The notes below the pieces were generated by a model. That model was given only the letters and a program-made list of their open reading frames with translations, was not told the DNA's origin and made no database searches. The translations under genes and the position numbers were made by a program. This document shows, piece by piece, positions 1 to 58,239 of a stretch of DNA of 58,239 bases (positions are counted from its first letter, which is position 1; each line of letters begins with the position of its first letter). This stretch comes from Planctomycetota bacterium (lineage in GTDB: Bacteria > Planctomycetota > Phycisphaerae > Sedimentisphaerales > Anaerobacaceae), in contig JADFMM010000007.1 of NCBI GenBank assembly GCA_022563885.1, positions 1-58,239 of the forward strand, read 5' to 3'.

Positions 1-1
1 G

Positions 2-835
2 ATCGCCTTCGCCGAGACCTATCATCCCGGAACGGTCCGACGACCCCCCAACCAGTTGGCCATTCGACAGGGCGAGGGCGTGATGGAGTTGGGGTGCATG
101 GCCTGCCATGCCATCGGCAAACCGAACGCCGATGGCAGCATTGGCACCTGCACCGCGTGTCATGCCCGCCATTCCAGCTCCGTCGCACTGGCCCGACAAC
201 CGGAAACTTGCGGACAGTGTCACATGGGTCCCGATCACTCACAACTGGAAATCTACAACGAGTCCAAGCATGGCGTCCTCTTTGCCGCCCAAAAGGATCA
301 GATGCGTCTGGACGCCTCCCCCAAGACCCTCAGCACGGCCGACATGTCTGTACCGACCTGCGCGACCTGTCATATGAGCGGTCTGGAGGGCATGAATGTG
401 ACGCATGACGTCACCGAACGACTGTCCTGGTGGCTCTTCGCCCCAGTCTCCAAGAAACGCCCCAACTACCAATTGGGACAGGAGGCCATGAAAAGCCTCT
501 GTCTCAAGTGCCACGCCCGGTCCCACGTGGAACGGTTCTACCAAGAGGCCGAGGTGGTTGTGCAGTCGACCAATGAGAAGGTCCAGGCATCACTCGACCT
601 GGTGGCGGACCTCCGCGCCGAGGGCTTGCTCACGCCGGAGCCTTTCGATGAACCCATTGAATTCATCGCTTTTGACCTCTGGCACTACTATGGGCGAACC
701 GCCAAACACGGCGCTTTCATGGGGGGTGCGGACTTCGTCCAGTGGCATGGGAACTACGAACTGTTGCTCAAGCGCATTGAAATCGAGGAAATCGCAGCTT
801 CACTAAGGCAGGAGGCCGCGAGGGAGAGGCCGTAG
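2..835 (+). CDS. Octaheme hydroxylamine-oxidoreductase-like cytochrome c, 3' part only
   Basis: The frame is open from base 2, so this is the C-terminal 277 residues of a gene that begins before the window; the first start-like codon inside (TTG at 56) is not the real start. Five CxxCH haem-c sites are visible (CMACH, CTACH, CGQCH, CATCH, CLKCH). The stretch CATCHMSGL followed by THDVTERLSWWL, and the later GRTAKHGAF and QWHGNYE, are typical of the hydroxylamine oxidoreductase (HAO) octahaem family, so three haems should lie upstream. HAO-family proteins oxidise hydroxylamine or hydrazine, or reduce nitrite, in the periplasm or a comparable compartment. A WHYYGR segment contains tyrosines, but whether one corresponds to the haem-crosslinking Tyr that separates oxidases from reductases cannot be settled by eye. 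It abuts the next gene with no gap, suggesting co-expression with a membrane partner. Confidence 0.82.
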   Translation: MAFAETYHPGTVRRPPNQLAIRQGEGVMELGCMACHAIGKPNADGSIGTCTACHARHSSSVALARQPETCGQCHMGPDHSQLEIYNESKHGVLFAAQKDQMRLDASPKTLSTADMSVPTCATCHMSGLEGMNVTHDVTERLSWWLFAPVSKKRPNYQLGQEAMKSLCLKCHARSHVERFYQEAEVVVQSTNEKVQASLDLVADLRAEGLLTPEPFDEPIEFIAFDLWHYYGRTAKHGAFMGGADFVQWHGNYELLLKRIEIEEIAASLRQEAARERP

Positions 836-1633
836 ATGAATCTCTTTTCCCGCCATCGCCAGCTCATCGTGGAATGGTTCGCGGTGGCCAACTTTGCCTT
901 CCTGACGCTCGACATTTACCTGGCCCATTCGGTCAATTCCTTCCACCATCGGGCCGAGTGGATCCCTTTCTATTTCTCCATGGCCGCGTCGCTCCTGTTG
1001 CTCCTCGAGTTATTCCTCAATCGAGGGCGAGTCACCCATCGAAGCAAAGGCCTCGGAGTCGCGGTCGGGGCCGCATCCATACTCGTCGGTGTCCTCGGGC
1101 TGCTGCTGCACCTGAACAGCAGCTTTTTCGAGCATCAGACCCTCAAGAGTCTGGTCTACACGGCGCCCTTCGCCGCGCCACTGGCCTACGCAGGACTGGG
1201 ACTGCTCCTCATCATGAATCGTATGGTCGAGTCGACATCGATGGAGTGGAGCCTATGGGTGATCTGTCTGGCATTGGGGGGCTTCATCGGTAATTTCGTG
1301 CTGGCCCTCTGTGACCACGCTCAGAACGGTTTTTTCGATCCGAACGAATGGATACCGGTAGCGAGCGCGGCCTTCGCCGTGGGATTCTTGGCGACAGCCC
1401 TCATTCGCGGCTCCTCCCGGCGCTATCTCGACCTCTGCCTCGGCGTCATGCTCATACAAGCCTTGGTCGGTTTGCTCGGTTTCTATTTCCACGGCAGGGC
1501 GATCACCCGTGGCACGGCACCCCATCTGTTTGAGAATCTGATCTTCGTCGCCCCGCTATTTGCCCCCCTGCTCTTTCCCAATCTGGCCTTACTGGGAGCC
1601 ATCGGCCTATGGGACGCTCGCTCGAAAAAATAG
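836..1633 (+). CDS. Polytopic membrane protein next to the HAO-like gene
   Basis: 265 residues, starting on the base after the stop of the haem protein; a purine-rich GAGGGAGAGG stretch just upstream serves as ribosome site. About seven or eight hydrophobic segments are visible. Several histidines sit at membrane edges (AHSVNSFHH, LLHLNSSFFEH, CDHAQNGFF, FYFHGRAIT), a pattern compatible with haem-b or quinone contact, but no named cytochrome b motif was recognised. I do not recognise the family. By position it is probably the membrane partner of the HAO-like cytochrome, for example a quinone-linked electron conduit or an anchor; this is inference from the zero-gap arrangement only. Confidence 0.7.
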   Translation: MNLFSRHRQLIVEWFAVANFAFLTLDIYLAHSVNSFHHRAEWIPFYFSMAASLLLLLELFLNRGRVTHRSKGLGVAVGAASILVGVLGLLLHLNSSFFEHQTLKSLVYTAPFAAPLAYAGLGLLLIMNRMVESTSMEWSLWVICLALGGFIGNFVLALCDHAQNGFFDPNEWIPVASAAFAVGFLATALIRGSSRRYLDLCLGVMLIQALVGLLGFYFHGRAITRGTAPHLFENLIFVAPLFAPLLFPNLALLGAIGLWDARSKK

Positions 1634-1789
1634 AGCCCGTGCTGCCGAGCGTTTGCTCAGCGTTGCGCCGATCGGTCCGGGTAGTGACGACGGCTCACTA
1701 GGTAGACCGCATTGTATAAGATCTGTCCGATCTGCGGGGTACCTGAGGATTGGCCAAGCGGGTAATCATGTTGCACTGGAGATAAAACA

Positions 1790-2623
1790 ATGGTTCATAC
1801 GCCTGATCCCAGAGATGATGAAAACGTCGAAATGGCGGAGCTTCGCCGAAGACTTGCCCTCGTCGAAGGCCAATTGGAGACCCTTCGGGGCGAGTCGCGC
1901 AGGTGGGAAAAGTTGGCATCGATAGTCCATCGAACGCTGTTGGCGCAGCCCGTCAGGCATGAGGCCATTCATGTGGACGTGCGATATCATCCGATCGAAG
2001 CCGTCGGGGGGGATTACTGTCAGGTCCGATTCTGTGGCCAAGAAACGTGCTACATCACTTTGTGTGACGTGATGGGGCACGGTATTGTTCCCGCATTTGT
2101 GGCGACACGTGTCAGCAGCGAAGTCAGGCATTGGATTTTGAACCAGCAGTCGCCTTCCCGCATCGTCAAGCAATTGAACGGGTTCATGCGAACATACTTT
2201 CAAGAGACCGGGCTCTTCTTGAGTTTCTTCGCAGCCAGGATCGACCTTGTGGCCAGACGCATCACATGGAGCGGAGGGGGGCATCCGCCGGCCATCGTTG
2301 TTCGACCGGGAACGACGCCTGTCGAGTTGCTAGAGAGCCAGAATGCGCTCATTGGGGTCGTGGACGACTGTCTCGATGAATCCCCGGAGCATTCGTTCGA
2401 TCTTCATGTCGGCGACCGCGTTCTGTTCTATACCGATGGTCTGACGGAAACAGGTGCGACGTCTGGAAATGAATTGGGCATCGGCGGCTTGGCAGAGATA
2501 GCGACTTCATCCATGGGACTCGACGTGTTTAGAATGGCCGACGATATTCTAGAGAAAGTGGCCAAGTTTGCCAGTGGATCGCAAGAAGACGATAAAACGC
2601 TGATTGTGGCAGAAATTCGTTAA
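1790..2623 (+). CDS. PP2C/SpoIIE-type serine phosphatase
   Basis: 277 residues. A short N-terminal coiled-coil-like stretch (AELRRRLALVEGQLETLRGE, about residues 16-35) precedes one SpoIIE/PPM phosphatase domain. The metal-binding signatures are present: GGDY at the start of the domain, DVMGHG, SGGGHPP, FYTDGLTE and the terminal DDKT. In bacteria this class usually dephosphorylates anti-anti-sigma factors or acts at the end of a signalling chain. No receiver, PAS or GAF domain is attached and no anti-sigma partner lies beside it, so its target is unknown. It stands alone, about 150 bases after the membrane protein gene. Confidence 0.85.
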   Translation: MVHTPDPRDDENVEMAELRRRLALVEGQLETLRGESRRWEKLASIVHRTLLAQPVRHEAIHVDVRYHPIEAVGGDYCQVRFCGQETCYITLCDVMGHGIVPAFVATRVSSEVRHWILNQQSPSRIVKQLNGFMRTYFQETGLFLSFFAARIDLVARRITWSGGGHPPAIVVRPGTTPVELLESQNALIGVVDDCLDESPEHSFDLHVGDRVLFYTDGLTETGATSGNELGIGGLAEIATSSMGLDVFRMADDILEKVAKFASGSQEDDKTLIVAEIR

Positions 2624-2721
2624 GGCGCGCTTCGCCAGGCGTTCGTAGCGGTGGGGGGCGGCGTTTCGCTCTTTACGTAGGTGGATATCGACCCCAGCCA
2701 TCTCAACTAAAGGAATGAATC

Positions 2722-2865
2722 ATGACCGGCGCGAGATTCATTTACCACAACCAGCCGGATGCATCGCTTGTCCTTTGGTTTCCTATGGTTTTGGCACCGA
2801 ACTTCACCGTCCCTTTATTCATGCTCGCGCACTTAATCGCATTCGTCAAACTATTGGCGAACTGA
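2722..2865 (+). CDS. Short hydrophobic ORF, possible gene fragment
   Basis: 47 codons. The peptide ends in a long hydrophobic run (LVLWFPMVLAPNFTVPLFML and onward) that could form one or two membrane segments. A weak AAAGGA lies about 8 bases upstream. No family was recognised, and it could equally be the tail of a lost membrane protein. A 75-codon reading frame overlapping it (2715-2942) looks less protein-like. Confidence 0.25.
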   Translation: MTGARFIYHNQPDASLVLWFPMVLAPNFTVPLFMLAHLIAFVKLLAN

Positions 2866-3049
2866 CGGAGGGAACGCTAGCTGACGCCGTCAACGCCCTG
2901 TTGCGAGGCCCATCACCCTCGGTGGTGCTTGGCACTGTCTGACCGACCCCATTAGACCGGCCTTTCAATGTCCATCTTATTCCTCCGCGATGTCTGCTTT
3001 ACGCCGGCGAAGCGGGACGATCTGGACATGGAAAACATTTAGCCGATAG

Positions 3050-3295
3050 TAGACCCTTGCATGCCGAGAAATGTAAGCGAGGTTTCGTGAGATCGCAACG
3101 AGATACGGCGAATTCACGAAGTATCGTGTTCTGTCAATGCTGGATGGAAATCCGTTAAAGCATTTAATAATAGTGACTTATGTCATTTCCTGAAGTCTGG
3201 CATGATCTGTGCATTGGACGGGGTCACGAAGTTCAATCGAAACATTCAGAGCATTGGAGCTTAAAGATGACAACCCGGGCGCAACCATTCGAAAA
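3050..3295 (+). repeat. Promoter-region duplication, copy 1
   Basis: About 245 bases that align almost gap-free with 5208-5457. The shared part runs from TAGACCCTT through the enhancer-like inverted repeat and the sigma-54 promoter into the first codons of a reading frame. Copy 2 carries a small insertion (ACTCGAAT-like) between the promoter and the start codon. After about codon 10 of the frame the copies diverge. Confidence 0.85.
3083..3213 (+). promoter_or_regulatory. Sigma-54 promoter with upstream inverted-repeat enhancer, copy 1
   Basis: TGGCATGATCTGTGCA at 3198-3213 has the GG and GC dinucleotides exactly ten bases apart (3199-3200 and 3211-3212), as sigma-54 -24/-12 elements require. 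Upstream, TTCGTGA (3084-3090) and TCACGAA (3114-3120) form a spaced inverted repeat, a plausible site for an NtrC-type activator; its right arm ends 78 bases before the -24 element. The same parts with the same spacing recur at 5241-5371. No activator gene lies in the window. Confidence 0.75.
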
Positions 3296-3338
3296 ACTAC
3301 CGCACGAACCGCGGTTAACCACTACTTTCCACTTTTAG
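3267..3338 (+). pseudogene. Truncated copy of the ftrB start (23 codons)
   Basis: Begins MTTRAQPFEKLP, where the intact ftrB 2.2 kb downstream begins MTSQTQPSEKSM. Its upstream GGAGCTTAAAG ribosome site is identical. The similarity stops after about ten codons and the frame closes at TAG 3336-3338. It is most simply the broken end of the promoter duplication. It might still be translated as a leader peptide ahead of trxA, but nothing shows that it is. Confidence 0.6.
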
Positions 3339-3482
3339 GCCGAATGGTCCAGCACGAAAGGAGACATTTCATGAAGGCCTTTATTAGGTGCTCCAAGGGT
3401 TTATAGAGAGTTCAGCAAGTCAAAGCCATCTAACAGAAACGAACGGAATGAACATTTTGTAACGCTAAGAAAGGAGCAAACC

Positions 3483-3809
3483 ATGAGTAAACCACAAGAA
3501 TTCACCGACGCCAATTTTCAAAACGAAGTTCTTGAAAGCGATCTACCGGTGCTGGTCGACTTTTGGGCCGCCTGGTGCGGACCGTGCCGTGCGGTGGGGC
3601 CGACCATCGACGAACTGGCCGAACAGTATGAGGGCACCGTGAAGGTTGGCAAACTGAACATCGACGAGAATCCGCAATCGCCAAGCAGATTCGGAATTTC
3701 TTCGATCCCCGCCGTGCTGCTCTTTAAGGACGGAAAAGTCGTCGAGACCTTGGTTGGCGTGCAACCGAAGGAACGCTACGAAGTAGCTCTGCACCAGGTG
3801 GCCGCCTGA
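3483..3809 (+). CDS. trxA: Thioredoxin
   Basis: 108 residues, normal full length for thioredoxin. The active site WCGPC lies at residues 31-35, preceded by VDFWAAW, and the conserved cis-proline is in SSIPAVLLF. The start follows a strong AAAGGAGCAAACC site. It reduces disulfides in cytoplasmic client proteins. The sigma-54 module at 3083-3213 is the nearest recognisable promoter, and the catalytic chain of ferredoxin-thioredoxin reductase sits behind the second copy of the same module. The two may therefore form one reduction chain under a common activator: ferredoxin to FTR to thioredoxin. Confidence 0.95.
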
Positions 3810-3987
3810 TCTTGAGCGGCGATCCCTAAGGACAATCCGATACCCGGCACGTCCGGTCTGGCCAGCCTGCGGAAACTGACGGCCGATGGCTATACCGTAC
3901 TCACCTTTTGAATGACTCCGTGGGGGTGGGCACGACACCGATGTCTTGTCCTCCCCGCGGGCGCTCGCTTGCCAAAGAGAAGGTCTC

Positions 3988-4920
3988 ATGCGGATCGACA
4001 ATCCATTTCACGAAGGCGAGATTCAAGTGCAGAAACGTGCCGGCGAATTCGCAGAAGCGCAGCGCAACGGTCGTATGCTCGCCGATTCGATCATGAGGGG
4101 CGCCATGACATTCGTGGCCCAACAGCCGATGGTCATTCTGGGCAGCGTCGATGAAGGCAAGGATGTATGGGCCTCGGTGCTGTTCGGCCCGCCCGGGTTT
4201 GTGAGGGCGACCGACGAACGCCGGCTCGAGTTCGATCTGTCACACGCCGGCATCAACGAACATGACCCGTTTTGGGAGAACATTCGGCACAATCCACGGA
4301 TCGGCGCCCTGCTGATCGAGTTGGCCACCCGCCGCCGGCTTCGGATCAATGGGACCGTCGCTCGTCCCGTATCTGATCGCCTTACGCTCGATGTCGCGGA
4401 GAGCTATCCAAATTGTCCGAAGTACATTCAACGCCGGCAGGTTCAGTTCGAGGCCGCAGATCGATCGGAGCGTGTCCTTGCCGCCGCTGATGGACACTTG
4501 CTCAAGCGCGAACAGGTCGCGCTGATTGAGGCGTCGGACACTTTCTTCGTCGCCAGCGCCCATCCGCAGCGCGGCGTGGACGCGTCGCACCGCGGCGGAT
4601 TGCCGGGCTTCGTGGAGGTTCTCGATAGAGGGACGCTGCGAATTCCGGACTACGTGGGCAACAGCATGTTCAATACACTCGGTAACTTCATGGCCGACCC
4701 ACACGCTGGACTCCTGTTTCTGGACTTTGAGGGGAGCCGGACGCTGCAATTGACCGGCCGCGCCGAGATCCTTTGGGACCGGGAAGACCCAGTGGATCGC
4801 ACTGGCGGGACACAACGCTTCTGGACGCTCCGGATTGACCGCTGGCGTGAATCGGCAATCCACGCCGGGCTACGCTGGGAGTTCGTCGACTACTCGCCGC
4901 ACCACCCGCAGCCGTCGTAG
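3988..4920 (+). CDS. Pyridoxamine 5'-phosphate oxidase-fold flavoprotein
   Basis: 310 residues; the ATG at 3988 is preferred over in-frame upstream codons because AGAAGG lies six bases before it. Two PNPOx-like split-barrel halves can be seen: the first includes VILGSVDEGKDVWASVLFG and a DPFWENIRHNPRIG segment, the second DTFFVASAHPQRGVDASHRG and NSMFNTLGNFMADPHAGLLF. This two-half arrangement is known from FMN/F420-binding PNPOx-like proteins of unassigned substrate. It follows trxA by 178 bases and could be in the same transcript. Whether it binds FMN, haem or another cofactor cannot be told from sequence. Confidence 0.8.
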   Translation: MRIDNPFHEGEIQVQKRAGEFAEAQRNGRMLADSIMRGAMTFVAQQPMVILGSVDEGKDVWASVLFGPPGFVRATDERRLEFDLSHAGINEHDPFWENIRHNPRIGALLIELATRRRLRINGTVARPVSDRLTLDVAESYPNCPKYIQRRQVQFEAADRSERVLAAADGHLLKREQVALIEASDTFFVASAHPQRGVDASHRGGLPGFVEVLDRGTLRIPDYVGNSMFNTLGNFMADPHAGLLFLDFEGSRTLQLTGRAEILWDREDPVDRTGGTQRFWTLRIDRWRESAIHAGLRWEFVDYSPHHPQPS

Positions 4921-5207
4921 ACGACGTCACTCGCCCATCGAGGGCGCCTGCTCCGGACACGGCGAAGGGATCCTGGCGAGTGTTACTGGCGATCCCCTAC
5001 CGCAGTTCAGTAAATGACAAATCCCGCCGGCATACTCGATAGGGCTTCCTGGGCATGAATGAACATCAAGAGTGGGGAGGGTGACTGTGACACCCAAGGC
5101 AAGATCCCTGGTGCCCCTTGCGTTCATGTCCCCCTTGAGTCGTCGTCTCCAGTCACGGTGTAATCACCCGTATCGGTGGAAATCAAATTCCCTATCAGTC
5201 ATTTCTT
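4921..5207. other. Intergenic, no gene seen
   Basis: No convincing reading frame. A short GAAATCAAATTCCCTATCA motif at about 5181-5199 resembles stretches near 16310 and 18126. The region ends at the second copy of the duplicated promoter module. Confidence 0.4.
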
Positions 5208-5457
5208 TAGACCCTTACATGCCTAGAAATGTAGGCGAGGTTTCGTGAGATCCCAACGAGATGCAGCGAATTCACGAAGTCTCGTGTTCTGTCAATACCG
5301 GATGGGAGTCTGTTAAAGCATTTTAAAATAGTGACTTATGTCGTTTCTTGAAGTCTGGCATGATCTGTGCATTGGACGGGGTAACTCGAATACGAAGTTC
5401 AATCGAAACATTCTAGAGAATTGGAGCTTAAAGATGACAAGCCAAACGCAGCCCTCT
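5208..5457 (+). repeat. Promoter-region duplication, copy 2
   Basis: Partner of 3050-3295. It carries the same enhancer-like inverted repeat, sigma-54 element and ftrB start, and here the gene continues intact, so this is probably the parental copy. Confidence 0.85.
5241..5371 (+). promoter_or_regulatory. Sigma-54 promoter with upstream inverted-repeat enhancer, copy 2
   Basis: TGGCATGATCTGTGCA at 5356-5371, GG at 5357-5358 and GC at 5369-5370, is identical to copy 1. The inverted repeat TTCGTGA (5242-5248) / TCACGAA (5272-5278) has the same 23-base spacer and the same 78-base distance to the -24 element. Transcription would start about 50 bases before ftrB and read into the SDR, DUF547, TVP38 and flavoprotein genes. 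Confidence 0.78.
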
Positions 5458-5853
5458 GAGAAATCCATGAAACGGATGCGGAACTACGTGGAGAAGTACC
5501 GGCAAAAGTCGGGTACCTCTGCTCATCCCAATCGGGAAGTGACCGACGCCGTGGTGCTCGGGCTAGCACAGAATGTCGATGCGTTAGGGCGACCCCTTTG
5601 TCCGTGCAACTACTACCCCGACAAGCAAGCCGAAGTGGATGCCAGTCGGCGGTGGTTTTGTGCCTGCGACGAGATGAAGCAGTACAAGTATTGCCATTGC
5701 CTGCTCTTCGTGACACCGGAAGGTAAACCCATCACGGAATATCTGCCGGAAGATCACGAAGGGCGACAGATCTACGGACGCGTCAAGGACCCAACACCCG
5801 ACAAGGGGCGCGAGGCGCGACATAGAGCTGAATCAACTGAACGAACCGTTTAA
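5434..5853 (+). CDS. ftrB: Ferredoxin-thioredoxin reductase, catalytic chain
   Basis: 139 residues from the ATG at 5434, which follows GGAGCTTAAAG. The six cysteines that hold the [4Fe-4S] cluster and the redox-active disulfide are in the expected pattern: CPC (56, 58), CAC (76, 78) and CHC (87, 89), with the family stretch CNYYPDKQAEVDASRRW between. The CHC is followed by LLFVTPEGKPI as in cyanobacterial and chloroplast FTR beta chains. The enzyme passes electrons from ferredoxin to thioredoxin. No variable (alpha) subunit is nearby, as usual for non-photosynthetic bacteria. The C-terminal tail after about residue 115 is rich in charged residues and longer than in plants. It heads a tight gene series running to 9842. 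Confidence 0.93.
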   Translation: MTSQTQPSEKSMKRMRNYVEKYRQKSGTSAHPNREVTDAVVLGLAQNVDALGRPLCPCNYYPDKQAEVDASRRWFCACDEMKQYKYCHCLLFVTPEGKPITEYLPEDHEGRQIYGRVKDPTPDKGREARHRAESTERTV

Positions 5854-5882
5854 CCCCCCATTGAAGCCGAAAGGAGCAAGAA

Positions 5883-6668
5883 ATGAGTACGAAAACAGCA
5901 GTCATCACCGGAGCAGGCAGTGGCATCGGCTACGCGGTTGCCGCAGCATTTGTCCGAGAGGGTGCGAACGTCGTTCTTAACGGCCGCACCGAAGACAAGC
6001 TCACCCGCGCGGCGGCGCAGCTTGACCGACCCGGCCAACTGGCCATCGTCTCAGGTGACGTTACCCGGCCGGAAACGGCCGAGCGCATTGTGGCCGCCGC
6101 CGTGGGGCGATTCGGCCGAGTCGACATCCTCGTGAACAACGCCGGCACCTTCGCCGCCAAGCCGTTCACCGATTATTCGGTGGAGGAACTCGACACCTAT
6201 CTCGGCTATCTGCGTGGCACCTACGCGCTGTCACAGGCGGCCGTGCGGCAGATGCGAAGGCAAGGTGACGGCGGTGCGATCGTCAACATCGGCACCATTC
6301 TGGCGTCCAACGGTGTCCATGGCGTGCCGTCAAGCGCTCCGATCGCGGCCAAAGGGGGGATCACCGCGCTGACCAAAAACCTGTCGGTCGAACTCGCGGC
6401 GGACAACATCCGCATTAACGCAGTCGCGCCGGGCATCGTGCCCACGCCGCTCTACGGTGATCTCAGCGACGAGCAACTCGAGTCGCTTAACGACATGCAG
6501 CCGCTCGGTCGTTATGGTACGCCGCAAGATATCGCCGACGCCGTGCTCTATCTGGCCGGCGCCACCTGGGTCACGGGAGTTGTCCTGCCGGTGGACGGGG
6601 GTGTTGCGGCCGGCGGCGACGGCACCTACCATGGAACGAAACAGGTTAGCGCCAGTGCCGCGGTATGA
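5883..6668 (+). CDS. Short-chain dehydrogenase/reductase-fold protein lacking the catalytic Tyr
   Basis: 261 residues; starts after GAAAGGAGCAAGAA, 29 bases behind ftrB. The Rossmann signature GAGSGIG (residues 10-16), NNAG (85-88) and the C-terminal VTGVVLPVDGG mark a classical SDR. The active site is abnormal: the YxxxK motif reads PIAAK (Pro153, Lys157), so the catalytic Tyr is missing, and the catalytic Ser position appears to be Thr138 (NIGT). It may bind NAD(P) without the normal chemistry, or use another acid. No substrate can be proposed. Confidence 0.85.
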   Translation: MSTKTAVITGAGSGIGYAVAAAFVREGANVVLNGRTEDKLTRAAAQLDRPGQLAIVSGDVTRPETAERIVAAAVGRFGRVDILVNNAGTFAAKPFTDYSVEELDTYLGYLRGTYALSQAAVRQMRRQGDGGAIVNIGTILASNGVHGVPSSAPIAAKGGITALTKNLSVELAADNIRINAVAPGIVPTPLYGDLSDEQLESLNDMQPLGRYGTPQDIADAVLYLAGATWVTGVVLPVDGGVAAGGDGTYHGTKQVSASAAV

Positions 6669-6699
6669 ACAGACAGCCTATTGATAAGGAGGCATGACG

Positions 6700-7551
6700 A
6701 TGCAAACGAGAGCTATCGACCCAAACAGACCCAATACCACTGTGCAACTGTGGCTTCCCCTAAGAGCCCAGGCTAAAATACACCGATTTGTGTTTAGCCT
6801 GCTCTGTCTGCCTATCTTTATGGGTACCGCGGTACGGGCCCAGGATTTCGATCAGACACACTCTGGGTTCGACACGGTTCTGAAGACTTATGTAGAGAAT
6901 GGTCAAGTGGACGATGCGGGTCTGAAAAGAAGTCGTAGGGAACTGGACCGCTACTTATCCAGCCTGGCCGCGGTCGACGAAAAGGAGTTCAAGACCTGGC
7001 CGACGACCGACCGTCTGGCGTTCCTGGTCAATCTCTACAACGGGGCGACGCTAAAGTTGATCGTCGACCACTATCCGGTGAAGAGCATCAAGGATATCGG
7101 CGGCTTCTTCAGGGGGCCCTGGAAACAGCGCGTCGTGATATTGTTTGGCAAGACCATTACGCTCAACACACTGGAACACGAGATTATCCGCAAGCAGTTC
7201 GACGAGCCGCGTGTCCACGCCGCGCTGGTGTGTGCCGCCCAGGGCTGCCCGCCCCTGCGTCCGGAGGCCTACGTCGGTGCCCGTCTGGAGGCGCAATTGG
7301 CCGAGCAGATGCGGACCTTCCTGGCGGACTCGACCAAGAATCATGTGGACGTCAGGTCCGGCAAGATATGGCTGTCGCGGATCTTCAAATGGTACGGCAA
7401 GGATTTCACCAAGAACGGCAAGACTCTGCTCGGTTCATTGGCACCTTACTGGCCGGAACAGGCAGCCGCCCGGCTCAAATCCCGTCGTGACTGGGACATT
7501 GCTTACACGGACTATGACTGGTCCCTGAATGAAAGGCAGGTAGGGAAATAA
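6700..7551 (+). CDS. DUF547 exported protein
   Basis: 283 residues. Two ATGs (6694, 6700) follow AAGGAGG; 6700 has the better spacing. A hydrophobic segment near residues 27-46 ending in VRAQ is probably a signal peptide with a long N-region. The rest is DUF547, recognised by LVNLYNGATLKLI, NTLEHEIIR, VHAALVCAAQGCPPLRPEAY and FKWYGKDF. The VCAAQGCPPL segment keeps the conserved cysteine pair. Function is unknown for the family, but DUF547, TVP38/TMEM64 and a MerA-like flavoprotein commonly occur together. The stop overlaps the next start (TAATG). Confidence 0.85.
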   Translation: MQTRAIDPNRPNTTVQLWLPLRAQAKIHRFVFSLLCLPIFMGTAVRAQDFDQTHSGFDTVLKTYVENGQVDDAGLKRSRRELDRYLSSLAAVDEKEFKTWPTTDRLAFLVNLYNGATLKLIVDHYPVKSIKDIGGFFRGPWKQRVVILFGKTITLNTLEHEIIRKQFDEPRVHAALVCAAQGCPPLRPEAYVGARLEAQLAEQMRTFLADSTKNHVDVRSGKIWLSRIFKWYGKDFTKNGKTLLGSLAPYWPEQAAARLKSRRDWDIAYTDYDWSLNERQVGK

Positions 7552-8282
7552 TGGAAGCGACAACGATCCTACAAAAAGCCAAGCGTAGCCGTCTGATCGT
7601 CAAAGTGGTCCTGGCGGTCGTCGTGATCGCCGGAGTGGTGGTGGTCACCCGATTCATTGACTTGCAGCAGATCTTTGGCAATGCCCTGGACTGGATATCC
7701 GGCCTGGGACCGACCGGCCCCCTGGTCTTCGTCCTCCTGTACATCCTCGCCTGTGTCCTGTTGCTGCCGGGATCCCTCCTGACCCTGGGAGCCGGTGTGG
7801 TGTTTGGGGTGATCGAGGGATCGGTGGTCGTTTCGGTGGGCTCGACCCTGGGCGCGACCTGCGCATTTCTGGTAGGGCGCTACCTGGCCCGGGACTGGGT
7901 GGGTGCCAAGATCGCCGGCAATGACAAGTTCAAGGCCATCGACGAAGCCGTGGCGGTAGAGGGCTGGAAGATCGTCGGACTGACCCGGCTGTCTCCGATC
8001 TTTCCATTTAACCTGCTCAACTATGCCTTCGGATTGACCCAGGTCAAACTCAAACACTACCTCATCGCCTCGTGGCTGGGGATGATGCCCGGAACGATCA
8101 TGTATGTGTACATCGGTTCTCTGGCGGGTGATCTCGCCAGCCTCGGTAGTGGCGAACGCACACGCAGCACGGGTGAATGGATCCTCTACGGCATTGGCCT
8201 AGCGGCCACCGTCGTGGTCGCCGTGTTTGTCACACGCATCGCCAAGAAGGCCTTGGATACCCGCGTTGCATCTCAATCCTAA
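7551..8282 (+). CDS. TVP38/TMEM64-family membrane protein
   Basis: 243 residues with about five or six hydrophobic segments. The family core is clear: LPGSLLTLGAGVVFG, then GSTLGATCAFLVGRYLARDWV and RLSPIFPFNLLNYAFGLTQV, ending with SWLGMMPGTIMYVYIGSLAG. Members belong to the DedA/VTT superfamily of inner-membrane proteins implicated in lipid or ion handling. Start overlaps the DUF547 stop, indicating translational coupling. Confidence 0.9.
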   Translation: MEATTILQKAKRSRLIVKVVLAVVVIAGVVVVTRFIDLQQIFGNALDWISGLGPTGPLVFVLLYILACVLLLPGSLLTLGAGVVFGVIEGSVVVSVGSTLGATCAFLVGRYLARDWVGAKIAGNDKFKAIDEAVAVEGWKIVGLTRLSPIFPFNLLNYAFGLTQVKLKHYLIASWLGMMPGTIMYVYIGSLAGDLASLGSGERTRSTGEWILYGIGLAATVVVAVFVTRIAKKALDTRVASQS

Positions 8283-8309
8283 GGGCGCCAAATGAAGGAG
8301 AGACTTACC

Positions 8310-9842
8310 ATGTCGGATAGCAAGCAGGAAAGCACGTTGATCAGTCCCTGGGACAAGCACAACGAGGAACTGGTTTCCCTCGTTCATCCCTCCGATTGGA
8401 CGAATCCCAAACCCGCCGCACGCTACGATCTGGTTGTCATCGGCGGCGGTACCGCCGGGCTTGTGACCGCGGCGGGAGCCGCCGGTCTAGGCGCCAAAGT
8501 CGCGCTGATCGAAAGACACCTGCTGGGCGGGGACTGCCTGAATGTGGGGTGTGTACCGTCCAAGGGGATTATCGGCAGTGCCCGCCGCGCCGCTGCCGTA
8601 CGCGATGCCGAGGCGCTGGGAATCTCCGGTCCGGCCGCCAAGACACCCGATTTTGGCCAGGTCATGGAACGGATGCGCCGACTGCGGGCCGCCATAGCCC
8701 CCAATGATTCCGCCCAGCGCTTCCGCGATCTGGGGGTCGATGTATTCTTGGGCCAGGGTCGGTTCGTGGATGCCAAGAGCATTGCGGTGGATGGTGAAAC
8801 CCTGCGTTTCAAACGCGCCGTCGTCGCCACCGGAGCCCGAGCATCCGCGCCGGCCATTGCGGGACTCGATACGGTCCCCTACCTGACCAACGAAACCCTG
8901 TTCTCGTTAACGGAACGCCCGCAGCGACTCGGCATCATCGGCGCCGGCCCCATCGGCTGCGAGATGGCACAGGCCTTCGCCCGGCTCGGCTCCGAGGTCT
9001 TTCTGGTGGAAGCGACGCACGGCATACTCCCGCGCGAAGACCGGGACGGCGCCGACATCGTCCGGGACGCCCTGCAGAAGGATGGCGTGAGACTGCTGTG
9101 CTGCGGCAAAGAGCTGACCCTTTCCTCTGCTGACAGAGGAAGGGTGCGGCTGCGTGTCGAATCGCACGGCCAGGGATACGACGAGGTGGTGGATAAACTG
9201 CTGGTGGCCGCGGGAAGGGCCCCGAATGTAGAAGGATTGGACCTGGAAAACGCGGGTGTCGCGTTCAACAAGAAGGGTGTCCAAGTGGACGATCGCCTGC
9301 GTACCACCAACCGGAAGATCTTCGCGGCAGGCGACATCTGCTCACCCTACCAGTTCACCCACGCCGCCGACTTCATGGCCCGCATCGTGATACAAAATGC
9401 GCTCTTCTTCGGTCGTGCCAAGGTCAGTGCCCTCACGATTCCCTGGTGCACCTACACCGAGCCGGAAATCGCCCATGTGGGTCTCTATGAAAAACAGGCC
9501 GAGGAGAAGGGCATGACGATCGACACCTTCACCCAGGAATTTCGTGAGGTCGATCGATCGATCCTGGAAGGCGAGACCGACGGTTTCGTTCGTGTCCATG
9601 TACGCCAGGGCACCGATGTCATCGTCGGGGCCACCATCGTGGGTGCGGGGGCCGGCAACTTGATCTCCGAGATCACGCTGGCCATGACCCATGGGCTTGG
9701 CCTCAAGAAGATCGCCGCAACCATCCACCCCTACCCCACCCAGGCCGAAGCCATCCGTCGTGTCGGCGATCAGTACAATCGAACCCGCCTGACGCCTCGG
9801 ACCAAGGCACTGTTGTCGACCATGATCAAATGGCAACGCTAA
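8310..9842 (+). CDS. MerA-like pyridine nucleotide-disulfide oxidoreductase (not a true mercuric reductase)
   Basis: 510 residues from the ATG at 8310, chosen over 8292 because AAGGAG sits between the two. FAD site GGGTAGL near residue 47, redox disulfide GGDCLNVGCVPSK, NAD site GAGPIGCEMA, second FAD motif AAGDIC and the dimer-interface HPYPTQAEAIRRVGD are all present. It resembles MerA and lipoamide dehydrogenase, but the C-terminus ends in STMIKWQR without the vicinal Cys pair that delivers Hg(II), and the N-terminal metal domain is absent. It therefore belongs to the dihydrolipoamide-dehydrogenase-like group usually found beside TVP38 proteins. The substrate is unknown; a low-molecular-weight disulfide is plausible. 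Last gene of the sigma-54 series. Confidence 0.9.
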   Translation: MSDSKQESTLISPWDKHNEELVSLVHPSDWTNPKPAARYDLVVIGGGTAGLVTAAGAAGLGAKVALIERHLLGGDCLNVGCVPSKGIIGSARRAAAVRDAEALGISGPAAKTPDFGQVMERMRRLRAAIAPNDSAQRFRDLGVDVFLGQGRFVDAKSIAVDGETLRFKRAVVATGARASAPAIAGLDTVPYLTNETLFSLTERPQRLGIIGAGPIGCEMAQAFARLGSEVFLVEATHGILPREDRDGADIVRDALQKDGVRLLCCGKELTLSSADRGRVRLRVESHGQGYDEVVDKLLVAAGRAPNVEGLDLENAGVAFNKKGVQVDDRLRTTNRKIFAAGDICSPYQFTHAADFMARIVIQNALFFGRAKVSALTIPWCTYTEPEIAHVGLYEKQAEEKGMTIDTFTQEFREVDRSILEGETDGFVRVHVRQGTDVIVGATIVGAGAGNLISEITLAMTHGLGLKKIAATIHPYPTQAEAIRRVGDQYNRTRLTPRTKALLSTMIKWQR

Positions 9843-9871
9843 TAAAAATACCAATAAATGCCCCAAAACCC

Positions 9872-9903
9872 TAAACCCTGTAGTATGGTACGGGCTGTAT
9901 ACT
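9872..9903 (+). promoter_or_regulatory. MerR-type operator and stretched promoter
   Basis: An imperfect dyad ACCCTGTAGTATGGTACGGG (starting at 9875; arms ACCC.GTA / TAC.GGGCT) lies just upstream of a TATACT -10 box at 9898-9903. A weak -35-like TAAACC (9872-9877) is 20 bases upstream, the overlong spacing that MerR-family activators correct by DNA distortion. It sits 18 bases before the merR start, so merR and the genes after it are probably autoregulated from here. Confidence 0.65.
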
Positions 9904-9920
9904 TGGCAGAAGCATCAATA

Positions 9921-10346
9921 ATGGAGACCAAGATCGAATCATTGACCATAGGTAAGGTGGCACGGCTCGCCGAGATTGGCGTAGAAACAATGCGGTTCTA
10001 CGAGCGGGAGGGACTGATCGAGTCGCCCCCTCGGCGGGCGTCAGGTTATCGGCAATACCCAAGCGATACGGTAGACCGTGTGCGGTTTATCAAGCGCGCC
10101 AAAGCACTCGGTTTCTCGCTCAGGGAGATCAAGGAGCTTCTCTCGTTACGCGCGGCTCCCCGCACCAAGTGTACCGATATCCGTCAGCGGGCACTGCGGA
10201 AGATCCAGGACATCGACGAGAAAACCGACACCTTGCGCCGGATGCGCAAGGCCCTCACCAAGCTGGTGGCAGAGTGCGAAGGAAGTCGGCCGGTTACCGA
10301 ATGCCCCATCCTGGCATCCCTCAGCACGCAGAAGGAGAAACCATGA
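9921..10346 (+). CDS. merR: Mercury-type MerR transcriptional regulator
   Basis: 141 residues. N-terminal winged helix-turn-helix with TIGKVARLAEIGVETMRFYE and GYRQY, then the dimerisation helix. The metal-binding cysteines are Cys84, Cys119 and Cys128. Their spacing (35 and 9) equals that of Cys82, Cys117 and Cys126 in Tn501 MerR, and the last is followed by PILASL as in MerR (CPLIASL). This favours Hg(II) over copper, lead or zinc as the inducer; the assignment rests on spacing alone. Upstream in-frame codons fall inside the operator, so ATG 9921 was chosen. The stop overlaps the next start (ATGA). Confidence 0.9.
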   Translation: METKIESLTIGKVARLAEIGVETMRFYEREGLIESPPRRASGYRQYPSDTVDRVRFIKRAKALGFSLREIKELLSLRAAPRTKCTDIRQRALRKIQDIDEKTDTLRRMRKALTKLVAECEGSRPVTECPILASLSTQKEKP

Positions 10347-11263
10347 GTACCCGCCAAATCTCCTTGAGAACCCGTATTGACCCAAAAACACTCTGCCCCT
10401 CTTGTGATAGCAAGGGTCGTGCGGTGAAACCGGTCACCATCGAATCCCTCGTGATCGAAGCGGCTCGGGCGCGGGTGGGGCGAACGGATGGCTTCCGGTT
10501 CTGCGCCGAGCCGTCCTGCGAGGTGGCCTACTTTCATCCGGAGACCGGAGACCGCTTCCTGCGCCGCGACGTGAAGGTCCGCATCGGTCAAAAGGAAACC
10601 ACGCCACCCCGCCCCGTTTGTTACTGTTTCGACCATACGGTCGAAGAGATCGAGGATGAGGTGGCGAGAACGGGCCGCTCCCGCATTCCTGACCAAATTC
10701 AGGAGAAATGTCGAGAGGGGCTAGATCGGTGCGAGGAAACCAACCCCCAGGGTGCCTGTTGTCTCGGCAACGTGCGCCGCACGCTGAAAGAAGCGCAGGC
10801 CCAGGTGAATCGGGGCGCACCGGTCGATGCGGTGGTCACGCAGGAATCGAATGAGACAGAGGAGGATGGTTGCGCCATGAATACGAAAACCCTCGTTTGC
10901 CCTACCTGTGGCTGTTCCCTCGTCAGGCTGGGAGTCAACAGGGATCAGGCGCCCACGACTCGCTGGAACGATGAAGAATTTCGTTTCTGTTGTCGGGGCT
11001 GCGCCGACCTGTTCGTGACTGACCCAAGGAGATTCATCCGGGAAACGAATGATTTGATCGTATGCCCAACCTGCCTGGCGGAAAAACCACAGAAGTTCGC
11101 CGTCAAGGTTGAAGTGGCCGGACAGGAAGTGCATTTCTGCCGCTGTCCATACTGTGTGGAAGCCTACAGGAAGGATCCTGACTATTACCTCAAACGTTTG
11201 GAGGGCGTCATCCCTTATGAGGGCGTGCTGGGGCATGAAGGATGTTGCGTCAGGCCCGGGTAA
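10343..11263 (+). CDS. CopZ-like iron-sulfur / YHS-type cysteine-rich metal-binding protein
   Basis: 306 residues, very cysteine-rich, with no signal peptide, so cytoplasmic. The N-terminal half (CPSCDSKG, FRFC, then CYCFDHTVEEIEDEV and GACCLGN) resembles the [2Fe-2S]/zinc N-terminal domain of archaeal CopZ and bacterioferritin-associated ferredoxins. The C-terminal half, from an internal Met at 10878, holds two YHS/TRASH-like units: CPTCGC with FRFCCRGCADLF and DPRRF, then CPTC with HFCRCPYCVEAYRKDPDYY. This looks like a fusion of a metallochaperone with metal-sensing or metal-trapping domains. Overlap with merR and the following merC suggest intracellular handling of a thiophilic metal. Confidence 0.75.
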   Translation: MSTRQISLRTRIDPKTLCPSCDSKGRAVKPVTIESLVIEAARARVGRTDGFRFCAEPSCEVAYFHPETGDRFLRRDVKVRIGQKETTPPRPVCYCFDHTVEEIEDEVARTGRSRIPDQIQEKCREGLDRCEETNPQGACCLGNVRRTLKEAQAQVNRGAPVDAVVTQESNETEEDGCAMNTKTLVCPTCGCSLVRLGVNRDQAPTTRWNDEEFRFCCRGCADLFVTDPRRFIRETNDLIVCPTCLAEKPQKFAVKVEVAGQEVHFCRCPYCVEAYRKDPDYYLKRLEGVIPYEGVLGHEGCCVRPG

Positions 11264-11297
11264 AAACCTATTCACCAATAGAAATGAGATTAAGATA

Positions 11298-11726
11298 GTG
11301 AACCAACCTTCAAGTAAACATAAGCGGACGGGCCGGTGGCGAAGTTTCCTGCCGATGGCACCGGGCATTGGTGTATCTCTGTTGCCGGTGGGCCTTTGTC
11401 CAGCCTGTTGGCCGGCTTATGCGGGCTTACTGAGTTCGCTCGGATTGGGATTTCTGGGCGAACGGACTTATTTGCTCCCCTTAACGATTCTATTTCTGAT
11501 CGCAGCGGTCTGCTCGCTATATTACCGAGCACGCACACGGTGGGGATACGGTCCGTTTGTGGCAGGATTGATTGCGTCGATAATGTTGTATGTGGGCAAG
11601 TTTGTGCTGCATTCCAATCCGATGCTTTATGTGGGCGTTGCTTTACTGGTGGGGGCCTCGCTTTGGAACGCCTGGCCGGAGAGGAGGTCTCAAAATACAT
11701 GTTGTCCGGGACCAGACAAAGCGTAA
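11298..11726 (+). CDS. merC: MerC-family mercury transport protein
   Basis: 142 residues if GTG 11298 is used; ATG 11235 and ATG 11355 are other possible starts. Four hydrophobic segments. The family signatures are the intramembrane CPACWPAY near the N-terminus (MerC has CAACFPAL), LGLGFLGE, the later LMYVG-like MLYVGVALLVGASLWN and a terminal Cys-rich tail (NTCCPG). MerC carries Hg(II) across the inner membrane through the paired cysteines. No MerP or MerT is present; the exported CxxC proteins encoded downstream could take the MerP role. Confidence 0.85.
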   Translation: MNQPSSKHKRTGRWRSFLPMAPGIGVSLLPVGLCPACWPAYAGLLSSLGLGFLGERTYLLPLTILFLIAAVCSLYYRARTRWGYGPFVAGLIASIMLYVGKFVLHSNPMLYVGVALLVGASLWNAWPERRSQNTCCPGPDKA

Positions 11727-12556
11727 TCCGTGATTTGCCTCTACCTCTATTGTGGGCCATAACCCTGCTGACGATGGTGATCAGCACAAAGGGGTGGGCA
11801 CACGAGCCGGTGTTCAGCATGGGTCCAGAGACGATCTGGCAAGGCGGTGTCGGCATTGAAACGGAGTTCGAGTTTGCGGATGAAGGAGGCGAAGAATTGA
11901 GCGTGTTGCACTATGAGATCCTCTACGGCCTTACGAAAGATTTATCGCTCACCTTGGAGGTGCCACAGATACTTGATCGCCAAGCAGAGGGCGAAACAGG
12001 AGATGGCCTTGGTGATGTCGAAGTCCGGGCTAAATACCAATTCTTCAAGAAGGATATGCTCAATGCCCAACACAAGATAACCGGCATCTTTGGGATCAAG
12101 GTCCCCACCGGTGACGACGAAGCGGACCCACCGCTGGGCACCGGCACGACGGAGTTTCCGTTCGGGTTGTCCTACGGATACGAATCACGGACCTGGTACC
12201 ACTTTCTCACGACCCTCTACCGGCTACGCACTGAAAGCGGAAACAGCGACCCCGGCGACCGGTTATTTATCAATGGGGCGGTCGGCTACCGCCCGGTCCA
12301 GGGCGAATACACCGATCCGGATGTCGTCTTTTTCCTGGAGATGAACGCTGAGTTCGAATTCAAGGATGAACTGCGCGGAACGCGTCTGCCCAACACTGGC
12401 GGCAATACGATCTGGCTCGGCCCTACCACGCTGGTCTCCCCCAATCCCCAGTGGATGTTCAAAACCGGCATCCAGTTTCCGATCTATGAAAATCTCAATG
12501 GCCACCAGGAGCATAGTGAGTTTCGCGCGAGCTTTGGCATTGAACACCATTTCTAG
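11699..12556 (+). CDS. Outer-membrane beta-barrel-like protein
   Basis: 285 residues; ATG 11699 overlaps the merC end and is preceded by GGAGG. An N-terminal signal peptide (LLWAITLLTMVISTKGWA) is followed by alternating amphipathic strands and the C-terminal aromatic FGIEHHF typical of barrels. Segments such as YEILYGLTKDLSLTLEVP and GLGDVEVRAKYQFF recall the MetA/phenol-degradation-type outer-membrane family. There is no TolC-type helical domain. It may be the outer-membrane route for the metal handled by this operon; the family assignment is tentative. Confidence 0.7.
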   Translation: MLSGTRQSVIRDLPLPLLWAITLLTMVISTKGWAHEPVFSMGPETIWQGGVGIETEFEFADEGGEELSVLHYEILYGLTKDLSLTLEVPQILDRQAEGETGDGLGDVEVRAKYQFFKKDMLNAQHKITGIFGIKVPTGDDEADPPLGTGTTEFPFGLSYGYESRTWYHFLTTLYRLRTESGNSDPGDRLFINGAVGYRPVQGEYTDPDVVFFLEMNAEFEFKDELRGTRLPNTGGNTIWLGPTTLVSPNPQWMFKTGIQFPIYENLNGHQEHSEFRASFGIEHHF

Positions 12557-12589
12557 AGTTTATGGAGCACGATTTCTGGGAGTATAGCT

Positions 12590-13420
12590 ATGATTAACAG
12601 ACGGTATTATGCTCTTTTGGCATTTGTCATGTTGACAACTGTTTCGATGGTACATGGCCATGTCCAGCAAGTCACCTTGCGTGTCGATGGCCTGGCCTGC
12701 CCATTTTGTGCTTTCGGGCTCGAAAAGAAGATCAAGAAACTGCCAGGGTACGACTCGCTGCATTTTTTGATCAACGAAGGCAAAGTCATTGTGGGATGGC
12801 GTGATGATCAACCGCTAGACCTAAAGGAGATTGACAAGGCGGTGGATAAGGCAGGATTTACCCTGCGTGGCGTGACCGGAACCTTTATCGGCACGATCTC
12901 CAGAGGTAATAAAGGAGAATTGTACCTTGATCTTATAGAACCTGTAGAGCAACGCTTACACCTCGATATGCCTAAAGACAAGCGGCGGATCAAAACCAAG
13001 AAAACGGATCAGATTCAATCTACGCCACAGCCTCTTCGCGAAAGGCTCGAAGGTCTATTAACGCAGGGTAATCTGGTTGAAATCACTGGCAAGGTGGAAG
13101 GGCACTCTAAGAACAAAGTACTCCTAAATCTAAGTATTAATAGTCTTGCCATTGTGTCACCTCCAGAGGAATTTGGCTGCAAGGTTATCAGCAGGGTCGA
13201 GAATCTCGTCTGCAGTAGGTGTGTAACCCGAGTTGTTCGAACATTTATGCCATTGGAAGATGTTCTCCACATACAGGCAGATCATCTTGAAGATGAGATA
13301 CAAATCTGGACCCAATCAGAAAAGCCAAATCTGATGAGGCTACGTGACCGGATCGAGCTGCTTGGTTTTAAGGTTGAGCAGATTCGAGTCCAAAAAGAAA
13401 AAGAGGATCAGAAGAAATAA
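12590..13420 (+). CDS. Exported protein with two heavy-metal-associated (CxxC) domains
   Basis: 276 residues with a signal peptide of about 23 residues ending HG. The N-terminal domain carries GLACPFC (Cys37, Cys40) in an HMA-like context (LRVDGLACPFCAFGLEKKI). The middle, about residues 95-190, has beta-rich segments (GTFIGTISRGNKGELYLDL, NLVEITGKVEG) that could form an OB-like fold. A second HMA-like domain has VCSRC (Cys208, Cys211), then EDVLHIQADHLEDEIQIW and a Lys/Glu-rich tail. It probably binds a soft metal outside the cytoplasm, like a two-site MerP or CopZ. Its paralogue is two frames downstream. GC is lower than in neighbouring genes. Confidence 0.75.
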   Translation: MINRRYYALLAFVMLTTVSMVHGHVQQVTLRVDGLACPFCAFGLEKKIKKLPGYDSLHFLINEGKVIVGWRDDQPLDLKEIDKAVDKAGFTLRGVTGTFIGTISRGNKGELYLDLIEPVEQRLHLDMPKDKRRIKTKKTDQIQSTPQPLRERLEGLLTQGNLVEITGKVEGHSKNKVLLNLSINSLAIVSPPEEFGCKVISRVENLVCSRCVTRVVRTFMPLEDVLHIQADHLEDEIQIWTQSEKPNLMRLRDRIELLGFKVEQIRVQKEKEDQKK

Positions 13421-13485
13421 CTGTTTCACCTGGGTAGCATGCATGCAGACGATTCAGTTGATTTGAGCCATTAAGAGATGTAAAA

Positions 13486-13665
13486 ATGAAACTACAAATT
13501 ACTACAATTATTCTATTGTTGCTGCTCGGTTCATCCGGACATGCAATCGTCGAATCACCGCGGGAAGTTGTCGTTAAGGTTGACGGCATGTTCTGCTCAT
13601 TTTGCACGTTTGGAATTGGGAGCTGCAGGGCTGGGTCAATCCCTTTGATCGGAGAATGGATATGA
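13486..13665 (+). pseudogene. Truncated third copy of the two-HMA exported protein
   Basis: 59 codons: a signal peptide (ITTIILLLLLGSSGHA) and the start of an HMA domain with DGMFCSFCTFGIG, where the intact neighbour reads DGLACPFCAFGLE. After that Gly the similarity ends and the frame closes at TGA 13663-13665, overlapping the ATG of the next gene. It looks like an internal deletion that fused the start of one paralogue to the leader of the next. It may still be translated as a small secreted CxxC peptide. Confidence 0.65.
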
Positions 13666-14507
13666 AACTCATAGAAGGTTTTCTCGTGTGCGGCGTGACA
13701 TTTGTGGTGTCGCAAGCATTTGCAGGCGAATCAAAAGGCAGCACCGACCCTGTGGTCCAACTCGGCGTCGAAGAAGTCCGTGTCAACGTGAAGGGACTGG
13801 CTTGTCCCTTCTGCGCCTACAACATCGAAAAGCGGGTCAAGAAGCTGGACGGAGTCGATCGAAAGGCACCCTTCAACGTGTCTCTCGAAAGAGGGGTAGC
13901 CTCATTCACATGGAAGCCATCTATCCCTTTTGGCCCCAGTGTCGTCAACGAGCAGGTCAAAAAGGCAGGATTTACTCCGGGGACGATCGACGTCACCGTC
14001 TCCGGGCACTTGTCGTTCAAAAGATCTGAAACCCATGGAGAACAGGGGCAGATCGCATTGCACCTGCCGATGACCCATCAGAATGTTGCCATTTCCGCCT
14101 CGAAACGAGCAGATCGTGTGGAGAGCTATGCGCTCTTGCTGCGAAAGGCCAAGCACCTTCAAGGCAATTCTATGTTCGCCGTACGCATTCGAGCCACTGT
14201 CCTTGAGGAAAAACGGTCGTGGAAGCTGAAACTGAAGCGCTGGGAACCCTTGTTTTACGGGGCGAGGGTCGTTATTGACGTGGAGACCTTCGCCTGTGAG
14301 CGTTGTGCGACCGGAGTGATGCGCTCCCTGATGGAACTTGAAGGTGTCATTCACGTGGAGGCCGATCACGAAAAGAATCACGCTGTTGTTTGGACGACCG
14401 AGGCTAAGCCGAGAATTGAATTGTTGAAGAAAACGGTGGTGGGCGCCGGCTTCAAAGTGACTCAGGTAGAAGTGCTTCCCAAAGCAACGGGGAGCCAAGG
14501 TGGATAG
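13662..14507 (+). CDS. Exported protein with two heavy-metal-associated (CxxC) domains, second paralogue
   Basis: 281 residues; signal peptide of about 21 residues ending QAFA. Same architecture as 12590-13420: GLACPFC at Cys48/Cys51, a beta-rich middle (GTIDVTVSGHLSF, FAVRIRATVLEE) and a second domain with ACERC at Cys212/Cys215 followed by GVIHVEADHEKNHAVVW. Both paralogues keep Cys pairs in both domains, suggesting both sites are used. The start overlaps the truncated copy and the end overlaps the NHL gene, so the three are translationally linked. Confidence 0.75.
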   Translation: MKLIEGFLVCGVTFVVSQAFAGESKGSTDPVVQLGVEEVRVNVKGLACPFCAYNIEKRVKKLDGVDRKAPFNVSLERGVASFTWKPSIPFGPSVVNEQVKKAGFTPGTIDVTVSGHLSFKRSETHGEQGQIALHLPMTHQNVAISASKRADRVESYALLLRKAKHLQGNSMFAVRIRATVLEEKRSWKLKLKRWEPLFYGARVVIDVETFACERCATGVMRSLMELEGVIHVEADHEKNHAVVWTTEAKPRIELLKKTVVGAGFKVTQVEVLPKATGSQGG

Positions 14508-15456
14508 CTTGACTACGCGCCCAATGCCCATTCTCATCGTTGTTTTCGCCGCCATTTTTCTGGCCTTGTGTTCGCTTCTGTCCTGCGGACAACGCCCCCG
14601 CAGTGCATCTTTGACTGCGACGTGGAGTCAAAGCATCAAAACGGATGCATTTCAAGAAACCACCGGTGTGGCACTCTCCAATAGCACTCTGTTTGTCAGC
14701 GACTCGAAACAGGCAACCATCTATCGACTCAGTGTTGACGGCAGCGCCAAGAGCCAATGGCCCAAGAGACCAGACGTCATGGGAAGGCCTACTCATATCC
14801 ATTTCGGACGGGATGGGAGGCTCTACGTTCCGGATCATCTTGAGGATCGCATCTGGGTGTATGGGGAAGACGGCAGCCTTGTTCTGACCCTGGGCGAGCA
14901 CGGCACCGGCAATGGACAATTCGACTCCCCAGCCGGGGTTGCCGTTGCAGAGGATGGGTCGATCTATGTCGCGGATTTCAACAATCATCGCATCCAACAA
15001 TTCGATCACTCCGGAGGTTTTGTTCGAGCTTGGGGAAAGAAGGGACATCATCGGCCGGGAAGCCTTAACTACCCCACCGATCTTGCCATTGGTCCGGACG
15101 GCAACGTGTATGTCGCGGACGCCTACAACCATCGCATTGGGGTCTTCACGCCCACCGGCAAGCATCTCAGAACGTGGGGTGGAAAAGGTCATGACGCCGG
15201 AGAGTTCGACGTCGCAGTGGGTATCGCTGTGGATAGGCAAGGACGCGTGTATGTCGCCGACCAGTTCAATCACCGTGTTCAGGTATTCACCGCCGAAGGC
15301 CGGTGGCTGGGCATGTGGGGTAGGGCCGGCAACAAGCCGGGAGAATTCGACCGTCCCAACGACATTGCCATCGGGGCGGATGGGCGTGTGTATGTCGCGG
15401 ATTTTGGAAACGCTCGTGTCCAAGTGTTCATGATCGGAAAGGGAACCGAGCAATGA
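14500..15456 (+). CDS. NHL-repeat beta-propeller lipoprotein
   Basis: 318 residues from GTG 14500 (ATG 14524 is the alternative). A hydrophobic leader ends in LLSCGQ, a lipobox with the Cys as lipid site. The mature part is an NHL propeller with the repeated pattern G-x-F-D-x-P-x-G-[VI]-A-[VI] followed by VYVAD and HRIQ/HRVQVF; at least five blades are visible (e.g. DFNNHRIQQF, DAYNHRIGVF, DQFNHRVQVF). Such domains bind proteins or ligands; no catalytic motif is seen. It overlaps genes on both sides by 8 and 4 bases, tying it to the metal-protein block. Confidence 0.85.
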   Translation: MDSLTTRPMPILIVVFAAIFLALCSLLSCGQRPRSASLTATWSQSIKTDAFQETTGVALSNSTLFVSDSKQATIYRLSVDGSAKSQWPKRPDVMGRPTHIHFGRDGRLYVPDHLEDRIWVYGEDGSLVLTLGEHGTGNGQFDSPAGVAVAEDGSIYVADFNNHRIQQFDHSGGFVRAWGKKGHHRPGSLNYPTDLAIGPDGNVYVADAYNHRIGVFTPTGKHLRTWGGKGHDAGEFDVAVGIAVDRQGRVYVADQFNHRVQVFTAEGRWLGMWGRAGNKPGEFDRPNDIAIGADGRVYVADFGNARVQVFMIGKGTEQ

Positions 15457-16280
15457 CGCAGTTTCAAAACAATAGATCCTTGTCGATGGCGTTCCTGCTG
15501 GGAGCCATTGGATCGTACTCTGTTGCCGTGGGTGCGGGTCTCAACACAGATGTGGCACTATCGCCGCCTGAAGGCGGAACCATCTTCAGGCTGCAATGGC
15601 GCTATTCCAAATTATCGAATGACCCCACACCGATGGACCGAGATGTTACCTTGAGCATTAATCCACTGACGATCGTTCATGGCTTAACCGCAGACCTTGC
15701 AGTGTTGGGAACCGTTCCATTCGTTTACCGAGAGATGGAACCCGCCGCAGGAGCTGTTATGGAAGACGCCGATGTCGGTGACATTCCGCTCCTGTTCAAG
15801 TATCGGTTCTATCAAAACGACCAGCTCGGTGTTACGACAAGATGGGCTGTTCTGGGAGGTGTTGAGATTCCCTCCTACGATGAAGATTTTTCGAGTGAGA
15901 GTTTCGATCCAATCATCGGCACGGTGTGGACACACCAGCGCAGAGACTGGTGGGTGGATTGGGATGTGGTGTACAAGTTCAACACGGCCGGCGGGCCGAC
16001 GGGAGACGACGTACTGCGGGGCGACACCGCCGCCTCAATCAGGTTCCTCGGCGGCGAAAGCGAAGAGACCGGCCCATGGGCACTCTACGGGATCGGTGAA
16101 CTCAATGCGCTTTACATCACCGATGGAAGCACACAGATGTTCCTTTCGCCCGGCATTCAGTTCATAACGCCTCGGTGGATTCTGGAGGCCGGGGTTCAAT
16201 TGCCTGTCCACCAAGACCTGAAATCCTCACGGCTGGAAAACGACATTACCACCATTCTCAGCCTGAGAACTCAGTTTTAA
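15453..16280 (+). CDS. Second outer-membrane beta-barrel-like protein
   Basis: 275 residues; ATGA overlap with the NHL gene. A weak signal sequence (SMAFLLGAIGSYSVAVGAG) precedes strand-rich sequence with the same layout as 11699-12556: LTIVHGLTADLAVLGTVPFV and DVGDIPLLFKYRFYQ parallel the TKDLSLTLEVP and GDVEVRAKYQFF segments there, and it ends LSLRTQF with a C-terminal Phe. Two related barrels thus bracket the HMA genes. It is the last gene of the block; no terminator was seen after it. Confidence 0.68.
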   Translation: MTQFQNNRSLSMAFLLGAIGSYSVAVGAGLNTDVALSPPEGGTIFRLQWRYSKLSNDPTPMDRDVTLSINPLTIVHGLTADLAVLGTVPFVYREMEPAAGAVMEDADVGDIPLLFKYRFYQNDQLGVTTRWAVLGGVEIPSYDEDFSSESFDPIIGTVWTHQRRDWWVDWDVVYKFNTAGGPTGDDVLRGDTAASIRFLGGESEETGPWALYGIGELNALYITDGSTQMFLSPGIQFITPRWILEAGVQLPVHQDLKSSRLENDITTILSLRTQF

Positions 16281-16375
16281 CCTTACAAACGGAATCACTA
16301 CTGTACGTTGAAATCAGACTTCCTATCATTCATCCTTCGTAGCGACTTTATCGAGAACTTGCAAGGAGACCACCG

Positions 16376-16810
16376 GTGACGCTCCAAGAGAGAATAGACG
16401 CGTTTTTAGCGGGTACGCCTCACGCCGTCGTTGGCGCTTCACGCGATCGTGCCAAGTACGGCAACAAGGTTCTTCGAGCCTATCTCCAGAACGATCGTGA
16501 GGTCTACCCGGTGAACCCGAACAGCGAGGAGGTGGAAGGCCTCGCGACCTTTCCCGATCTCGCCTCCCTGCCGCAACCCGTGCGTGGCATCTCGGTGATC
16601 ACCAAGCCGGACGTGACTGAGCGTATCGTAGAACAGGCCGCTGAGCTAGGAATCAAGCACATCTGGATGCAGCCAGGCGCGGAAAGCGAGAAAGCCGTCA
16701 AGCGCGCCGAGCAGTTGGAAATGAATGTCATCGCAGGAGGACCCTGCGCTCTCGTCACTCTGCGATATCATGAAGACGATCCCGTGCGAATCGTGGAACC
16801 AGGTGACTGA
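16376..16810 (+). CDS. CoA-binding domain protein (YccU-like)
   Basis: 144 residues; GTG start at 16376 after CAAGGAGACCACC. A single Rossmann-type CoA-binding domain: AVVGASRDRAKYGNKVLRAY, then VYPVNPNSEEVEG, ISVITKP, IWMQPGAES and the terminal ECP-like GGPCALV. Small stand-alone proteins of this kind bind CoA in the cytoplasm, and their physiological role is poorly defined. It stands alone with about 95 bases before it. Confidence 0.88.
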   Translation: MTLQERIDAFLAGTPHAVVGASRDRAKYGNKVLRAYLQNDREVYPVNPNSEEVEGLATFPDLASLPQPVRGISVITKPDVTERIVEQAAELGIKHIWMQPGAESEKAVKRAEQLEMNVIAGGPCALVTLRYHEDDPVRIVEPGD

Positions 16811-17147
16811 AATGAGTTTGTCTGCGTCAACACCGGCTGCAATCCCACGAAGACCTTGAGGGCAAACTATCGGGCCGCTCCGACTTTCTCTTTGGGCTGC
16901 AGCTTTGTCCGGCACAGGTCTTGATCTTCCACCATTTTCCGCCGACACTGCCGAACCCGGCGGACTTGGTTTGCCCGTCGTCCTTGGGTATACTTGTCCA
17001 TCGCCGATCTGACTGCTGATTGGATTGCCATAACCACAATCCTGACCGCGGGCAATTGAACTGATAAAAAACCAATTCGTGCAGCACCAGCAACTTAGAC
17101 GGAAGTTGACGGCATGACAATGGAATTCTGAACTCGAGTAGACACGG
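16811..17147. other. Intergenic, no gene seen
   Basis: Frames on both strands here lack a credible start, family motif or codon pattern. It separates the CoA-binding gene from a series of broken genes. Confidence 0.4.
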
Positions 17148-17300
17148 ATGGAAATTCACGAATTGAGAGAACTGGTTTTCGGCGGTGAGTCGGAGCGTGT
17201 CGAATTCAAGCGTTCCACCGGGCAGCGGACCGAGGCGGCAAAGACGGCCTGCGGAATGCTCGACGGTCTTGGTGGTCTTGTCCTCTTGGGCGTGACCGAT
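17148..17300 (+). pseudogene. Fragment of an AlbA_2/Schlafen-type ATP-binding domain
   Basis: Starts like an intact gene (MEIHELRELVFGGESERVEF, then KRSTGQRTEAAKTACGMLDG and LGGLVLLGVTDTG), the N-terminal signature of AlbA_2 domains in putative transcriptional regulators and RecG-like proteins. After GVTDTG the frame continues only as arginine/threonine-rich noise, so the rest of the gene is gone. Confidence 0.7.
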
Positions 17301-17515
17301 ACTGGCTCTACATCGTCACCCACTGCGCCGACACGCCAACGCTTCAGGAACCGGTCAAGGACCCGACCCGGCTCGAATGGCACGAGGTCACGAAGGTGGC
17401 GCACTACTACTTATCGGTCAACGCCATGACTCGGCCGATGATGGTGCGGGAGGACAAAACGCCGTACAGAACAGGGGATCAAGGACGAAGAAGGGTGAGA
17501 CAAAGTACCCGATGA
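17294..17515 (+). pseudogene. C-terminal fragment resembling DUF3883-type proteins
   Basis: In another frame from the AlbA_2 fragment the DNA reads DRYWLYIVTHCADTPTLQEP, then EWHEVTKVAHYYLSVNAMTR, ending at TGA 17513-17515. This resembles the C-terminus of large DUF3883-containing helicase-associated proteins found in bacterial defence islands. It is joined directly to the AlbA_2 fragment, so a deletion brought the two pieces together. Family name from memory of the motif, moderate certainty. Confidence 0.5.
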
Positions 17516-18129
17516 TTGATGTCCAGTACGAATCTGTCCTTGGCGACGTGTTCAAGATTATCGAAGCAGCCAGGCAATCGGCGGCACGAACGGTGAATTC
17601 CATCATCACCGCCGCTTATTGGTTGATCGGCCGGCGTATTGTCGAATTCGAACAGAAAGGTAAAGCTCGCGCCGCGTATGGAGAAAGGTTGCTTCAGCGG
17701 CTGGCACAAGACTTGAGCGCAAGATTCGGACGTGGATTCTCGTATCCGAACCTGAACAAGTTCCGCCAATTCTACCTGACATATCCACAGGGGCGAATTT
17801 TCTCGACACTGTCGATAGAATCGGACAATTCAATTCTCTCGACAGTGTCGATAGAATCGGCGCCGATGAAAATCCGGACGCCATTTGGAAAATCGCAGAT
17901 GCTTTCTGCGGAATCCCTGCTGGAAATGGCATCAAAGCGTTTCCCGCTGCCGTGGTCCGCTTATGTCCGTCTGGTTTCGGTGGAAAACGAAAACGCACGC
18001 GCTTTCTACGAAACCGAGGCCCAATCCCGATTTGATGCCATCCGTGAACTTGGGCGCATTGCCAAGGAAGCCGCTGTTTTCTCCCTTGAATCGTCATCCT
18101 CCGGCGGTACAATCCCCCCTATCTGTTGA
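17512..18129 (+). pseudogene. C-terminally truncated DUF1016 / YhcG-type protein
   Basis: 205 codons. The DUF1016 N-terminal domain is recognisable: SIITAAYWLIGRRIVEFEQK, GERLLQRLAQDLSARFGRGF, NLNKFRQFYL and FPLPWSAYVRLVSVEN. The C-terminal PDDEXK nuclease half (family length is about 330-370) is missing; sequence after ARAFYETEA runs into unrelated residues and stops. Two near-identical units, STLSIES and STVSIES, sit in the linker and come from a tandem DNA repeat containing TCGACACTGTCGA / TCGACAGTGTCGA palindromes (about 17802-17860). YhcG-like proteins occur in restriction-associated loci, in line with the preceding fragments. Confidence 0.75.
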
Positions 18130-18165
18130 AATCAGATTTCCTCTCAATCGGCGCCAACATCGGAG

Positions 18166-18235
18166 GCTTTGTCAAGGCGGCAGACGCGATGCTTGTCTAA
18201 TAGGATTGTATAACTGGTTTTCAGACAGAGCCTAG
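18166..18235. repeat. Solitary or decayed MITE end
   Basis: GGTTTTCAGACAGAGC followed by CTAG (18232-18235) is the same right end as the MITE at 33422-33581. A possible degraded left end GCTTTGTCA is at 18166, but no internal homology remains. Confidence 0.55.
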
Positions 18236-18304
18236 GGTCCCATACCCCGCGCGAGATGCACCAGAGAACTTTGGTCCGAGGAACATGCTTCAAGGAGTGA
18301 CGCA

Positions 18305-19945
18305 TTGAAGGCATCCGATCTGTTTATCAAGGCACTCGAAGCCGAAGGCGTTGAATACATATTCGGTATTCCCGGGGAAGAGAATCTTGATTTTCTGAAT
18401 TCCCTGAAAGACTCCTCCATTCGATTCATTCTAACGCGGCACGAGCAGGCGGCTGGATTCATGGCGGCCACCTATGGTCGCTTGACCGGCAGGGTCGGGG
18501 TATGCCTGTCGACTCTGGGGCCCGGCGCAACCAACCTGGTCACGGCCGCGGCCTACGCCCAACTCGGGGCCATGCCGATGATGATGATCACGGGCCAAAA
18601 ACCGATCAAGACATCCAAGCAGGGACAGTTCCAGATCGTGGACATCGTCCAGATGATGAAGCCACTCACCAAGTACACCCGGCAGATTGTCAGCGGAGAT
18701 AATATTCCTTCCCGTGTACGGGAGGCCGTTCGACTTGCCGAGGAGGAACGGCCGGGGGCCGTACACCTGGAACTTCCAGAGGACATCGCCGCTGAAGAAA
18801 CCGATGCTCAGATCTTTCAGCGAGAGCGGATCAGACGATCCACGGCCGAAGCCAAGGCCGTCGCCCGGGCAGTACGGATGATCGAATCGGCGAAGCGGCC
18901 CCTGCTTCTGATCGGTGCAGGCGCCAACCGAAAGCTGACCTCCAAGATGCTGCGGCGATTCATCGACAGGACGCATATCCCCTTCATTACCACCCAGATG
19001 GGGAAAGGCGTGGTCGATGAACGCCATCCGCGGTTTTTGGGCAATGCGGCGTTGTCTGCCAGAGACTATGTACACTGTGCCATCGAGAAAGCGGATCTGA
19101 TCATCAACGTTGGTCACGACGTAGTTGAAAAGCCACCATTCTTCATGGAGCACGGCGGAACGAAGGTGATCCATATCAACTTTTCGACCGCGGCGGTCGA
19201 TCCGGTCTACTTCCCGCAGCTTGAAGTCGTGGGCGATATCGCCAACAGTATCTGGCAGATCAACCAAGCCGTCACTCCTCAGAAAAATTGGGATTTCCGC
19301 TTCTACGAGCAGATCAAAAGAGAAGTCGATATGCACCTGCAGGAAGGTGCAGACGACAATCGCTTCCCGGTGCTGCCACAGCGGCTGGTGGCGGATGTTC
19401 GGAAGATGGTGCCTTCGGACGGCATCGTCGCGCTGGATAACGGTATCTACAAAATCTGGTTCGCCCGGAACTATCACGCGCACGAACCCAATACCGTGCT
19501 TCTGGACAATGCCCTGGCGACCATGGGCGCCGGGCTGCCGTCCGCCATGGCAGCCAAATTGGTCTTTCCGGACCGAAAGGTGCTGGCCATATGTGGAGAC
19601 GGGGGGTTCATGATGAACTCACAGGAGATTGAGACGGCGATTCGTTTGAAGCTGAATCTTTCGGTCTTGATCCTGAATGACAACGCCTTCGGAATGATCA
19701 AGTGGAAGCAGACCGCCATGCACTTCGAGAACTGGGGGTTGGATTACGGCAACCCGGACTTCGTTAAATATGCCGAAAGCTACGGGGCCAAGGGACACAG
19801 GGTCGAGGCTACAGGAGATTTGGCTCCGATGCTGCAAGATTGTCTGGGCTCTCCCGGGGTTCACCTGATCGAAGTACCCATGGATTACTCAGATAACGTC
19901 CGTGCCCTGACCACGGCCCTGGAGGAGAAGACCTGTCACCTGTAG
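18305..19945 (+). CDS. Acetolactate-synthase-like thiamine diphosphate enzyme
   Basis: 546 residues; TTG start after AAGGAGTGACGCA. The three-domain ThDP fold is complete: VEYIFGIPGEENLDFL, the catalytic Glu in RHEQAAGFMA, GPGATNL, and the C-terminal ThDP/Mg motif GDGGFMMN...NDNAFGMIKWKQ. It most resembles acetolactate synthase large subunits that act without a regulatory subunit; none is nearby, and no ilvC or ilvD is in the window, so a catabolic or alternative 2-oxoacid reaction is possible. An aldehyde dehydrogenase follows 30 bases later, a pairing I recognise from other bacteria, but the shared pathway is not established. Confidence 0.88.
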   Translation: MKASDLFIKALEAEGVEYIFGIPGEENLDFLNSLKDSSIRFILTRHEQAAGFMAATYGRLTGRVGVCLSTLGPGATNLVTAAAYAQLGAMPMMMITGQKPIKTSKQGQFQIVDIVQMMKPLTKYTRQIVSGDNIPSRVREAVRLAEEERPGAVHLELPEDIAAEETDAQIFQRERIRRSTAEAKAVARAVRMIESAKRPLLLIGAGANRKLTSKMLRRFIDRTHIPFITTQMGKGVVDERHPRFLGNAALSARDYVHCAIEKADLIINVGHDVVEKPPFFMEHGGTKVIHINFSTAAVDPVYFPQLEVVGDIANSIWQINQAVTPQKNWDFRFYEQIKREVDMHLQEGADDNRFPVLPQRLVADVRKMVPSDGIVALDNGIYKIWFARNYHAHEPNTVLLDNALATMGAGLPSAMAAKLVFPDRKVLAICGDGGFMMNSQEIETAIRLKLNLSVLILNDNAFGMIKWKQTAMHFENWGLDYGNPDFVKYAESYGAKGHRVEATGDLAPMLQDCLGSPGVHLIEVPMDYSDNVRALTTALEEKTCHL

Positions 19946-19975
19946 CTTTCTATGATCCGCATCATGTGAGAAGCC

Positions 19976-21403
19976 ATGCTCAATGAATCCTATCCCTACT
20001 ACCTGGCCAACCACCGCGTCTCGGCCAACCGGGACCTACCGGTGACGGACAAATACACTGGAGAGATCGCTACCCGCGTGGCCTTGGCGGACGAGTCAGC
20101 CATCGACATAGCCATCGGAAAAGCCGTGGAGGCGACGGAGGCCATGCGACAGGTACCGGCCTACGAACGCCAGGCCGTGCTGCAGCACTGCGTGCGACGG
20201 TTCACGGAGCGCGCCGAGGAGCTGGCACTCAGCCTGTGTATAGAGGCCGGGAAACCCATCACGGATTCCCGGGGCGAGGTGGCCCGCCTCATTGACACGT
20301 TCCGCATTGCGGCGGAAGAATCCGTGCGCATATACGGTGAAGTGCTGCCGATGGAAATCAGTCCGCACGCACGCGGCTATTCCGGCATGTGGAAAAGGGT
20401 TCCGATCGGCCCGTGTAGCTTCATATCACCGTTCAACTTCCCGCTGAACCTGGCGGCCCATAAGATCGCCCCGGCGCTGGCGGTGGGTTGCCCCTTTGTG
20501 CTGAAGCCCGCCAGCCTGACGCCCGTGGGCGCGCTCCTCATCGGTGAGATACTCGCCGAAACCGATCTGCCGGAGGGCGCCTTCTCCATCCTGCCCTGCC
20601 GCCGCGACGGGGCGGAGTTGTTCACCACGGACGAGCGACTCAGGCTCCTCAGCTTTACGGGGTCACCCGCCGTCGGATGGGCATTGAAGGCCAAGGCGGG
20701 AAAGAAAAAAGTAGTCCTGGAACTGGGTGGCAATGCCGCCGTGATTGTGGACGAAGATGCCGATTTGGACGATGCCGCGTCACGCATCATCACCGGCGCA
20801 TTCTATCAGTCAGGCCAAAGTTGCATTAGCGTCCAGCGCATCCTGATTCACGAGACGCTCTATGGGCCCATGAAGGATAGGCTCGTGGCCGCAGCTCGCA
20901 GCCTGACCATGGGCGACCCGAAGGAGGAAGGGACGATCATCGGGCCCATGATTTCCGAGAAAGAGGCCACGCGGCTCGAATCATGGATCCGCTCTTCAGT
21001 GGACGGTGGGGCCAAACTGCTCTGCGGCGGCGGTCGCGAAGGTGTCATGATGGAGGCCACGCTCTTGGAACACGTGCCTGCGGATGCGGACTTGTCCTGC
21101 CAGGAGGCTTTCGGGCCCGTGGCCATCATGACACCGTTCAGCGATTTTGACGAGGCGCTGATGGAAGTGAACCGCAGCCGCTTCGGGCTTCAGGCCGGCA
21201 TTTTCACCCGCGATCTCTACAAGATGCAGCGCGCCTGGGACCGACTCGAAGTAGGCGGTGTCGTCATCGGAGACGTGCCGTCCTGGCGGGTGGATCACAT
21301 GCCGTACGGGGGCGTGAAAGACAGCGGGCTGGGCCGGGAAGGAATCCGTTTCGCCATCGAGGATATGACCGAAATAAGATTGCTGGTGATCCGCAGACCC
21401 TAA
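19976..21403 (+). CDS. NAD(P)-dependent aldehyde dehydrogenase
   Basis: 475 residues, typical length. Catalytic Glu is in VVLELGGNAAVIVDEDADLD and catalytic Cys in GQSCISVQRI; FISPFNFPLNLAAHKIAPAL and SFTGSPAVGW are the coenzyme-binding signatures, and CQEAFGPV and PYGGVKDSGLGREG close the fold. It oxidises an aldehyde to the acid. The context (ThDP enzyme before, zwf and pgl after) suggests central carbon aldehydes, but substrate cannot be read from sequence. The next start lies one base after its stop. Confidence 0.9.
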   Translation: MLNESYPYYLANHRVSANRDLPVTDKYTGEIATRVALADESAIDIAIGKAVEATEAMRQVPAYERQAVLQHCVRRFTERAEELALSLCIEAGKPITDSRGEVARLIDTFRIAAEESVRIYGEVLPMEISPHARGYSGMWKRVPIGPCSFISPFNFPLNLAAHKIAPALAVGCPFVLKPASLTPVGALLIGEILAETDLPEGAFSILPCRRDGAELFTTDERLRLLSFTGSPAVGWALKAKAGKKKVVLELGGNAAVIVDEDADLDDAASRIITGAFYQSGQSCISVQRILIHETLYGPMKDRLVAAARSLTMGDPKEEGTIIGPMISEKEATRLESWIRSSVDGGAKLLCGGGREGVMMEATLLEHVPADADLSCQEAFGPVAIMTPFSDFDEALMEVNRSRFGLQAGIFTRDLYKMQRAWDRLEVGGVVIGDVPSWRVDHMPYGGVKDSGLGREGIRFAIEDMTEIRLLVIRRP

Positions 21404-21404
21404 T

Positions 21405-22886
21405 ATGGGCGACCCCCTGCCTCAATTTCGTTTTGGGACGGAGAACATTCGGCAAAGCCTTCGGACGATCGCCTGCCTGGGTGAGGTTCTATGTGTGCTC
21501 TGTCTGTTGAGTGGTTGCAGCACAAGCGCTCCGAAAGTCGGACTGATCTACAACAGGGCGGCTCAATACGAGAATGGTGATCGCAACCCCATTATCGTGA
21601 TCCCGGGAATCACCGGGTCCAAGTTGACATTGAATGACCACATTGTCTGGGGCGCCTTTGAGGGCGGCCATTCGGACTCGGCGACAGCGGAGGGCGCCCG
21701 CGCCCTCGCCCTGCCGATGCGGAAAGGCGTCTCCCTGGCCCAGCTTCGGGACGACACCCAAGCTGGCGGCGTGCTGGACCACCTGGAAGTATCCGTTTTG
21801 GGTCTCTCTATCCGGCTTAGGGCCTATGTCGGTCTACTGAGCACCCTGGGTATCGGCGGATTCAGAGATGCCAACCTGGGGCTCTCGGGGGCGATGGACT
21901 ACGGTGACAGCCACTTCACCTGTTTCCAGTTCGGCTACGACTGGCGACGCGACAACGTCGAGAACGCCCGTCGTCTCCACCAATTCATTCTGGAGAAGAA
22001 GAAGTACATCCGAATGGAGAGGACAAAGCGATTCGGAAGGGATGCCGATGAGGAGATCAAGTTTGACATCGTGGCCCATTCCATGGGTGGACTGGTCGCG
22101 CGCTACTATCTCCGCTATGGGCCGAACGAACCCCCGCCCTTAGATGCCAAGATTAAGATTCCCTGGTCCGGATGCGGGAACGTCGAACGCCTGATTATGG
22201 TGGGGACGCCCAACGCCGGATCGGCCGAGGCCGTGATTACGCTGGTGAACGGCGCATCCTTCGCCCCTCTGCTGCCGAAGTGGGCGCCGGCCATCGTGGG
22301 CACTTTCCCATCCGTCTACCAGATGCTACCCCGAAGCCGGCACCATCCCCTCGTCGACAAGGAGCATCCCGAGCGGACAGTCGGCGACATTCTTGATCCG
22401 AACCTATGGCTTAGCCACGGGTGGGGGCTGGCCGCGCCGAATCAGGAGCGGGTCCTGCGACGGCTGCTGCCGGACGTCGCTGACGCCGCACGGCGCCACG
22501 CTATCGCCCTCGACCACCAGCGCAAGTGTCTCGAAAGGGCGCGCCTCTTTTTCCATGCCATGGACGCGCCCGGCCGTCCGCCGAAGGGCACCGAGTTGTT
22601 CCTGTTTGCCGGGGACGCCGTCGACACACCGAACCGGCTGTCGGTGGACCCCACCGATGGCGGCTTGGCTGTTCACGAAACCGCGCCCGGGGATGGCATC
22701 GTGGCCCGTAACAGCGTCTTGATGGACGAGCGCATGGACGGCAACTGGAGCCCCCTTCTTCGTTCGCCCATACGCTGGAAGCAGGTCTTTTTCCTTTTCA
22801 AGGATCATCGGGACTTGGTGACGGACCCCTTCTTCATCGACAATGTTCTTTACTTGCTCCTTGAAGACCCGCGTGACGTCAACTGA
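21405..22886 (+). CDS. LCAT-like alpha/beta-hydrolase lipoprotein
   Basis: 493 residues. N-terminal hydrophobic leader ending LLSGCS gives a lipobox. PIIVIPGITGSKL is the oxyanion-loop signature of lecithin:cholesterol acyltransferase relatives; the nucleophile is Ser in AHSMGG, followed by YLRYG; FDYDWR-like FGYDWRRDN is also typical. Asp and His of the triad are expected in the second half (ETAPGDGIV and FKDHRDL are candidates). A secreted, membrane-tethered phospholipase, acyltransferase or lipase is likely. Its coupling to the aldehyde dehydrogenase is physical only. Confidence 0.82.
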   Translation: MGDPLPQFRFGTENIRQSLRTIACLGEVLCVLCLLSGCSTSAPKVGLIYNRAAQYENGDRNPIIVIPGITGSKLTLNDHIVWGAFEGGHSDSATAEGARALALPMRKGVSLAQLRDDTQAGGVLDHLEVSVLGLSIRLRAYVGLLSTLGIGGFRDANLGLSGAMDYGDSHFTCFQFGYDWRRDNVENARRLHQFILEKKKYIRMERTKRFGRDADEEIKFDIVAHSMGGLVARYYLRYGPNEPPPLDAKIKIPWSGCGNVERLIMVGTPNAGSAEAVITLVNGASFAPLLPKWAPAIVGTFPSVYQMLPRSRHHPLVDKEHPERTVGDILDPNLWLSHGWGLAAPNQERVLRRLLPDVADAARRHAIALDHQRKCLERARLFFHAMDAPGRPPKGTELFLFAGDAVDTPNRLSVDPTDGGLAVHETAPGDGIVARNSVLMDERMDGNWSPLLRSPIRWKQVFFLFKDHRDLVTDPFFIDNVLYLLLEDPRDVN

Positions 22887-23104
22887 GATGAGGTCTTCTG
22901 AGACTGTTCAATGAGTCGGCGGGTAATGGAACCCGGATTTTATTGAGTCATTGGACCGGCCGATCATCCACTGATGATTATTTACACCGCACGGGGTTTC
23001 TCGTTGCCCGTGGTAGGCTATGTGGACTATAAAGGCTGGGTGCGCCGACTGCAATTTGAGCCGGCGTGTCGACGTTTCAAGCACGTTGTCAGCAGGTAGA
23101 ACCT

Positions 23105-24607
23105 ATGGAATCACAGATACTGGTTATCTTTGGCGCTTCAGGGGATTTAGCTAAGCGTAAGTTGATCCCCGCCCTCTACGAACTGTCGCAGCAGGACCTG
23201 CTCCCTGAGAAATTCGCGGTGCTCGGGGTTAGCCGTTCCGCCCTCTCGGATGAGGACTTCCGAGAGCGCATGACCGAATTCCTTCCGGAATCGCGGGAAT
23301 CGTCACCGGACATCGAAACTTTCCTGCAGCGGCTCAGCTATTTCACCTTGCAGACAGGGGAGGCGGCCGAGTATGAACGACTCAAGAGGCATCTCGAGGA
23401 ATTGTCGGCGGCCACCGGGATTCCACCGAACACCATTTATTATCTGGCGACGCCGCCGTCACTTTACGAAGTCATCCCCCGGTGCTTGAACGCGGTGAGG
23501 CTCTGCCATAGTGATGAAGGGTTCCGCCGACTCATCGTCGAGAAGCCGTTTGGGACCGATCTGTCATCAGCTCAGGACCTGAATCGAAACCTGCTGAGCT
23601 ACTTTCGCGAGGATCAGATCTATCGCATTGACCATTATCTTGGCAAGGAAACCGTTCAGAACATGTTGGTGACCCGGTTTGCCAACGGCATATTCGAACC
23701 CATCTGGAATCTTAATTTCATTCACCATGTGGAAATCACCTCGGCGGAAAGTCTGGGTGTGGAGGGTCGCGGCGGGTACTACGATCACTCCGGTGCACTG
23801 CGGGATATGGTACAGAGCCATTTGCTGCAGCTGGTGGGCCTGGTGGCGATGGAGCCGCCGGTGGTGGTTGAAGCCGACGCCATCCGAAACGAAGTATTGA
23901 AAGTCTTCCAATCCCTGCGCCCCATCACGCCCGACCAGATCACGAAACACGTGGTGCGGGGTCAGTACATCGCCTCCACCATCAAGGGCGATCCAGTGAA
24001 AGGGTATCGTGACGAGGAGGGCGTGAACCCGCTCTCCCGAACCGAAACGTTTGTGGCGCTGAAGTTCTTCATCGACAGCTGGCGCTGGGGGGGCGTGCCC
24101 TTTTATATTCGAACGGGCAAGAAGCTTCCCGCGCGTGTGGCCGAAGTGGTCATCCATTTCAAACGCCCGCCACGGCATCTGTTCCAGTATGAGGAAAACG
24201 CGCTGACCAATTACAATCAGTTGATTCTCAGGGTGCAGCCCGATGAGGGCATCGTGTTGAAGTTTGGGTTGAAAGTACCGGGGCCGGGTTTTCGTGTGCA
24301 GACCGTTAATATGGACTTTCACTACGACGATCTGGGCAATTCCCACCTGCCCAGCGCCTATGCCAGGCTGCTCCTGGACTGCATGCAGGGGGACGCCACC
24401 CTGTTCGCGCGGGGGGACGCCGTTGAGGAGGCGTGGAAGTTCATTCAGCCGATATCAGATGTCTTTGCCAGCGGCCTGGACATGCCGATCTACGGGTATC
24501 CGGCGGGCACCTGGGGTCCCGAAGAGGCGGAGGGAATCGTGGATGACGCGAACTGGCGGTATCCCTGCAAGAATCTTTCGAATGATGGCACCTACTGTGA
24601 GCTGTAG
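23105..24607 (+). CDS. zwf: Glucose-6-phosphate 1-dehydrogenase
   Basis: 500 residues from ATG 23105 (after CAGGTAGAACCT); a TTG-type start 13 codons upstream has no ribosome site. NADP site FGASGDLAKRKLIPAL at residues 8-23, substrate site RIDHYLGKE, and RTGKKLP near the C-terminal domain. Catalyses glucose 6-phosphate to 6-phosphogluconolactone. The lactonase gene follows after 22 bases, giving the first two oxidative pentose-phosphate steps together; gnd or edd/eda are not in the window. Confidence 0.96.
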   Translation: MESQILVIFGASGDLAKRKLIPALYELSQQDLLPEKFAVLGVSRSALSDEDFRERMTEFLPESRESSPDIETFLQRLSYFTLQTGEAAEYERLKRHLEELSAATGIPPNTIYYLATPPSLYEVIPRCLNAVRLCHSDEGFRRLIVEKPFGTDLSSAQDLNRNLLSYFREDQIYRIDHYLGKETVQNMLVTRFANGIFEPIWNLNFIHHVEITSAESLGVEGRGGYYDHSGALRDMVQSHLLQLVGLVAMEPPVVVEADAIRNEVLKVFQSLRPITPDQITKHVVRGQYIASTIKGDPVKGYRDEEGVNPLSRTETFVALKFFIDSWRWGGVPFYIRTGKKLPARVAEVVIHFKRPPRHLFQYEENALTNYNQLILRVQPDEGIVLKFGLKVPGPGFRVQTVNMDFHYDDLGNSHLPSAYARLLLDCMQGDATLFARGDAVEEAWKFIQPISDVFASGLDMPIYGYPAGTWGPEEAEGIVDDANWRYPCKNLSNDGTYCEL

Positions 24608-24629
24608 GTAATACCAGAGGGAACGGACG

Positions 24630-25712
24630 ATGCGTGACGTGATGGTTTTCGTCGGCTGTACGGCTGACGCCGGCGCGGGGGGAGGCATCTATTCCTACCG
24701 GCTGGACGGTGGTACGGGTGCGTTGGAACAGGTGGCGGTCTTCAGCGACATCGCCTACCCAAGTTTTCAGACCCTCTCTCCCGATGGCGGGTCCCTCTAT
24801 TCCGTGTGCCGGCTGGACGTTGCGGAGGATGAACCCAACGGCGGCGTGGCCGCCTTTTCCATTGACCGTTCCAGCGGATCGCTCACGGTGCTCAACTCGG
24901 TCTCGAGTCGCGGCGATGGAGCGGTTCATGTGTCCGTTGATGGCACAGGTCACTGTCTCGCCGTGGCGAACTACCGCAGCGGAAATCTGGCCATCGTGCC
25001 CATCGATTCCCGGGGCATTCTGTCGGAAGCGTCTGATTTCGTCCAATTCGCGGGCAGCAGCATCGATCCGGACCGCCAGCAGGGCTCGTTCGCTCATTCC
25101 GCGATCATTTCGGACGACAGCAGTCATCTTTTCGTGCAAGACCTCGGGACGGACAAGATCATGCAGTTTCACCTGGATCCCGCGAAGGGCAAAATCAAGC
25201 CCAACGACCCACCCTCCGTTGCCACCGGTCCGGGGGCCGGTCCCCGGCATTTCGAAATTCATCAGAATCACAAGTGGGCCTACGTCATCAATGAGTTGGA
25301 TAACACCCTCATTGTCTATGACTATGACCAGGGGAAGGGGACCCTGGCGCAGCGACAGGTCATCAGCACGCTACCCGATGATTTTGAGGGAAGCAGTTAC
25401 TGCGCGGACATCCACATCCATCCATCGGGGCGTGTGCTGTACGGAAGCAATCGCGGTCACGACAGCATCGCCGTTTTCGATATCAATGAGGCCGACGGTA
25501 CGCTGTCGCTGGCGCAGCTCCATCCCTGTGGAGGCGATCACCCTCGTAATTTCGCGCTGACGCCGGATGCGTCGCTGTTGCTCTGCGCCAACATGAATTC
25601 GGGCAACATCGTTGCGCATCGTATCGATCCGGAAACGGGACGGGTGACCCCCACCGGTCAGGAAACAGCTGCCCCGAAACCTGTCTGCGTAACGTGCTTG
25701 GTGGTGGGGTAG
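24630..25712 (+). CDS. pgl: 6-phosphogluconolactonase, seven-bladed propeller type
   Basis: 360 residues; ATG after AGGGAACGGACG. The lactonase/YbhE propeller family is shown by VFVGCTADAGAGGGIYSYRL, YPSFQTLSPDGGSLYSVC, GPGAGPRHFEIH and CYASNRGHDSIAVF-like YGSNRGHDSIAVFD, with the terminal PKPVCVTCL. It hydrolyses 6-phosphogluconolactone. Directly behind zwf and almost certainly in its operon. Confidence 0.9.
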   Translation: MRDVMVFVGCTADAGAGGGIYSYRLDGGTGALEQVAVFSDIAYPSFQTLSPDGGSLYSVCRLDVAEDEPNGGVAAFSIDRSSGSLTVLNSVSSRGDGAVHVSVDGTGHCLAVANYRSGNLAIVPIDSRGILSEASDFVQFAGSSIDPDRQQGSFAHSAIISDDSSHLFVQDLGTDKIMQFHLDPAKGKIKPNDPPSVATGPGAGPRHFEIHQNHKWAYVINELDNTLIVYDYDQGKGTLAQRQVISTLPDDFEGSSYCADIHIHPSGRVLYGSNRGHDSIAVFDINEADGTLSLAQLHPCGGDHPRNFALTPDASLLLCANMNSGNIVAHRIDPETGRVTPTGQETAAPKPVCVTCLVVG

Positions 25713-25928
25713 GAGCGAAGCGGTTCATGCCAGAGGTCGCCCCGTCGACGTGCTTCGCTTGCTCAGGGCTACGGCCTGGCACAGAGGGACAGGGCATGAT
25801 AGGCTTTCATCGTTTCGGCAGGTACTTGGGAGCCTATGGACGAAGCTCGTTTTTCTGATAACATGTCATTCGTAGTGTTGTCTAAGGAGCCTCGCATAAT
25901 TAAATGAGTCATTTATCGCTCAGATTTG
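25713..25928. other. Intergenic, no gene seen
   Basis: Between pgl and the IS-end relic. Partial inverted similarity (GGAGCGAAGC near 25711 and GCTTCGCTTGCTC near 25752) does not form a convincing terminator: no T-run follows. Confidence 0.35.
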
Positions 25929-26017
25929 CGTCAGATTCAGTCGCGCCCGATTGAGAAAAACCAGAGTTGTAGTTGGCCTACTGCGGAGGATTTTGCGATT
26001 GAGAAGCGGCCGAAGAT
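25929..26017. repeat. IS-end relic, copy 1
   Basis: About 90 bases closely matching 57706-57794; shared parts include GATTGAGAAGCGGCC and GTAGT followed by GAGGATTT. The copy near 57.7 kb adjoins an IS-type leader ORF, so this stretch is probably the leftover end of the same element, placed just before the cyclopropane synthase gene. Confidence 0.6.
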
Positions 26018-26125
26018 GACGCGAAGATGAGATGAGAAATGGATCATTTATTTATGCGTGGTTCCCAACGAACAGATTTCATAATCGGTCTGCATCACCG
26101 AGCCCAGAATGGAGAATATCAGCGC

Positions 26126-27394
26126 ATGACCCGCTTCAGTGCCATGATCAATACTTCCGGCATGTATCTGTTCTCTAACCTGCTCTCGCGTTTTGTACAG
26201 AAGGGTACACTGCGAGTCATTGACTCAGGCGGCAGGGTGCATGAGTTCAAAGGCACCCCGGAACCTCTGGCAACGATCCGGTTGCACAAAGACGACCTTC
26301 CTTTCAAGCTATTTAGAAACCCGGAATTGCACCTAGGAGAGGGATACATGGATGGTACGATCACGCTGGTTGACTGCACGCTCTCTGACTTTCTGGGACT
26401 CTTCTCGATTAACCGGAGTTCGCTGGCCTCATATCCTTTGCAGAAAGTGATCAGGAAGATAACCCGCATGCTCCGTATCGTCAATCAGCACAATCCGATC
26501 GGCAAGGCACAACAGAATGTAGCGCACCACTACGATCTTTCGAAAGAACTCTATGAACTCTTCCTTGACGAAGACCTTCAGTATTCCTGTGCCTACTTTC
26601 TTGGCCCTGATGAGTCACTCGAGACCGCACAGGCAAACAAGAGACGCCACATCACGGCAAAGCTCAAACTTGAGCCCGGCCAGAAAGTGTTGGACATAGG
26701 CTGTGGATGGGGCGGGCTTGCGCTCGAGATGGCAAGGCGTGCCGACGTCAAAGTCCTTGGCGTCACCCTTTCAAAAGAACAGTTAAAAGTGGCGACAGAA
26801 AGGGCAAAGACCCTCGGACTTGATGATAGAGTACGCTTTGAGCTTCTTGATTACAGGCACATAAGCGAGCGGTTTGACAGGATCGTATCCGTCGGCATGT
26901 TTGAGCATGTAGGCGTGCTCCGCTATGACGAGTTCTTCAACAAGATGTTCAACATGCTCACTGATAACGGCTTTGCCATTCTACATTCCATAGGACACAT
27001 GAGTCCGCCGGGTTCGTCAGGCCCCTGGATCAGAAAATACATCTTCCCCGGCGCATACGCCCCCGCGATCTCGGAGGTATTCGCGGCAACCGAGCGGCAG
27101 CACTTGTGGGTGAGCGATGTTGAAGTGCTGCGTGTGCATTACGCCGATACGCTGGTGGAGTGGAACAAACGTTTTCAGGAAAACCGCGAAAAGATAGCCG
27201 GCATTTATGATGAACGCTTTTGCAGAATGTGGGAATTCTACCTAATATGCGCAGAGGCGGTATTCAGAACGGGCGCAGGAATGGTATTTCAGATGCAGCT
27301 TTCACGCATGAGGGATGCGGCGCCTCTTTCACGGGATTATATGTTTGATAATGAGAGAAACTACTTCGAGGCAGACAGATCTGCAGGGGGGTAG
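26126..27394 (+). CDS. cfa: Cyclopropane-fatty-acyl-phospholipid synthase family protein
   Basis: 422 residues from ATG 26126; an in-frame ATG at 26039 would add 29 residues lying near the IS relic. SAM-binding motif VLDIGCGWGGLALEMA, substrate motifs QNVAHHYDLSKELYELFLDE, YSCAYF, MFEHVG and PPGSSGPWIRKYIFPG identify the family. It methylenates double bonds of membrane phospholipid acyl chains. Codon choice and lower GC than the zwf/pgl genes, plus the IS end upstream, suggest it arrived by transfer. Confidence 0.93.
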   Translation: MTRFSAMINTSGMYLFSNLLSRFVQKGTLRVIDSGGRVHEFKGTPEPLATIRLHKDDLPFKLFRNPELHLGEGYMDGTITLVDCTLSDFLGLFSINRSSLASYPLQKVIRKITRMLRIVNQHNPIGKAQQNVAHHYDLSKELYELFLDEDLQYSCAYFLGPDESLETAQANKRRHITAKLKLEPGQKVLDIGCGWGGLALEMARRADVKVLGVTLSKEQLKVATERAKTLGLDDRVRFELLDYRHISERFDRIVSVGMFEHVGVLRYDEFFNKMFNMLTDNGFAILHSIGHMSPPGSSGPWIRKYIFPGAYAPAISEVFAATERQHLWVSDVEVLRVHYADTLVEWNKRFQENREKIAGIYDERFCRMWEFYLICAEAVFRTGAGMVFQMQLSRMRDAAPLSRDYMFDNERNYFEADRSAGG

Positions 27395-27530
27395 CATGCT
27401 CTTTGGGACCGTTTATTCTCAACGACCGCTGTTGAACCCTCGGCGCAACCAACAATGCAGGCGGGCTCCCTGCAATCTTGGAGACATGCTCCTTGATGAT
27501 TGGCTAGAAGCAGGGTGCGTGGAACGTACC

Positions 27531-28196
27531 CTACGTGGACGTGAAGCCTTCTGTGCTCCAGATGTCTGCAGGCGAGACTGGGCATAGATAATCGTATTGG
27601 CCTTCTCCCGCCGTTGCCTGGAGTTGATTCAGAATCTTTTGGACATTGTCGTCGGGACCGGAGACAAAAAAGGGCTTGTCGTCCTTACCGAACTCGATAT
27701 CCGAGGGACGGATGCTCTCGGCCGTGTCGAGTACGTGCTGAGAGAGTCGAAAGTCCTTATTGGGCTTGAATCCGAACTGTTTAGCATAGGCAATGGCACC
27801 GTAAATGATTTGCTGCGCCAGCTCACTGTCACAGGGTTCAGATTCCTGCTGCTCGTAGACTCTGCCCACCACCTCCCTGACATAGCGAGATTCGGAAAAA
27901 TCAACGTTGGCAAAGGTATTCTTGAGTCCCAGGCAAAAGATATCGACGAGGAATACACCAAAGGCCAAGTGATCATCGGGCTGGCGGCGTGACATCAGGA
28001 TGGTGACCAAGCCCTGTTCCTGCCAAGATGGATTGATCAGACATTCATGAATCGGAAACCGCCGGGCCAGACGGAGCTTCTGCTTGGGGCTGAGCATGGC
28101 AAAGGGGACGACCTCGGCTAAATGCTGCTTCCGCAATCTGTCGTGCTGGCGTTTTTTCAGCAGTTTCTTCTGCCGTTTTGCTTCGTCTCTGACCAT
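27531..28196 (-). CDS. Conserved-looking protein of unknown function
   Basis: 221 residues; strong AAGGAGATCCGATC site before ATG 28196, so very likely expressed. The first 30 residues are strongly basic (KRQKKLLKKRQHDRLRKQH), then a globular part with RFPIHECLINPSWQEQGLVT, FGVFLVDIFCLGLKNTFANV, YVREVVGRVYEQQ, a short acidic/hydrophobic segment and GPDDNVQKILNQL. No signal peptide or membrane span. I do not recognise a family; the basic tail could contact RNA or DNA. No operon partner. Confidence 0.6.
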   Translation of the reverse strand: MVRDEAKRQKKLLKKRQHDRLRKQHLAEVVPFAMLSPKQKLRLARRFPIHECLINPSWQEQGLVTILMSRRQPDDHLAFGVFLVDIFCLGLKNTFANVDFSESRYVREVVGRVYEQQESEPCDSELAQQIIYGAIAYAKQFGFKPNKDFRLSQHVLDTAESIRPSDIEFGKDDKPFFVSGPDDNVQKILNQLQATAGEGQYDYLCPVSPADIWSTEGFTST

Positions 28197-28409
28197 GATC
28201 GGATCTCCTTATCTTAGCCATCTTTCTTCTGAAACTGCAGCTACAGCGGCCAGTATAGCGAAGGAGGGATAGGGTCGCAAGCGGGTCACAATCTGGGCGA
28301 CCTCGTTGGACATCAGATCCACGATAGCCGGTTTCGTGACAGAGAGTCCGGCCATGAACATGCGGACGCGTGGTCCGCCGCAGGCCTGAAGCCCGATTGG
28401 CACATCCTA

Positions 28410-29648
28410 TCACAGACTCTGACTGGCCTGCTCCGTGCCGCCGTAGCCGCCCATGTTGATAAGCGCCCCGTTGGGCAGGGGCTCTGCATCCGCACTGTCT
28501 ACGGGATCGCCCGCATCGATGACGGGACTGTGGGTGTCGTCTTGGTGCCACGTCAGCGTCTCCGGATTCCAGCGGCCGGTCTGTGACCGGAGGTGGTAAT
28601 CACCGGGGATCCAAACCGTGTCGGGAAGGAAGGGATCGGTGGCGGGGGATTGATCCGCTGCATGGATCCACTGTCCTGGCCGGGCAAAGAGGGGATCGAC
28701 GCGCTGGCTACCCGGTCCCCGGGGGCCGTTGCCGTAGTTGGAAAAGAGGAGTCCCGGCCACTCGCCGTGGGCGACTTTGACATCGATGGGGATATTGTCC
28801 CAGAGGATGGTGTTGGAGACCTTGAGCTTGGAGATGAAGGTGAACAGCCCGCAGCCGAGGCCCTTGCCGCCGTTGCCGGTGATGGTGCAATTGCTCAGCG
28901 TGGCGGTGCTGCCCAGGAAGAAGAGCCCGTTGCCACGATTGCCGGCGATGATGCAGTTGCGGATGGTGGGACTGCTGGCGATGCAGTTGATCCCCGCTCC
29001 GTCGAGCGGGTCGTTGCCGTTGGTGATAATGAAACCCATCAGTTGTGCTCTGCTGTCTTCACCGTGGTCAAAGGTGACGACCGCCCCCGAACCGCCTCCG
29101 TCTATGACGGGATAGGGGCCAGGTTCGTCCGGACCGCCGGCGCGAGTGACCGTGATGTGTTTGCCCTCGAAGTTGATCTGTTCCACGTAGGTCCCCGGTG
29201 CTACGCTTACCGTGTTCCCTGGCCCGGCGGCCTGGATGGCCTCCTGGATCGACAGGAAGGGATGATCCGGCGTGCCATCATAGATGGGACCGATGGCCGA
29301 ATGAGAGACGTGCAGGGTCCGGTCAGAATCGGTAGGCCCTAGCGGGGTAAAGAGTGCTTGAATGGTTCCATCTGCGCCCGCCCGGAATATGGTGATGGGA
29401 TTGTTGGGCTCCTCCACGAGACCCGCAGAGACCAATGAGCCGCTCCATCCGGAAAACAGGTAGTTGGGATGTATAATGATGGCGGCGAGGTTTACCGTGC
29501 TGCCGTCCGGGTAGGAGAATGTTCCTTCCCCCGGGACCACGACTTGACCACCGGGGGTTGAGCTTATTTGAATCTCGGCGGCTTCCGACCAGACCGGTTG
29601 GACTGACAGCGCCACGAATAGGGCGATGTACAGGGCCAGCTTTCTCAT
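28410..29648 (-). CDS. Secreted right-handed beta-helix protein
   Basis: 412 residues with an N-terminal signal peptide (LALYIALFVALSVQPVWSEA). A short N-terminal beta domain carries YLFSGWSGSL, common in bacterial surface proteins. The centre is a parallel beta-helix: HPFLSIQEAIQAAGPGNTVSV, PGTYVEQINFEGKHITV, then NCIIAGNRGNGLFF and NCTITGNGGKGLG turns. It ends in SPVIDAGDPVDSADAEPLPN and INMGGYGGT, the tail seen in many planctomycete beta-helix proteins. Likely extracellular or envelope-bound, possibly glycan-interacting; no catalytic residues assigned. Confidence 0.82.
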   Translation of the reverse strand: MRKLALYIALFVALSVQPVWSEAAEIQISSTPGGQVVVPGEGTFSYPDGSTVNLAAIIIHPNYLFSGWSGSLVSAGLVEEPNNPITIFRAGADGTIQALFTPLGPTDSDRTLHVSHSAIGPIYDGTPDHPFLSIQEAIQAAGPGNTVSVAPGTYVEQINFEGKHITVTRAGGPDEPGPYPVIDGGGSGAVVTFDHGEDSRAQLMGFIITNGNDPLDGAGINCIASSPTIRNCIIAGNRGNGLFFLGSTATLSNCTITGNGGKGLGCGLFTFISKLKVSNTILWDNIPIDVKVAHGEWPGLLFSNYGNGPRGPGSQRVDPLFARPGQWIHAADQSPATDPFLPDTVWIPGDYHLRSQTGRWNPETLTWHQDDTHSPVIDAGDPVDSADAEPLPNGALINMGGYGGTEQASQSL

Positions 29649-29757
29649 CGACGCACTCCTTCTCGTGTGAATTCGTTAACTTACGCAGTATAGCAGGAAT
29701 AGCATAGATTTTCAAGATAAGCTTGATGAAGTGGCGTGGACCGCGTCGCCGGGGTTG

Positions 29758-30813
29758 CTATGACGATGCCGCGCTAACCACAGATGCTTTCAAGCGCATG
29801 CAAGCCTCTTTGGGGTGCCTGCTTGTAGTGATGTGGGCGCCTACAGCGATGGCCGTGGCGCCCAATGCGCAGACCTGCCGCACATTTTCGGCATTGATGC
29901 CACCGATGACCACGTGGCCCACCCCTTCTTTGGGGAGTCCCGCCAGGCCCTCTGCCACATAGGCCAGTCCCGCCGGGTGAAGGTGGGGCTTGGTCGAGGT
30001 GGGGAAGGCAGGCCCCAGGGCGACATAGCTGGGGATCTTTTTCAGAGCGACGGAGAGTTCGGCATGGTTATGGGTCGTTAGCCCGAAGATCAAGGGCTGC
30101 AACTGGAGCCGGCGGGCATCCTCGATGGGCAGGTCTTCCAGACCCAGATGGACACCGTCCGCTCCCGAGGCGACAGCAATGTCGGTGCGGTCGTTGATAA
30201 TGCTGAGAACATCGTGGTAGCGACAGATCTCTACGAATTCCTTGGCCAGGTTGAGCCAATCACGGTCGCAGAGTTCTTTGGCTCGCAGTTGGAGACAGTC
30301 GGCTCCCCCCCGGGCGCATTGCTCTGCCAGGGTCAAGACGCCGTCCCTGTCATCGCCACCCAGGAGCACATAGAGCCGCACGCTCTGAAACCTCTGCGCT
30401 GGGATCCCTAGCAGAATGATGTCCTTTTCAAGCGTATAGCTCTGATATCTTAGGGCTTCAATCACTTTGGCCAGCCGTGGGTCATCTATTTGAATGATCT
30501 CGGAAAGGGTCCGCAGGGCTTCGGTCAGACGCTTGCAGCCGGCTCTCAGACAGTCCTCCAGGTCGCTCCGTTCCAGTGGGTCGGCTATCAGGGATGCCGT
30601 GCCCACGTCGCCCGCGGTGTCTCTGCAGGTCACTAGCACCTTGAGGTCGAACGCTGTGAGGGCGTGTGTAAGGTCGTGGCGGATCTGTTTGGTCCGCGCG
30701 GAGAGATGTGCACTGTTCAGCGCGAAACGGCAATACTCTTCGACCACTCTGAGTGCTTCGCGTGCTCGATTGAAATTCGCGTCTATGATTCGCAAGGCGG
30801 CTTTCTGTGTCAT
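29758..30813 (-). CDS. thiE: Thiamine-phosphate synthase with N-terminal extension
   Basis: 351 residues from ATG 30813; the frame is open 23 codons further upstream, but that part does not look coding. The first about 130 residues (RIIDANFNRAREALRVVEEY, LTHALTAFDLKVLVTCRDTA) are the extra domain carried by some long ThiE proteins. The ThiE TIM barrel follows: LQLRAKEL, SIINDRTDIAVASGADGVHL, GLTTHNHAEL, YVALGPAFPT-TKP, VVIGGINAENV. It joins HMP-diphosphate and thiazole phosphate to thiamine phosphate. No TPP riboswitch signature (CTGAGA / ACCTGA) was found in the leader. Confidence 0.9.
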   Translation of the reverse strand: MTQKAALRIIDANFNRAREALRVVEEYCRFALNSAHLSARTKQIRHDLTHALTAFDLKVLVTCRDTAGDVGTASLIADPLERSDLEDCLRAGCKRLTEALRTLSEIIQIDDPRLAKVIEALRYQSYTLEKDIILLGIPAQRFQSVRLYVLLGGDDRDGVLTLAEQCARGGADCLQLRAKELCDRDWLNLAKEFVEICRYHDVLSIINDRTDIAVASGADGVHLGLEDLPIEDARRLQLQPLIFGLTTHNHAELSVALKKIPSYVALGPAFPTSTKPHLHPAGLAYVAEGLAGLPKEGVGHVVIGGINAENVRQVCALGATAIAVGAHITTSRHPKEACMRLKASVVSAASS

Positions 30814-31181
30814 GATGGCAATTATATGGCGGTGCTGGCAATAGGCGAAAAAACTTCGCCGGATCTTTTGCCCGCGTCCCAATGTACCCTATACTTTGAG
30901 TGTAAGGAAAATGTGAAAGCAAGCGTGGTCCTCATGGGCTATTTCGGGGGGCCACTCAGCACAATACTCCTTCCTTCTTCTCTTGGGGGGGCGGCAGACT
31001 GGAGAAATCCAGGGCGTGGTCTCTGCTGTCCCTCTCTTTTTTTGCGCTGGTCGAGAGGACAGAAAAAACAAGCTGAATCGACCTCCTCCGTACGGACACC
31101 ACTTGCTCGAGGCTCTTAGATTGATGAGGCCGATATGAGGGAGTCAGGTGCTGTTAGGATTGAAGAACATGTGTTCTTAGT
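30814..31181. other. Intergenic between thiE and sulfatase genes, with a long hairpin
   Basis: No gene seen. CTGTCCCTCTC (31026-31036) can pair with GAGAGGACAG (31053-31062) around a T-rich loop, followed on the plus strand by a run of A. On neither strand does a T-run follow the stem, so it is not a standard terminator. Confidence 0.45.
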
Positions 31182-33152
31182 TTACCTCACCTCAAGCGTG
31201 CATCGTGTGATGGGGTCTCTGCCCGTCCAGCGGCATTGCCAGACGCCAAACAGGCTGCGCCTGCCACGTTCGAGTTGGTTGGGATTGAAGAGTGTCCCCT
31301 TGCGCCAGCCGATCAACTCATCCGCGATACGCTCGGTTTGGTCGGCAGACAAGAAGCGAGGATTTAGCTCGCCAGGATCCAGCGATAGGTCATAGCGCGT
31401 CGCCTCGTTGACGGACGAATCATAGATGACCTTTTGGTCGCCCACAATATAGCCCGCTGGCCCAGCCGGAACCCAACCAGAGAAATAGACCTTCCTGTTG
31501 GGTGGAATGGGACCCAGTGCGTTGAGCCCATCGAATTGACCGGCCTGAGTGTCGAATCCCAGCAGTGCTAGGAGTGTCGGAGCCACATCAATGGAAGAGA
31601 CGGGCGTGTCGATCCGTGTGCCGGCTTGAATGCCGGCAGGGCTGCGCAGGGTCCATACGATGCTCAGGGCCTCTTCAAAGGCAATGCGCTCATGGCCAGT
31701 TTGACCGTGCTCGCCCAGGGCTTCTGCGTGATCCCCAACAATACAAACTATCGTGTTGTCTCGTAGATGGAGTTCCGCGAGTTTGCGGTCCAAGGCCGCG
31801 AGAAAGTCGTCGGTGTAGCGCACAATCTGTCGGTAGCGGTCGAGCGATTCGGCCGCGGGTTCTCCGTACCAGGCAGGCACTTCATAAGGATCATGCGCTG
31901 CAGAACAGAGGGCAGTAATGAAAAAGGGCTCGTCGCTGGACTGAATCCAGTCTGCGATGGGATCAATCATCATGTAGTCGTCACCGCCAAGATATCCCAG
32001 GTAGCGGTTAGGGTCATTGATCTGTTCCCTGGCCCAGAAGGAATCAAAGCCTAGGTTGCTGACCAAAGAGGGCCGGGATTCAAAGCTGCCCTTGGCGGAT
32101 TGGAAGAAGGCGCTCCGGTACCCCCGCTGACGCCGCAGGATGGTCGCCAGGCTCGCATAGGGCCGGTCTAGGGGGATCGCCTCGACCGAATCGTGCGATC
32201 CGCCCGGATAACGTCCTGTCTGCAAGGAAAAGATTGCCTTGCTGGTATGCGTGAGGGTAGACCGGGCACTGCTAAAAACGACACCCTGCTTCGCGAAGGA
32301 TTCGAGATAGGGGGTCAGATGGCTGTCTTTATCTGCAAAAGAGGTGGCAGCATATTGGATACTCTCCAGGATGACCATGACCACATTGTACTCGGGTGGC
32401 GTTTCCCTCTGGGGGAGGTTGATCTGGTCGTCAAGAGGCACTTGACGATGGGCCAAACGCATGTCTTCGCGACTAATGGACGAGCCATCCGGTAAAAAAA
32501 TGCTGGCAATCGCCTTGAGTTGACTGTTGTAGTGAAAGCTCTCGGTCGCTACCTGTGAGGGTCGTGTGCGTGCGGCGAACGTTCCACGGGCGGGAATGGT
32601 GACACTAATCAAAACGAGAACAACAGCCAGGCGACTCATGAGTGCCCTGCGTGTGTAGGTGGGACGCGCCGGCCTGAGTAAGACACAGAACATGAATGTT
32701 AACGCCACGGCGCTCGGTGCCAACAGAGCAAACGTAGCGAGAGGCATTTTAGCTAGGTTAATTCCCACAATGGCAAAATGATTTAGGGGATCTTTAAAGA
32801 GAGGTATGACCTCGGGAGGAAGAATCTGTGTTCCCGTCTTAACAATCCACGCGGCGTTGACGACCGACCACGTGCAAATCAGAGCCGCCGTGACCGTGAC
32901 GCTGCGAAAAATCCAGGTCTGGGGCCACTTGTGGCAAATGACGACAAGAATCGCTTCGACTGTGATCAGCACCCCCAAGTCTGCCAGAATCCAGACAAAG
33001 TACTCTCCCGTCACGTCATAGCGTACTGAGTGGTAAAATTTGGTCGCCAAGGTGCAAAGCAAAGCACCTAGTATGATCACACTGTGTGCCTGTGGTGCGA
33101 GAGCACGGTATGTCCTGCGGAGGGGATGCAACCCGGCCGACACGGTAGTCAT
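31182..33152 (-). CDS. LtaS/sulfatase-superfamily membrane phosphotransferase
   Basis: 656 residues from ATG 33152, preferred because AAGGGA lies 7 bases upstream; 33173 and 33248 are longer options. Five N-terminal membrane spans cover about residues 1-200, followed by an extracytoplasmic alkaline-phosphatase-fold domain: VVMVILESIQYAATSF, the probable nucleophile Thr in LTHTSKAIFSLQTGRYPGG, CIVGDHAEALGEHGQTGH and PVSSIDVAPTLLALLGF. This matches lipoteichoic-acid-synthase-like and phosphoethanolamine-transferase-like enzymes as well as sulfatases; the lack of a CxPSR motif argues against a classical sulfatase. It probably adds a polar head group to an envelope polymer. Confidence 0.82.
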   Translation of the reverse strand: MTTVSAGLHPLRRTYRALAPQAHSVIILGALLCTLATKFYHSVRYDVTGEYFVWILADLGVLITVEAILVVICHKWPQTWIFRSVTVTAALICTWSVVNAAWIVKTGTQILPPEVIPLFKDPLNHFAIVGINLAKMPLATFALLAPSAVALTFMFCVLLRPARPTYTRRALMSRLAVVLVLISVTIPARGTFAARTRPSQVATESFHYNSQLKAIASIFLPDGSSISREDMRLAHRQVPLDDQINLPQRETPPEYNVVMVILESIQYAATSFADKDSHLTPYLESFAKQGVVFSSARSTLTHTSKAIFSLQTGRYPGGSHDSVEAIPLDRPYASLATILRRQRGYRSAFFQSAKGSFESRPSLVSNLGFDSFWAREQINDPNRYLGYLGGDDYMMIDPIADWIQSSDEPFFITALCSAAHDPYEVPAWYGEPAAESLDRYRQIVRYTDDFLAALDRKLAELHLRDNTIVCIVGDHAEALGEHGQTGHERIAFEEALSIVWTLRSPAGIQAGTRIDTPVSSIDVAPTLLALLGFDTQAGQFDGLNALGPIPPNRKVYFSGWVPAGPAGYIVGDQKVIYDSSVNEATRYDLSLDPGELNPRFLSADQTERIADELIGWRKGTLFNPNQLERGRRSLFGVWQCRWTGRDPITRCTLEVR

Positions 33153-33325
33153 GAGTTTTTCCCTTCTGCGCATTGCGCTAGCATACCAGAATACGGGCGA
33201 CTTGGCAAGCGAACTGTCGGTCCATTCTTGACCACTGTCGGGGGGCATTACGCTTGCAAGTTGCCTGGGTGCCCGGTAGAGTTGGCGCGTCCGGGTCGGT
33301 CACATCTAAGGGATTGTCGGGTCCC

Positions 33326-33414
33326 GGAGAGGTGTCGGAGTGGCCTATCGAGCCGGTTTCGAAAACCGGTGTGCCCTTTACGGGGTACCGCGGGTTCGAA
33401 TCCCGCCCTCTCCG
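33326..33414 (+). tRNA. tRNA-Ser (anticodon CGA)
   Basis: Acceptor arms GGAGAGG (33326-33332) and CCTCTCC (33407-33413) pair fully. The anticodon stem CCGGT/ACCGG encloses TTCGAAA with anticodon CGA at 33360-33362. A long variable arm and GGTTCGAATCC T-loop are as expected for class II tRNA-Ser. CCA is not encoded. Confidence 0.96.
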
Positions 33415-33421
33415 TTGCAAG

Positions 33422-33581
33422 GCTCTTTCTGAAAACTCCGTCGTCGGCCCGAGAGCGAGCCATTTTTTCGCCTGGCAAAGACGGCGAAGCAGGCGATGGT
33501 CGTTCTATCGTCGATGCAGCCGGATGCAGCCAGGCGGAGAATAGGGCAAGCTCGAAGCCAGATCGGTTTTTCAGACAGAGC
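33422..33581. mobile_element. IS5-like MITE, 160-base copy
   Basis: Left end GCTCTTTCTGAAAACTCC and right end GGTTTTTCAGACAGAGC are inverted repeats of each other. The inside matches the copy at 40208-40420 (shared CGGCCCGAGAGCGAGC, CGCCTGGCAAAGACGGCGAA, CCGGATGC) but lacks about 50 bases. Flanks are CAAG (33418-33421) and CTAG (33582-33585), a near 4-base duplication of the C(T/A)AG type. No ORF. It lies 7 bases after the tRNA and 11 before nadE. Confidence 0.8.
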
Positions 33582-33592
33582 CTAGGATAAAA

Positions 33593-35254
33593 GTGAGGCA
33601 GACATTGCGGATTGGACTCGCCCAAATTAATACGACGGTCGGTGACTTCCAGGGCAACCTGTACAAGATGATTGAATCTTGGCAGCAGGCCCGGGAACAA
33701 GGCGTGGAATTGCTTGTTTTTCCCGAGCTGGCGATTTGCGGATATCCACCGGAAGACCTGTTGCACAAGCCTCATTTTCTGCAGGCGAACCGAACGGCAC
33801 TACAGGCCTTAGCCTCGGCCTGCCCTGACATCGTCTTGGTCGTTGGGTTCGCCGATGGCCAGGAGCACAAGGCCTATAATGCGGCCGCGATCCTGCGCGA
33901 GGGAGAGATCGATCAGATCTATCGCAAGGGTCGGTTGCCCAACTTCAGTGTTTTTGATGAGTCTCGTTATTTTGTGACCGGCCTGGAACCGGTGGTCATA
34001 GAGGTGGGCTCGATTCGCGTGGTTCCGACGATCTGCTATGACCTGTGGAACGTATCCTGGTTGGAGAAGTGGCTGGAGAGGGTCGGTTCGTTTGATCTGC
34101 TGCTCAACATTTCCGCCTCTCCCTTTGACATGGGAAAGATTCGCAAGCGGGAAGCGGTCATCCGTCGCTATGGAGAAGAGTTTGCCACGCCCTTGGCCTA
34201 CTGCAATTTGGTGGGCGGACAGGATGAGTTGGTCTTCGACGGACGCAGCATGCTTGCAGATGCATCAGGACGAGTGGTCTTGCGTGCCGCCCCCTTCGAG
34301 GAGGATCTGTTGATCGCGGACATTGTCGTCCCTGCCAAGGGGCCGGCCTCGCTGACACCCATCAGCCACCCGGCTAAGCGTTGTGAGGATCAGTTAGATG
34401 AAGTCTACAGCGCGTTGTTGCTGGGCACGCGGGACTACGTACGCAAGAATGGTTTCAGCAACATCTTGGTGGGGCTCAGCGGTGGGATCGATTCGGCGTT
34501 GACGGCGGCCATCGCGGTGGCCGCGCTGGGGCCCGATCAGGTCGTGGGGATCACGATGCCCTCCAAGTTTAACAGTTCTGAGACGCTTGCCGATGCGAGC
34601 CTGTTGGCAGAGAACTTGGGAATCACACTGCAAACGCTGCCGATTGGCGCCGTCCTGGACCATTTCAACGAGACGCTCGCTCGAGTCCCAGGCTGGGACG
34701 CGGGGGGGATCGCCTACGAGAATCTGCAGGCGCGGATTCGGGGTACCTTGCTCATGTCCCTGAGTAATCAATTGGGAGCGATGGTATTGACGACCGGCAA
34801 CAAGAGCGAGACCTCGGTAGGGTATTCCACTCTGTATGGTGACTCCGCGGGGGGATTCGCCGTGATCAAGGATGTGCCGAAGACCCTGGTCTATCGGCTG
34901 GCACGCTACGTGAATGAACGCGCGGGGAAAGCCGTGATTCCCGAAACGACCATCACTCGGGCGCCGAGCGCGGAGTTGCGGCCCGACCAAAAGGACAGTG
35001 ACAGCTTGCCCGACTACGAAGTCCTGGATGAGATCATTCGGGGTTATGTAGAGAGGGATGAGTCGGCCGCGCAACTGGTCGAGTCGGGCTTGCCGGAGGA
35101 AGAGGTCAATCGCGTCATTCGGTTGATTGATCGCAACGAATACAAGCGACGGCAATCCCCGCCGGGCGTTCGCATCACCAACAAGGCCTTCGGCAAAGAC
35201 CGTCGTCTGCCCATCACCAATCGTTATGATGCGACCTACACGAAGAGTTCTTAG
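33593..35254 (+). CDS. nadE: Glutamine-dependent NAD+ synthetase
   Basis: 553 residues; GTG 33593 is preceded by AGGA, TTG 33605 is the alternative. N-terminal nitrilase-type glutaminase domain: catalytic Glu in FPELAICGYPPEDLL, Lys in YRKGRLPNF, Cys in TICYDLW. C-terminal synthetase: P-loop LSGGIDSALTAAI, then TGNKSETSVGYSTLYGD and DSDSLPDYEVLD. It makes NAD+ from deamido-NAD+, ATP and glutamine. Its upstream region is the MITE, so promoter signals must be inside or beyond that element. Its stop overlaps the convergent ATP-cone gene's stop. Confidence 0.96.
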   Translation: MRQTLRIGLAQINTTVGDFQGNLYKMIESWQQAREQGVELLVFPELAICGYPPEDLLHKPHFLQANRTALQALASACPDIVLVVGFADGQEHKAYNAAAILREGEIDQIYRKGRLPNFSVFDESRYFVTGLEPVVIEVGSIRVVPTICYDLWNVSWLEKWLERVGSFDLLLNISASPFDMGKIRKREAVIRRYGEEFATPLAYCNLVGGQDELVFDGRSMLADASGRVVLRAAPFEEDLLIADIVVPAKGPASLTPISHPAKRCEDQLDEVYSALLLGTRDYVRKNGFSNILVGLSGGIDSALTAAIAVAALGPDQVVGITMPSKFNSSETLADASLLAENLGITLQTLPIGAVLDHFNETLARVPGWDAGGIAYENLQARIRGTLLMSLSNQLGAMVLTTGNKSETSVGYSTLYGDSAGGFAVIKDVPKTLVYRLARYVNERAGKAVIPETTITRAPSAELRPDQKDSDSLPDYEVLDEIIRGYVERDESAAQLVESGLPEEEVNRVIRLIDRNEYKRRQSPPGVRITNKAFGKDRRLPITNRYDATYTKSS

Positions 35255-35841
35255 GCGCCAATGTGTAGGTGATCTTGCGCTCGCAGCACCATGGCTGCGT
35301 CGCTCAAGACCAGCGTTTTGATGAGGCTGGCGGGCACCAAATTGATGCCCACATTGAAGATTTTCTCTTCCACCATGGAGGCGATAGCGCGTGCCGACTG
35401 TCGGGTGATGGCGTACTCGTTCATCAGGTCTGCTGCGATGAGCGACTTGTTCCAACGCGCCGTTTCTCCCAACTCGGTGGTGTCCCACAGTCGCTGTGCA
35501 TCGGCGAGATCGTTGAGTTGCATCGATACGACTTCGACTCGGTTTCGTTTGAGGCGCCGTTGGTAGTGATGGTTCGCCAAGGCGGCGGCCGCGGAATCAT
35601 GACCGGTCGTCGTCAGAACGACCTTAACGACGGATAGGATCTCGCTGCTGGAGACAACCTTCCTGGGCGTGTTTTCGTTATGGTAGAGGTAGTAGGTCAC
35701 GACGTCGGCAAGTTCTTGTGCGAGAAAGACGTCAGGGAGCCCATCATGGTCGAAGGCATTGTTCAGGGTGCCCAGTACCTTCGTGTGTAGGTACTCCTCG
35801 ACCGATTGATCTGTTTTAGTCACTTCCAACTGCTGGGCCAT
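35251..35841 (-). CDS. ATP-cone-like protein next to nrdR
   Basis: 196 residues. RKVVSSSEILSVVKVVLTTT followed by HDSAAAALANHHYQRRLKRN resembles the ATP-cone helices of NrdR and ribonucleotide reductases, and the N-terminal part (VEEYLHTKVLGTLNNAF, LAQELADVVTYYLY) may be a second degenerate cone. No reductase catalytic region is attached. It follows nrdR in the same direction after 26 bases and is probably a partner in dNTP-dependent control. Not a family I can name. Confidence 0.65.
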   Translation of the reverse strand: MAQQLEVTKTDQSVEEYLHTKVLGTLNNAFDHDGLPDVFLAQELADVVTYYLYHNENTPRKVVSSSEILSVVKVVLTTTGHDSAAAALANHHYQRRLKRNRVEVVSMQLNDLADAQRLWDTTELGETARWNKSLIAADLMNEYAITRQSARAIASMVEEKIFNVGINLVPASLIKTLVLSDAAMVLRAQDHLHIGA

Positions 35842-35867
35842 GAGGACTGCGTGCCTCCATGCTGTAT

Positions 35868-36359
35868 CTATTCATCAAATAACTTCAACTGCTCCAGGGG
35901 TTCTGCTTCGTCAATCGCCCGGGTCACTTCCTTGATCAGATCCGAAGCGCTCGCAAATTCACGGTAAATACTTGCAAAACGAATATAGGAGATGTTGTCG
36001 ACGGCACGCAGATACTTCATCGCCAGCTCACCGATTACTGTGCTGGGAACTTCTTTGTCATAGCGTCGAAAAATGTGCTCTTCGGTTTTGTCGGCGATGC
36101 CCTGAATCTGCTCTGCCGACACGTGTCTCTTGTAGCACGCCTTTTCCAATCCTCCCAACACGTTATCGCGAGAATAGGGGACCCGACTCTTGTCGCGCTT
36201 GATGACCTTCAGTTTGAGTCCGTCATTTGTTTTTTCATAGGTCGTAAACCGGCGTTTGCACGAGAGACATAGGCGCCGTCGTCGAATCGTGCGTCCCCCA
36301 TCACTTGAACGCGAGTCAACGACCCTGTCCTGGTCTGTCATGCAAAACGGGCAGCGCAA
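35868..36359 (-). CDS. nrdR: Transcriptional repressor NrdR
   Basis: 163 residues, standard length. Zinc ribbon MRCPFCMTDQDRVVDSR with the second pair in CLSCKRRFTTYE, followed by the ATP-cone (VIKRDKSRVPYSRDNVLGGL, YIRFASIYREF). NrdR senses nucleotide pools and represses ribonucleotide reductase genes. No NrdR boxes or nrd genes were seen in the window apart from the ATP-cone-like partner downstream. Confidence 0.96.
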   Translation of the reverse strand: MRCPFCMTDQDRVVDSRSSDGGRTIRRRRLCLSCKRRFTTYEKTNDGLKLKVIKRDKSRVPYSRDNVLGGLEKACYKRHVSAEQIQGIADKTEEHIFRRYDKEVPSTVIGELAMKYLRAVDNISYIRFASIYREFASASDLIKEVTRAIDEAEPLEQLKLFDE

Positions 36360-36532
36360 AACGTCAATGACCTCACACCTATCATAACCCTAGATCCAAA
36401 AAGATACCGTAGTGTGACCACATTTCCAAGAAATGTCAAATATCTTATCAAGGTTGCCGTGGGGGGCTCGAGCTTTTCCCCAAAGTCGCTGGGCGGCGCA
36501 TGTTCTCACGGCATGGATCTTTGGCGCCCCAA

Positions 36533-36568
36533 GAAAAAAGGCCACAGTCAACGAATGAACTGTGGCCT
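36533..36568 (-). terminator. Rho-independent terminator
   Basis: Read on the minus strand, AGGCCACAGT pairs with ACTGTGGCCT (36559-36568 with 36539-36548) and is followed by a run of T (36533-36538). It lies 28 bases after the stop of the beta-helix/PKD gene ending at 36596 and shields nrdR from it. Confidence 0.9.
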
Positions 36569-36595
36569 CTGAATTCGTATTCCGGGCTGATCGTG

Positions 36596-38941
36596 TTAGG
36601 GGCACTGGGTGACCAGGATCTTGTCCGTGCCTTGGAAGGATTGACCCGACTTGAGTTTGCCAACGACGGTCAGTTCAGACATGGTGTTGACCGGCAACGT
36701 GGCGGTCAGCTGGGCCTTGTCAAAGAGCCCGACGATGGTGGTCATGACCGTGCCGTCGTTCGTTTCAAAGGTGTACTGGTAATACGATTGAACGCCAACC
36801 GGATTGAGGGTCATGGGGGTGGCCACATCAACCTGATTCTCAGAGGTCCCATAGAGGCGGACCATGGCGATCACATAGGATGAACCACAGTTTCCTTTTT
36901 GGAGGGTGTAGGGGTACAACCAGAGTTGGCTGTCCAGAGCCGTCAGCACCGTAATGACCACTGGATCGGGGGCTGATGTCAGACTGCCGTCACCCACGAT
37001 CAGGTTGATCACGTGTTGACCCTGGGGAAGCGTAATCGTGGGATTGCCGCCGCTGGCATAGTAGGGAATGCCATTGATCACCCAGTTCCAGGAATAGTTG
37101 AGCGGATCGCCGTCCGGATCGTATGAGGCCGACCCGTTCAATACGACGGAGGCCATGCCGAAAACCGATGTATACACCGTTTGATCCGCACCCGCGTTGG
37201 CGATGGGGGCATGATTGCCACCCGGTGGTGGTGGGGGGGGCGGTGCGGTGCTGGAGCCATACTCATAGGCGCCCATGTCGACGATGGGCGGGCTGCCGTT
37301 GCCGGTATCGAAGACCAGGGGATTGTCCTGGAACCGCGACTTCCCATCCAGGTCCCTCGTGATGTCAAAGGGCACGGCGAAATTCTCACCGGCGTCGATG
37401 CTGGGCGAACTCCCTTGGAGTCTCAGGTTGTCATCCTCCGTACCTGCCGTATAGTCAAACCCCAGGGCATCTACAAACCGCGGATCCATATGGACCACGC
37501 CGGGGCCGGAGGCCGGGCAGGAGGTGTTGGAATAAGAGAGTTCTATCAGAGAGCCGTCGCTGTTGTCGATACAGTTTGCCCCGTCCCAAAGAATCGTGTT
37601 GCGGATTTTGACATGACTTCGATCGGAGGGACCCTTCCAATTGTCTGTTGAGAGGGAGGTCCCGTGTAGGGCCGAATTGTTGGCGAAGGAGCAATTGATG
37701 AGGGTGACGTCCGAGTCAAAGATGCTCATCCCGCCCCCTTTCTCGTTGGCGCTATTACCGCTCAAAACACAGTTGATATAGGTGCATTCACTCGATCGAT
37801 TGTGGGTGGCACCCCCATCGTCGGTGTACGCCACATTGCCGTTGAAGACACAGTCGATGAAGGTGGCCGTGCATTGGTTGTTCTCCACAGCGCCGCCCTC
37901 ACGGGTCTCGTTGTTGTAGAATTCGCAGTCTTTGATGGTCACGCGGGAGTCGCGGCTGTTTTGCATCGCGCCACCGGCGGTACCGGAGGAATTCCCGACA
38001 AACAGGCAGTCCGTGACCACGAGATCAGTGCTAACCGATTTAATGGCCCCGCCGTGGTGGCCACCATCGTTGCCGTAGAACTGGCAGTGGCTGACGCCGA
38101 CATCGCTGTTGTTGTTATAGATGCCGCCTCCATCTGCCTGGAAATGAGCTCGGTTGTCCTCGAAAATGCAATGGGCGATGACCGGGCTTGCTCGACCGTT
38201 GTTGAAGATCCCGGCACCGAAGTCTTCGCTGAAGTTTTGGATGAAGGTACACTCGGTTATCGTGGCTGCGGCCGCATAGACGTAGGCCGCACCGCCACCC
38301 TCACGTGCGGTGTTCAGATTGAACTTGCACTGTCGGATCTTCGGCCCTCCCCTATAAATGAACAGGCCGGCGCCCCGACTCTCTCGTAAGGGCCAATCGC
38401 GCCCGCCATTGGCATTGCCGCCATAGAGGGTAAAACCATCTAGAACTGCGTTTGACTTGTTTCCATTGCTGGTGACCACGCTGTAGGCGTTGTCCTGACG
38501 AGTTGTCTCGCTGATATAGAGTCGGGCGTTCCAGTCGTCCGGATCCACGTAGAGATCGTCGCCGTTGAGGTCACCGCTGAGAATGGTCTCGTATAGAGAG
38601 ATGTTGCGGACATCGGGCGTGAAGGAGCCATAGCCTGCGAATCCGCCCAGCAGGGAGACGCCATCCTTCAGTTCGAAGGTTGCTGTACGGTTTGGGTCGA
38701 CGGGGCCGTCGGCTTGGTTGGGACGGTAGGTGCCTTGGGCGACTCGGATCGTGTCTCCCGACACAGCCTGGGCGAGTGCATCCTGCAGAAAATGGAACGC
38801 GTGGAACCAGGATGTTCCGTTGCTTGCCCCGGTAGCGGTGTCATCGACGTAGATGATGTTGGCCTGAACTGCTGCGGTCCACGAGGTCAGCAGCAAAATC
38901 GCAAACAGGCAAAACGGCAGCGGTTTCATTCGGGTCCTCAT
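36596..38941 (-). CDS. Secreted beta-helix protein with PKD-like domain
   Basis: 781 residues with signal peptide (FCLFAILLLTSWTAAVQANI). Then IYVDDTATGASNGTSWFHAF and DGVSLLGGFAGYGS, the start of planctomycete-type polymorphic beta-helix proteins. From about residue 190 to 480 there are repeated turns of the form C-x-F-x-x-N (CKFNLNTAREGGGAAYVY, CIFEDNRAHFQADGGGIYNN, CLFVGNSSGTAGGA). IVDMGAYEYG closes the helix; a Pro/Gly linker leads to a PKD-like domain (NAGADQTVYTS, NGSASYDPDGDPLNYSW) and a beta-rich C-terminal domain. Likely an extracellular adhesin or glycan-binding protein; single-gene transcript with its own terminator. Confidence 0.85.
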   Translation of the reverse strand: MRTRMKPLPFCLFAILLLTSWTAAVQANIIYVDDTATGASNGTSWFHAFHFLQDALAQAVSGDTIRVAQGTYRPNQADGPVDPNRTATFELKDGVSLLGGFAGYGSFTPDVRNISLYETILSGDLNGDDLYVDPDDWNARLYISETTRQDNAYSVVTSNGNKSNAVLDGFTLYGGNANGGRDWPLRESRGAGLFIYRGGPKIRQCKFNLNTAREGGGAAYVYAAAATITECTFIQNFSEDFGAGIFNNGRASPVIAHCIFEDNRAHFQADGGGIYNNNSDVGVSHCQFYGNDGGHHGGAIKSVSTDLVVTDCLFVGNSSGTAGGAMQNSRDSRVTIKDCEFYNNETREGGAVENNQCTATFIDCVFNGNVAYTDDGGATHNRSSECTYINCVLSGNSANEKGGGMSIFDSDVTLINCSFANNSALHGTSLSTDNWKGPSDRSHVKIRNTILWDGANCIDNSDGSLIELSYSNTSCPASGPGVVHMDPRFVDALGFDYTAGTEDDNLRLQGSSPSIDAGENFAVPFDITRDLDGKSRFQDNPLVFDTGNGSPPIVDMGAYEYGSSTAPPPPPPPGGNHAPIANAGADQTVYTSVFGMASVVLNGSASYDPDGDPLNYSWNWVINGIPYYASGGNPTITLPQGQHVINLIVGDGSLTSAPDPVVITVLTALDSQLWLYPYTLQKGNCGSSYVIAMVRLYGTSENQVDVATPMTLNPVGVQSYYQYTFETNDGTVMTTIVGLFDKAQLTATLPVNTMSELTVVGKLKSGQSFQGTDKILVTQCP

Positions 38942-39336
38942 GTCTGTGTCCTTTCCATTCTGATTCCAAATCCAATTAACCCTAGAGTTGGATGGCTCAG
39001 TCTATGTCGGCATAATCCATGGAGTACTAACCTACGAATGCGAGATTCTAGCCAAATCACCCTGTTTCAGAATGGGTCTCGAAACGGCTGACCGGGTGAG
39101 TCGTAGTTGCCATCGACCGCCAAGCCCGTTCTTGAAGCCAACTCTGGAAGTGTAGTTCCCACGCCGGCCAAAGTGTAACGGTTTAACCCCTCCGTGAGGT
39201 GAATGTCAGGTGGTTTTCTACCAGGTACTCCTTCTGTATGACTTCAGTTGTACTAAATGCGCAACAGATTTTCAAAGAAAAAACCGTGTTTTGGAGAGGG
39301 CGCGCCCCCCAGGGCAGTCTCATCGAACAATAAGGG
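38942..39336. other. Intergenic, no gene seen
   Basis: Divergent spacer between the beta-helix gene promoter side and the ispD end. A + strand frame (39210-39401) lacks motif or ribosome site. No clear terminator for ispD. Confidence 0.4.
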
Positions 39337-40092
39337 TCACCACTGGGCCTCCTCATAGGCCCCTATCGGACCTTCGGGTCTGTCCTTTGGCCGTGATTTG
39401 ATGATGGCCTCCGCCACCGCCACGTCCGTGCCGTGAGTGATCTTCATGTTGGTTGAATCCGACTCGACGATGGCCACCGATTCTCCCAGGCGCTCGACGA
39501 GCTGCGCATCGTCGCTGATAGGCGTTTTCCGCGGATCGAGAAACTTGAGTTGCTCGTAGGCCCTGGTCAGGAGGGCCTTGTCAAAGACCTGAGGGGTCTG
39601 TGCCTCATACAGATTGGACCGGTCAATCGTCCGCGTAATCAGGCCGTTCTCAGTCTCCTTTATGGTGGGAATCACCTTGGCGGCGAGAATCGCCGCCCGT
39701 GTCTGGGAGGCCCTGGCGATGACCTTGTCGATGAGCGATTGAGTCAGGCAACAGCGTGCCGCGTCGTGGATTGCCACCAGCTCGACGTCCTTCGCGATCA
39801 GGGCCAGTCCGTTCGCCACCGTCGTAAACCGCTCCTTTCCCCCCAGGAAGGTCCGGACGCCAAAAAACTGCAGGTTTGGACCCCACTTGATCTCCACGAT
39901 CTCTTCGTCTTCCGGCGCGATACCCAGGAGCACTTGCTTGACGTCCTCGCGTTCGGTGAACAGTTCCACACTGCGCAGGAAGGCCGCTTTGCCGGCCACG
40001 TTGACGAAGGGTTTTTTCTTCTTTTGTCCAAACCGGCTGCTGCTGCCGGCGGCACAAATGATCGCCGCTACCTTCTTGCCCATCGTTATCAT
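39337..40092 (-). CDS. ispD: 2-C-methyl-D-erythritol 4-phosphate cytidylyltransferase
   Basis: 251 residues; ATG 40092 or, three codons later, ATG 40083 (MGKKVAAIICAAGSSSRFG). The CTP-binding glycine-rich AAGSSSRFGQKKKKPF and IHDAARCCL identify IspD; family members usually have HDAARP at the latter site, so the Cys after Arg is unusual. DDAQLVERLGESVAIVES and NMKITHGTDVAVAEAI complete the fold. It activates MEP with CTP in isoprenoid synthesis. No ispF follows; the two are often adjacent elsewhere. Confidence 0.93.
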   Translation of the reverse strand: MITMGKKVAAIICAAGSSSRFGQKKKKPFVNVAGKAAFLRSVELFTEREDVKQVLLGIAPEDEEIVEIKWGPNLQFFGVRTFLGGKERFTTVANGLALIAKDVELVAIHDAARCCLTQSLIDKVIARASQTRAAILAAKVIPTIKETENGLITRTIDRSNLYEAQTPQVFDKALLTRAYEQLKFLDPRKTPISDDAQLVERLGESVAIVESDSTNMKITHGTDVAVAEAIIKSRPKDRPEGPIGAYEEAQW

Positions 40093-40207
40093 GTCTCCAC
40101 AACTTAATCAAGAGTCCCATTATGGAGAACTCGCCAAGCTTGGAAAGAAAAATGACGGCCTTGTTACCTGTTCCCTGGCAAATACCGATATACCAGCACA
40201 CTACAAG

Positions 40208-40420
40208 GCTTTGTCAGAAAACTCCATCGTCGGCCCGAGAGCGAGCGTTTTTTCGCCTGGCAAAGACGGCGAAGCAGGCGATGTTGGTTTTATCGTCGAT
40301 ACAGCCGGATGCGGCTAGGCGGACAACCATGTTGCCTTCGTGCAGCCCTTGCTGCGGTAGCAGCGTCGAACAGCTAAGAAAACAAGCCGCTCGAAGCCAG
40401 ATCGAGTTTTCTGACACAGC
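40208..40420. mobile_element. IS5-like MITE, 213-base copy
   Basis: Left end GCTTTGTCAGAAAACTC and right end GAGTTTTCTGACACAGC differ at one position as inverted repeats. The element is bounded on both sides by CAAG (40204-40207, 40421-40424), a perfect 4-base target duplication. It contains no transposase. It shares its interior with the 33422-33581 copy. Confidence 0.88.
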
Positions 40421-40554
40421 CAAGTACCCCGTTTCCCGGGGCGGCCCCTAACGCTACTAACTCATGTATAGGCAGACGGTTGCAATTCTTTGTTGATGAG
40501 ACTACCATCATGCACCCGCCAGTAGACAGCCACGTAAACAGTGACGGAGTTTGA

Positions 40555-41550
40555 ATGATAAAAAGCGGCGACGAAGCGGATCTGCCCCAAATTTCGGTGG
40601 TTGTGCCCCTACTCAATGAGCAAGACAATCTCGTTCAACTCTATCAGGAGACAACCGAGGCCCTGGAGGGAAAGCTCTCTTTTGAGTGCATCTTCGTGGA
40701 CGATGGCAGCACCGACGACAGCTTTGCCATCCTCCGCTCCTTGCAGGAAAAAGACGAGCGTCTCAGGGTCATCAGACTCCGTAGGAATTTCGGCCAGACC
40801 GCCGCCATGAGTGCCGGATTCGCACATGCCCGGGGCGCGGTGATCATACCCATGGACGCCGATCTGCAGAACGACCCCCGCGACATTCCCATGCTCGTCG
40901 CCAAACTGGATGAGGGTTACGATGTGGCCAGTGGCTGGCGTAAGAAACGGCAGGATGCGGCCCTGACCCGCTTGCTCCCTTCGCTGATTGCCAATTGGTT
41001 GATCGCTCGGATCACCGGTGTCCGGATCCATGATTACGGCTGCACGCTCAAGGCCTATCGCCGCGAGGTCCTGGAGGAGATACGCCTCTACGGGGAAATG
41101 CATCGTTTCATACCGGCCTTGGCCAGTTGGTCTGGCGCCCGCGTCGCCGAATGTGTGGTGCACCATCGACCCAGGACGGCAGGCATCGCCAAATACGGGT
41201 TGGGCCGAACCTTTAAAGTCTTGCTGGATCTAATCACCGTCAAGTTTTTGGGCTCCTTCTCTACCAAACCAATTTATGTCTTCGGCGGACTCGGCGGTCT
41301 TACCGGCATCCTGGCCTGTCTCGTCGGCATGGTTGTCATCGTTCAGAAGGTGGGTCGGAATCATCTGGACATGACCGGCAATCCCCTGCTGATCCTTACG
41401 GCGGTCTTGATGATCACGACGGTTCAATTTGTGCTCATGGGACTACTCGCCGAACTCTTGGTGCGGACCCATCATGAGTCGCAGGGCCGTCCGACCTATG
41501 TTGTGAAGGAGACTCTGGGCATGCCGCCATCCTCCAAGGAGCAAGCATGA
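40555..41550 (+). CDS. Polyisoprenyl-phosphate family-2 glycosyltransferase
   Basis: 331 residues. GT-A domain with VVVPLLNEQDNLVQLY, VDDGSTDDSF, RRNFGQTAAMSAGF and the metal-binding MDADLQNDP; DYGCTLKAYRREV follows. Two C-terminal membrane spans (about residues 240-265 and 280-305) place it with DPM1/GtrB/ArnC enzymes, which load a sugar from a nucleotide donor onto undecaprenyl phosphate at the cytoplasmic face. It starts the glycan operon; the next gene overlaps its last four bases and encodes a likely lipid-sugar-using GT-C enzyme. Confidence 0.93.
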   Translation: MIKSGDEADLPQISVVVPLLNEQDNLVQLYQETTEALEGKLSFECIFVDDGSTDDSFAILRSLQEKDERLRVIRLRRNFGQTAAMSAGFAHARGAVIIPMDADLQNDPRDIPMLVAKLDEGYDVASGWRKKRQDAALTRLLPSLIANWLIARITGVRIHDYGCTLKAYRREVLEEIRLYGEMHRFIPALASWSGARVAECVVHHRPRTAGIAKYGLGRTFKVLLDLITVKFLGSFSTKPIYVFGGLGGLTGILACLVGMVVIVQKVGRNHLDMTGNPLLILTAVLMITTVQFVLMGLLAELLVRTHHESQGRPTYVVKETLGMPPSSKEQA

Positions 41551-43439
41551 AGCGATCCTCCCAACGGAAACGCGGCGGGCCGGGCCCCCTCAAGCGACAG
41601 GCTGAGGAGTCCGAAACGGGCACCTGGCGTAGAACACGTCAGGTGCCTTTCTGGGTGCTAGCAGGGTTGGTCATTGCCATCCCTTTCACCATGGGTAAGT
41701 ATCTGGAATTCGGTTCGCCCGGTCCCTTTGACAGTGGGGCCTATGTCTACTCTGCCAAACATGTACTTGATGGTGCCCATATCGGTGTGGACGAAAAGGT
41801 CACTGCCCGCATGGGGACACTCCTGGTCAACATGCTGGGGGTCAAGTTCTTTGGTTTCTCGGAGACGGGCCCGAAGACCATGCAGGCTCTCTTGCAATTG
41901 GCTGCGCTGATCATGATGTGTGTGGCGATTTGCAGGCTCTACGGTCGTTGGGCGGCGGCCCTGTCCGCCTTAGTGGCCACGTTCTACCTGTCGGCGCCGC
42001 TCATTGCCAAGTTTGGCAACGTCAAAGAGCAATACATGATTGCCTGTATGATGATTGGTGTGAGTTGCTTCGTGCTGCGCCAACTGGGCGGCCGGTGGTG
42101 GTGGTCGGTGTTGGCCGGCGCGTTTGTGGCCTGGGGCCCTCTATTCAAGCAGACGGGACTCTCTGCCATCGCGGCCGTGGGTCTCTTTGCGTTCTTCCAG
42201 GCGCTCACGAAGGCTCGGAGCTGGAAAGAGACGGGGCAGGACCTTGGCCTGCTGATGCTGGGGGCGACGCTCAGCGTGGGTCCCATCTATGTGTGGATGG
42301 TCGCGGCCGACATCCCCTTCGAATACTGGCCTTACGCGAAGATCATCCGCTTGGTCGTACCGGCGGAAGGCATGCGTGTGAGTTCCTATATCGTCCAGGG
42401 GCGGCAGATGGTGGACATGGGCGTAGTGGCCGCCAGGATCTTCCGTTGGTATGGTCTCTTGGCACTTCCCATAGCGCTCTCGCTCGGTTCCATACTGGGC
42501 GCTCTGATCAGTGTGATGGTTTCAAAGCTGGGCTCCAAGAAAAGGGCGATAGACGGGGGCACCCGCATGGTATTCATGTTTGGGCTGTGGTGGGTCTTGG
42601 ACATGGCATTCGTCTGGATCAGCCCCCGCTCCTATGAACAGTACTTCTTGCCTCTCAATGCCTCCGCCGCGATGCTGGGGAGCTATCTGTTGGGAGCGTA
42701 TTTCTGCAAGCTAAAGGAGGTCGATTTCAAGATCCCTTGGCTCGTGCTGGGTGTCATCGGTTTGCTGGCAATGATGGGCACGAGTTGGCATATCATTTTC
42801 GGCATCCAGCGTAGTCCCCACTCGGGTATTGAGTACGCCAGTAAACGGCGGGGTTATGTCCAACGGCTGGATGCCGTCAAAAGAGCCCAAGCGAGTCCGG
42901 GCCAAACCCCATGGGAAGCGGTTGCCCGACACATCAAGAGGGGATCGCAGCCGACGGATAAAATCTTTGTCTGGGGATGGGTCCCCGGCATCTATGTCCA
43001 GGCTCAGCGAATGTCCGCCGCGTCCTATGCCTTCACGAGTGAAATGCATGTCAGAAGTCCAGACTCTCTAGGGGAGATGATCACTAGGATTCTTGCGGAT
43101 TTTGACAGACAGAAACCTAAGTTCATTGTTGATAGCCGCAAACGACATTTTCCTTGGAACCGCCCCCCTTTGGAGTTGTGGCCTCTCGTTCAGGTCAAGA
43201 GGAACGAAGCCCCGAGGTTTTTGTCTGAGGACTCTGCTAGGGTGGCCAGCTACGAGCAGGGCTGGAGCGATATGCTACGGCGGAGCTACGACGAGGCTGA
43301 GGCCCAGCGTTTCCGCCGCATGACGCCCTTTCGGGCCTTCGTGCGCAAGCACTACAGAATCGTGAACAGGGTGGGTGAGCATGGTGAGCATGTCCTCTTC
43401 GAGTTGGATCCGTCGAAGGCCGATAGGGAGCCGCTCTAG
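41547..43439 (+). CDS. GT-C (ArnT/PMT-like) membrane glycosyltransferase
   Basis: 630 residues. About 11 hydrophobic segments; the first large loop holds the acidic FDSGAYVYSAKHVLDG, equivalent to the catalytic Asp loop of family-39 enzymes. A soluble C-terminal part follows (from about residue 420) with FVWGWVPGIYVQAQ and IVDSRKRHFPW. Such enzymes take a sugar from a polyprenyl-phosphate carrier on the periplasmic side, which fits the upstream GT2 enzyme. The acceptor (lipid, protein or glycan) is unknown. Confidence 0.82.
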   Translation: MKRSSQRKRGGPGPLKRQAEESETGTWRRTRQVPFWVLAGLVIAIPFTMGKYLEFGSPGPFDSGAYVYSAKHVLDGAHIGVDEKVTARMGTLLVNMLGVKFFGFSETGPKTMQALLQLAALIMMCVAICRLYGRWAAALSALVATFYLSAPLIAKFGNVKEQYMIACMMIGVSCFVLRQLGGRWWWSVLAGAFVAWGPLFKQTGLSAIAAVGLFAFFQALTKARSWKETGQDLGLLMLGATLSVGPIYVWMVAADIPFEYWPYAKIIRLVVPAEGMRVSSYIVQGRQMVDMGVVAARIFRWYGLLALPIALSLGSILGALISVMVSKLGSKKRAIDGGTRMVFMFGLWWVLDMAFVWISPRSYEQYFLPLNASAAMLGSYLLGAYFCKLKEVDFKIPWLVLGVIGLLAMMGTSWHIIFGIQRSPHSGIEYASKRRGYVQRLDAVKRAQASPGQTPWEAVARHIKRGSQPTDKIFVWGWVPGIYVQAQRMSAASYAFTSEMHVRSPDSLGEMITRILADFDRQKPKFIVDSRKRHFPWNRPPLELWPLVQVKRNEAPRFLSEDSARVASYEQGWSDMLRRSYDEAEAQRFRRMTPFRAFVRKHYRIVNRVGEHGEHVLFELDPSKADREPL

Positions 43440-43441
43440 CT

Positions 43442-44569
43442 GTGTCTGGTCTGAAGATCCTGATGCTCAATCACGAGTTTCCGCCGGTTGGCGGCGGCGC
43501 GTCTCCGGTGACGCTGGACCTCTGTCGGGCGCTGGTGCGGAAAAACAACCGGGTCGATGTGGTTACCATGCATTTCAAAGGAACACCCCGGTTTGAATGT
43601 ATCGACGGCGTCAATGTCTATCGGACACCCGCCATTCGCAGACGAGCCGACATCTCGCATACGGCGGAATTGGCGACCTATTTTCCCGGGGCATTGGGCA
43701 AAACCCTGAGTCTGATCGCGGAGAACCGGTATGACGTCATTCACTGCCATTTCATGGTACCCGGTGCTCCCCTGGGCTATGTGGTCAGCAAGCTCTGCCG
43801 CATTCCTCTCATCGTGACCTGTCACGGAACAGATGTTCCCGCCCACAATCCGGATCGCTTCGGCCTTGTCCACAAGATCATTGGTCCTGCCTGGCGGTTC
43901 TTGGCCCGGCGAATACCCCTGATCACCTCTCCCAGTGAGTATCTGAAGCGGTCGATTTTACAGGCCTGCGCTCAGGCCAATGTTGTTGTGGTCCCCAATG
44001 GCATCGCCGTAGACCAGTTTCCCCCTCTCCCTAAGACCAAGCATATCTTGATGTGTAGTCGATTGTTTGCATTCAAGGGAGTTCAACATGTGATCGAGGC
44101 CGTCAAGGATCTGGACTGTGATTGGACTCTGGATATTATTGGCGCGGGGCCCTATCTGTCCGAGCTCAAGGCGCAGGCCCGTGGGGCCAGGGTGCCGATT
44201 CACTTCCACGGTTGGCTGGAGAAAGCATCATCGGAATTCAAGCGACTCTATGGCGAGAGCAGTCTCTTCGTGTTTCCCTCGCTGGCGGAAAACTTCCCCA
44301 CCGTTCTGCTGGATGCGATGACCGCCAGGATGGCCATCATTTCCAGCTCGGCGGGGGGTTGCCCCGAGGTGGTCGGAGAGGCGGGGCTGCTGGTCCAACC
44401 CGGAGATGTGGCCGGCTTCAGGGACGCGATCGTTCGTCTGATCGACTCGCCCTCGGACCGGGCGCGATTGGCCCAGGCGGCCTTCGACCGTGCCGCCCAG
44501 TTCAGTTGGGACCATGTCTCTCAGACCTTTCTCGAAACCTACCATAAGCTCTTGCGTGTGAGGGCATGA
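43442..44569 (+). CDS. Glycosyltransferase family 4
   Basis: 375 residues; GTG start two bases after the preceding stop. N-terminal acceptor domain with LMLNHEFPPVGGGASPVTLD, VIHCHFMVPGAPLGYV and VTCHGTDVPAHN; C-terminal donor domain with NGIAVDQF, SRLFAFKGVQHVIEAV and the EX7E-type PSLAENFPTVLLDAMTAR, then SSAGGCPEVVG. A cytoplasmic retaining sugar transferase, probably extending a lipid-linked glycan. Stop overlaps the next start. Confidence 0.93.
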   Translation: MSGLKILMLNHEFPPVGGGASPVTLDLCRALVRKNNRVDVVTMHFKGTPRFECIDGVNVYRTPAIRRRADISHTAELATYFPGALGKTLSLIAENRYDVIHCHFMVPGAPLGYVVSKLCRIPLIVTCHGTDVPAHNPDRFGLVHKIIGPAWRFLARRIPLITSPSEYLKRSILQACAQANVVVVPNGIAVDQFPPLPKTKHILMCSRLFAFKGVQHVIEAVKDLDCDWTLDIIGAGPYLSELKAQARGARVPIHFHGWLEKASSEFKRLYGESSLFVFPSLAENFPTVLLDAMTARMAIISSSAGGCPEVVGEAGLLVQPGDVAGFRDAIVRLIDSPSDRARLAQAAFDRAAQFSWDHVSQTFLETYHKLLRVRA

Positions 44570-45426
44570 TCGACACGAAAACCATTCACTTCATAGAGGA
44601 GCGACTCGACGAGAAAATTGACGACATTCGAGTCCTCGCCGACACCAAGCCCTCGCGTCTCTTCGAGTTGCGGGGCAGACGCCGGTATGTCCTGAAACAG
44701 ACCAAGCGGGTACCGCTGCATCGACAGTTTTCGACGCAACGAAGGGTTTTCGATCTGTGTCGGGACCAGACGGAGGAAATGCTTTTTTCCGTGCCCGAGC
44801 CCTATCTGCTGGGACCCGAGGGGCGTTTCATGCTGATGGAATATCTGGAGGGTGACACCCTGCTAAATCGACTCTGTCGAAGGGAGCCGGGCGTGGAGGA
44901 CCTGTTCCACCAAGTGGGGGCCAGCCTGCGGCAGTACCATCGAGTGCTTACGGCCAGGTTCAACGATGTCAAGACCGATCTCCGCGAGTATTCCTTTATG
45001 GCCGAGGTCTTGGCAACACGGCACGGACCTGCGATCCAAGCACGACTCGCTCGTTTTCCGGCGGAATCCCACCGCGTCCTTTACAAGGACATCACACCCA
45101 CCAACGTCGTCGTGTCGCCCTCACGCCGGATCTACTTCGTGGATGTGCAGGAGGACTTCTACGGTGGCCCGTTCTACTATGATTTAGCTCGTTTTGTCGA
45201 TACGACTCTGGTATTTAGTATTATCCGGAATCTGTACCGGGTGTGGACTTGTTACCCGGCGGCGCGTCGGGCGGCCGCCGCTTTCTTAGCGGGGTATGGC
45301 AACACCGTGGATGAGACCCTGCTGAAGAGCATGCAATGCGTTCATCGCTGGGAACATGTGTACATTAAGTGGACCGCAACGCCTTGTCGCGCCCTGGTTT
45401 TGAAGGCTTTGTACACGGTCCTCTGA
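44566..45426 (+). CDS. Kinase-like (APH/LPS-kinase-type) protein
   Basis: 286 residues. A protein-kinase-like fold is suggested by RRYVLKQTKRVP (Lys of the ATP site), MLMEYLEGDTLLNRL (hinge), RVLYKDITPTNVVVS (catalytic loop with Asp and Asn) and RIYFVDVQED (metal Asp). This pattern is shared by aminoglycoside phosphotransferases and by WaaP/Kdo kinases that phosphorylate lipopolysaccharide sugars. Inside a glycan cluster, sugar phosphorylation is the likelier role. Overlaps the genes on both sides. Confidence 0.75.
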   Translation: MIDTKTIHFIEERLDEKIDDIRVLADTKPSRLFELRGRRRYVLKQTKRVPLHRQFSTQRRVFDLCRDQTEEMLFSVPEPYLLGPEGRFMLMEYLEGDTLLNRLCRREPGVEDLFHQVGASLRQYHRVLTARFNDVKTDLREYSFMAEVLATRHGPAIQARLARFPAESHRVLYKDITPTNVVVSPSRRIYFVDVQEDFYGGPFYYDLARFVDTTLVFSIIRNLYRVWTCYPAARRAAAAFLAGYGNTVDETLLKSMQCVHRWEHVYIKWTATPCRALVLKALYTVL

Positions 45427-46208
45427 TGAATGCCGAGATCGACTACCGCAATGAGTTCAAGAAAGATACGCAAGCGTATGACCGGATCGTTCAGTCGAAG
45501 CACATCCGACTGATCTATCAACTGGAAAAAGAGGTTTTGCAGGACCTTTTTTCGAGACTTCCCGGCCAAGACCCCAAAGTGATGGATTTCGCCTGCGGGA
45601 GCGGTCGATGGACGCGCGTGCTGGAGACCCTCAGTAACAGAACCCTTGGCGTCGATGTCTCCCAACAGATGATTTTCCGGGCCAGGGAAACCTGTCGGAT
45701 GACCGAATTCGTGGTGACAGACATTACCTCGGAGCAAGTGAGTGACGCGTTGTGCGGCCGGAAGTTCGATGTCATTACGGCGTTTCGGTTCTACAAGAAT
45801 GCTCAGGACTCGTTGCGCCAGGCAGTCACGGAGGCCTTGCCGACCTATCTCGATGAGGAGGGTCTCTTCGTTTTTGACATCCACCTCAACACCCATTCCT
45901 TCATGGGCGTCATGGCCAACCTGATGCGCTTACTCCGATTTCCGGGGCTGTTCGGCATGTCCGAGCGTCTGATCCGTACCATGTCGATGGCCGATGTGAG
46001 GCGTCTGTTCGAGGACAGCGCGTTCGAGGTGGTGGACTACTATGGCATGGGAATCCTGCCCGGGCGGTCAAATTACGTATTGCTGCCTCAGAAGTGGCTG
46101 TATTCTGTGGAGGCGTTTTTCACTCGTCGCCAGTTGTGCCGGCGTCTCTCCTACACGCTCTTGATCGTCGCCAAAAAACGAAACCACTCCCCTGAACGAG
46201 TCCAATGA
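45426..46208 (+). CDS. SAM-dependent methyltransferase
   Basis: 260 residues; ATG 45426 overlaps the previous stop (TGATG). Motif I VMDFACGSGRWTRVLE, motif II LGVDVSQQMIFRARE and post-motif FDVITAFRFYKNAQ are those of class I methyltransferases. The long C-terminal half has LLRFPGLFGMSERLI and a basic end. Probably methylates a sugar or a lipid-linked intermediate of the neighbouring glycan; substrate unknown. Confidence 0.85.
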   Translation: MNAEIDYRNEFKKDTQAYDRIVQSKHIRLIYQLEKEVLQDLFSRLPGQDPKVMDFACGSGRWTRVLETLSNRTLGVDVSQQMIFRARETCRMTEFVVTDITSEQVSDALCGRKFDVITAFRFYKNAQDSLRQAVTEALPTYLDEEGLFVFDIHLNTHSFMGVMANLMRLLRFPGLFGMSERLIRTMSMADVRRLFEDSAFEVVDYYGMGILPGRSNYVLLPQKWLYSVEAFFTRRQLCRRLSYTLLIVAKKRNHSPERVQ

Positions 46209-46226
46209 GATGAGGTCCACATCGCC

Positions 46227-46943
46227 ATGAAACAGCTTCTGGTCTTCTTACAGGGGATTACCCCTAGGCCCATCAAAACGCTGTTGCGCAGGCTGGGAAT
46301 CAATAGGGCGATCTCTTGGGTGATGGGGAAGAAAACCACAGAACTGGCCTTTCAGACCGCTTGGGCCAAAACCTTTAAGAACAACAAGGCTCTGGTATTG
46401 GAGTATTGGCAGCATTTACGCTCTTTCGATGAGATCAAGACCCTGGTCAAGTGTCGCGACGACATGAACGTGCTGGACGTCGGCTGTGGCATCAGCACCG
46501 TGCTCCATTTTGTCCCGGGAAATCGGTATGGCATCGATCCTCTGGCGGAATCCTATAAGACGCTGTACGACTATCCGGAGGAAATCACCATACTGGAGGC
46601 CGGCGGTGAAGACCTGCCCTTTGAGAACGGCTTTTTCGGACTTGTATTTTGTACGAACGTCCTGGATCATGTCACCGACCCAAGGAGAACGATCGACAAC
46701 ATCGCACGCGTGTTGGAAAAGGATGGCCATTTTGTCTTGGCCGTGGAGCTATTTGAGGACAAACCGGAACGAGACGCCGCCCACCCCCACAGCCTAGCCA
46801 AGGCAGACGTACTCGAGTTGGTACAGGATCACTTCGACATCGTGTTTGAAAAGGTGACCCCCTGGATCGGCCTCAGAAAGTATGTCGACGGGATTAGAAC
46901 GAGCGAGCAGGATGAAGTCATCCTGGTGCTGCGGAAGCGATAG
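46227..46943 (+). CDS. SAM-dependent methyltransferase
   Basis: 238 residues. Class I methyltransferase with motif I VLDVGCGISTVLHFVPGNRY, YGIDPLAE, EDLPFENGFFGLVFCTNVLD and DHVTDPRRTIDNIARVLEKD. The N-terminal about 70 residues are basic and may dock it to membrane or partner. Belongs with the methyltransferases on each side; distinct from both in sequence. Confidence 0.88.
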   Translation: MKQLLVFLQGITPRPIKTLLRRLGINRAISWVMGKKTTELAFQTAWAKTFKNNKALVLEYWQHLRSFDEIKTLVKCRDDMNVLDVGCGISTVLHFVPGNRYGIDPLAESYKTLYDYPEEITILEAGGEDLPFENGFFGLVFCTNVLDHVTDPRRTIDNIARVLEKDGHFVLAVELFEDKPERDAAHPHSLAKADVLELVQDHFDIVFEKVTPWIGLRKYVDGIRTSEQDEVILVLRKR

Positions 46944-46985
46944 CATGAGGGACCGGCGAGAAATAACTTGAGGTGTAAAAGTGCG

Positions 46986-47885
46986 ATGGTGTCATTCTTT
47001 GGGTACCTGCGACTGTTCTGTTTGATGTGTGTCCGGAATACCCGGTGGGTGTGGATCCTTCTCTTTAGGGGAGGGGAGCGGCCGTGGCCGGTGCTGGACT
47101 TCCAAATGAATCTGAATGCCTCCCAGCCCGGGCTGGATCCCAAAGAGAATAGCATTCACAAGCAGTTGATCTTGGACGGCATTCGTGAGCAACACGCCAC
47201 GGCGATCATGCAGCAATACATTCGGCCGGATGATGTGATCTTGGAGTTGGGGGCCAATATCGGCTACTACGTCTGTCTGGAGTCCAGGATTCTGTCGAGC
47301 GAAGGATTCATCTATGCGGTGGAGCCGGCCCCTGAAAATGTAGCGTTACTGAAACGAAATGTGGCACTCAATCAGATCTCATCCATTGAAGTGACGCACA
47401 TGGCCATGAGTGACAAACCGGGAACGGCCAGACTGTATACCGGCAAGGCCTGCAATCTTCACAGCTTAGTCAATGAAAGCGGCGAGGCCGACTCCCAGTA
47501 TTTGGAAGTTCCAACGGATACGGTCGACGGGTTCCTAGGGGATCGGCGTCCGATCAGCTTTCTTCGCATGGATATTGAGGGCTATGAGGCGACCGTTATT
47601 GATGGCATGCAGGACACCCTAAGGTCACCCATGTTACGCCGCATGTTCATTGAAATCCATCCCGCACTCATCGAAGCCGATAGAATGCAACGTTTTCTAA
47701 TGAAGCTGCTGGAGGCCGGGTTCGAGACGACGCACGTCATCTCCAGGGATAACTGGCAACGCGCCGTTTTGGGCCAGGCCAAGGTCGAACAGATTACCCT
47801 TTCCCAACTGATGCAGGACGAGAGGATTCTTCACAAGAGAAATGCCTTCGAGATCTTCTTTGAAAAACACGGCGAGTCACGATAG
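46986..47885 (+). CDS. FkbM-family methyltransferase
   Basis: 299 residues from ATG 46986, about 10 bases after GAGGTG; TTG 46968 would add six residues. SAM site DDVILELGANIGYYVCLESR, then YAVEPAPENVALLKRNVALN and LRMDIEGYEATVIDGM, the FkbM signature. FkbM enzymes O-methylate sugars or polyketides. With the two preceding methyltransferases, the glycan is predicted to be heavily methylated. Confidence 0.93.
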   Translation: MVSFFGYLRLFCLMCVRNTRWVWILLFRGGERPWPVLDFQMNLNASQPGLDPKENSIHKQLILDGIREQHATAIMQQYIRPDDVILELGANIGYYVCLESRILSSEGFIYAVEPAPENVALLKRNVALNQISSIEVTHMAMSDKPGTARLYTGKACNLHSLVNESGEADSQYLEVPTDTVDGFLGDRRPISFLRMDIEGYEATVIDGMQDTLRSPMLRRMFIEIHPALIEADRMQRFLMKLLEAGFETTHVISRDNWQRAVLGQAKVEQITLSQLMQDERILHKRNAFEIFFEKHGESR

Positions 47886-47900
47886 AAAGCAGAGCGTCCC

Positions 47901-48911
47901 GTGGTCACGTCCGATGCCAAGAAACAACTTCTGAAACTGCTCTTGCGAATAGCCGTGACAGTCGGCCTGCTCTCTTGGGTCTTTCAGAGCGTCTCCCTGG
48001 TGGACCTTCGCTCGGTGGCAGCCCATGCCAAGTGGCAGTATTTGGCGTTGGTCTGCCTGTTCAATGTGCTCTTGTTCTGGATCAGAGCGTTTCGGTCACA
48101 ACTCATCTTTAAGCGCCTGGACTGTCCTGTAGGCCTACCCACTCTGTTTGGCGCTAGTGCGGTGATGACGCTGTATGGCATGGTGTTGCCCGGTGTGTTA
48201 AGCTTGGCGGCGAAATGGCAAGTCCTGAAGCGATGTACGGGCAAGGGGAGCAACGTCTTGTCCGGCATGTTGTATAGCCAGGTCTCGGTCATGCTGGTGA
48301 TGTTGGCCTTTGGTCTACTGGCGCTCGCGCTGGGCGGTCCGGTCGACCAGACCCAGATGGGCCAGGCCGGAGGCACTGGGTCTCTCTATGTCGCAACGGC
48401 TGTTCTGCTGGCGCTGGTACTGGTCACCTATGCCTGCATGTGCAGTCCGGCAGGGACGCGACTCGACGCGCTCTCTAATGCCCTGATAAGGAGGCTACCT
48501 GAGCCAGTGGCCCGAAAGGTCCGCACGGTCACGGGACAACTGGCCGTCTTTCGGACCGTCGGTCCCAGATTCCATCTCACGATCGCCTCTCTCACATTTG
48601 TCACAGGGGTCATGGGCGGGGGCCTCTTGCTCAAGCTGGCGGCCCAGTCCGTGAGCATATCGGTCCCGGCTCTGGTCTTCGTGTGGATGTACGTCCTTAT
48701 CTATCTGCTGGGCCGACTTCCCATTTCCCTGGCCAATTGCGGTGTCCGAGAGTTTGTCCTTGTCGGCGTTCTGGGGGCATATGGAATCGACAGCTCTGCG
48801 GCGCTCTTGATGTCCGTCATTCTCTTTGCCGCCCAATTGTTCTTGGCGCTTATTGGCGCGCTGTACCAGCTTTCGTGGTCATTGCAGAGGAATAAAAACA
48901 GTCATCAGTGA
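47901..48911 (+). CDS. Lysylphosphatidylglycerol-synthase-TM/UPF0104-type membrane protein
   Basis: 336 residues from GTG 47901; about eight membrane spans. KLLLRIAVTVGLLSWVFQSV at the start, LVCLFNVLLFWIRAFRSQLI, TLYGMVLPGVLSLAAKWQVL, and YVLIYLLGRLPISLANCGVREFV with FGxREG-type ending mark the AglD/MprF-TM family. Relatives move or modify lipid-linked substrates and often sit at the end of glycan clusters, so flipping or export of the product is plausible. No soluble MprF catalytic domain. Confidence 0.85.
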   Translation: MVTSDAKKQLLKLLLRIAVTVGLLSWVFQSVSLVDLRSVAAHAKWQYLALVCLFNVLLFWIRAFRSQLIFKRLDCPVGLPTLFGASAVMTLYGMVLPGVLSLAAKWQVLKRCTGKGSNVLSGMLYSQVSVMLVMLAFGLLALALGGPVDQTQMGQAGGTGSLYVATAVLLALVLVTYACMCSPAGTRLDALSNALIRRLPEPVARKVRTVTGQLAVFRTVGPRFHLTIASLTFVTGVMGGGLLLKLAAQSVSISVPALVFVWMYVLIYLLGRLPISLANCGVREFVLVGVLGAYGIDSSAALLMSVILFAAQLFLALIGALYQLSWSLQRNKNSHQ

Positions 48912-48975
48912 GTCAGTAATCGGTTGCGAAGCTGGAGAGACAACCGTCTGCCAGTCACCGATTACTGATTACGGG
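48897..48975. repeat. Short repeat cluster bordering the giant gene, 3' side
   Basis: Contains AACAGTCATCAGT, AGTAATCGGTT and an inverted CCGATTACTGATTAC. The same words recur at 52836-52895 on the far side of the 48962-52795 gene. The words can fold back on each other, like REP/PU-type repeats. Confidence 0.6.
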
Positions 48976-51900
48976 TCGAGCGGAGCGAGGCCGACGGGGT
49001 GCGGCTGGTCAGGTAGCTGAAGAGGTCGAGGATTTGTTGATCGTTCATGGCCTCTGACAAGCCATCGGGCATTAAGGAGATGCTCGAGGCCTGCAGGGTC
49101 TTGATCTGGGTCCGGGGGACCAGGGTGGTTTGATTGTCGACGCCCCGCAGGATGATCCTGTTCGAATCTTGTTCCTCGATCAACCCGGTGAGTTGCCGAC
49201 CGTCCTTCGTTTCGACGTGAAAGTTGGTGAATTCTGCGCGGATGGCGGCGCTGGGATCGACGATGGCGAGCAACATGAAGTCGAGATTGTCTCGCTCGTA
49301 GCCGGTCAGATCGGGGCCCGCCTGACCGCCCTGATCGAACAGCGTGTGACACACGCCGCAGACTTGGGCAAATAGAAGCCGCCCATTCGCACTATCGCCG
49401 CTGCCTTTTCTTGCCTTCAACAGGGTCTCGATCCGGGCGATCTCCTGTTTCTTTGCCTCAGGCGTGGTGCCCCTGACCTTACCCCAGTGTTTTTCGATCA
49501 CGCTGTCGATCTTTGGGTCGCCGTGCAGCGCCATTTGCTGCACCACGTCGATGCGGATCGTCTCCGCCTTGATATGCCACTGGTCGACTTTATCCAACAA
49601 CTGTAAGGCCCATGGACGGCGGCTGGCCATGACGCGATTGGCTGTCGCTCGCACGCCGTGCTCATCGAGCAAGGTGCTGTGGTAGGCGGCGAGGATCTGT
49701 CGCGGAATCGAAGCATCGTCGTAGTTCTGCAAGGCCTTCAATGCGGCCAGCTTGATCGAGCTGTGGCGGGATCGCAGCAGGCGCGTCAACGTCGAAATGG
49801 CCTTGGGCTGATTGATCTGTCCCAGGATCTCGATGTAGGCCAGGCGATCGGCCATGTCGGCCGATTCGTCCGCGACCCTCTGCAAGGCCCGATCGATCGA
49901 TTTCTTGTCGCCCCGTCGCAGACCGAGCGCCAGGTCGGATTGCCCCAGTCCGGATTGATACGCGTCCAGCGCCTCGCTCAGAGCCGGCGGCAGGTCCTGG
50001 ATCTGTCGCCCTTCAAAGGCTTGGAGCATGCCCGAGATCAACTTTCGCTGGCTCGCGGCATCGGGTGATAGGGCGAGCAACTCTGCGCAGAGTTGCAAAT
50101 CATTCGCTGATCCCGCCATGGCGTAGCGACGCATCAATCGTTCCAGAATCACGTTGTGAACAAGCGGCAAGCGCCAAAGCCGCTCTTCGCGGAACATCTT
50201 GAGGACTGCCTCGGAATCGGAATCCGCCTTTGCCTCGATCGCCCACCACAACAACAGGGGGATGTGCAGGTCATCCTGGTCTTCGCTACGTTCCAGGAGT
50301 TGCCGGATGATGGGCAGGGCCGCAGAGGCCGGGAGCCGCTTGGCGCTGCTGGCCAGTTGCGAACGTACCTCCACGTCGGGGTCTGTCTCGGCCAGCCGGC
50401 GGAGTCGCTCGGCTATCTGGGGAGAGGTTGTCTTGGCGTCGCCGATCAAACGCACCGCCCAACGCCGTACATGTGGATTCTTCGATCTGAGGGCGATAAT
50501 TTGAATTTCTTCATCGAATGCGTCGAGTAGATTCAACGCCCACAGCGCATCCACATCGCGGTCAGAGGCGTCTTCTTCCAGCCTCTTTCGGAGCAGCGGA
50601 ACGATCGATGGATCCTGTCGATCCGCGAGCACCCGCAGTGCCTTCTGCCGAAACCATTTGTTCCCATGCGTGGTCAAGATCTCCATGAGTTCGACACTCG
50701 TCATTTTGCCAAGGTCAAATGGCGCCAGCGGCTTGGCTCCTTTGGCCTTGAGACGATAGATGCGTCCGCTCGACTTGTGCCAGTTGTCACGCGGATCGAC
50801 GTGCGTCAGCCGGCTGTCATACCAATCGGCCAGGTAGACCGCGCCATCGGGACCGATCTTTATGTCGACCGGACGAAACCAACGGTCCGTCGTCAGCACC
50901 AGGGGAGGGAAGTCGACCGTTCGAAAGGTGGAGGTGTCGGGAATGAGACGACTCGCGACCACGCGATTGTGGAGGGAGTTGGCGGCGATGATGGCGTGGT
51001 CATACTGCGCAGGAAACGCGCCCCCTTCGTAGATCGAAAAGGCCTGACTGAATCGTTCCTTGAAGCCCTCGTGGCGCATGTGTTCGTAGTAACCGAAGGC
51101 GTAAGGGTTGGTCAGCGGACCGTGCTTGCCCCAGTTCTTGTGTCCGTAGCCTCCTTGAGCGTAGTGCATCCCGCGCGTGTTGCCGTTGTTCGTGCCGGAG
51201 AACACGCGGCCTACCGCATCGATCTCCACACTGAAGGTATTGCCACCACCCTCCGCGTAGATCTCAAAGACTTTCGTATCGGGATGATAGCGCCAGATGC
51301 ACTGCCCTTTAAAGTGAACGTTCTTCGTCACTTCCGAACTGACGGTTCCGGTGGTCGTGCTGCCGTTGGCGCCGTAGAGCCAGCCGTCGGGGCCCCAGCG
51401 CAGGCTGTTGGCAACCGAATGCGTATCCTCCAGCCCGAACCCGCTCAGACGTACTTCGGGATCGCGATCGGGAACATCGTCGCCGTCGGCGTCGGGATAA
51501 AACAGGAGATAGGGCGGATTCAAGACCCAGATGCCGCCGTGACCCACCGTGACCGCCGTGGCGATATTCAAGCCGGTGATCACGTCCTTGGCCTTATCGT
51601 AGCGCCCGTCACCGTTGGTGTCTTCGAGCACCGTAATCTTGTCGGCGCCCTTGACATGGTGGGGCGGCGGCGCTGGAACCTTGTCAAAAATCGCCCGGAG
51701 CCATTGGTCGTACTTGATGATCTTGAGTCCGGCGGGAAAGGGATACTGCAAGTACTGAACGACCCACATGCGTCCGCGTGGATCGAAGCTCAGGTAGAGT
51801 GGCTGCCGGATATCGGGTTCCGAGGCGATAATCTCGATCTCGAACGCCCCGTCGACCTGAAACTGTTCTACCGTCCGGTCAGCAGGGGTAGGCGTGGAGT

Positions 51901-52795
51901 GGTCTCCCACTTCGCCGCGACCGGCGAAGGTCTTGATAATCTCCGCCACTTTTTCATTCCCGGAGACCTTCATGTTGAACTTGTCGCGCACGCTCGAACG
52001 ATTCAACTCCGATTGGGCGTCGTATCCCGGGATGGGCACCCTGGCTGCCCAGTGCACGGCATTGAGGAGCATCTGTCGAAAGAGCTGTTGCTGAAAATCT
52101 GAGACATGACCCAGTGAAGTGTAAAACACCCGGCTCTTCCGGTAAGAGCGCGACCACGCGACGGGAATCAACTGCGGCACACCCTCATGGGTAATGACGC
52201 CGCGCAGGACCACGCGGCAATTCTCGGCCAGGTCTTTCACGCGATAGAGCGATGCGTCGCTGTGGTAATCGTTCTCCTTGATCCCGGTGAGTAAGGGTTC
52301 GCGATTCGCATGCGCCAGGGTCGAAACGGCTGTGCCGTTCTCGTTGTTAAAGCTCCCATCGTATTGGTACCCGAGCACGGTGGAATCGAAATCCGTCCAT
52401 TCCACATGCCCGCGGGGAATCGGTTGGCCGCGCAGCGCGAAACCATGGCTCGAAGTACGAATCGCCACCAGGCCCTTGCCGGCCTTAAGATGCTCCTTGA
52501 TCAGAGCCATCTGAGCGGCGCTCAAAGCGCGCCGACGCACGCTGAGAAAGAGCAGATCCGCCTGCTTGAGCCTTTCCAGGCCGGGAAAGTGATTCGGATT
52601 GTCCTTAGACGGTGTGATGAAGGTGGTCTGAAATCCCAGCGGTTCCAGCTCGGCCCGGGCGAAGGCCAGAAGGGTCTCTGCCGTCTGATACTCCGATTCA
52701 CCGATCAAGAACAAAACATGCGGTTTCGACGTCGCGGAAAGGCTGGCGCAGCAGAGAACGAGCAGGGCAATAGCCATGACTGAGAAGGAACGCAT
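48962..52795 (-). CDS. ThuA / PVC-type propeller / HEAT / cytochrome c fusion protein
   Basis: 1277 residues, signal peptide LLVLCCASLSATS. Order: ThuA-like glutamine-amidotransferase-fold domain (about 28-250; LFLIGESEYQTAETLLAFAR, SRVFYTSLGHVSDFQQQLF), a PVC-type membrane-bound-dehydrogenase propeller (about 310-690; FDPRGRMWVVQYLQYPFPAG, AVTVGHGGIWVLNPPYLLFY, NSLRWGPDGWLYGANGSTT, DIKIGPDGAVYLADWYDSRL), HEAT-like repeats (about 710-1100), and a C-terminal haem domain with CGVCH near residue 1145 and GPDLTGYERDNLDFMLLAIV. Such fusions are characteristic of Planctomycetota and relatives; they are presumed periplasmic sugar or alcohol dehydrogenases, substrate unknown. No neighbour in operon; short repeats lie at both ends. 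Confidence 0.92.
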   Translation of the reverse strand: MRSFSVMAIALLVLCCASLSATSKPHVLFLIGESEYQTAETLLAFARAELEPLGFQTTFITPSKDNPNHFPGLERLKQADLLFLSVRRRALSAAQMALIKEHLKAGKGLVAIRTSSHGFALRGQPIPRGHVEWTDFDSTVLGYQYDGSFNNENGTAVSTLAHANREPLLTGIKENDYHSDASLYRVKDLAENCRVVLRGVITHEGVPQLIPVAWSRSYRKSRVFYTSLGHVSDFQQQLFRQMLLNAVHWAARVPIPGYDAQSELNRSSVRDKFNMKVSGNEKVAEIIKTFAGRGEVGDHSTPTPADRTVEQFQVDGAFEIEIIASEPDIRQPLYLSFDPRGRMWVVQYLQYPFPAGLKIIKYDQWLRAIFDKVPAPPPHHVKGADKITVLEDTNGDGRYDKAKDVITGLNIATAVTVGHGGIWVLNPPYLLFYPDADGDDVPDRDPEVRLSGFGLEDTHSVANSLRWGPDGWLYGANGSTTTGTVSSEVTKNVHFKGQCIWRYHPDTKVFEIYAEGGGNTFSVEIDAVGRVFSGTNNGNTRGMHYAQGGYGHKNWGKHGPLTNPYAFGYYEHMRHEGFKERFSQAFSIYEGGAFPAQYDHAIIAANSLHNRVVASRLIPDTSTFRTVDFPPLVLTTDRWFRPVDIKIGPDGAVYLADWYDSRLTHVDPRDNWHKSSGRIYRLKAKGAKPLAPFDLGKMTSVELMEILTTHGNKWFRQKALRVLADRQDPSIVPLLRKRLEEDASDRDVDALWALNLLDAFDEEIQIIALRSKNPHVRRWAVRLIGDAKTTSPQIAERLRRLAETDPDVEVRSQLASSAKRLPASAALPIIRQLLERSEDQDDLHIPLLLWWAIEAKADSDSEAVLKMFREERLWRLPLVHNVILERLMRRYAMAGSANDLQLCAELLALSPDAASQRKLISGMLQAFEGRQIQDLPPALSEALDAYQSGLGQSDLALGLRRGDKKSIDRALQRVADESADMADRLAYIEILGQINQPKAISTLTRLLRSRHSSIKLAALKALQNYDDASIPRQILAAYHSTLLDEHGVRATANRVMASRRPWALQLLDKVDQWHIKAETIRIDVVQQMALHGDPKIDSVIEKHWGKVRGTTPEAKKQEIARIETLLKARKGSGDSANGRLLFAQVCGVCHTLFDQGGQAGPDLTGYERDNLDFMLLAIVDPSAAIRAEFTNFHVETKDGRQLTGLIEEQDSNRIILRGVDNQTTLVPRTQIKTLQASSISLMPDGLSEAMNDQQILDLFSYLTSRTPSASLRSTRNQ

Positions 52796-52835
52796 CGGTG
52801 GATTCTATCACCGAAGGGGATGACATTTCAACTAA

Positions 52836-52895
52836 AACAGTCATCAGTAATCGGTCATCAGTGGCCAGTCTGGCCCAAAACTGATTACTTGATTA
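52836..52895. repeat. Short repeat cluster bordering the giant gene, 5' side
   Basis: AACAGTCATCAGTAATCGGT and CATCAGTGGCCAGT, then CTGATTACTTGATTAC in the opposite sense. Matches the cluster at 48897-48975. Confidence 0.6.
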
Positions 52896-52924
52896 CTAAT
52901 GACTTCTTTTCCGGTATCCGGGGA

Positions 52925-53257
52925 AGAATCATCGGGCAGATCGGCGATCTTGTCCTCGAAGAACTGGAGGCCATCGATAATGGAAAACCGCTAGCCTTTG
53001 CCAGAGTCGCTGACGTTCCCCTCACCGCCGACCTCTTGCACTACATGGCCGGTTGGCCCACCAAAATCGCGGGCAACACCATTCCCATTTCTGATCCCTA
53101 CGCCCCCGGGGGTCAATTCCGGGCCTTCACCCAGACCCGAACCGATGTGAAGATTGTCCAAGAAGAGATATTTGGCCCCGTCGTTGCCATTGAAGCCTTC
53201 GAAAACGTCGAGGACCTGGTTCTTCACGTCAATGACACGACCTACGGTCTCGCTTGA
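52925..53257 (+). pseudogene. Internally deleted aldehyde dehydrogenase relic
   Basis: One open frame joins an N-terminal piece (EELEAIDNGKPLAFARVADV, LLHYMAGWPTKIAGNTIPI) directly to a C-terminal piece (VKIVQEEIFGPVVAIEAFEN, NDTTYGLA). Normal enzymes have some 200 or more residues between these, including the catalytic Glu and Cys, both of which are missing here. The sequence before and after is unrelated. Non-functional. Confidence 0.85.
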
Positions 53258-53340
53258 TTGTGGTGTGCCTAGCTATCGCCAATCCTTGGGTCGCCTGTTG
53301 CCTCGTTTTGTTTCTGCTCGGGTGACAGATGTCCAGATGA

Positions 53341-54057
53341 TTACTGTTTATCGCGCCACAGATCTATGGTCATTTCTTCGGCTCTGACATGTTCGGCGTG
53401 CCAGTCCAGGAACAATGCGTTGCAGCCCTTGCTGTGCCGCTCACGAGCTACTCGTCGCCCGTTGTTTATATGGTGGCTATCCGATGCCGGCAGATGCGTG
53501 CGAACAAAAATATCCATGCGTATGATTTCCGGGCTGTCCTCGGTCTCAATGACGGGACGCCAATCGCCGTCTTCGTTGTCGGCCAAATAGACCGTGTTGG
53601 ACCGCCTCCTGAACACCGAAAGCTTGGTGGCCCTTCCAATGCTGGTCCCGGAGTCGTCGAATTTGCTTGAAAAAGTCCAGTCGTTCATGACGTAAGTGAC
53701 AGTCTGTCTGGAATTGGGAACGCCGTTTAAACCAACGCCGGTCGTGGGCCAGCTCTTGCAGCGGAAAATCTTGACGTTTCTGTAATCCCGTTCGTTGCGA
53801 TCTTGGCCAACGTAGGGCAGAAACTGGATGAACCAGATGGGATTGTTCCCGGTGGAGCCGCGCGGGACGAACAAGTCATAATCGTTGGCATAGAGTTCGG
53901 CCGCTAGGCCGATCTGTTTGAGGCCGGCAAGACACGTTGTCGCCTGTGCCTGTTTCCTGACCTTCTGTAATGACGGCATCAGAATCCCCATCAGTACCGC
54001 AATGATAGCGATCACGACCAAAAGCTCTATCAATGTGAATCCTCTTCGCTCATTCAT
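53341..54057 (-). CDS. Prepilin-like protein, planctomycete type
   Basis: 238 residues; AGGAGCGTCACT precedes the start. Class III/type II leader [26 protein letters not shown], cleaved before Phe and N-methylated in pseudopilins. The globular part has CLAGLKQIGLAAELYANDY and the C-terminal FLDWHAEHV that replaces the H-x9-DG motif of DUF1559 proteins. Single gene; no assembly genes nearby. Many such genes are scattered in planctomycete genomes and their role is not settled. Confidence 0.88.
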   Translation of the reverse strand: MNERRGFTLIELLVVIAIIAVLMGILMPSLQKVRKQAQATTCLAGLKQIGLAAELYANDYDLFVPRGSTGNNPIWFIQFLPYVGQDRNERDYRNVKIFRCKSWPTTGVGLNGVPNSRQTVTYVMNDWTFSSKFDDSGTSIGRATKLSVFRRRSNTVYLADNEDGDWRPVIETEDSPEIIRMDIFVRTHLPASDSHHINNGRRVARERHSKGCNALFLDWHAEHVRAEEMTIDLWRDKQ

Positions 54058-54500
54058 AGTGACGCTCCTGTTCCTCGGTTAGCACAGTTAAGAATCAAGC
54101 TGGCATGGCGCACCTGCGAGGCCGAAAATCAAGGGCGCATCCCAAGTTCGACTCATACTCCAAATGACAACGAATGGTAGAAAATGATAGGAGATTTGAT
54201 TTGGACACATACCTGCAAATATACCTCCAGAGATATGACAAGTCAAGAGAGAACAACAGCCCAAATGCTCGGCATTGACAAGTCTTGTTGGTCCAGACAG
54301 GCCCAATCGTTCCCCGCGGTCATTCAGACCCGGGTGATCGCACAAGGACTGGGCAGTCAAGGGGCGAAGCATTGAAGGCGCGATACAAAGCTTGTTAAGA
54401 TCTAGTTTCTAGTTTGCCGACCCCATTTCCGCCCATTCCGCTCCGACCCCTTTCCCTAATTTAAGGACTCTTAGCTCGTGGCGAGTACCTTCTGACTCCG
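54058..54500. other. Intergenic, no gene seen
   Basis: No credible gene on either strand. Probably contains the promoter of the prepilin gene. The region beyond is full of gene relics. Confidence 0.4.
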
Positions 54501-54818
54501 CTATCGGCCCAGCAGCAGGGCGATGATGTTCATCGCAGCGGCAACCAGGAAGTCGGCATCGGCCTCGGAAATCTTCTTCCCCCGCTGTGCCTCCCCGGCG
54601 GTGCAAAACGCTTCCAGGGCGTTGATCACGGCTACGTCGTTAGCGGCTATTGTATCCTCCAGGGCACTTAAGGCGGCGTCCCGCTTGGCGTCGAGACTGT
54701 TTTCGACGCCATTGGCCAAGTTGAGGACGCCGACGTTGAGCACCAGATCTTCAATCAGCGTGATCGGATCGGGCTTGATTCTGGCAATCCACGTCTCGCC
54801 CTGGCGGTGGGGGGTGAT
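54501..54818 (-). pseudogene. C-terminal tail of a lost extracellular protein
   Basis: Frame reads WIARIKPDPITLIEDLVLNV, GVLNLANGVENSLDAKRDAA, LSALEDTIAANDVAVINALE, then KKISEADADFLVAAAMNIIA before the stop. This all-helical tail recurs at the C-termini of large planctomycete surface proteins. No start codon with ribosome site and no body of the protein upstream, so it is a fragment. Confidence 0.65.
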
Positions 54819-55034
54819 ATACGGACAAATACCTACAAAGCCTTCAGAAATTGTGAGGGGGTCGTGTCCACGCGAAAAACTCCATCTTGGTCGAATGTGA
54901 TGCTAGGGAAACGGAATGCGTGATTTGTTGAGGCATACGAATTGCCGAAAGGCTCGCAAGAATGCTTTCTATTTGATGGAGTGGGGGATTGGCAGGCCGT
55001 TGCGGTATGGCGATCAGACTACTCGCTTCTCGAT
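54819..55034. other. Intergenic between relics
   Basis: No gene seen. It may contain the 3' end of the insertion sequence whose dead transposase begins at 55035; an inverted repeat end was not identified. Confidence 0.35.
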
Positions 55035-56200
55035 CTACGCTGCTACGCGGACATACCTATGATGCAAGCATCCTGGTACAGGAATGGAGACAAGTTTGCT
55101 TAGGCCTGAGATTTCTGGTGGCATGGTATGAGGAATAGGTGTGCCGCCGTCCAAACCTTGATGGGGTCGTGCCACGTGATAATACTCTTTGATGAACTCT
55201 TGCAGTAGCCGTGCCAGATGACTCGGGCTCAGTACGATCACATGCTTAAGCAACTCTCGCTCCAAAGTTCCGATGAATCTCTCTACGAACGGATTTTGCC
55301 CAGGATTTCGATAGGCGGTACGAACTTCCTCTATGCCACAGCCGTCCAAAAATGCTCTTACTCCAGTGCCGTAGATGCCGTCATTGTCCCGGAAAAGATA
55401 CTTGGGCTGTAGGCCAAAGGGCATCGATTCACGTAGGTGCTGGATGACCCAATCCATGTATGGATGTCGTGTGACCGCAAAATGGAGGGCTTCCCGGCGC
55501 CCGTGATCAAGCACGAGAAAGACATACAACGTGGCGCAGTTGAGCGCCGTGACCGTGAAGAAATCGATGGCCCATGACGCGTCCACGTGATGACGTAGAA
55601 ATGGCAGCCATGTCGTTGATCTCTTGGGAGGGTTTCGCGGCTTGTACATGTATTTTCGGATCCTATCCTCGCAAGGTGGATCGTACTGGAGAAGAATCAG
55701 TGTTCCCTGATCCTTTCGGCGTTCCACGGAGGATTCTTCTTGCCAATCTGGTTAATCAAGCTCGGCAGTTCCTCGGAAATCGGGGGGCGCCTACTCTTCC
55801 TGCATGACCTCCATCGCCAGAAGCGCCGGAAAGCAACAGTGCGTCATTTCTTGACGGTTGCAGGCTGAATCAGCTAGGCAAGTTCTTCCCACCTGTCCAG
55901 AGATCTAGATAGGACTACCCAGAGCAGCCGAAAGCCTGGCGTGAATCGTGGTCGTGGCTGTTTCTTGGAAGCCATCCCGTGCTTACAAGCGGCGAGCTGG
56001 CTTTCTGCGGCCAGGAGTCGGGCGGCCAGCACGGCCTTGGGGCAGAGGATGGCCCGCAGGAAGATCAGGGCATATCGCACCACTTCGCCAGCACAGGCAT
56101 GCACGCTACGAATGTTTATCAGAAGGCTTCTTATGGCGTTCATGTTGCCAAGATAATGGAAGCAGCCGTATGCATCAAGTTCACGCAAGTCCTGCAACAT
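55035..56200 (-). pseudogene. Dead DDE integrase-type transposase
   Basis: Three frame segments of one gene. 56200-55874: LAARLLAAESQLAACKHGMA, RPRFTPGFRLLWVVLSRSLD, ending at TAG after WEELA. Nine codons later a second stop (TGA at 55844-55846). Then FRRFWRWRSC and RRPPISEELPSLINQIGKKN, a frameshift near 55710, and 55727-55035 with QYDPPCEDRIRKYMYKPRNP, the first Asp in DASWAIDFFTV, the second in FRDNDGIYG and Glu in NPFVERFIGTLERE. The catalytic triad survives but translation cannot. Core integrase family, ISs of which are common in planctomycetes. Confidence 0.88.
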
Positions 56201-56275
56201 TAAGGAGGACGAGGTTTTTCGGGTGGACAGCCCTGCTGTCTCTCACGACCTTTGGTCTTTGTGCGCGGTACTCCG

Positions 56276-56465
56276 TCACCTCGCACCGCCAATACTGAAT
56301 CCCGAAAAACAGAGAGCATTCCGAACCCCAATTGCTTGGTAGAGTTCCTTGTCGATGCAATAGGCCAGACAGGTGACGAGCGAGAGCCATAGTTTCTGTT
56401 TCATAGTCTCGGCACGGCACGAAATCCTCATCCAACCGGCAAACATTTTCAGCCGCGTGGGCCAT
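56276..56465 (-). repeat. IS fragment with leader ORF, copy 1
   Basis: About 136 bases (56330-56465) match 57849-57986. A 42-codon frame starting at 56404 reads MKQKLWLSLVTCLAYCIDKE then LYQAIG before running into unrelated sequence; the same short ORF precedes transposases in related ISs. Same orientation as the second copy. Confidence 0.7.
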
Positions 56466-56531
56466 AACTCCTAGGAGGAGAAGGAGTTTGGTGGATATGA
56501 TTTTTGCACCCCACGGGGCGAAAAGACCACG

Positions 56532-57332
56532 CTACGGGGTATACCCAAGTTTACCCCAGGCTCCGCGCTGTACCAGTTCGAGATCTTCATTACCGGGTTG
56601 ATCGGCCGCGCTTGATTGCCGCATGGATCCCTGCCACTGGCTATAGTCCGCTTCAGTGACGTCAAATGTACGCGGATCACTCCACTTGTAGTATTCACCA
56701 TGACCATCGGCAAATGACACCGTCGTTCCCTGGCCATGGCGCCGGGTGATTTGATCCCACCAGGTGGGCTTCGTATACCACACCGTCCAACTATTGGGGC
56801 TTAGGCGTCCCTCGTCTAAGAAAACCAGACGAGTTCCCGGCGATTTAATCGTACTTCTTCTTTTGAAGGTCATCCCATCAGACCAGGGATGTCCGGAATA
56901 GCCATTCATGGCGTCTGCAATCGCATAGGTAACCACCTCTCCCCGGACACCAGTGGGACAGCGATAGGATTTCACATTAGGACAATAGCGGTAGAGTGTT
57001 CCATCTCTTAGACCCTTAAGCTTCTCTTCCTCAGTGGCGTTTGCGTTTTGCACCCATTCGACCCAACCACTGCCGTTGGGATTCGCAGCGACAATCCTAT
57101 CATCGTTCTCATCAGCATACATAATCCAAGACAGGGTAAGTTGTTTCAGATTACCCATGCACGCAGCCCGCTTGCCGTGTAATCGAGCCCGGTTCAGTGC
57201 CGGCATCAAAAGGCTCATCAGAATGGCAATGATAGCGATAACCACTAACAACTCGATCAGTGTAAAACCATTGGGCATACGCACAAAGTGAGCATGGGAC
57301 CTTGAAGTCCGAGAATACAGTTTCGCTTGCAT
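56532..57332 (-). CDS. Prepilin-like protein between two IS fragments
   Basis: 266 residues from ATG 57332 (GAGGTAATTTAA upstream); ATG 57278 just before the leader is the alternative. Pseudopilin leader [25 protein letters not shown], then [22 protein letters not shown], a middle domain with [20 protein letters not shown] and [15 protein letters not shown], the H-x9-DG-like C-terminal motif. Related in plan, not closely in sequence, to 53341-54057. Direct copies of an IS fragment flank it. Confidence 0.88.
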
Positions 57333-57705
57333 TTAAATTACCTCGTACTACTCAATAATTCCAGCTTGTTTGATTTCAACAGCTTATGTAAACTCCCTAT
57401 GCCCGTCAAGACAAGATAGGGACACCATGAAACTGTTTTCCCCGTTCGATGGCGTTCAAGATGCGAGTAACATCACTCATGGATGCTCTCCCACTACGCA
57501 CAGACTTCAAAAACCTCATTGTCCCTAATAATGGCAAGATTTGCAAGTATCAAAGTCGCCTGACCGCTCGGCGGCCACCCTCATCCGATGCTTGTTGGTC
57601 AGCCTAATACGATTGCCCCGGTTCTCCTGGTGTTCCACGAGGCCCCCTACCTGTTCCCTAAGGGATCGGCAAGAAATAAATTGGACATTTTGGGGTTCAA
57701 GTGTG
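57333..57705. other. Intergenic, no gene seen
   Basis: Upstream region of the second prepilin gene. No frame with family motif or ribosome site. Confidence 0.4.
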
Positions 57706-57986
57706 CCGTAGATTGGGTCGCGCCGATTGAGCCAAACCGGAGGTGTAGTGGGCTACAGTGAGGATTTGGCGATTGAGAAGCGGCCAAAGATGCAGTGCAA
57801 TTGGGCATCCAAAAGTCCACGTTATTTCTTGCCGGTTCCTAAAGTCGTCAATTGCCTTGTAGAGTTCCTTGCCGATGCAATAGGCCAGACAAGTGATGAC
57901 CGGGAGCCATAGTTTCTCTTTCATAGTTCACACACGCTACGAAATCCACAGCCGACCGGCAAACACTTTCATCCGTGAAGGCTCCA
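57697..57986 (-). repeat. IS fragment with leader ORF, copy 2
   Basis: The 75-codon frame starting at 57924 reads MKEKLWLPVITCLAYCIGKE then LYKAIDDFRNR, matching copy 1. Upstream bases 57925-57986 also match. Its downstream part (57706-57794) is the sequence found again before the cyclopropane synthase at 25929-26017. It is a deleted IS: transposase gone, both ends partly kept. Confidence 0.72.
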
Positions 57987-58239
57987 TGCCTCGGAGACGG
58001 TAGTGGGTTGCTACCCCTTCCACACAGAGGACTTTCACCTCCAACTATCTGCCGGCTTAGCCCGGCGTACTGTCTGTCCCTTACTAAGCCCCCTTACTAA
58101 GCCCTACGGGTCCTAGCCGTTGAATACGGCATTACGTTGCATTCGCCTTCGCTTTCAGCCGGGACACTCCACGCTCATTCTTCGCTTAATGGAGTGTCCC
58201 ATCCATTTGCCCGGCATAACGGCTGGCATCTAAACCCTT
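57987..58239 (-). ncRNA. Possible structured RNA, group II intron-like 5' segment
   Basis: Read on the minus strand the sequence contains GGAGGTGAAAGTCCTCT, a stem-loop word typical of domain I of bacterial group II introns, then GGGGTAGCAACCCACTACC, and an upstream self-complementary pair GGGACACTCCATTAAGCGAA / GGAGTGTCCC. No long ORF on either strand. It runs off the window, so neither the GTGYG 5' end nor domain V can be checked. Confidence 0.3.

Follow-up and report, generated by a model that had tools for sequence, protein, structure and literature searches.

The question raised by this locus is what a gene run regulated in the manner of a mercury resistance (mer) operon might do when no canonical mercuric reductase, MerA, is encoded with it. 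The window (the whole stretch of DNA analysed, 58,239 nt) is contig C129 of a MAG of 6.5 Mb in 470 contigs that is 96% complete. Its flanking prepilin-type genes, together with the names attached to the nearest CopZ-N matches, point to Planctomycetota as the probable phylum. The gene block at 9869-16280 runs in the order operator, merR, CopZ-N/YHS2, MerC, barrel 1, HMA1, truncated HMA, HMA2, NHL lipoprotein and barrel 2 (Table 1). The genes, coordinates and motifs of a preliminary description of this DNA are confirmed by the gene calls, and the tight packing described there is borne out by overlaps of 4-8 bases at four gene junctions.

Table 1. Features of the block and of the neighbouring flavoprotein gene, in positions of the window.
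Feature	Position	Strand	Evidence
Mer-type operator/promoter	9869..9903	+	Dyad, -10, weak -35; only non-coding match to the dyad pattern in the genome
MerR-family regulator, C84/C119/C128	9921..10346	+	Profile score, PDB 5crl alignment, tree
CopZ-N (Zn + [2Fe-2S]) fused to double YHS/TRASH-like domain	10343..11263	+	PF18423, NF047645, PDB 2hu9
MerC-family inner-membrane protein, GTG start	11298..11726	+	PF03203
Outer-membrane barrel 1, Phenol_MetA_deg-like, C-terminal Phe	11723..12556	+	PF13557 32.2 bits; 56% identity to G037 barrel
Secreted double-HMA protein 1 (CPFC ... CSRC)	12590..13420	+	PF00403, two stretches
Truncated third HMA gene	13486..13665	+	Sequence reading
Secreted double-HMA protein 2 (CPFC ... 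CERC)	13662..14507	+	PF00403, two stretches
NHL beta-propeller lipoprotein (LLSC lipobox)	14500..15456	+	PF01436 137 bits
Outer-membrane barrel 2, C-terminal Phe	15453..16280	+	66% identity to G362 barrel
MerA-like flavoprotein, neighbour outside the operon count	8310..9842	+	NF004991 809 bits (cut-off 620)

Positions 9876-9894 hold the operator dyad, CCCTGTAGTATGGTACGGG; with up to three mismatches allowed, 0.05 such sites would be expected by chance across the window. A -10 hexamer, TATACT (9898-9903), follows a putative -35 hexamer, TAAACC (9872-9877, a weak match), at a spacing of 20 nt, which agrees with the overlong promoter spacing reported earlier and with the position of mer operators between -35 and -10 elements spaced 19-20 bp apart. 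The merR genes of related loci have a dyad of this kind, with this spacing, in front of them, some with better -35 hexamers, as in the merR promoter of genome G362 (TTGACTCCGTACCAAGGTACGGCGTCTATGCT). When the genome was scanned with the dyad pattern of this clade, the block operator was the sole non-coding match; a second candidate site (C221:1266) was dropped because it lies inside a prepilin gene. Scans for consensus promoters and terminators gave results no better than shuffled sequences.

Alignment of the window MerR with Tn501 MerR (PDB match 5crl, E 6e-28) places C84, C119 and C128 on C82, C117 and C126, confirming the cysteine spacing noted in the preliminary description, and this 35/9 spacing, which may not be exclusive to mercury sensors, is retained in the full-length members of its clade. 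The mercury-responsive MerR equivalog model TIGR02051 gives the best score among MerR-type models, 138.5 bits, which is below its cut-off of 150.85; clade relatives score 124-147 bits, and a sister MerR on a Manganitrophus plasmid (L128) passes at 151.8. In a tree of 31 sequences, the window MerR groups with MerC-linked and envelope-module-linked MerRs (9 labelled rows, support 93/86), and a larger group that also includes Tn501 MerR has support of 90/81. The Manganitrophus MerR falls in the same tree group and adjoins P-type ATPases, not mer genes; membership of the clade is therefore no proof of mercury function. At the level of sequence, a mercury-type merR gene with its own mer-like operator heads this tight gene run.

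The protein encoded directly after MerR contains 24 cysteines in 306 amino acids. It scores 60.8 bits with PF18423 and 104.9 bits with NF047645 (cut-off 100), and its CopZ-N domain matches PDB 2hu9 (phmmer E 3e-16); the YHS region scores 23.1 bits with PF04945, under the gathering cut-off of 30.3, and a homologue in locus L025 scores 34.9. Elsewhere the CopZ-N domain is found as a MerT fusion (G037 and G362), and sequence reading gives a comparable fusion with a MerT-like segment in L022 and L024, two further Planctomycetota MAGs. The partner domain YHS2 has a MerTP protein as its neighbour in L025; it follows MerB on plasmid pMR68 and a flavoprotein in L026. The MerC-family protein, a predicted inner-membrane Hg transporter by its PF03203 score (35.4 bits, cut-off 27.6), carries CPAC inside a hydrophobic stretch and CC near its C-terminus. 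It is 46-49% identical to the MerC domains adjoining the merR genes of the clade and scores 29.7 bits with the NCBI equivalog NF033784, below the cut-off of 140. No plasmid relatives of MerC or of the double-HMA protein were found at E 1e-5.

The envelope proteins also have relatives elsewhere. The N-terminal part of HMA1 has a 43% match in G037, and HMA2 is 40% identical over its full length to a G362 protein; the structure model of HMA2 weakly indicates two HMA-like folds (pLDDT 56). The AlphaFold model of barrel 2 (pLDDT 28) offers no usable structure, and its relative in G362 belongs to PF13557. An NHL gene next to HMA and barrel genes is kept in both G362 and G079, and a Vibrio plasmid carries genes for an HTH protein, a GDCCVxC protein, an HMA protein and a barrel, adjoining a Tn3 transposase. 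The 241-bp gap between the two HMA genes of the block holds a truncated HMA gene, consisting of a signal peptide and the start of an HMA domain with CSFC, which had been overlooked in the preliminary description.

The closest relatives of the window MerR, at 52-57% identity, head clusters in five genomes (G072, G051, G024, G122 and G037). In the first four, a MerC domain preceded by a fused DF domain and a thioredoxin-like protein are encoded after or near MerR, and in G122 MerR is itself fused to MerB (PF03243 112 bits; NF009710 188.7 bits, cut-off 193). The G037 cluster has, behind MerR, a CC-motif membrane protein, a barrel, an HMA protein, a CopZN-MerT-HMA fusion and a thioredoxin-like protein. 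A proteobacterial MAG has the same type of MerR preceding DF-MerC, together with MerB and a MerA with a C-terminal CC. The envelope genes recur in G362 (L088), where MerR, NHL, double-HMA and barrel genes stand immediately upstream of a second MerR, an EmrE-like protein, CopZN-MerT-HMA-HMA, another protein and MerA (514 bits, ending SCCAD). Barrel and HMA genes lie within a MerA operon beside MerT in G349 and beside MerT in G516, and G079 has barrel-HMA-NHL. The complete gene order of the block was found in no other genome searched, and it is the sub-modules, MerR-MerC linkage and NHL-HMA-barrel, that recur. A literature search found no described mer operon with this gene content. The association of most of the parts with mer genes elsewhere is consistent with the assignment of the block to mercury.

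No protein in the 96%-complete genome exceeds the TIGR02053 cut-off of 454 for canonical MerA (best scores 378, 312 and 308 bits), and terminal CC is absent from all three of these full-length matches, which extends to the assembled genome the earlier statement that no MerA with a C-terminal cysteine pair is present in the window. MerB and MerT have no match in this genome either. As the genome is a MAG of 470 contigs, a MerA gene could sit in the missing 4%. The five genomes with the closest MerR relatives likewise contain no MerA match over the cut-off, and the best matches examined in them have no C-terminal CC; canonical MerA is present in G362, G349 and G147. A mercury-type (thiophilic-metal) operon without canonical MerA is supported here and, apparently, in these five genomes with MerR-led transporter clusters. 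As the C-terminal cysteine pair is the criterion that defines MerA (PMC8261052) and the block fails this test, it was not filed as a reductive mer operon despite its mer-like regulation and transport. We regard the block, with modest confidence, as probably a rare, horizontally assembled, MerA-less mer variant for trafficking and sequestering Hg(II) or a thiophilic metal like it.

Several other explanations were weighed against this reading. The adjacent flavoprotein could itself reduce Hg(II), with the block supplying the uptake and relay steps of a split, cyanobacteria-like system, which we consider unlikely on the present analysis. Its gene has the same orientation as merR and stops 78 bases short of it, and the protein has the redox site CLNVGC and 50% full-length identity to a cyanobacterial plasmid protein annotated as mercuric reductase, with a VTT neighbour common to both. 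In Synechocystis, Slr1849 responds to HgCl2 under the control of the MerR Slr0701 (PMC6741143); Slr1849 may or may not belong to the family of the flavoprotein. An Hg(II)-reducing MerA-like enzyme of cyanobacteria is mentioned by way of a citation in PMC8261052. Against this, the flavoprotein scores 378 bits with the MerA model, under the cut-off, and ends KWQR with no cysteine pair; no operator of its own was found in the dyad scan of the genome, and members of its family, often next to VTT or fused to it, occur widely on plasmids with no evident connection to mer. The preliminary description had set this protein aside for its missing cysteine pair. The pair is indeed absent, but its absence does not decide the matter, because a MerR-controlled MerA-like enzyme carries out Hg(II) reduction in cyanobacteria that have no canonical MerA (PMC8261052, PMC6741143).

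The cognate metal could also be Cu(I), Ag(I), Au(I), Pb(II) or Cd(II), making the block a copper/silver-type trafficking operon. The described relatives of CopZ-N are copper chaperone domains, the copper, zinc and cadmium/lead regulator models score the window MerR within 16-36 bits of the mercury model, and the sister MerR has P-type ATPases for neighbours. However, the third sensor cysteine, at position 84, is replaced by serine in CueR (PMC9909328), relatives link the parts of the block to MerB, MerA, MerT and MerC, and that same sister MerR is the one that exceeds the mercury cut-off, all of which leaves a metal other than mercury rather unlikely. An origin by transfer bears on the remaining alternative, a decaying accessory cassette of little function, made of transferred pieces of mer operons and now without MerA. 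HMA1 and MerR queries found no such block in either of the two congeners searched, its GC3 is 0.48-0.63 compared with about 0.70-0.75 in many flanking genes, and a full-length double-HMA protein was found in 2 of 397 genomes of the class; barrel 2 shares 66% identity with its G362 relative, whereas the NAD synthetases of the two genomes share 47%. Horizontal acquisition is apparently the simplest reading of these sequence comparisons. A mis-binned contig was judged unlikely, as NAD synthetase identity tracks taxonomic distance, dropping through 66, 61-59, 56, 47 and 43% as distance grows (with no match in the G001 congener), and the contig behaves as native. Decay would fit the truncated HMA gene, the missing block in the congeners and the mosaic composition, yet the other eight genes are all intact and overlap or lie close to one another, and MerR-led transporter clusters without MerA are kept in five related genomes, so that we consider decay highly improbable.

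For the MerA-less mer variant that we favor, a working mechanism can be proposed. MerR bound to Hg(II), or to a soft metal behaving like it, would switch the operon on; the barrels would pass metal or metal-thiol complexes across the outer membrane, and the double-HMA proteins would capture metal in the periplasm, from where it would move inward via MerC. The CopZ-N/YHS2 protein would then receive and hold it, and the NHL lipoprotein probably serves to assemble or scaffold the envelope module. As the block contains no mercury-volatilizing enzyme, it may trap or relay the metal, and the net outcome would be buffering or sequestration instead of volatilization, unless a separate reductase such as the adjacent flavoprotein completes the job. 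Import of Hg(II) without MerA through Tn5563a made six tested hosts more sensitive and two more tolerant (PMC4447125); given the six sensitized hosts, a non-reductive system needs a strong sink, which the CopZ-N/YHS2 protein and the double-HMA proteins could provide. Transfer of metal to the outer membrane is conjecture. A fuller version, in which paired barrels, NHL lipoprotein and double-HMA relays import or expel CxxC-bound Hg(II) across both membranes, with CopZ-N/YHS2 as the cytosolic sink and no Hg(0) formed, is a tentative and somewhat doubtful possibility.

In comparison with known systems, the block resembles a mer operon in its regulation and transport. The MerR cysteine spacing, the dyad in an overspaced promoter, a MerC-family transporter and periplasmic HMA proteins, here in the place of MerP, are shared with the Tn501/Tn21 mer operon, but MerA is absent; the CopZ-N/YHS2 fusion, two barrels and NHL lipoprotein have no counterpart in the generic mer operon (PMC3466566). 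The merRTP genes of Tn5563a are likewise a MerR-controlled Hg importer without MerA (PMC4447125), but constitute a three-gene deletion derivative. The G362 locus shares the MerR-NHL-doubleHMA-barrel module, with a 66% identical barrel, and differs in continuing to CopZN-MerT-HMA-HMA and canonical MerA. Sulfolobus MerH/TRASH proteins also place a TRASH-type metal-trafficking domain beside mer genes, whereas the block fuses two YHS/TRASH-like domains to CopZ-N. That CopZ-N domain has the Zn and [2Fe-2S] site sequence of the Archaeoglobus CopZ N-terminal domain (PDB 2hu9), with the copper HMA partner domain replaced by YHS2 in the block or by MerT-HMA in its relatives. Synechocystis Slr0701/Slr1849 offers a MerR-controlled Hg response without a canonical mer operon and with a MerA-like flavoprotein, but the cyanobacterial genes are unlinked and come without merC, merP and merT (PMC6741143). 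The earlier proposal of a thiophilic-metal system without canonical MerA is supported by these neighborhoods, but not as a wholly new system, because the parts recur as mer modules, some beside true MerA, and a MerA-less mer module has already been described in Tn5563a (PMC4447125).

A 2012 survey that examined merA-flanking genes found stand-alone TRASH in archaeal mer operons only and merC in Beta- and Gammaproteobacteria only (PMC3466566), statements that the loci found here extend. Surveys anchored on merA would overlook such clusters, and about half of the genomes that encode MerB are without MerA (PMC8261052). Barrels, NHL lipoproteins, double-HMA proteins and CopZ-N/YHS2, all absent from the generic mer operon, are now linked to mer loci, and the block and its relatives provide a concrete, testable gene set for mercury handling without canonical reduction.

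In the window, a gene for a VTT-domain protein is followed by that for the MerA-like flavoprotein, a pair that recurs on a Pseudanabaena plasmid and is fused in some Alphaproteobacteria; at L024, a locus in a Planctomycetota MAG, a VTT gene also lies upstream of MerR and CopZN-MerT. Between two double-HMA genes of the window sits a truncated HMA gene, whose frame leaves the HMA domain past CSFCTFGI, shortly ahead of HMA2.

MerR and an alkylmercury lyase MerB domain are joined in one open frame in G122, a relative with a MerR-led cluster, the MerR part being 52% identical to the window MerR. A thioredoxin-like protein of G002, from the window's genus, has a MerB-family match (PF03243, 65 bits) and cysteine-rich segments. 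On pMR68 of Pseudomonas sp. K-62, an open reading frame for a YHS2 (double YHS/TRASH-like) protein stands immediately 3' of MerB, where the plasmid table has no gene entry.

Positions of the features described
Feature	Locus	Positions
VTT, MerA-like flavoprotein	window	7551-9842
Truncated HMA gene	window	13486-13665
MerR-MerB fusion	L086 (G122)	9424-10572
Thioredoxin-like protein	L124 (G002)	347-1744
YHS2 frame	L036 (pMR68)	about 4727-5080
P-type ATPase	L128 (Manganitrophus plasmid)	7486-9882
GDCCVxC, HMA, barrel	L129 (Vibrio diabolicus plasmid)	5088-6732

The Manganitrophus P-type ATPase, with MerP-like HMA domains at each end and the membrane motif YPCALG, adjoins a MerR scoring over the Hg-MerR cut-off. 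On the Vibrio diabolicus plasmid, a GDCCVxC protein, an HMA protein and a barrel are encoded next to a Tn3 transposase and a regulator of the HTH type: the pair of HMA and barrel genes seems to be a mobile one.
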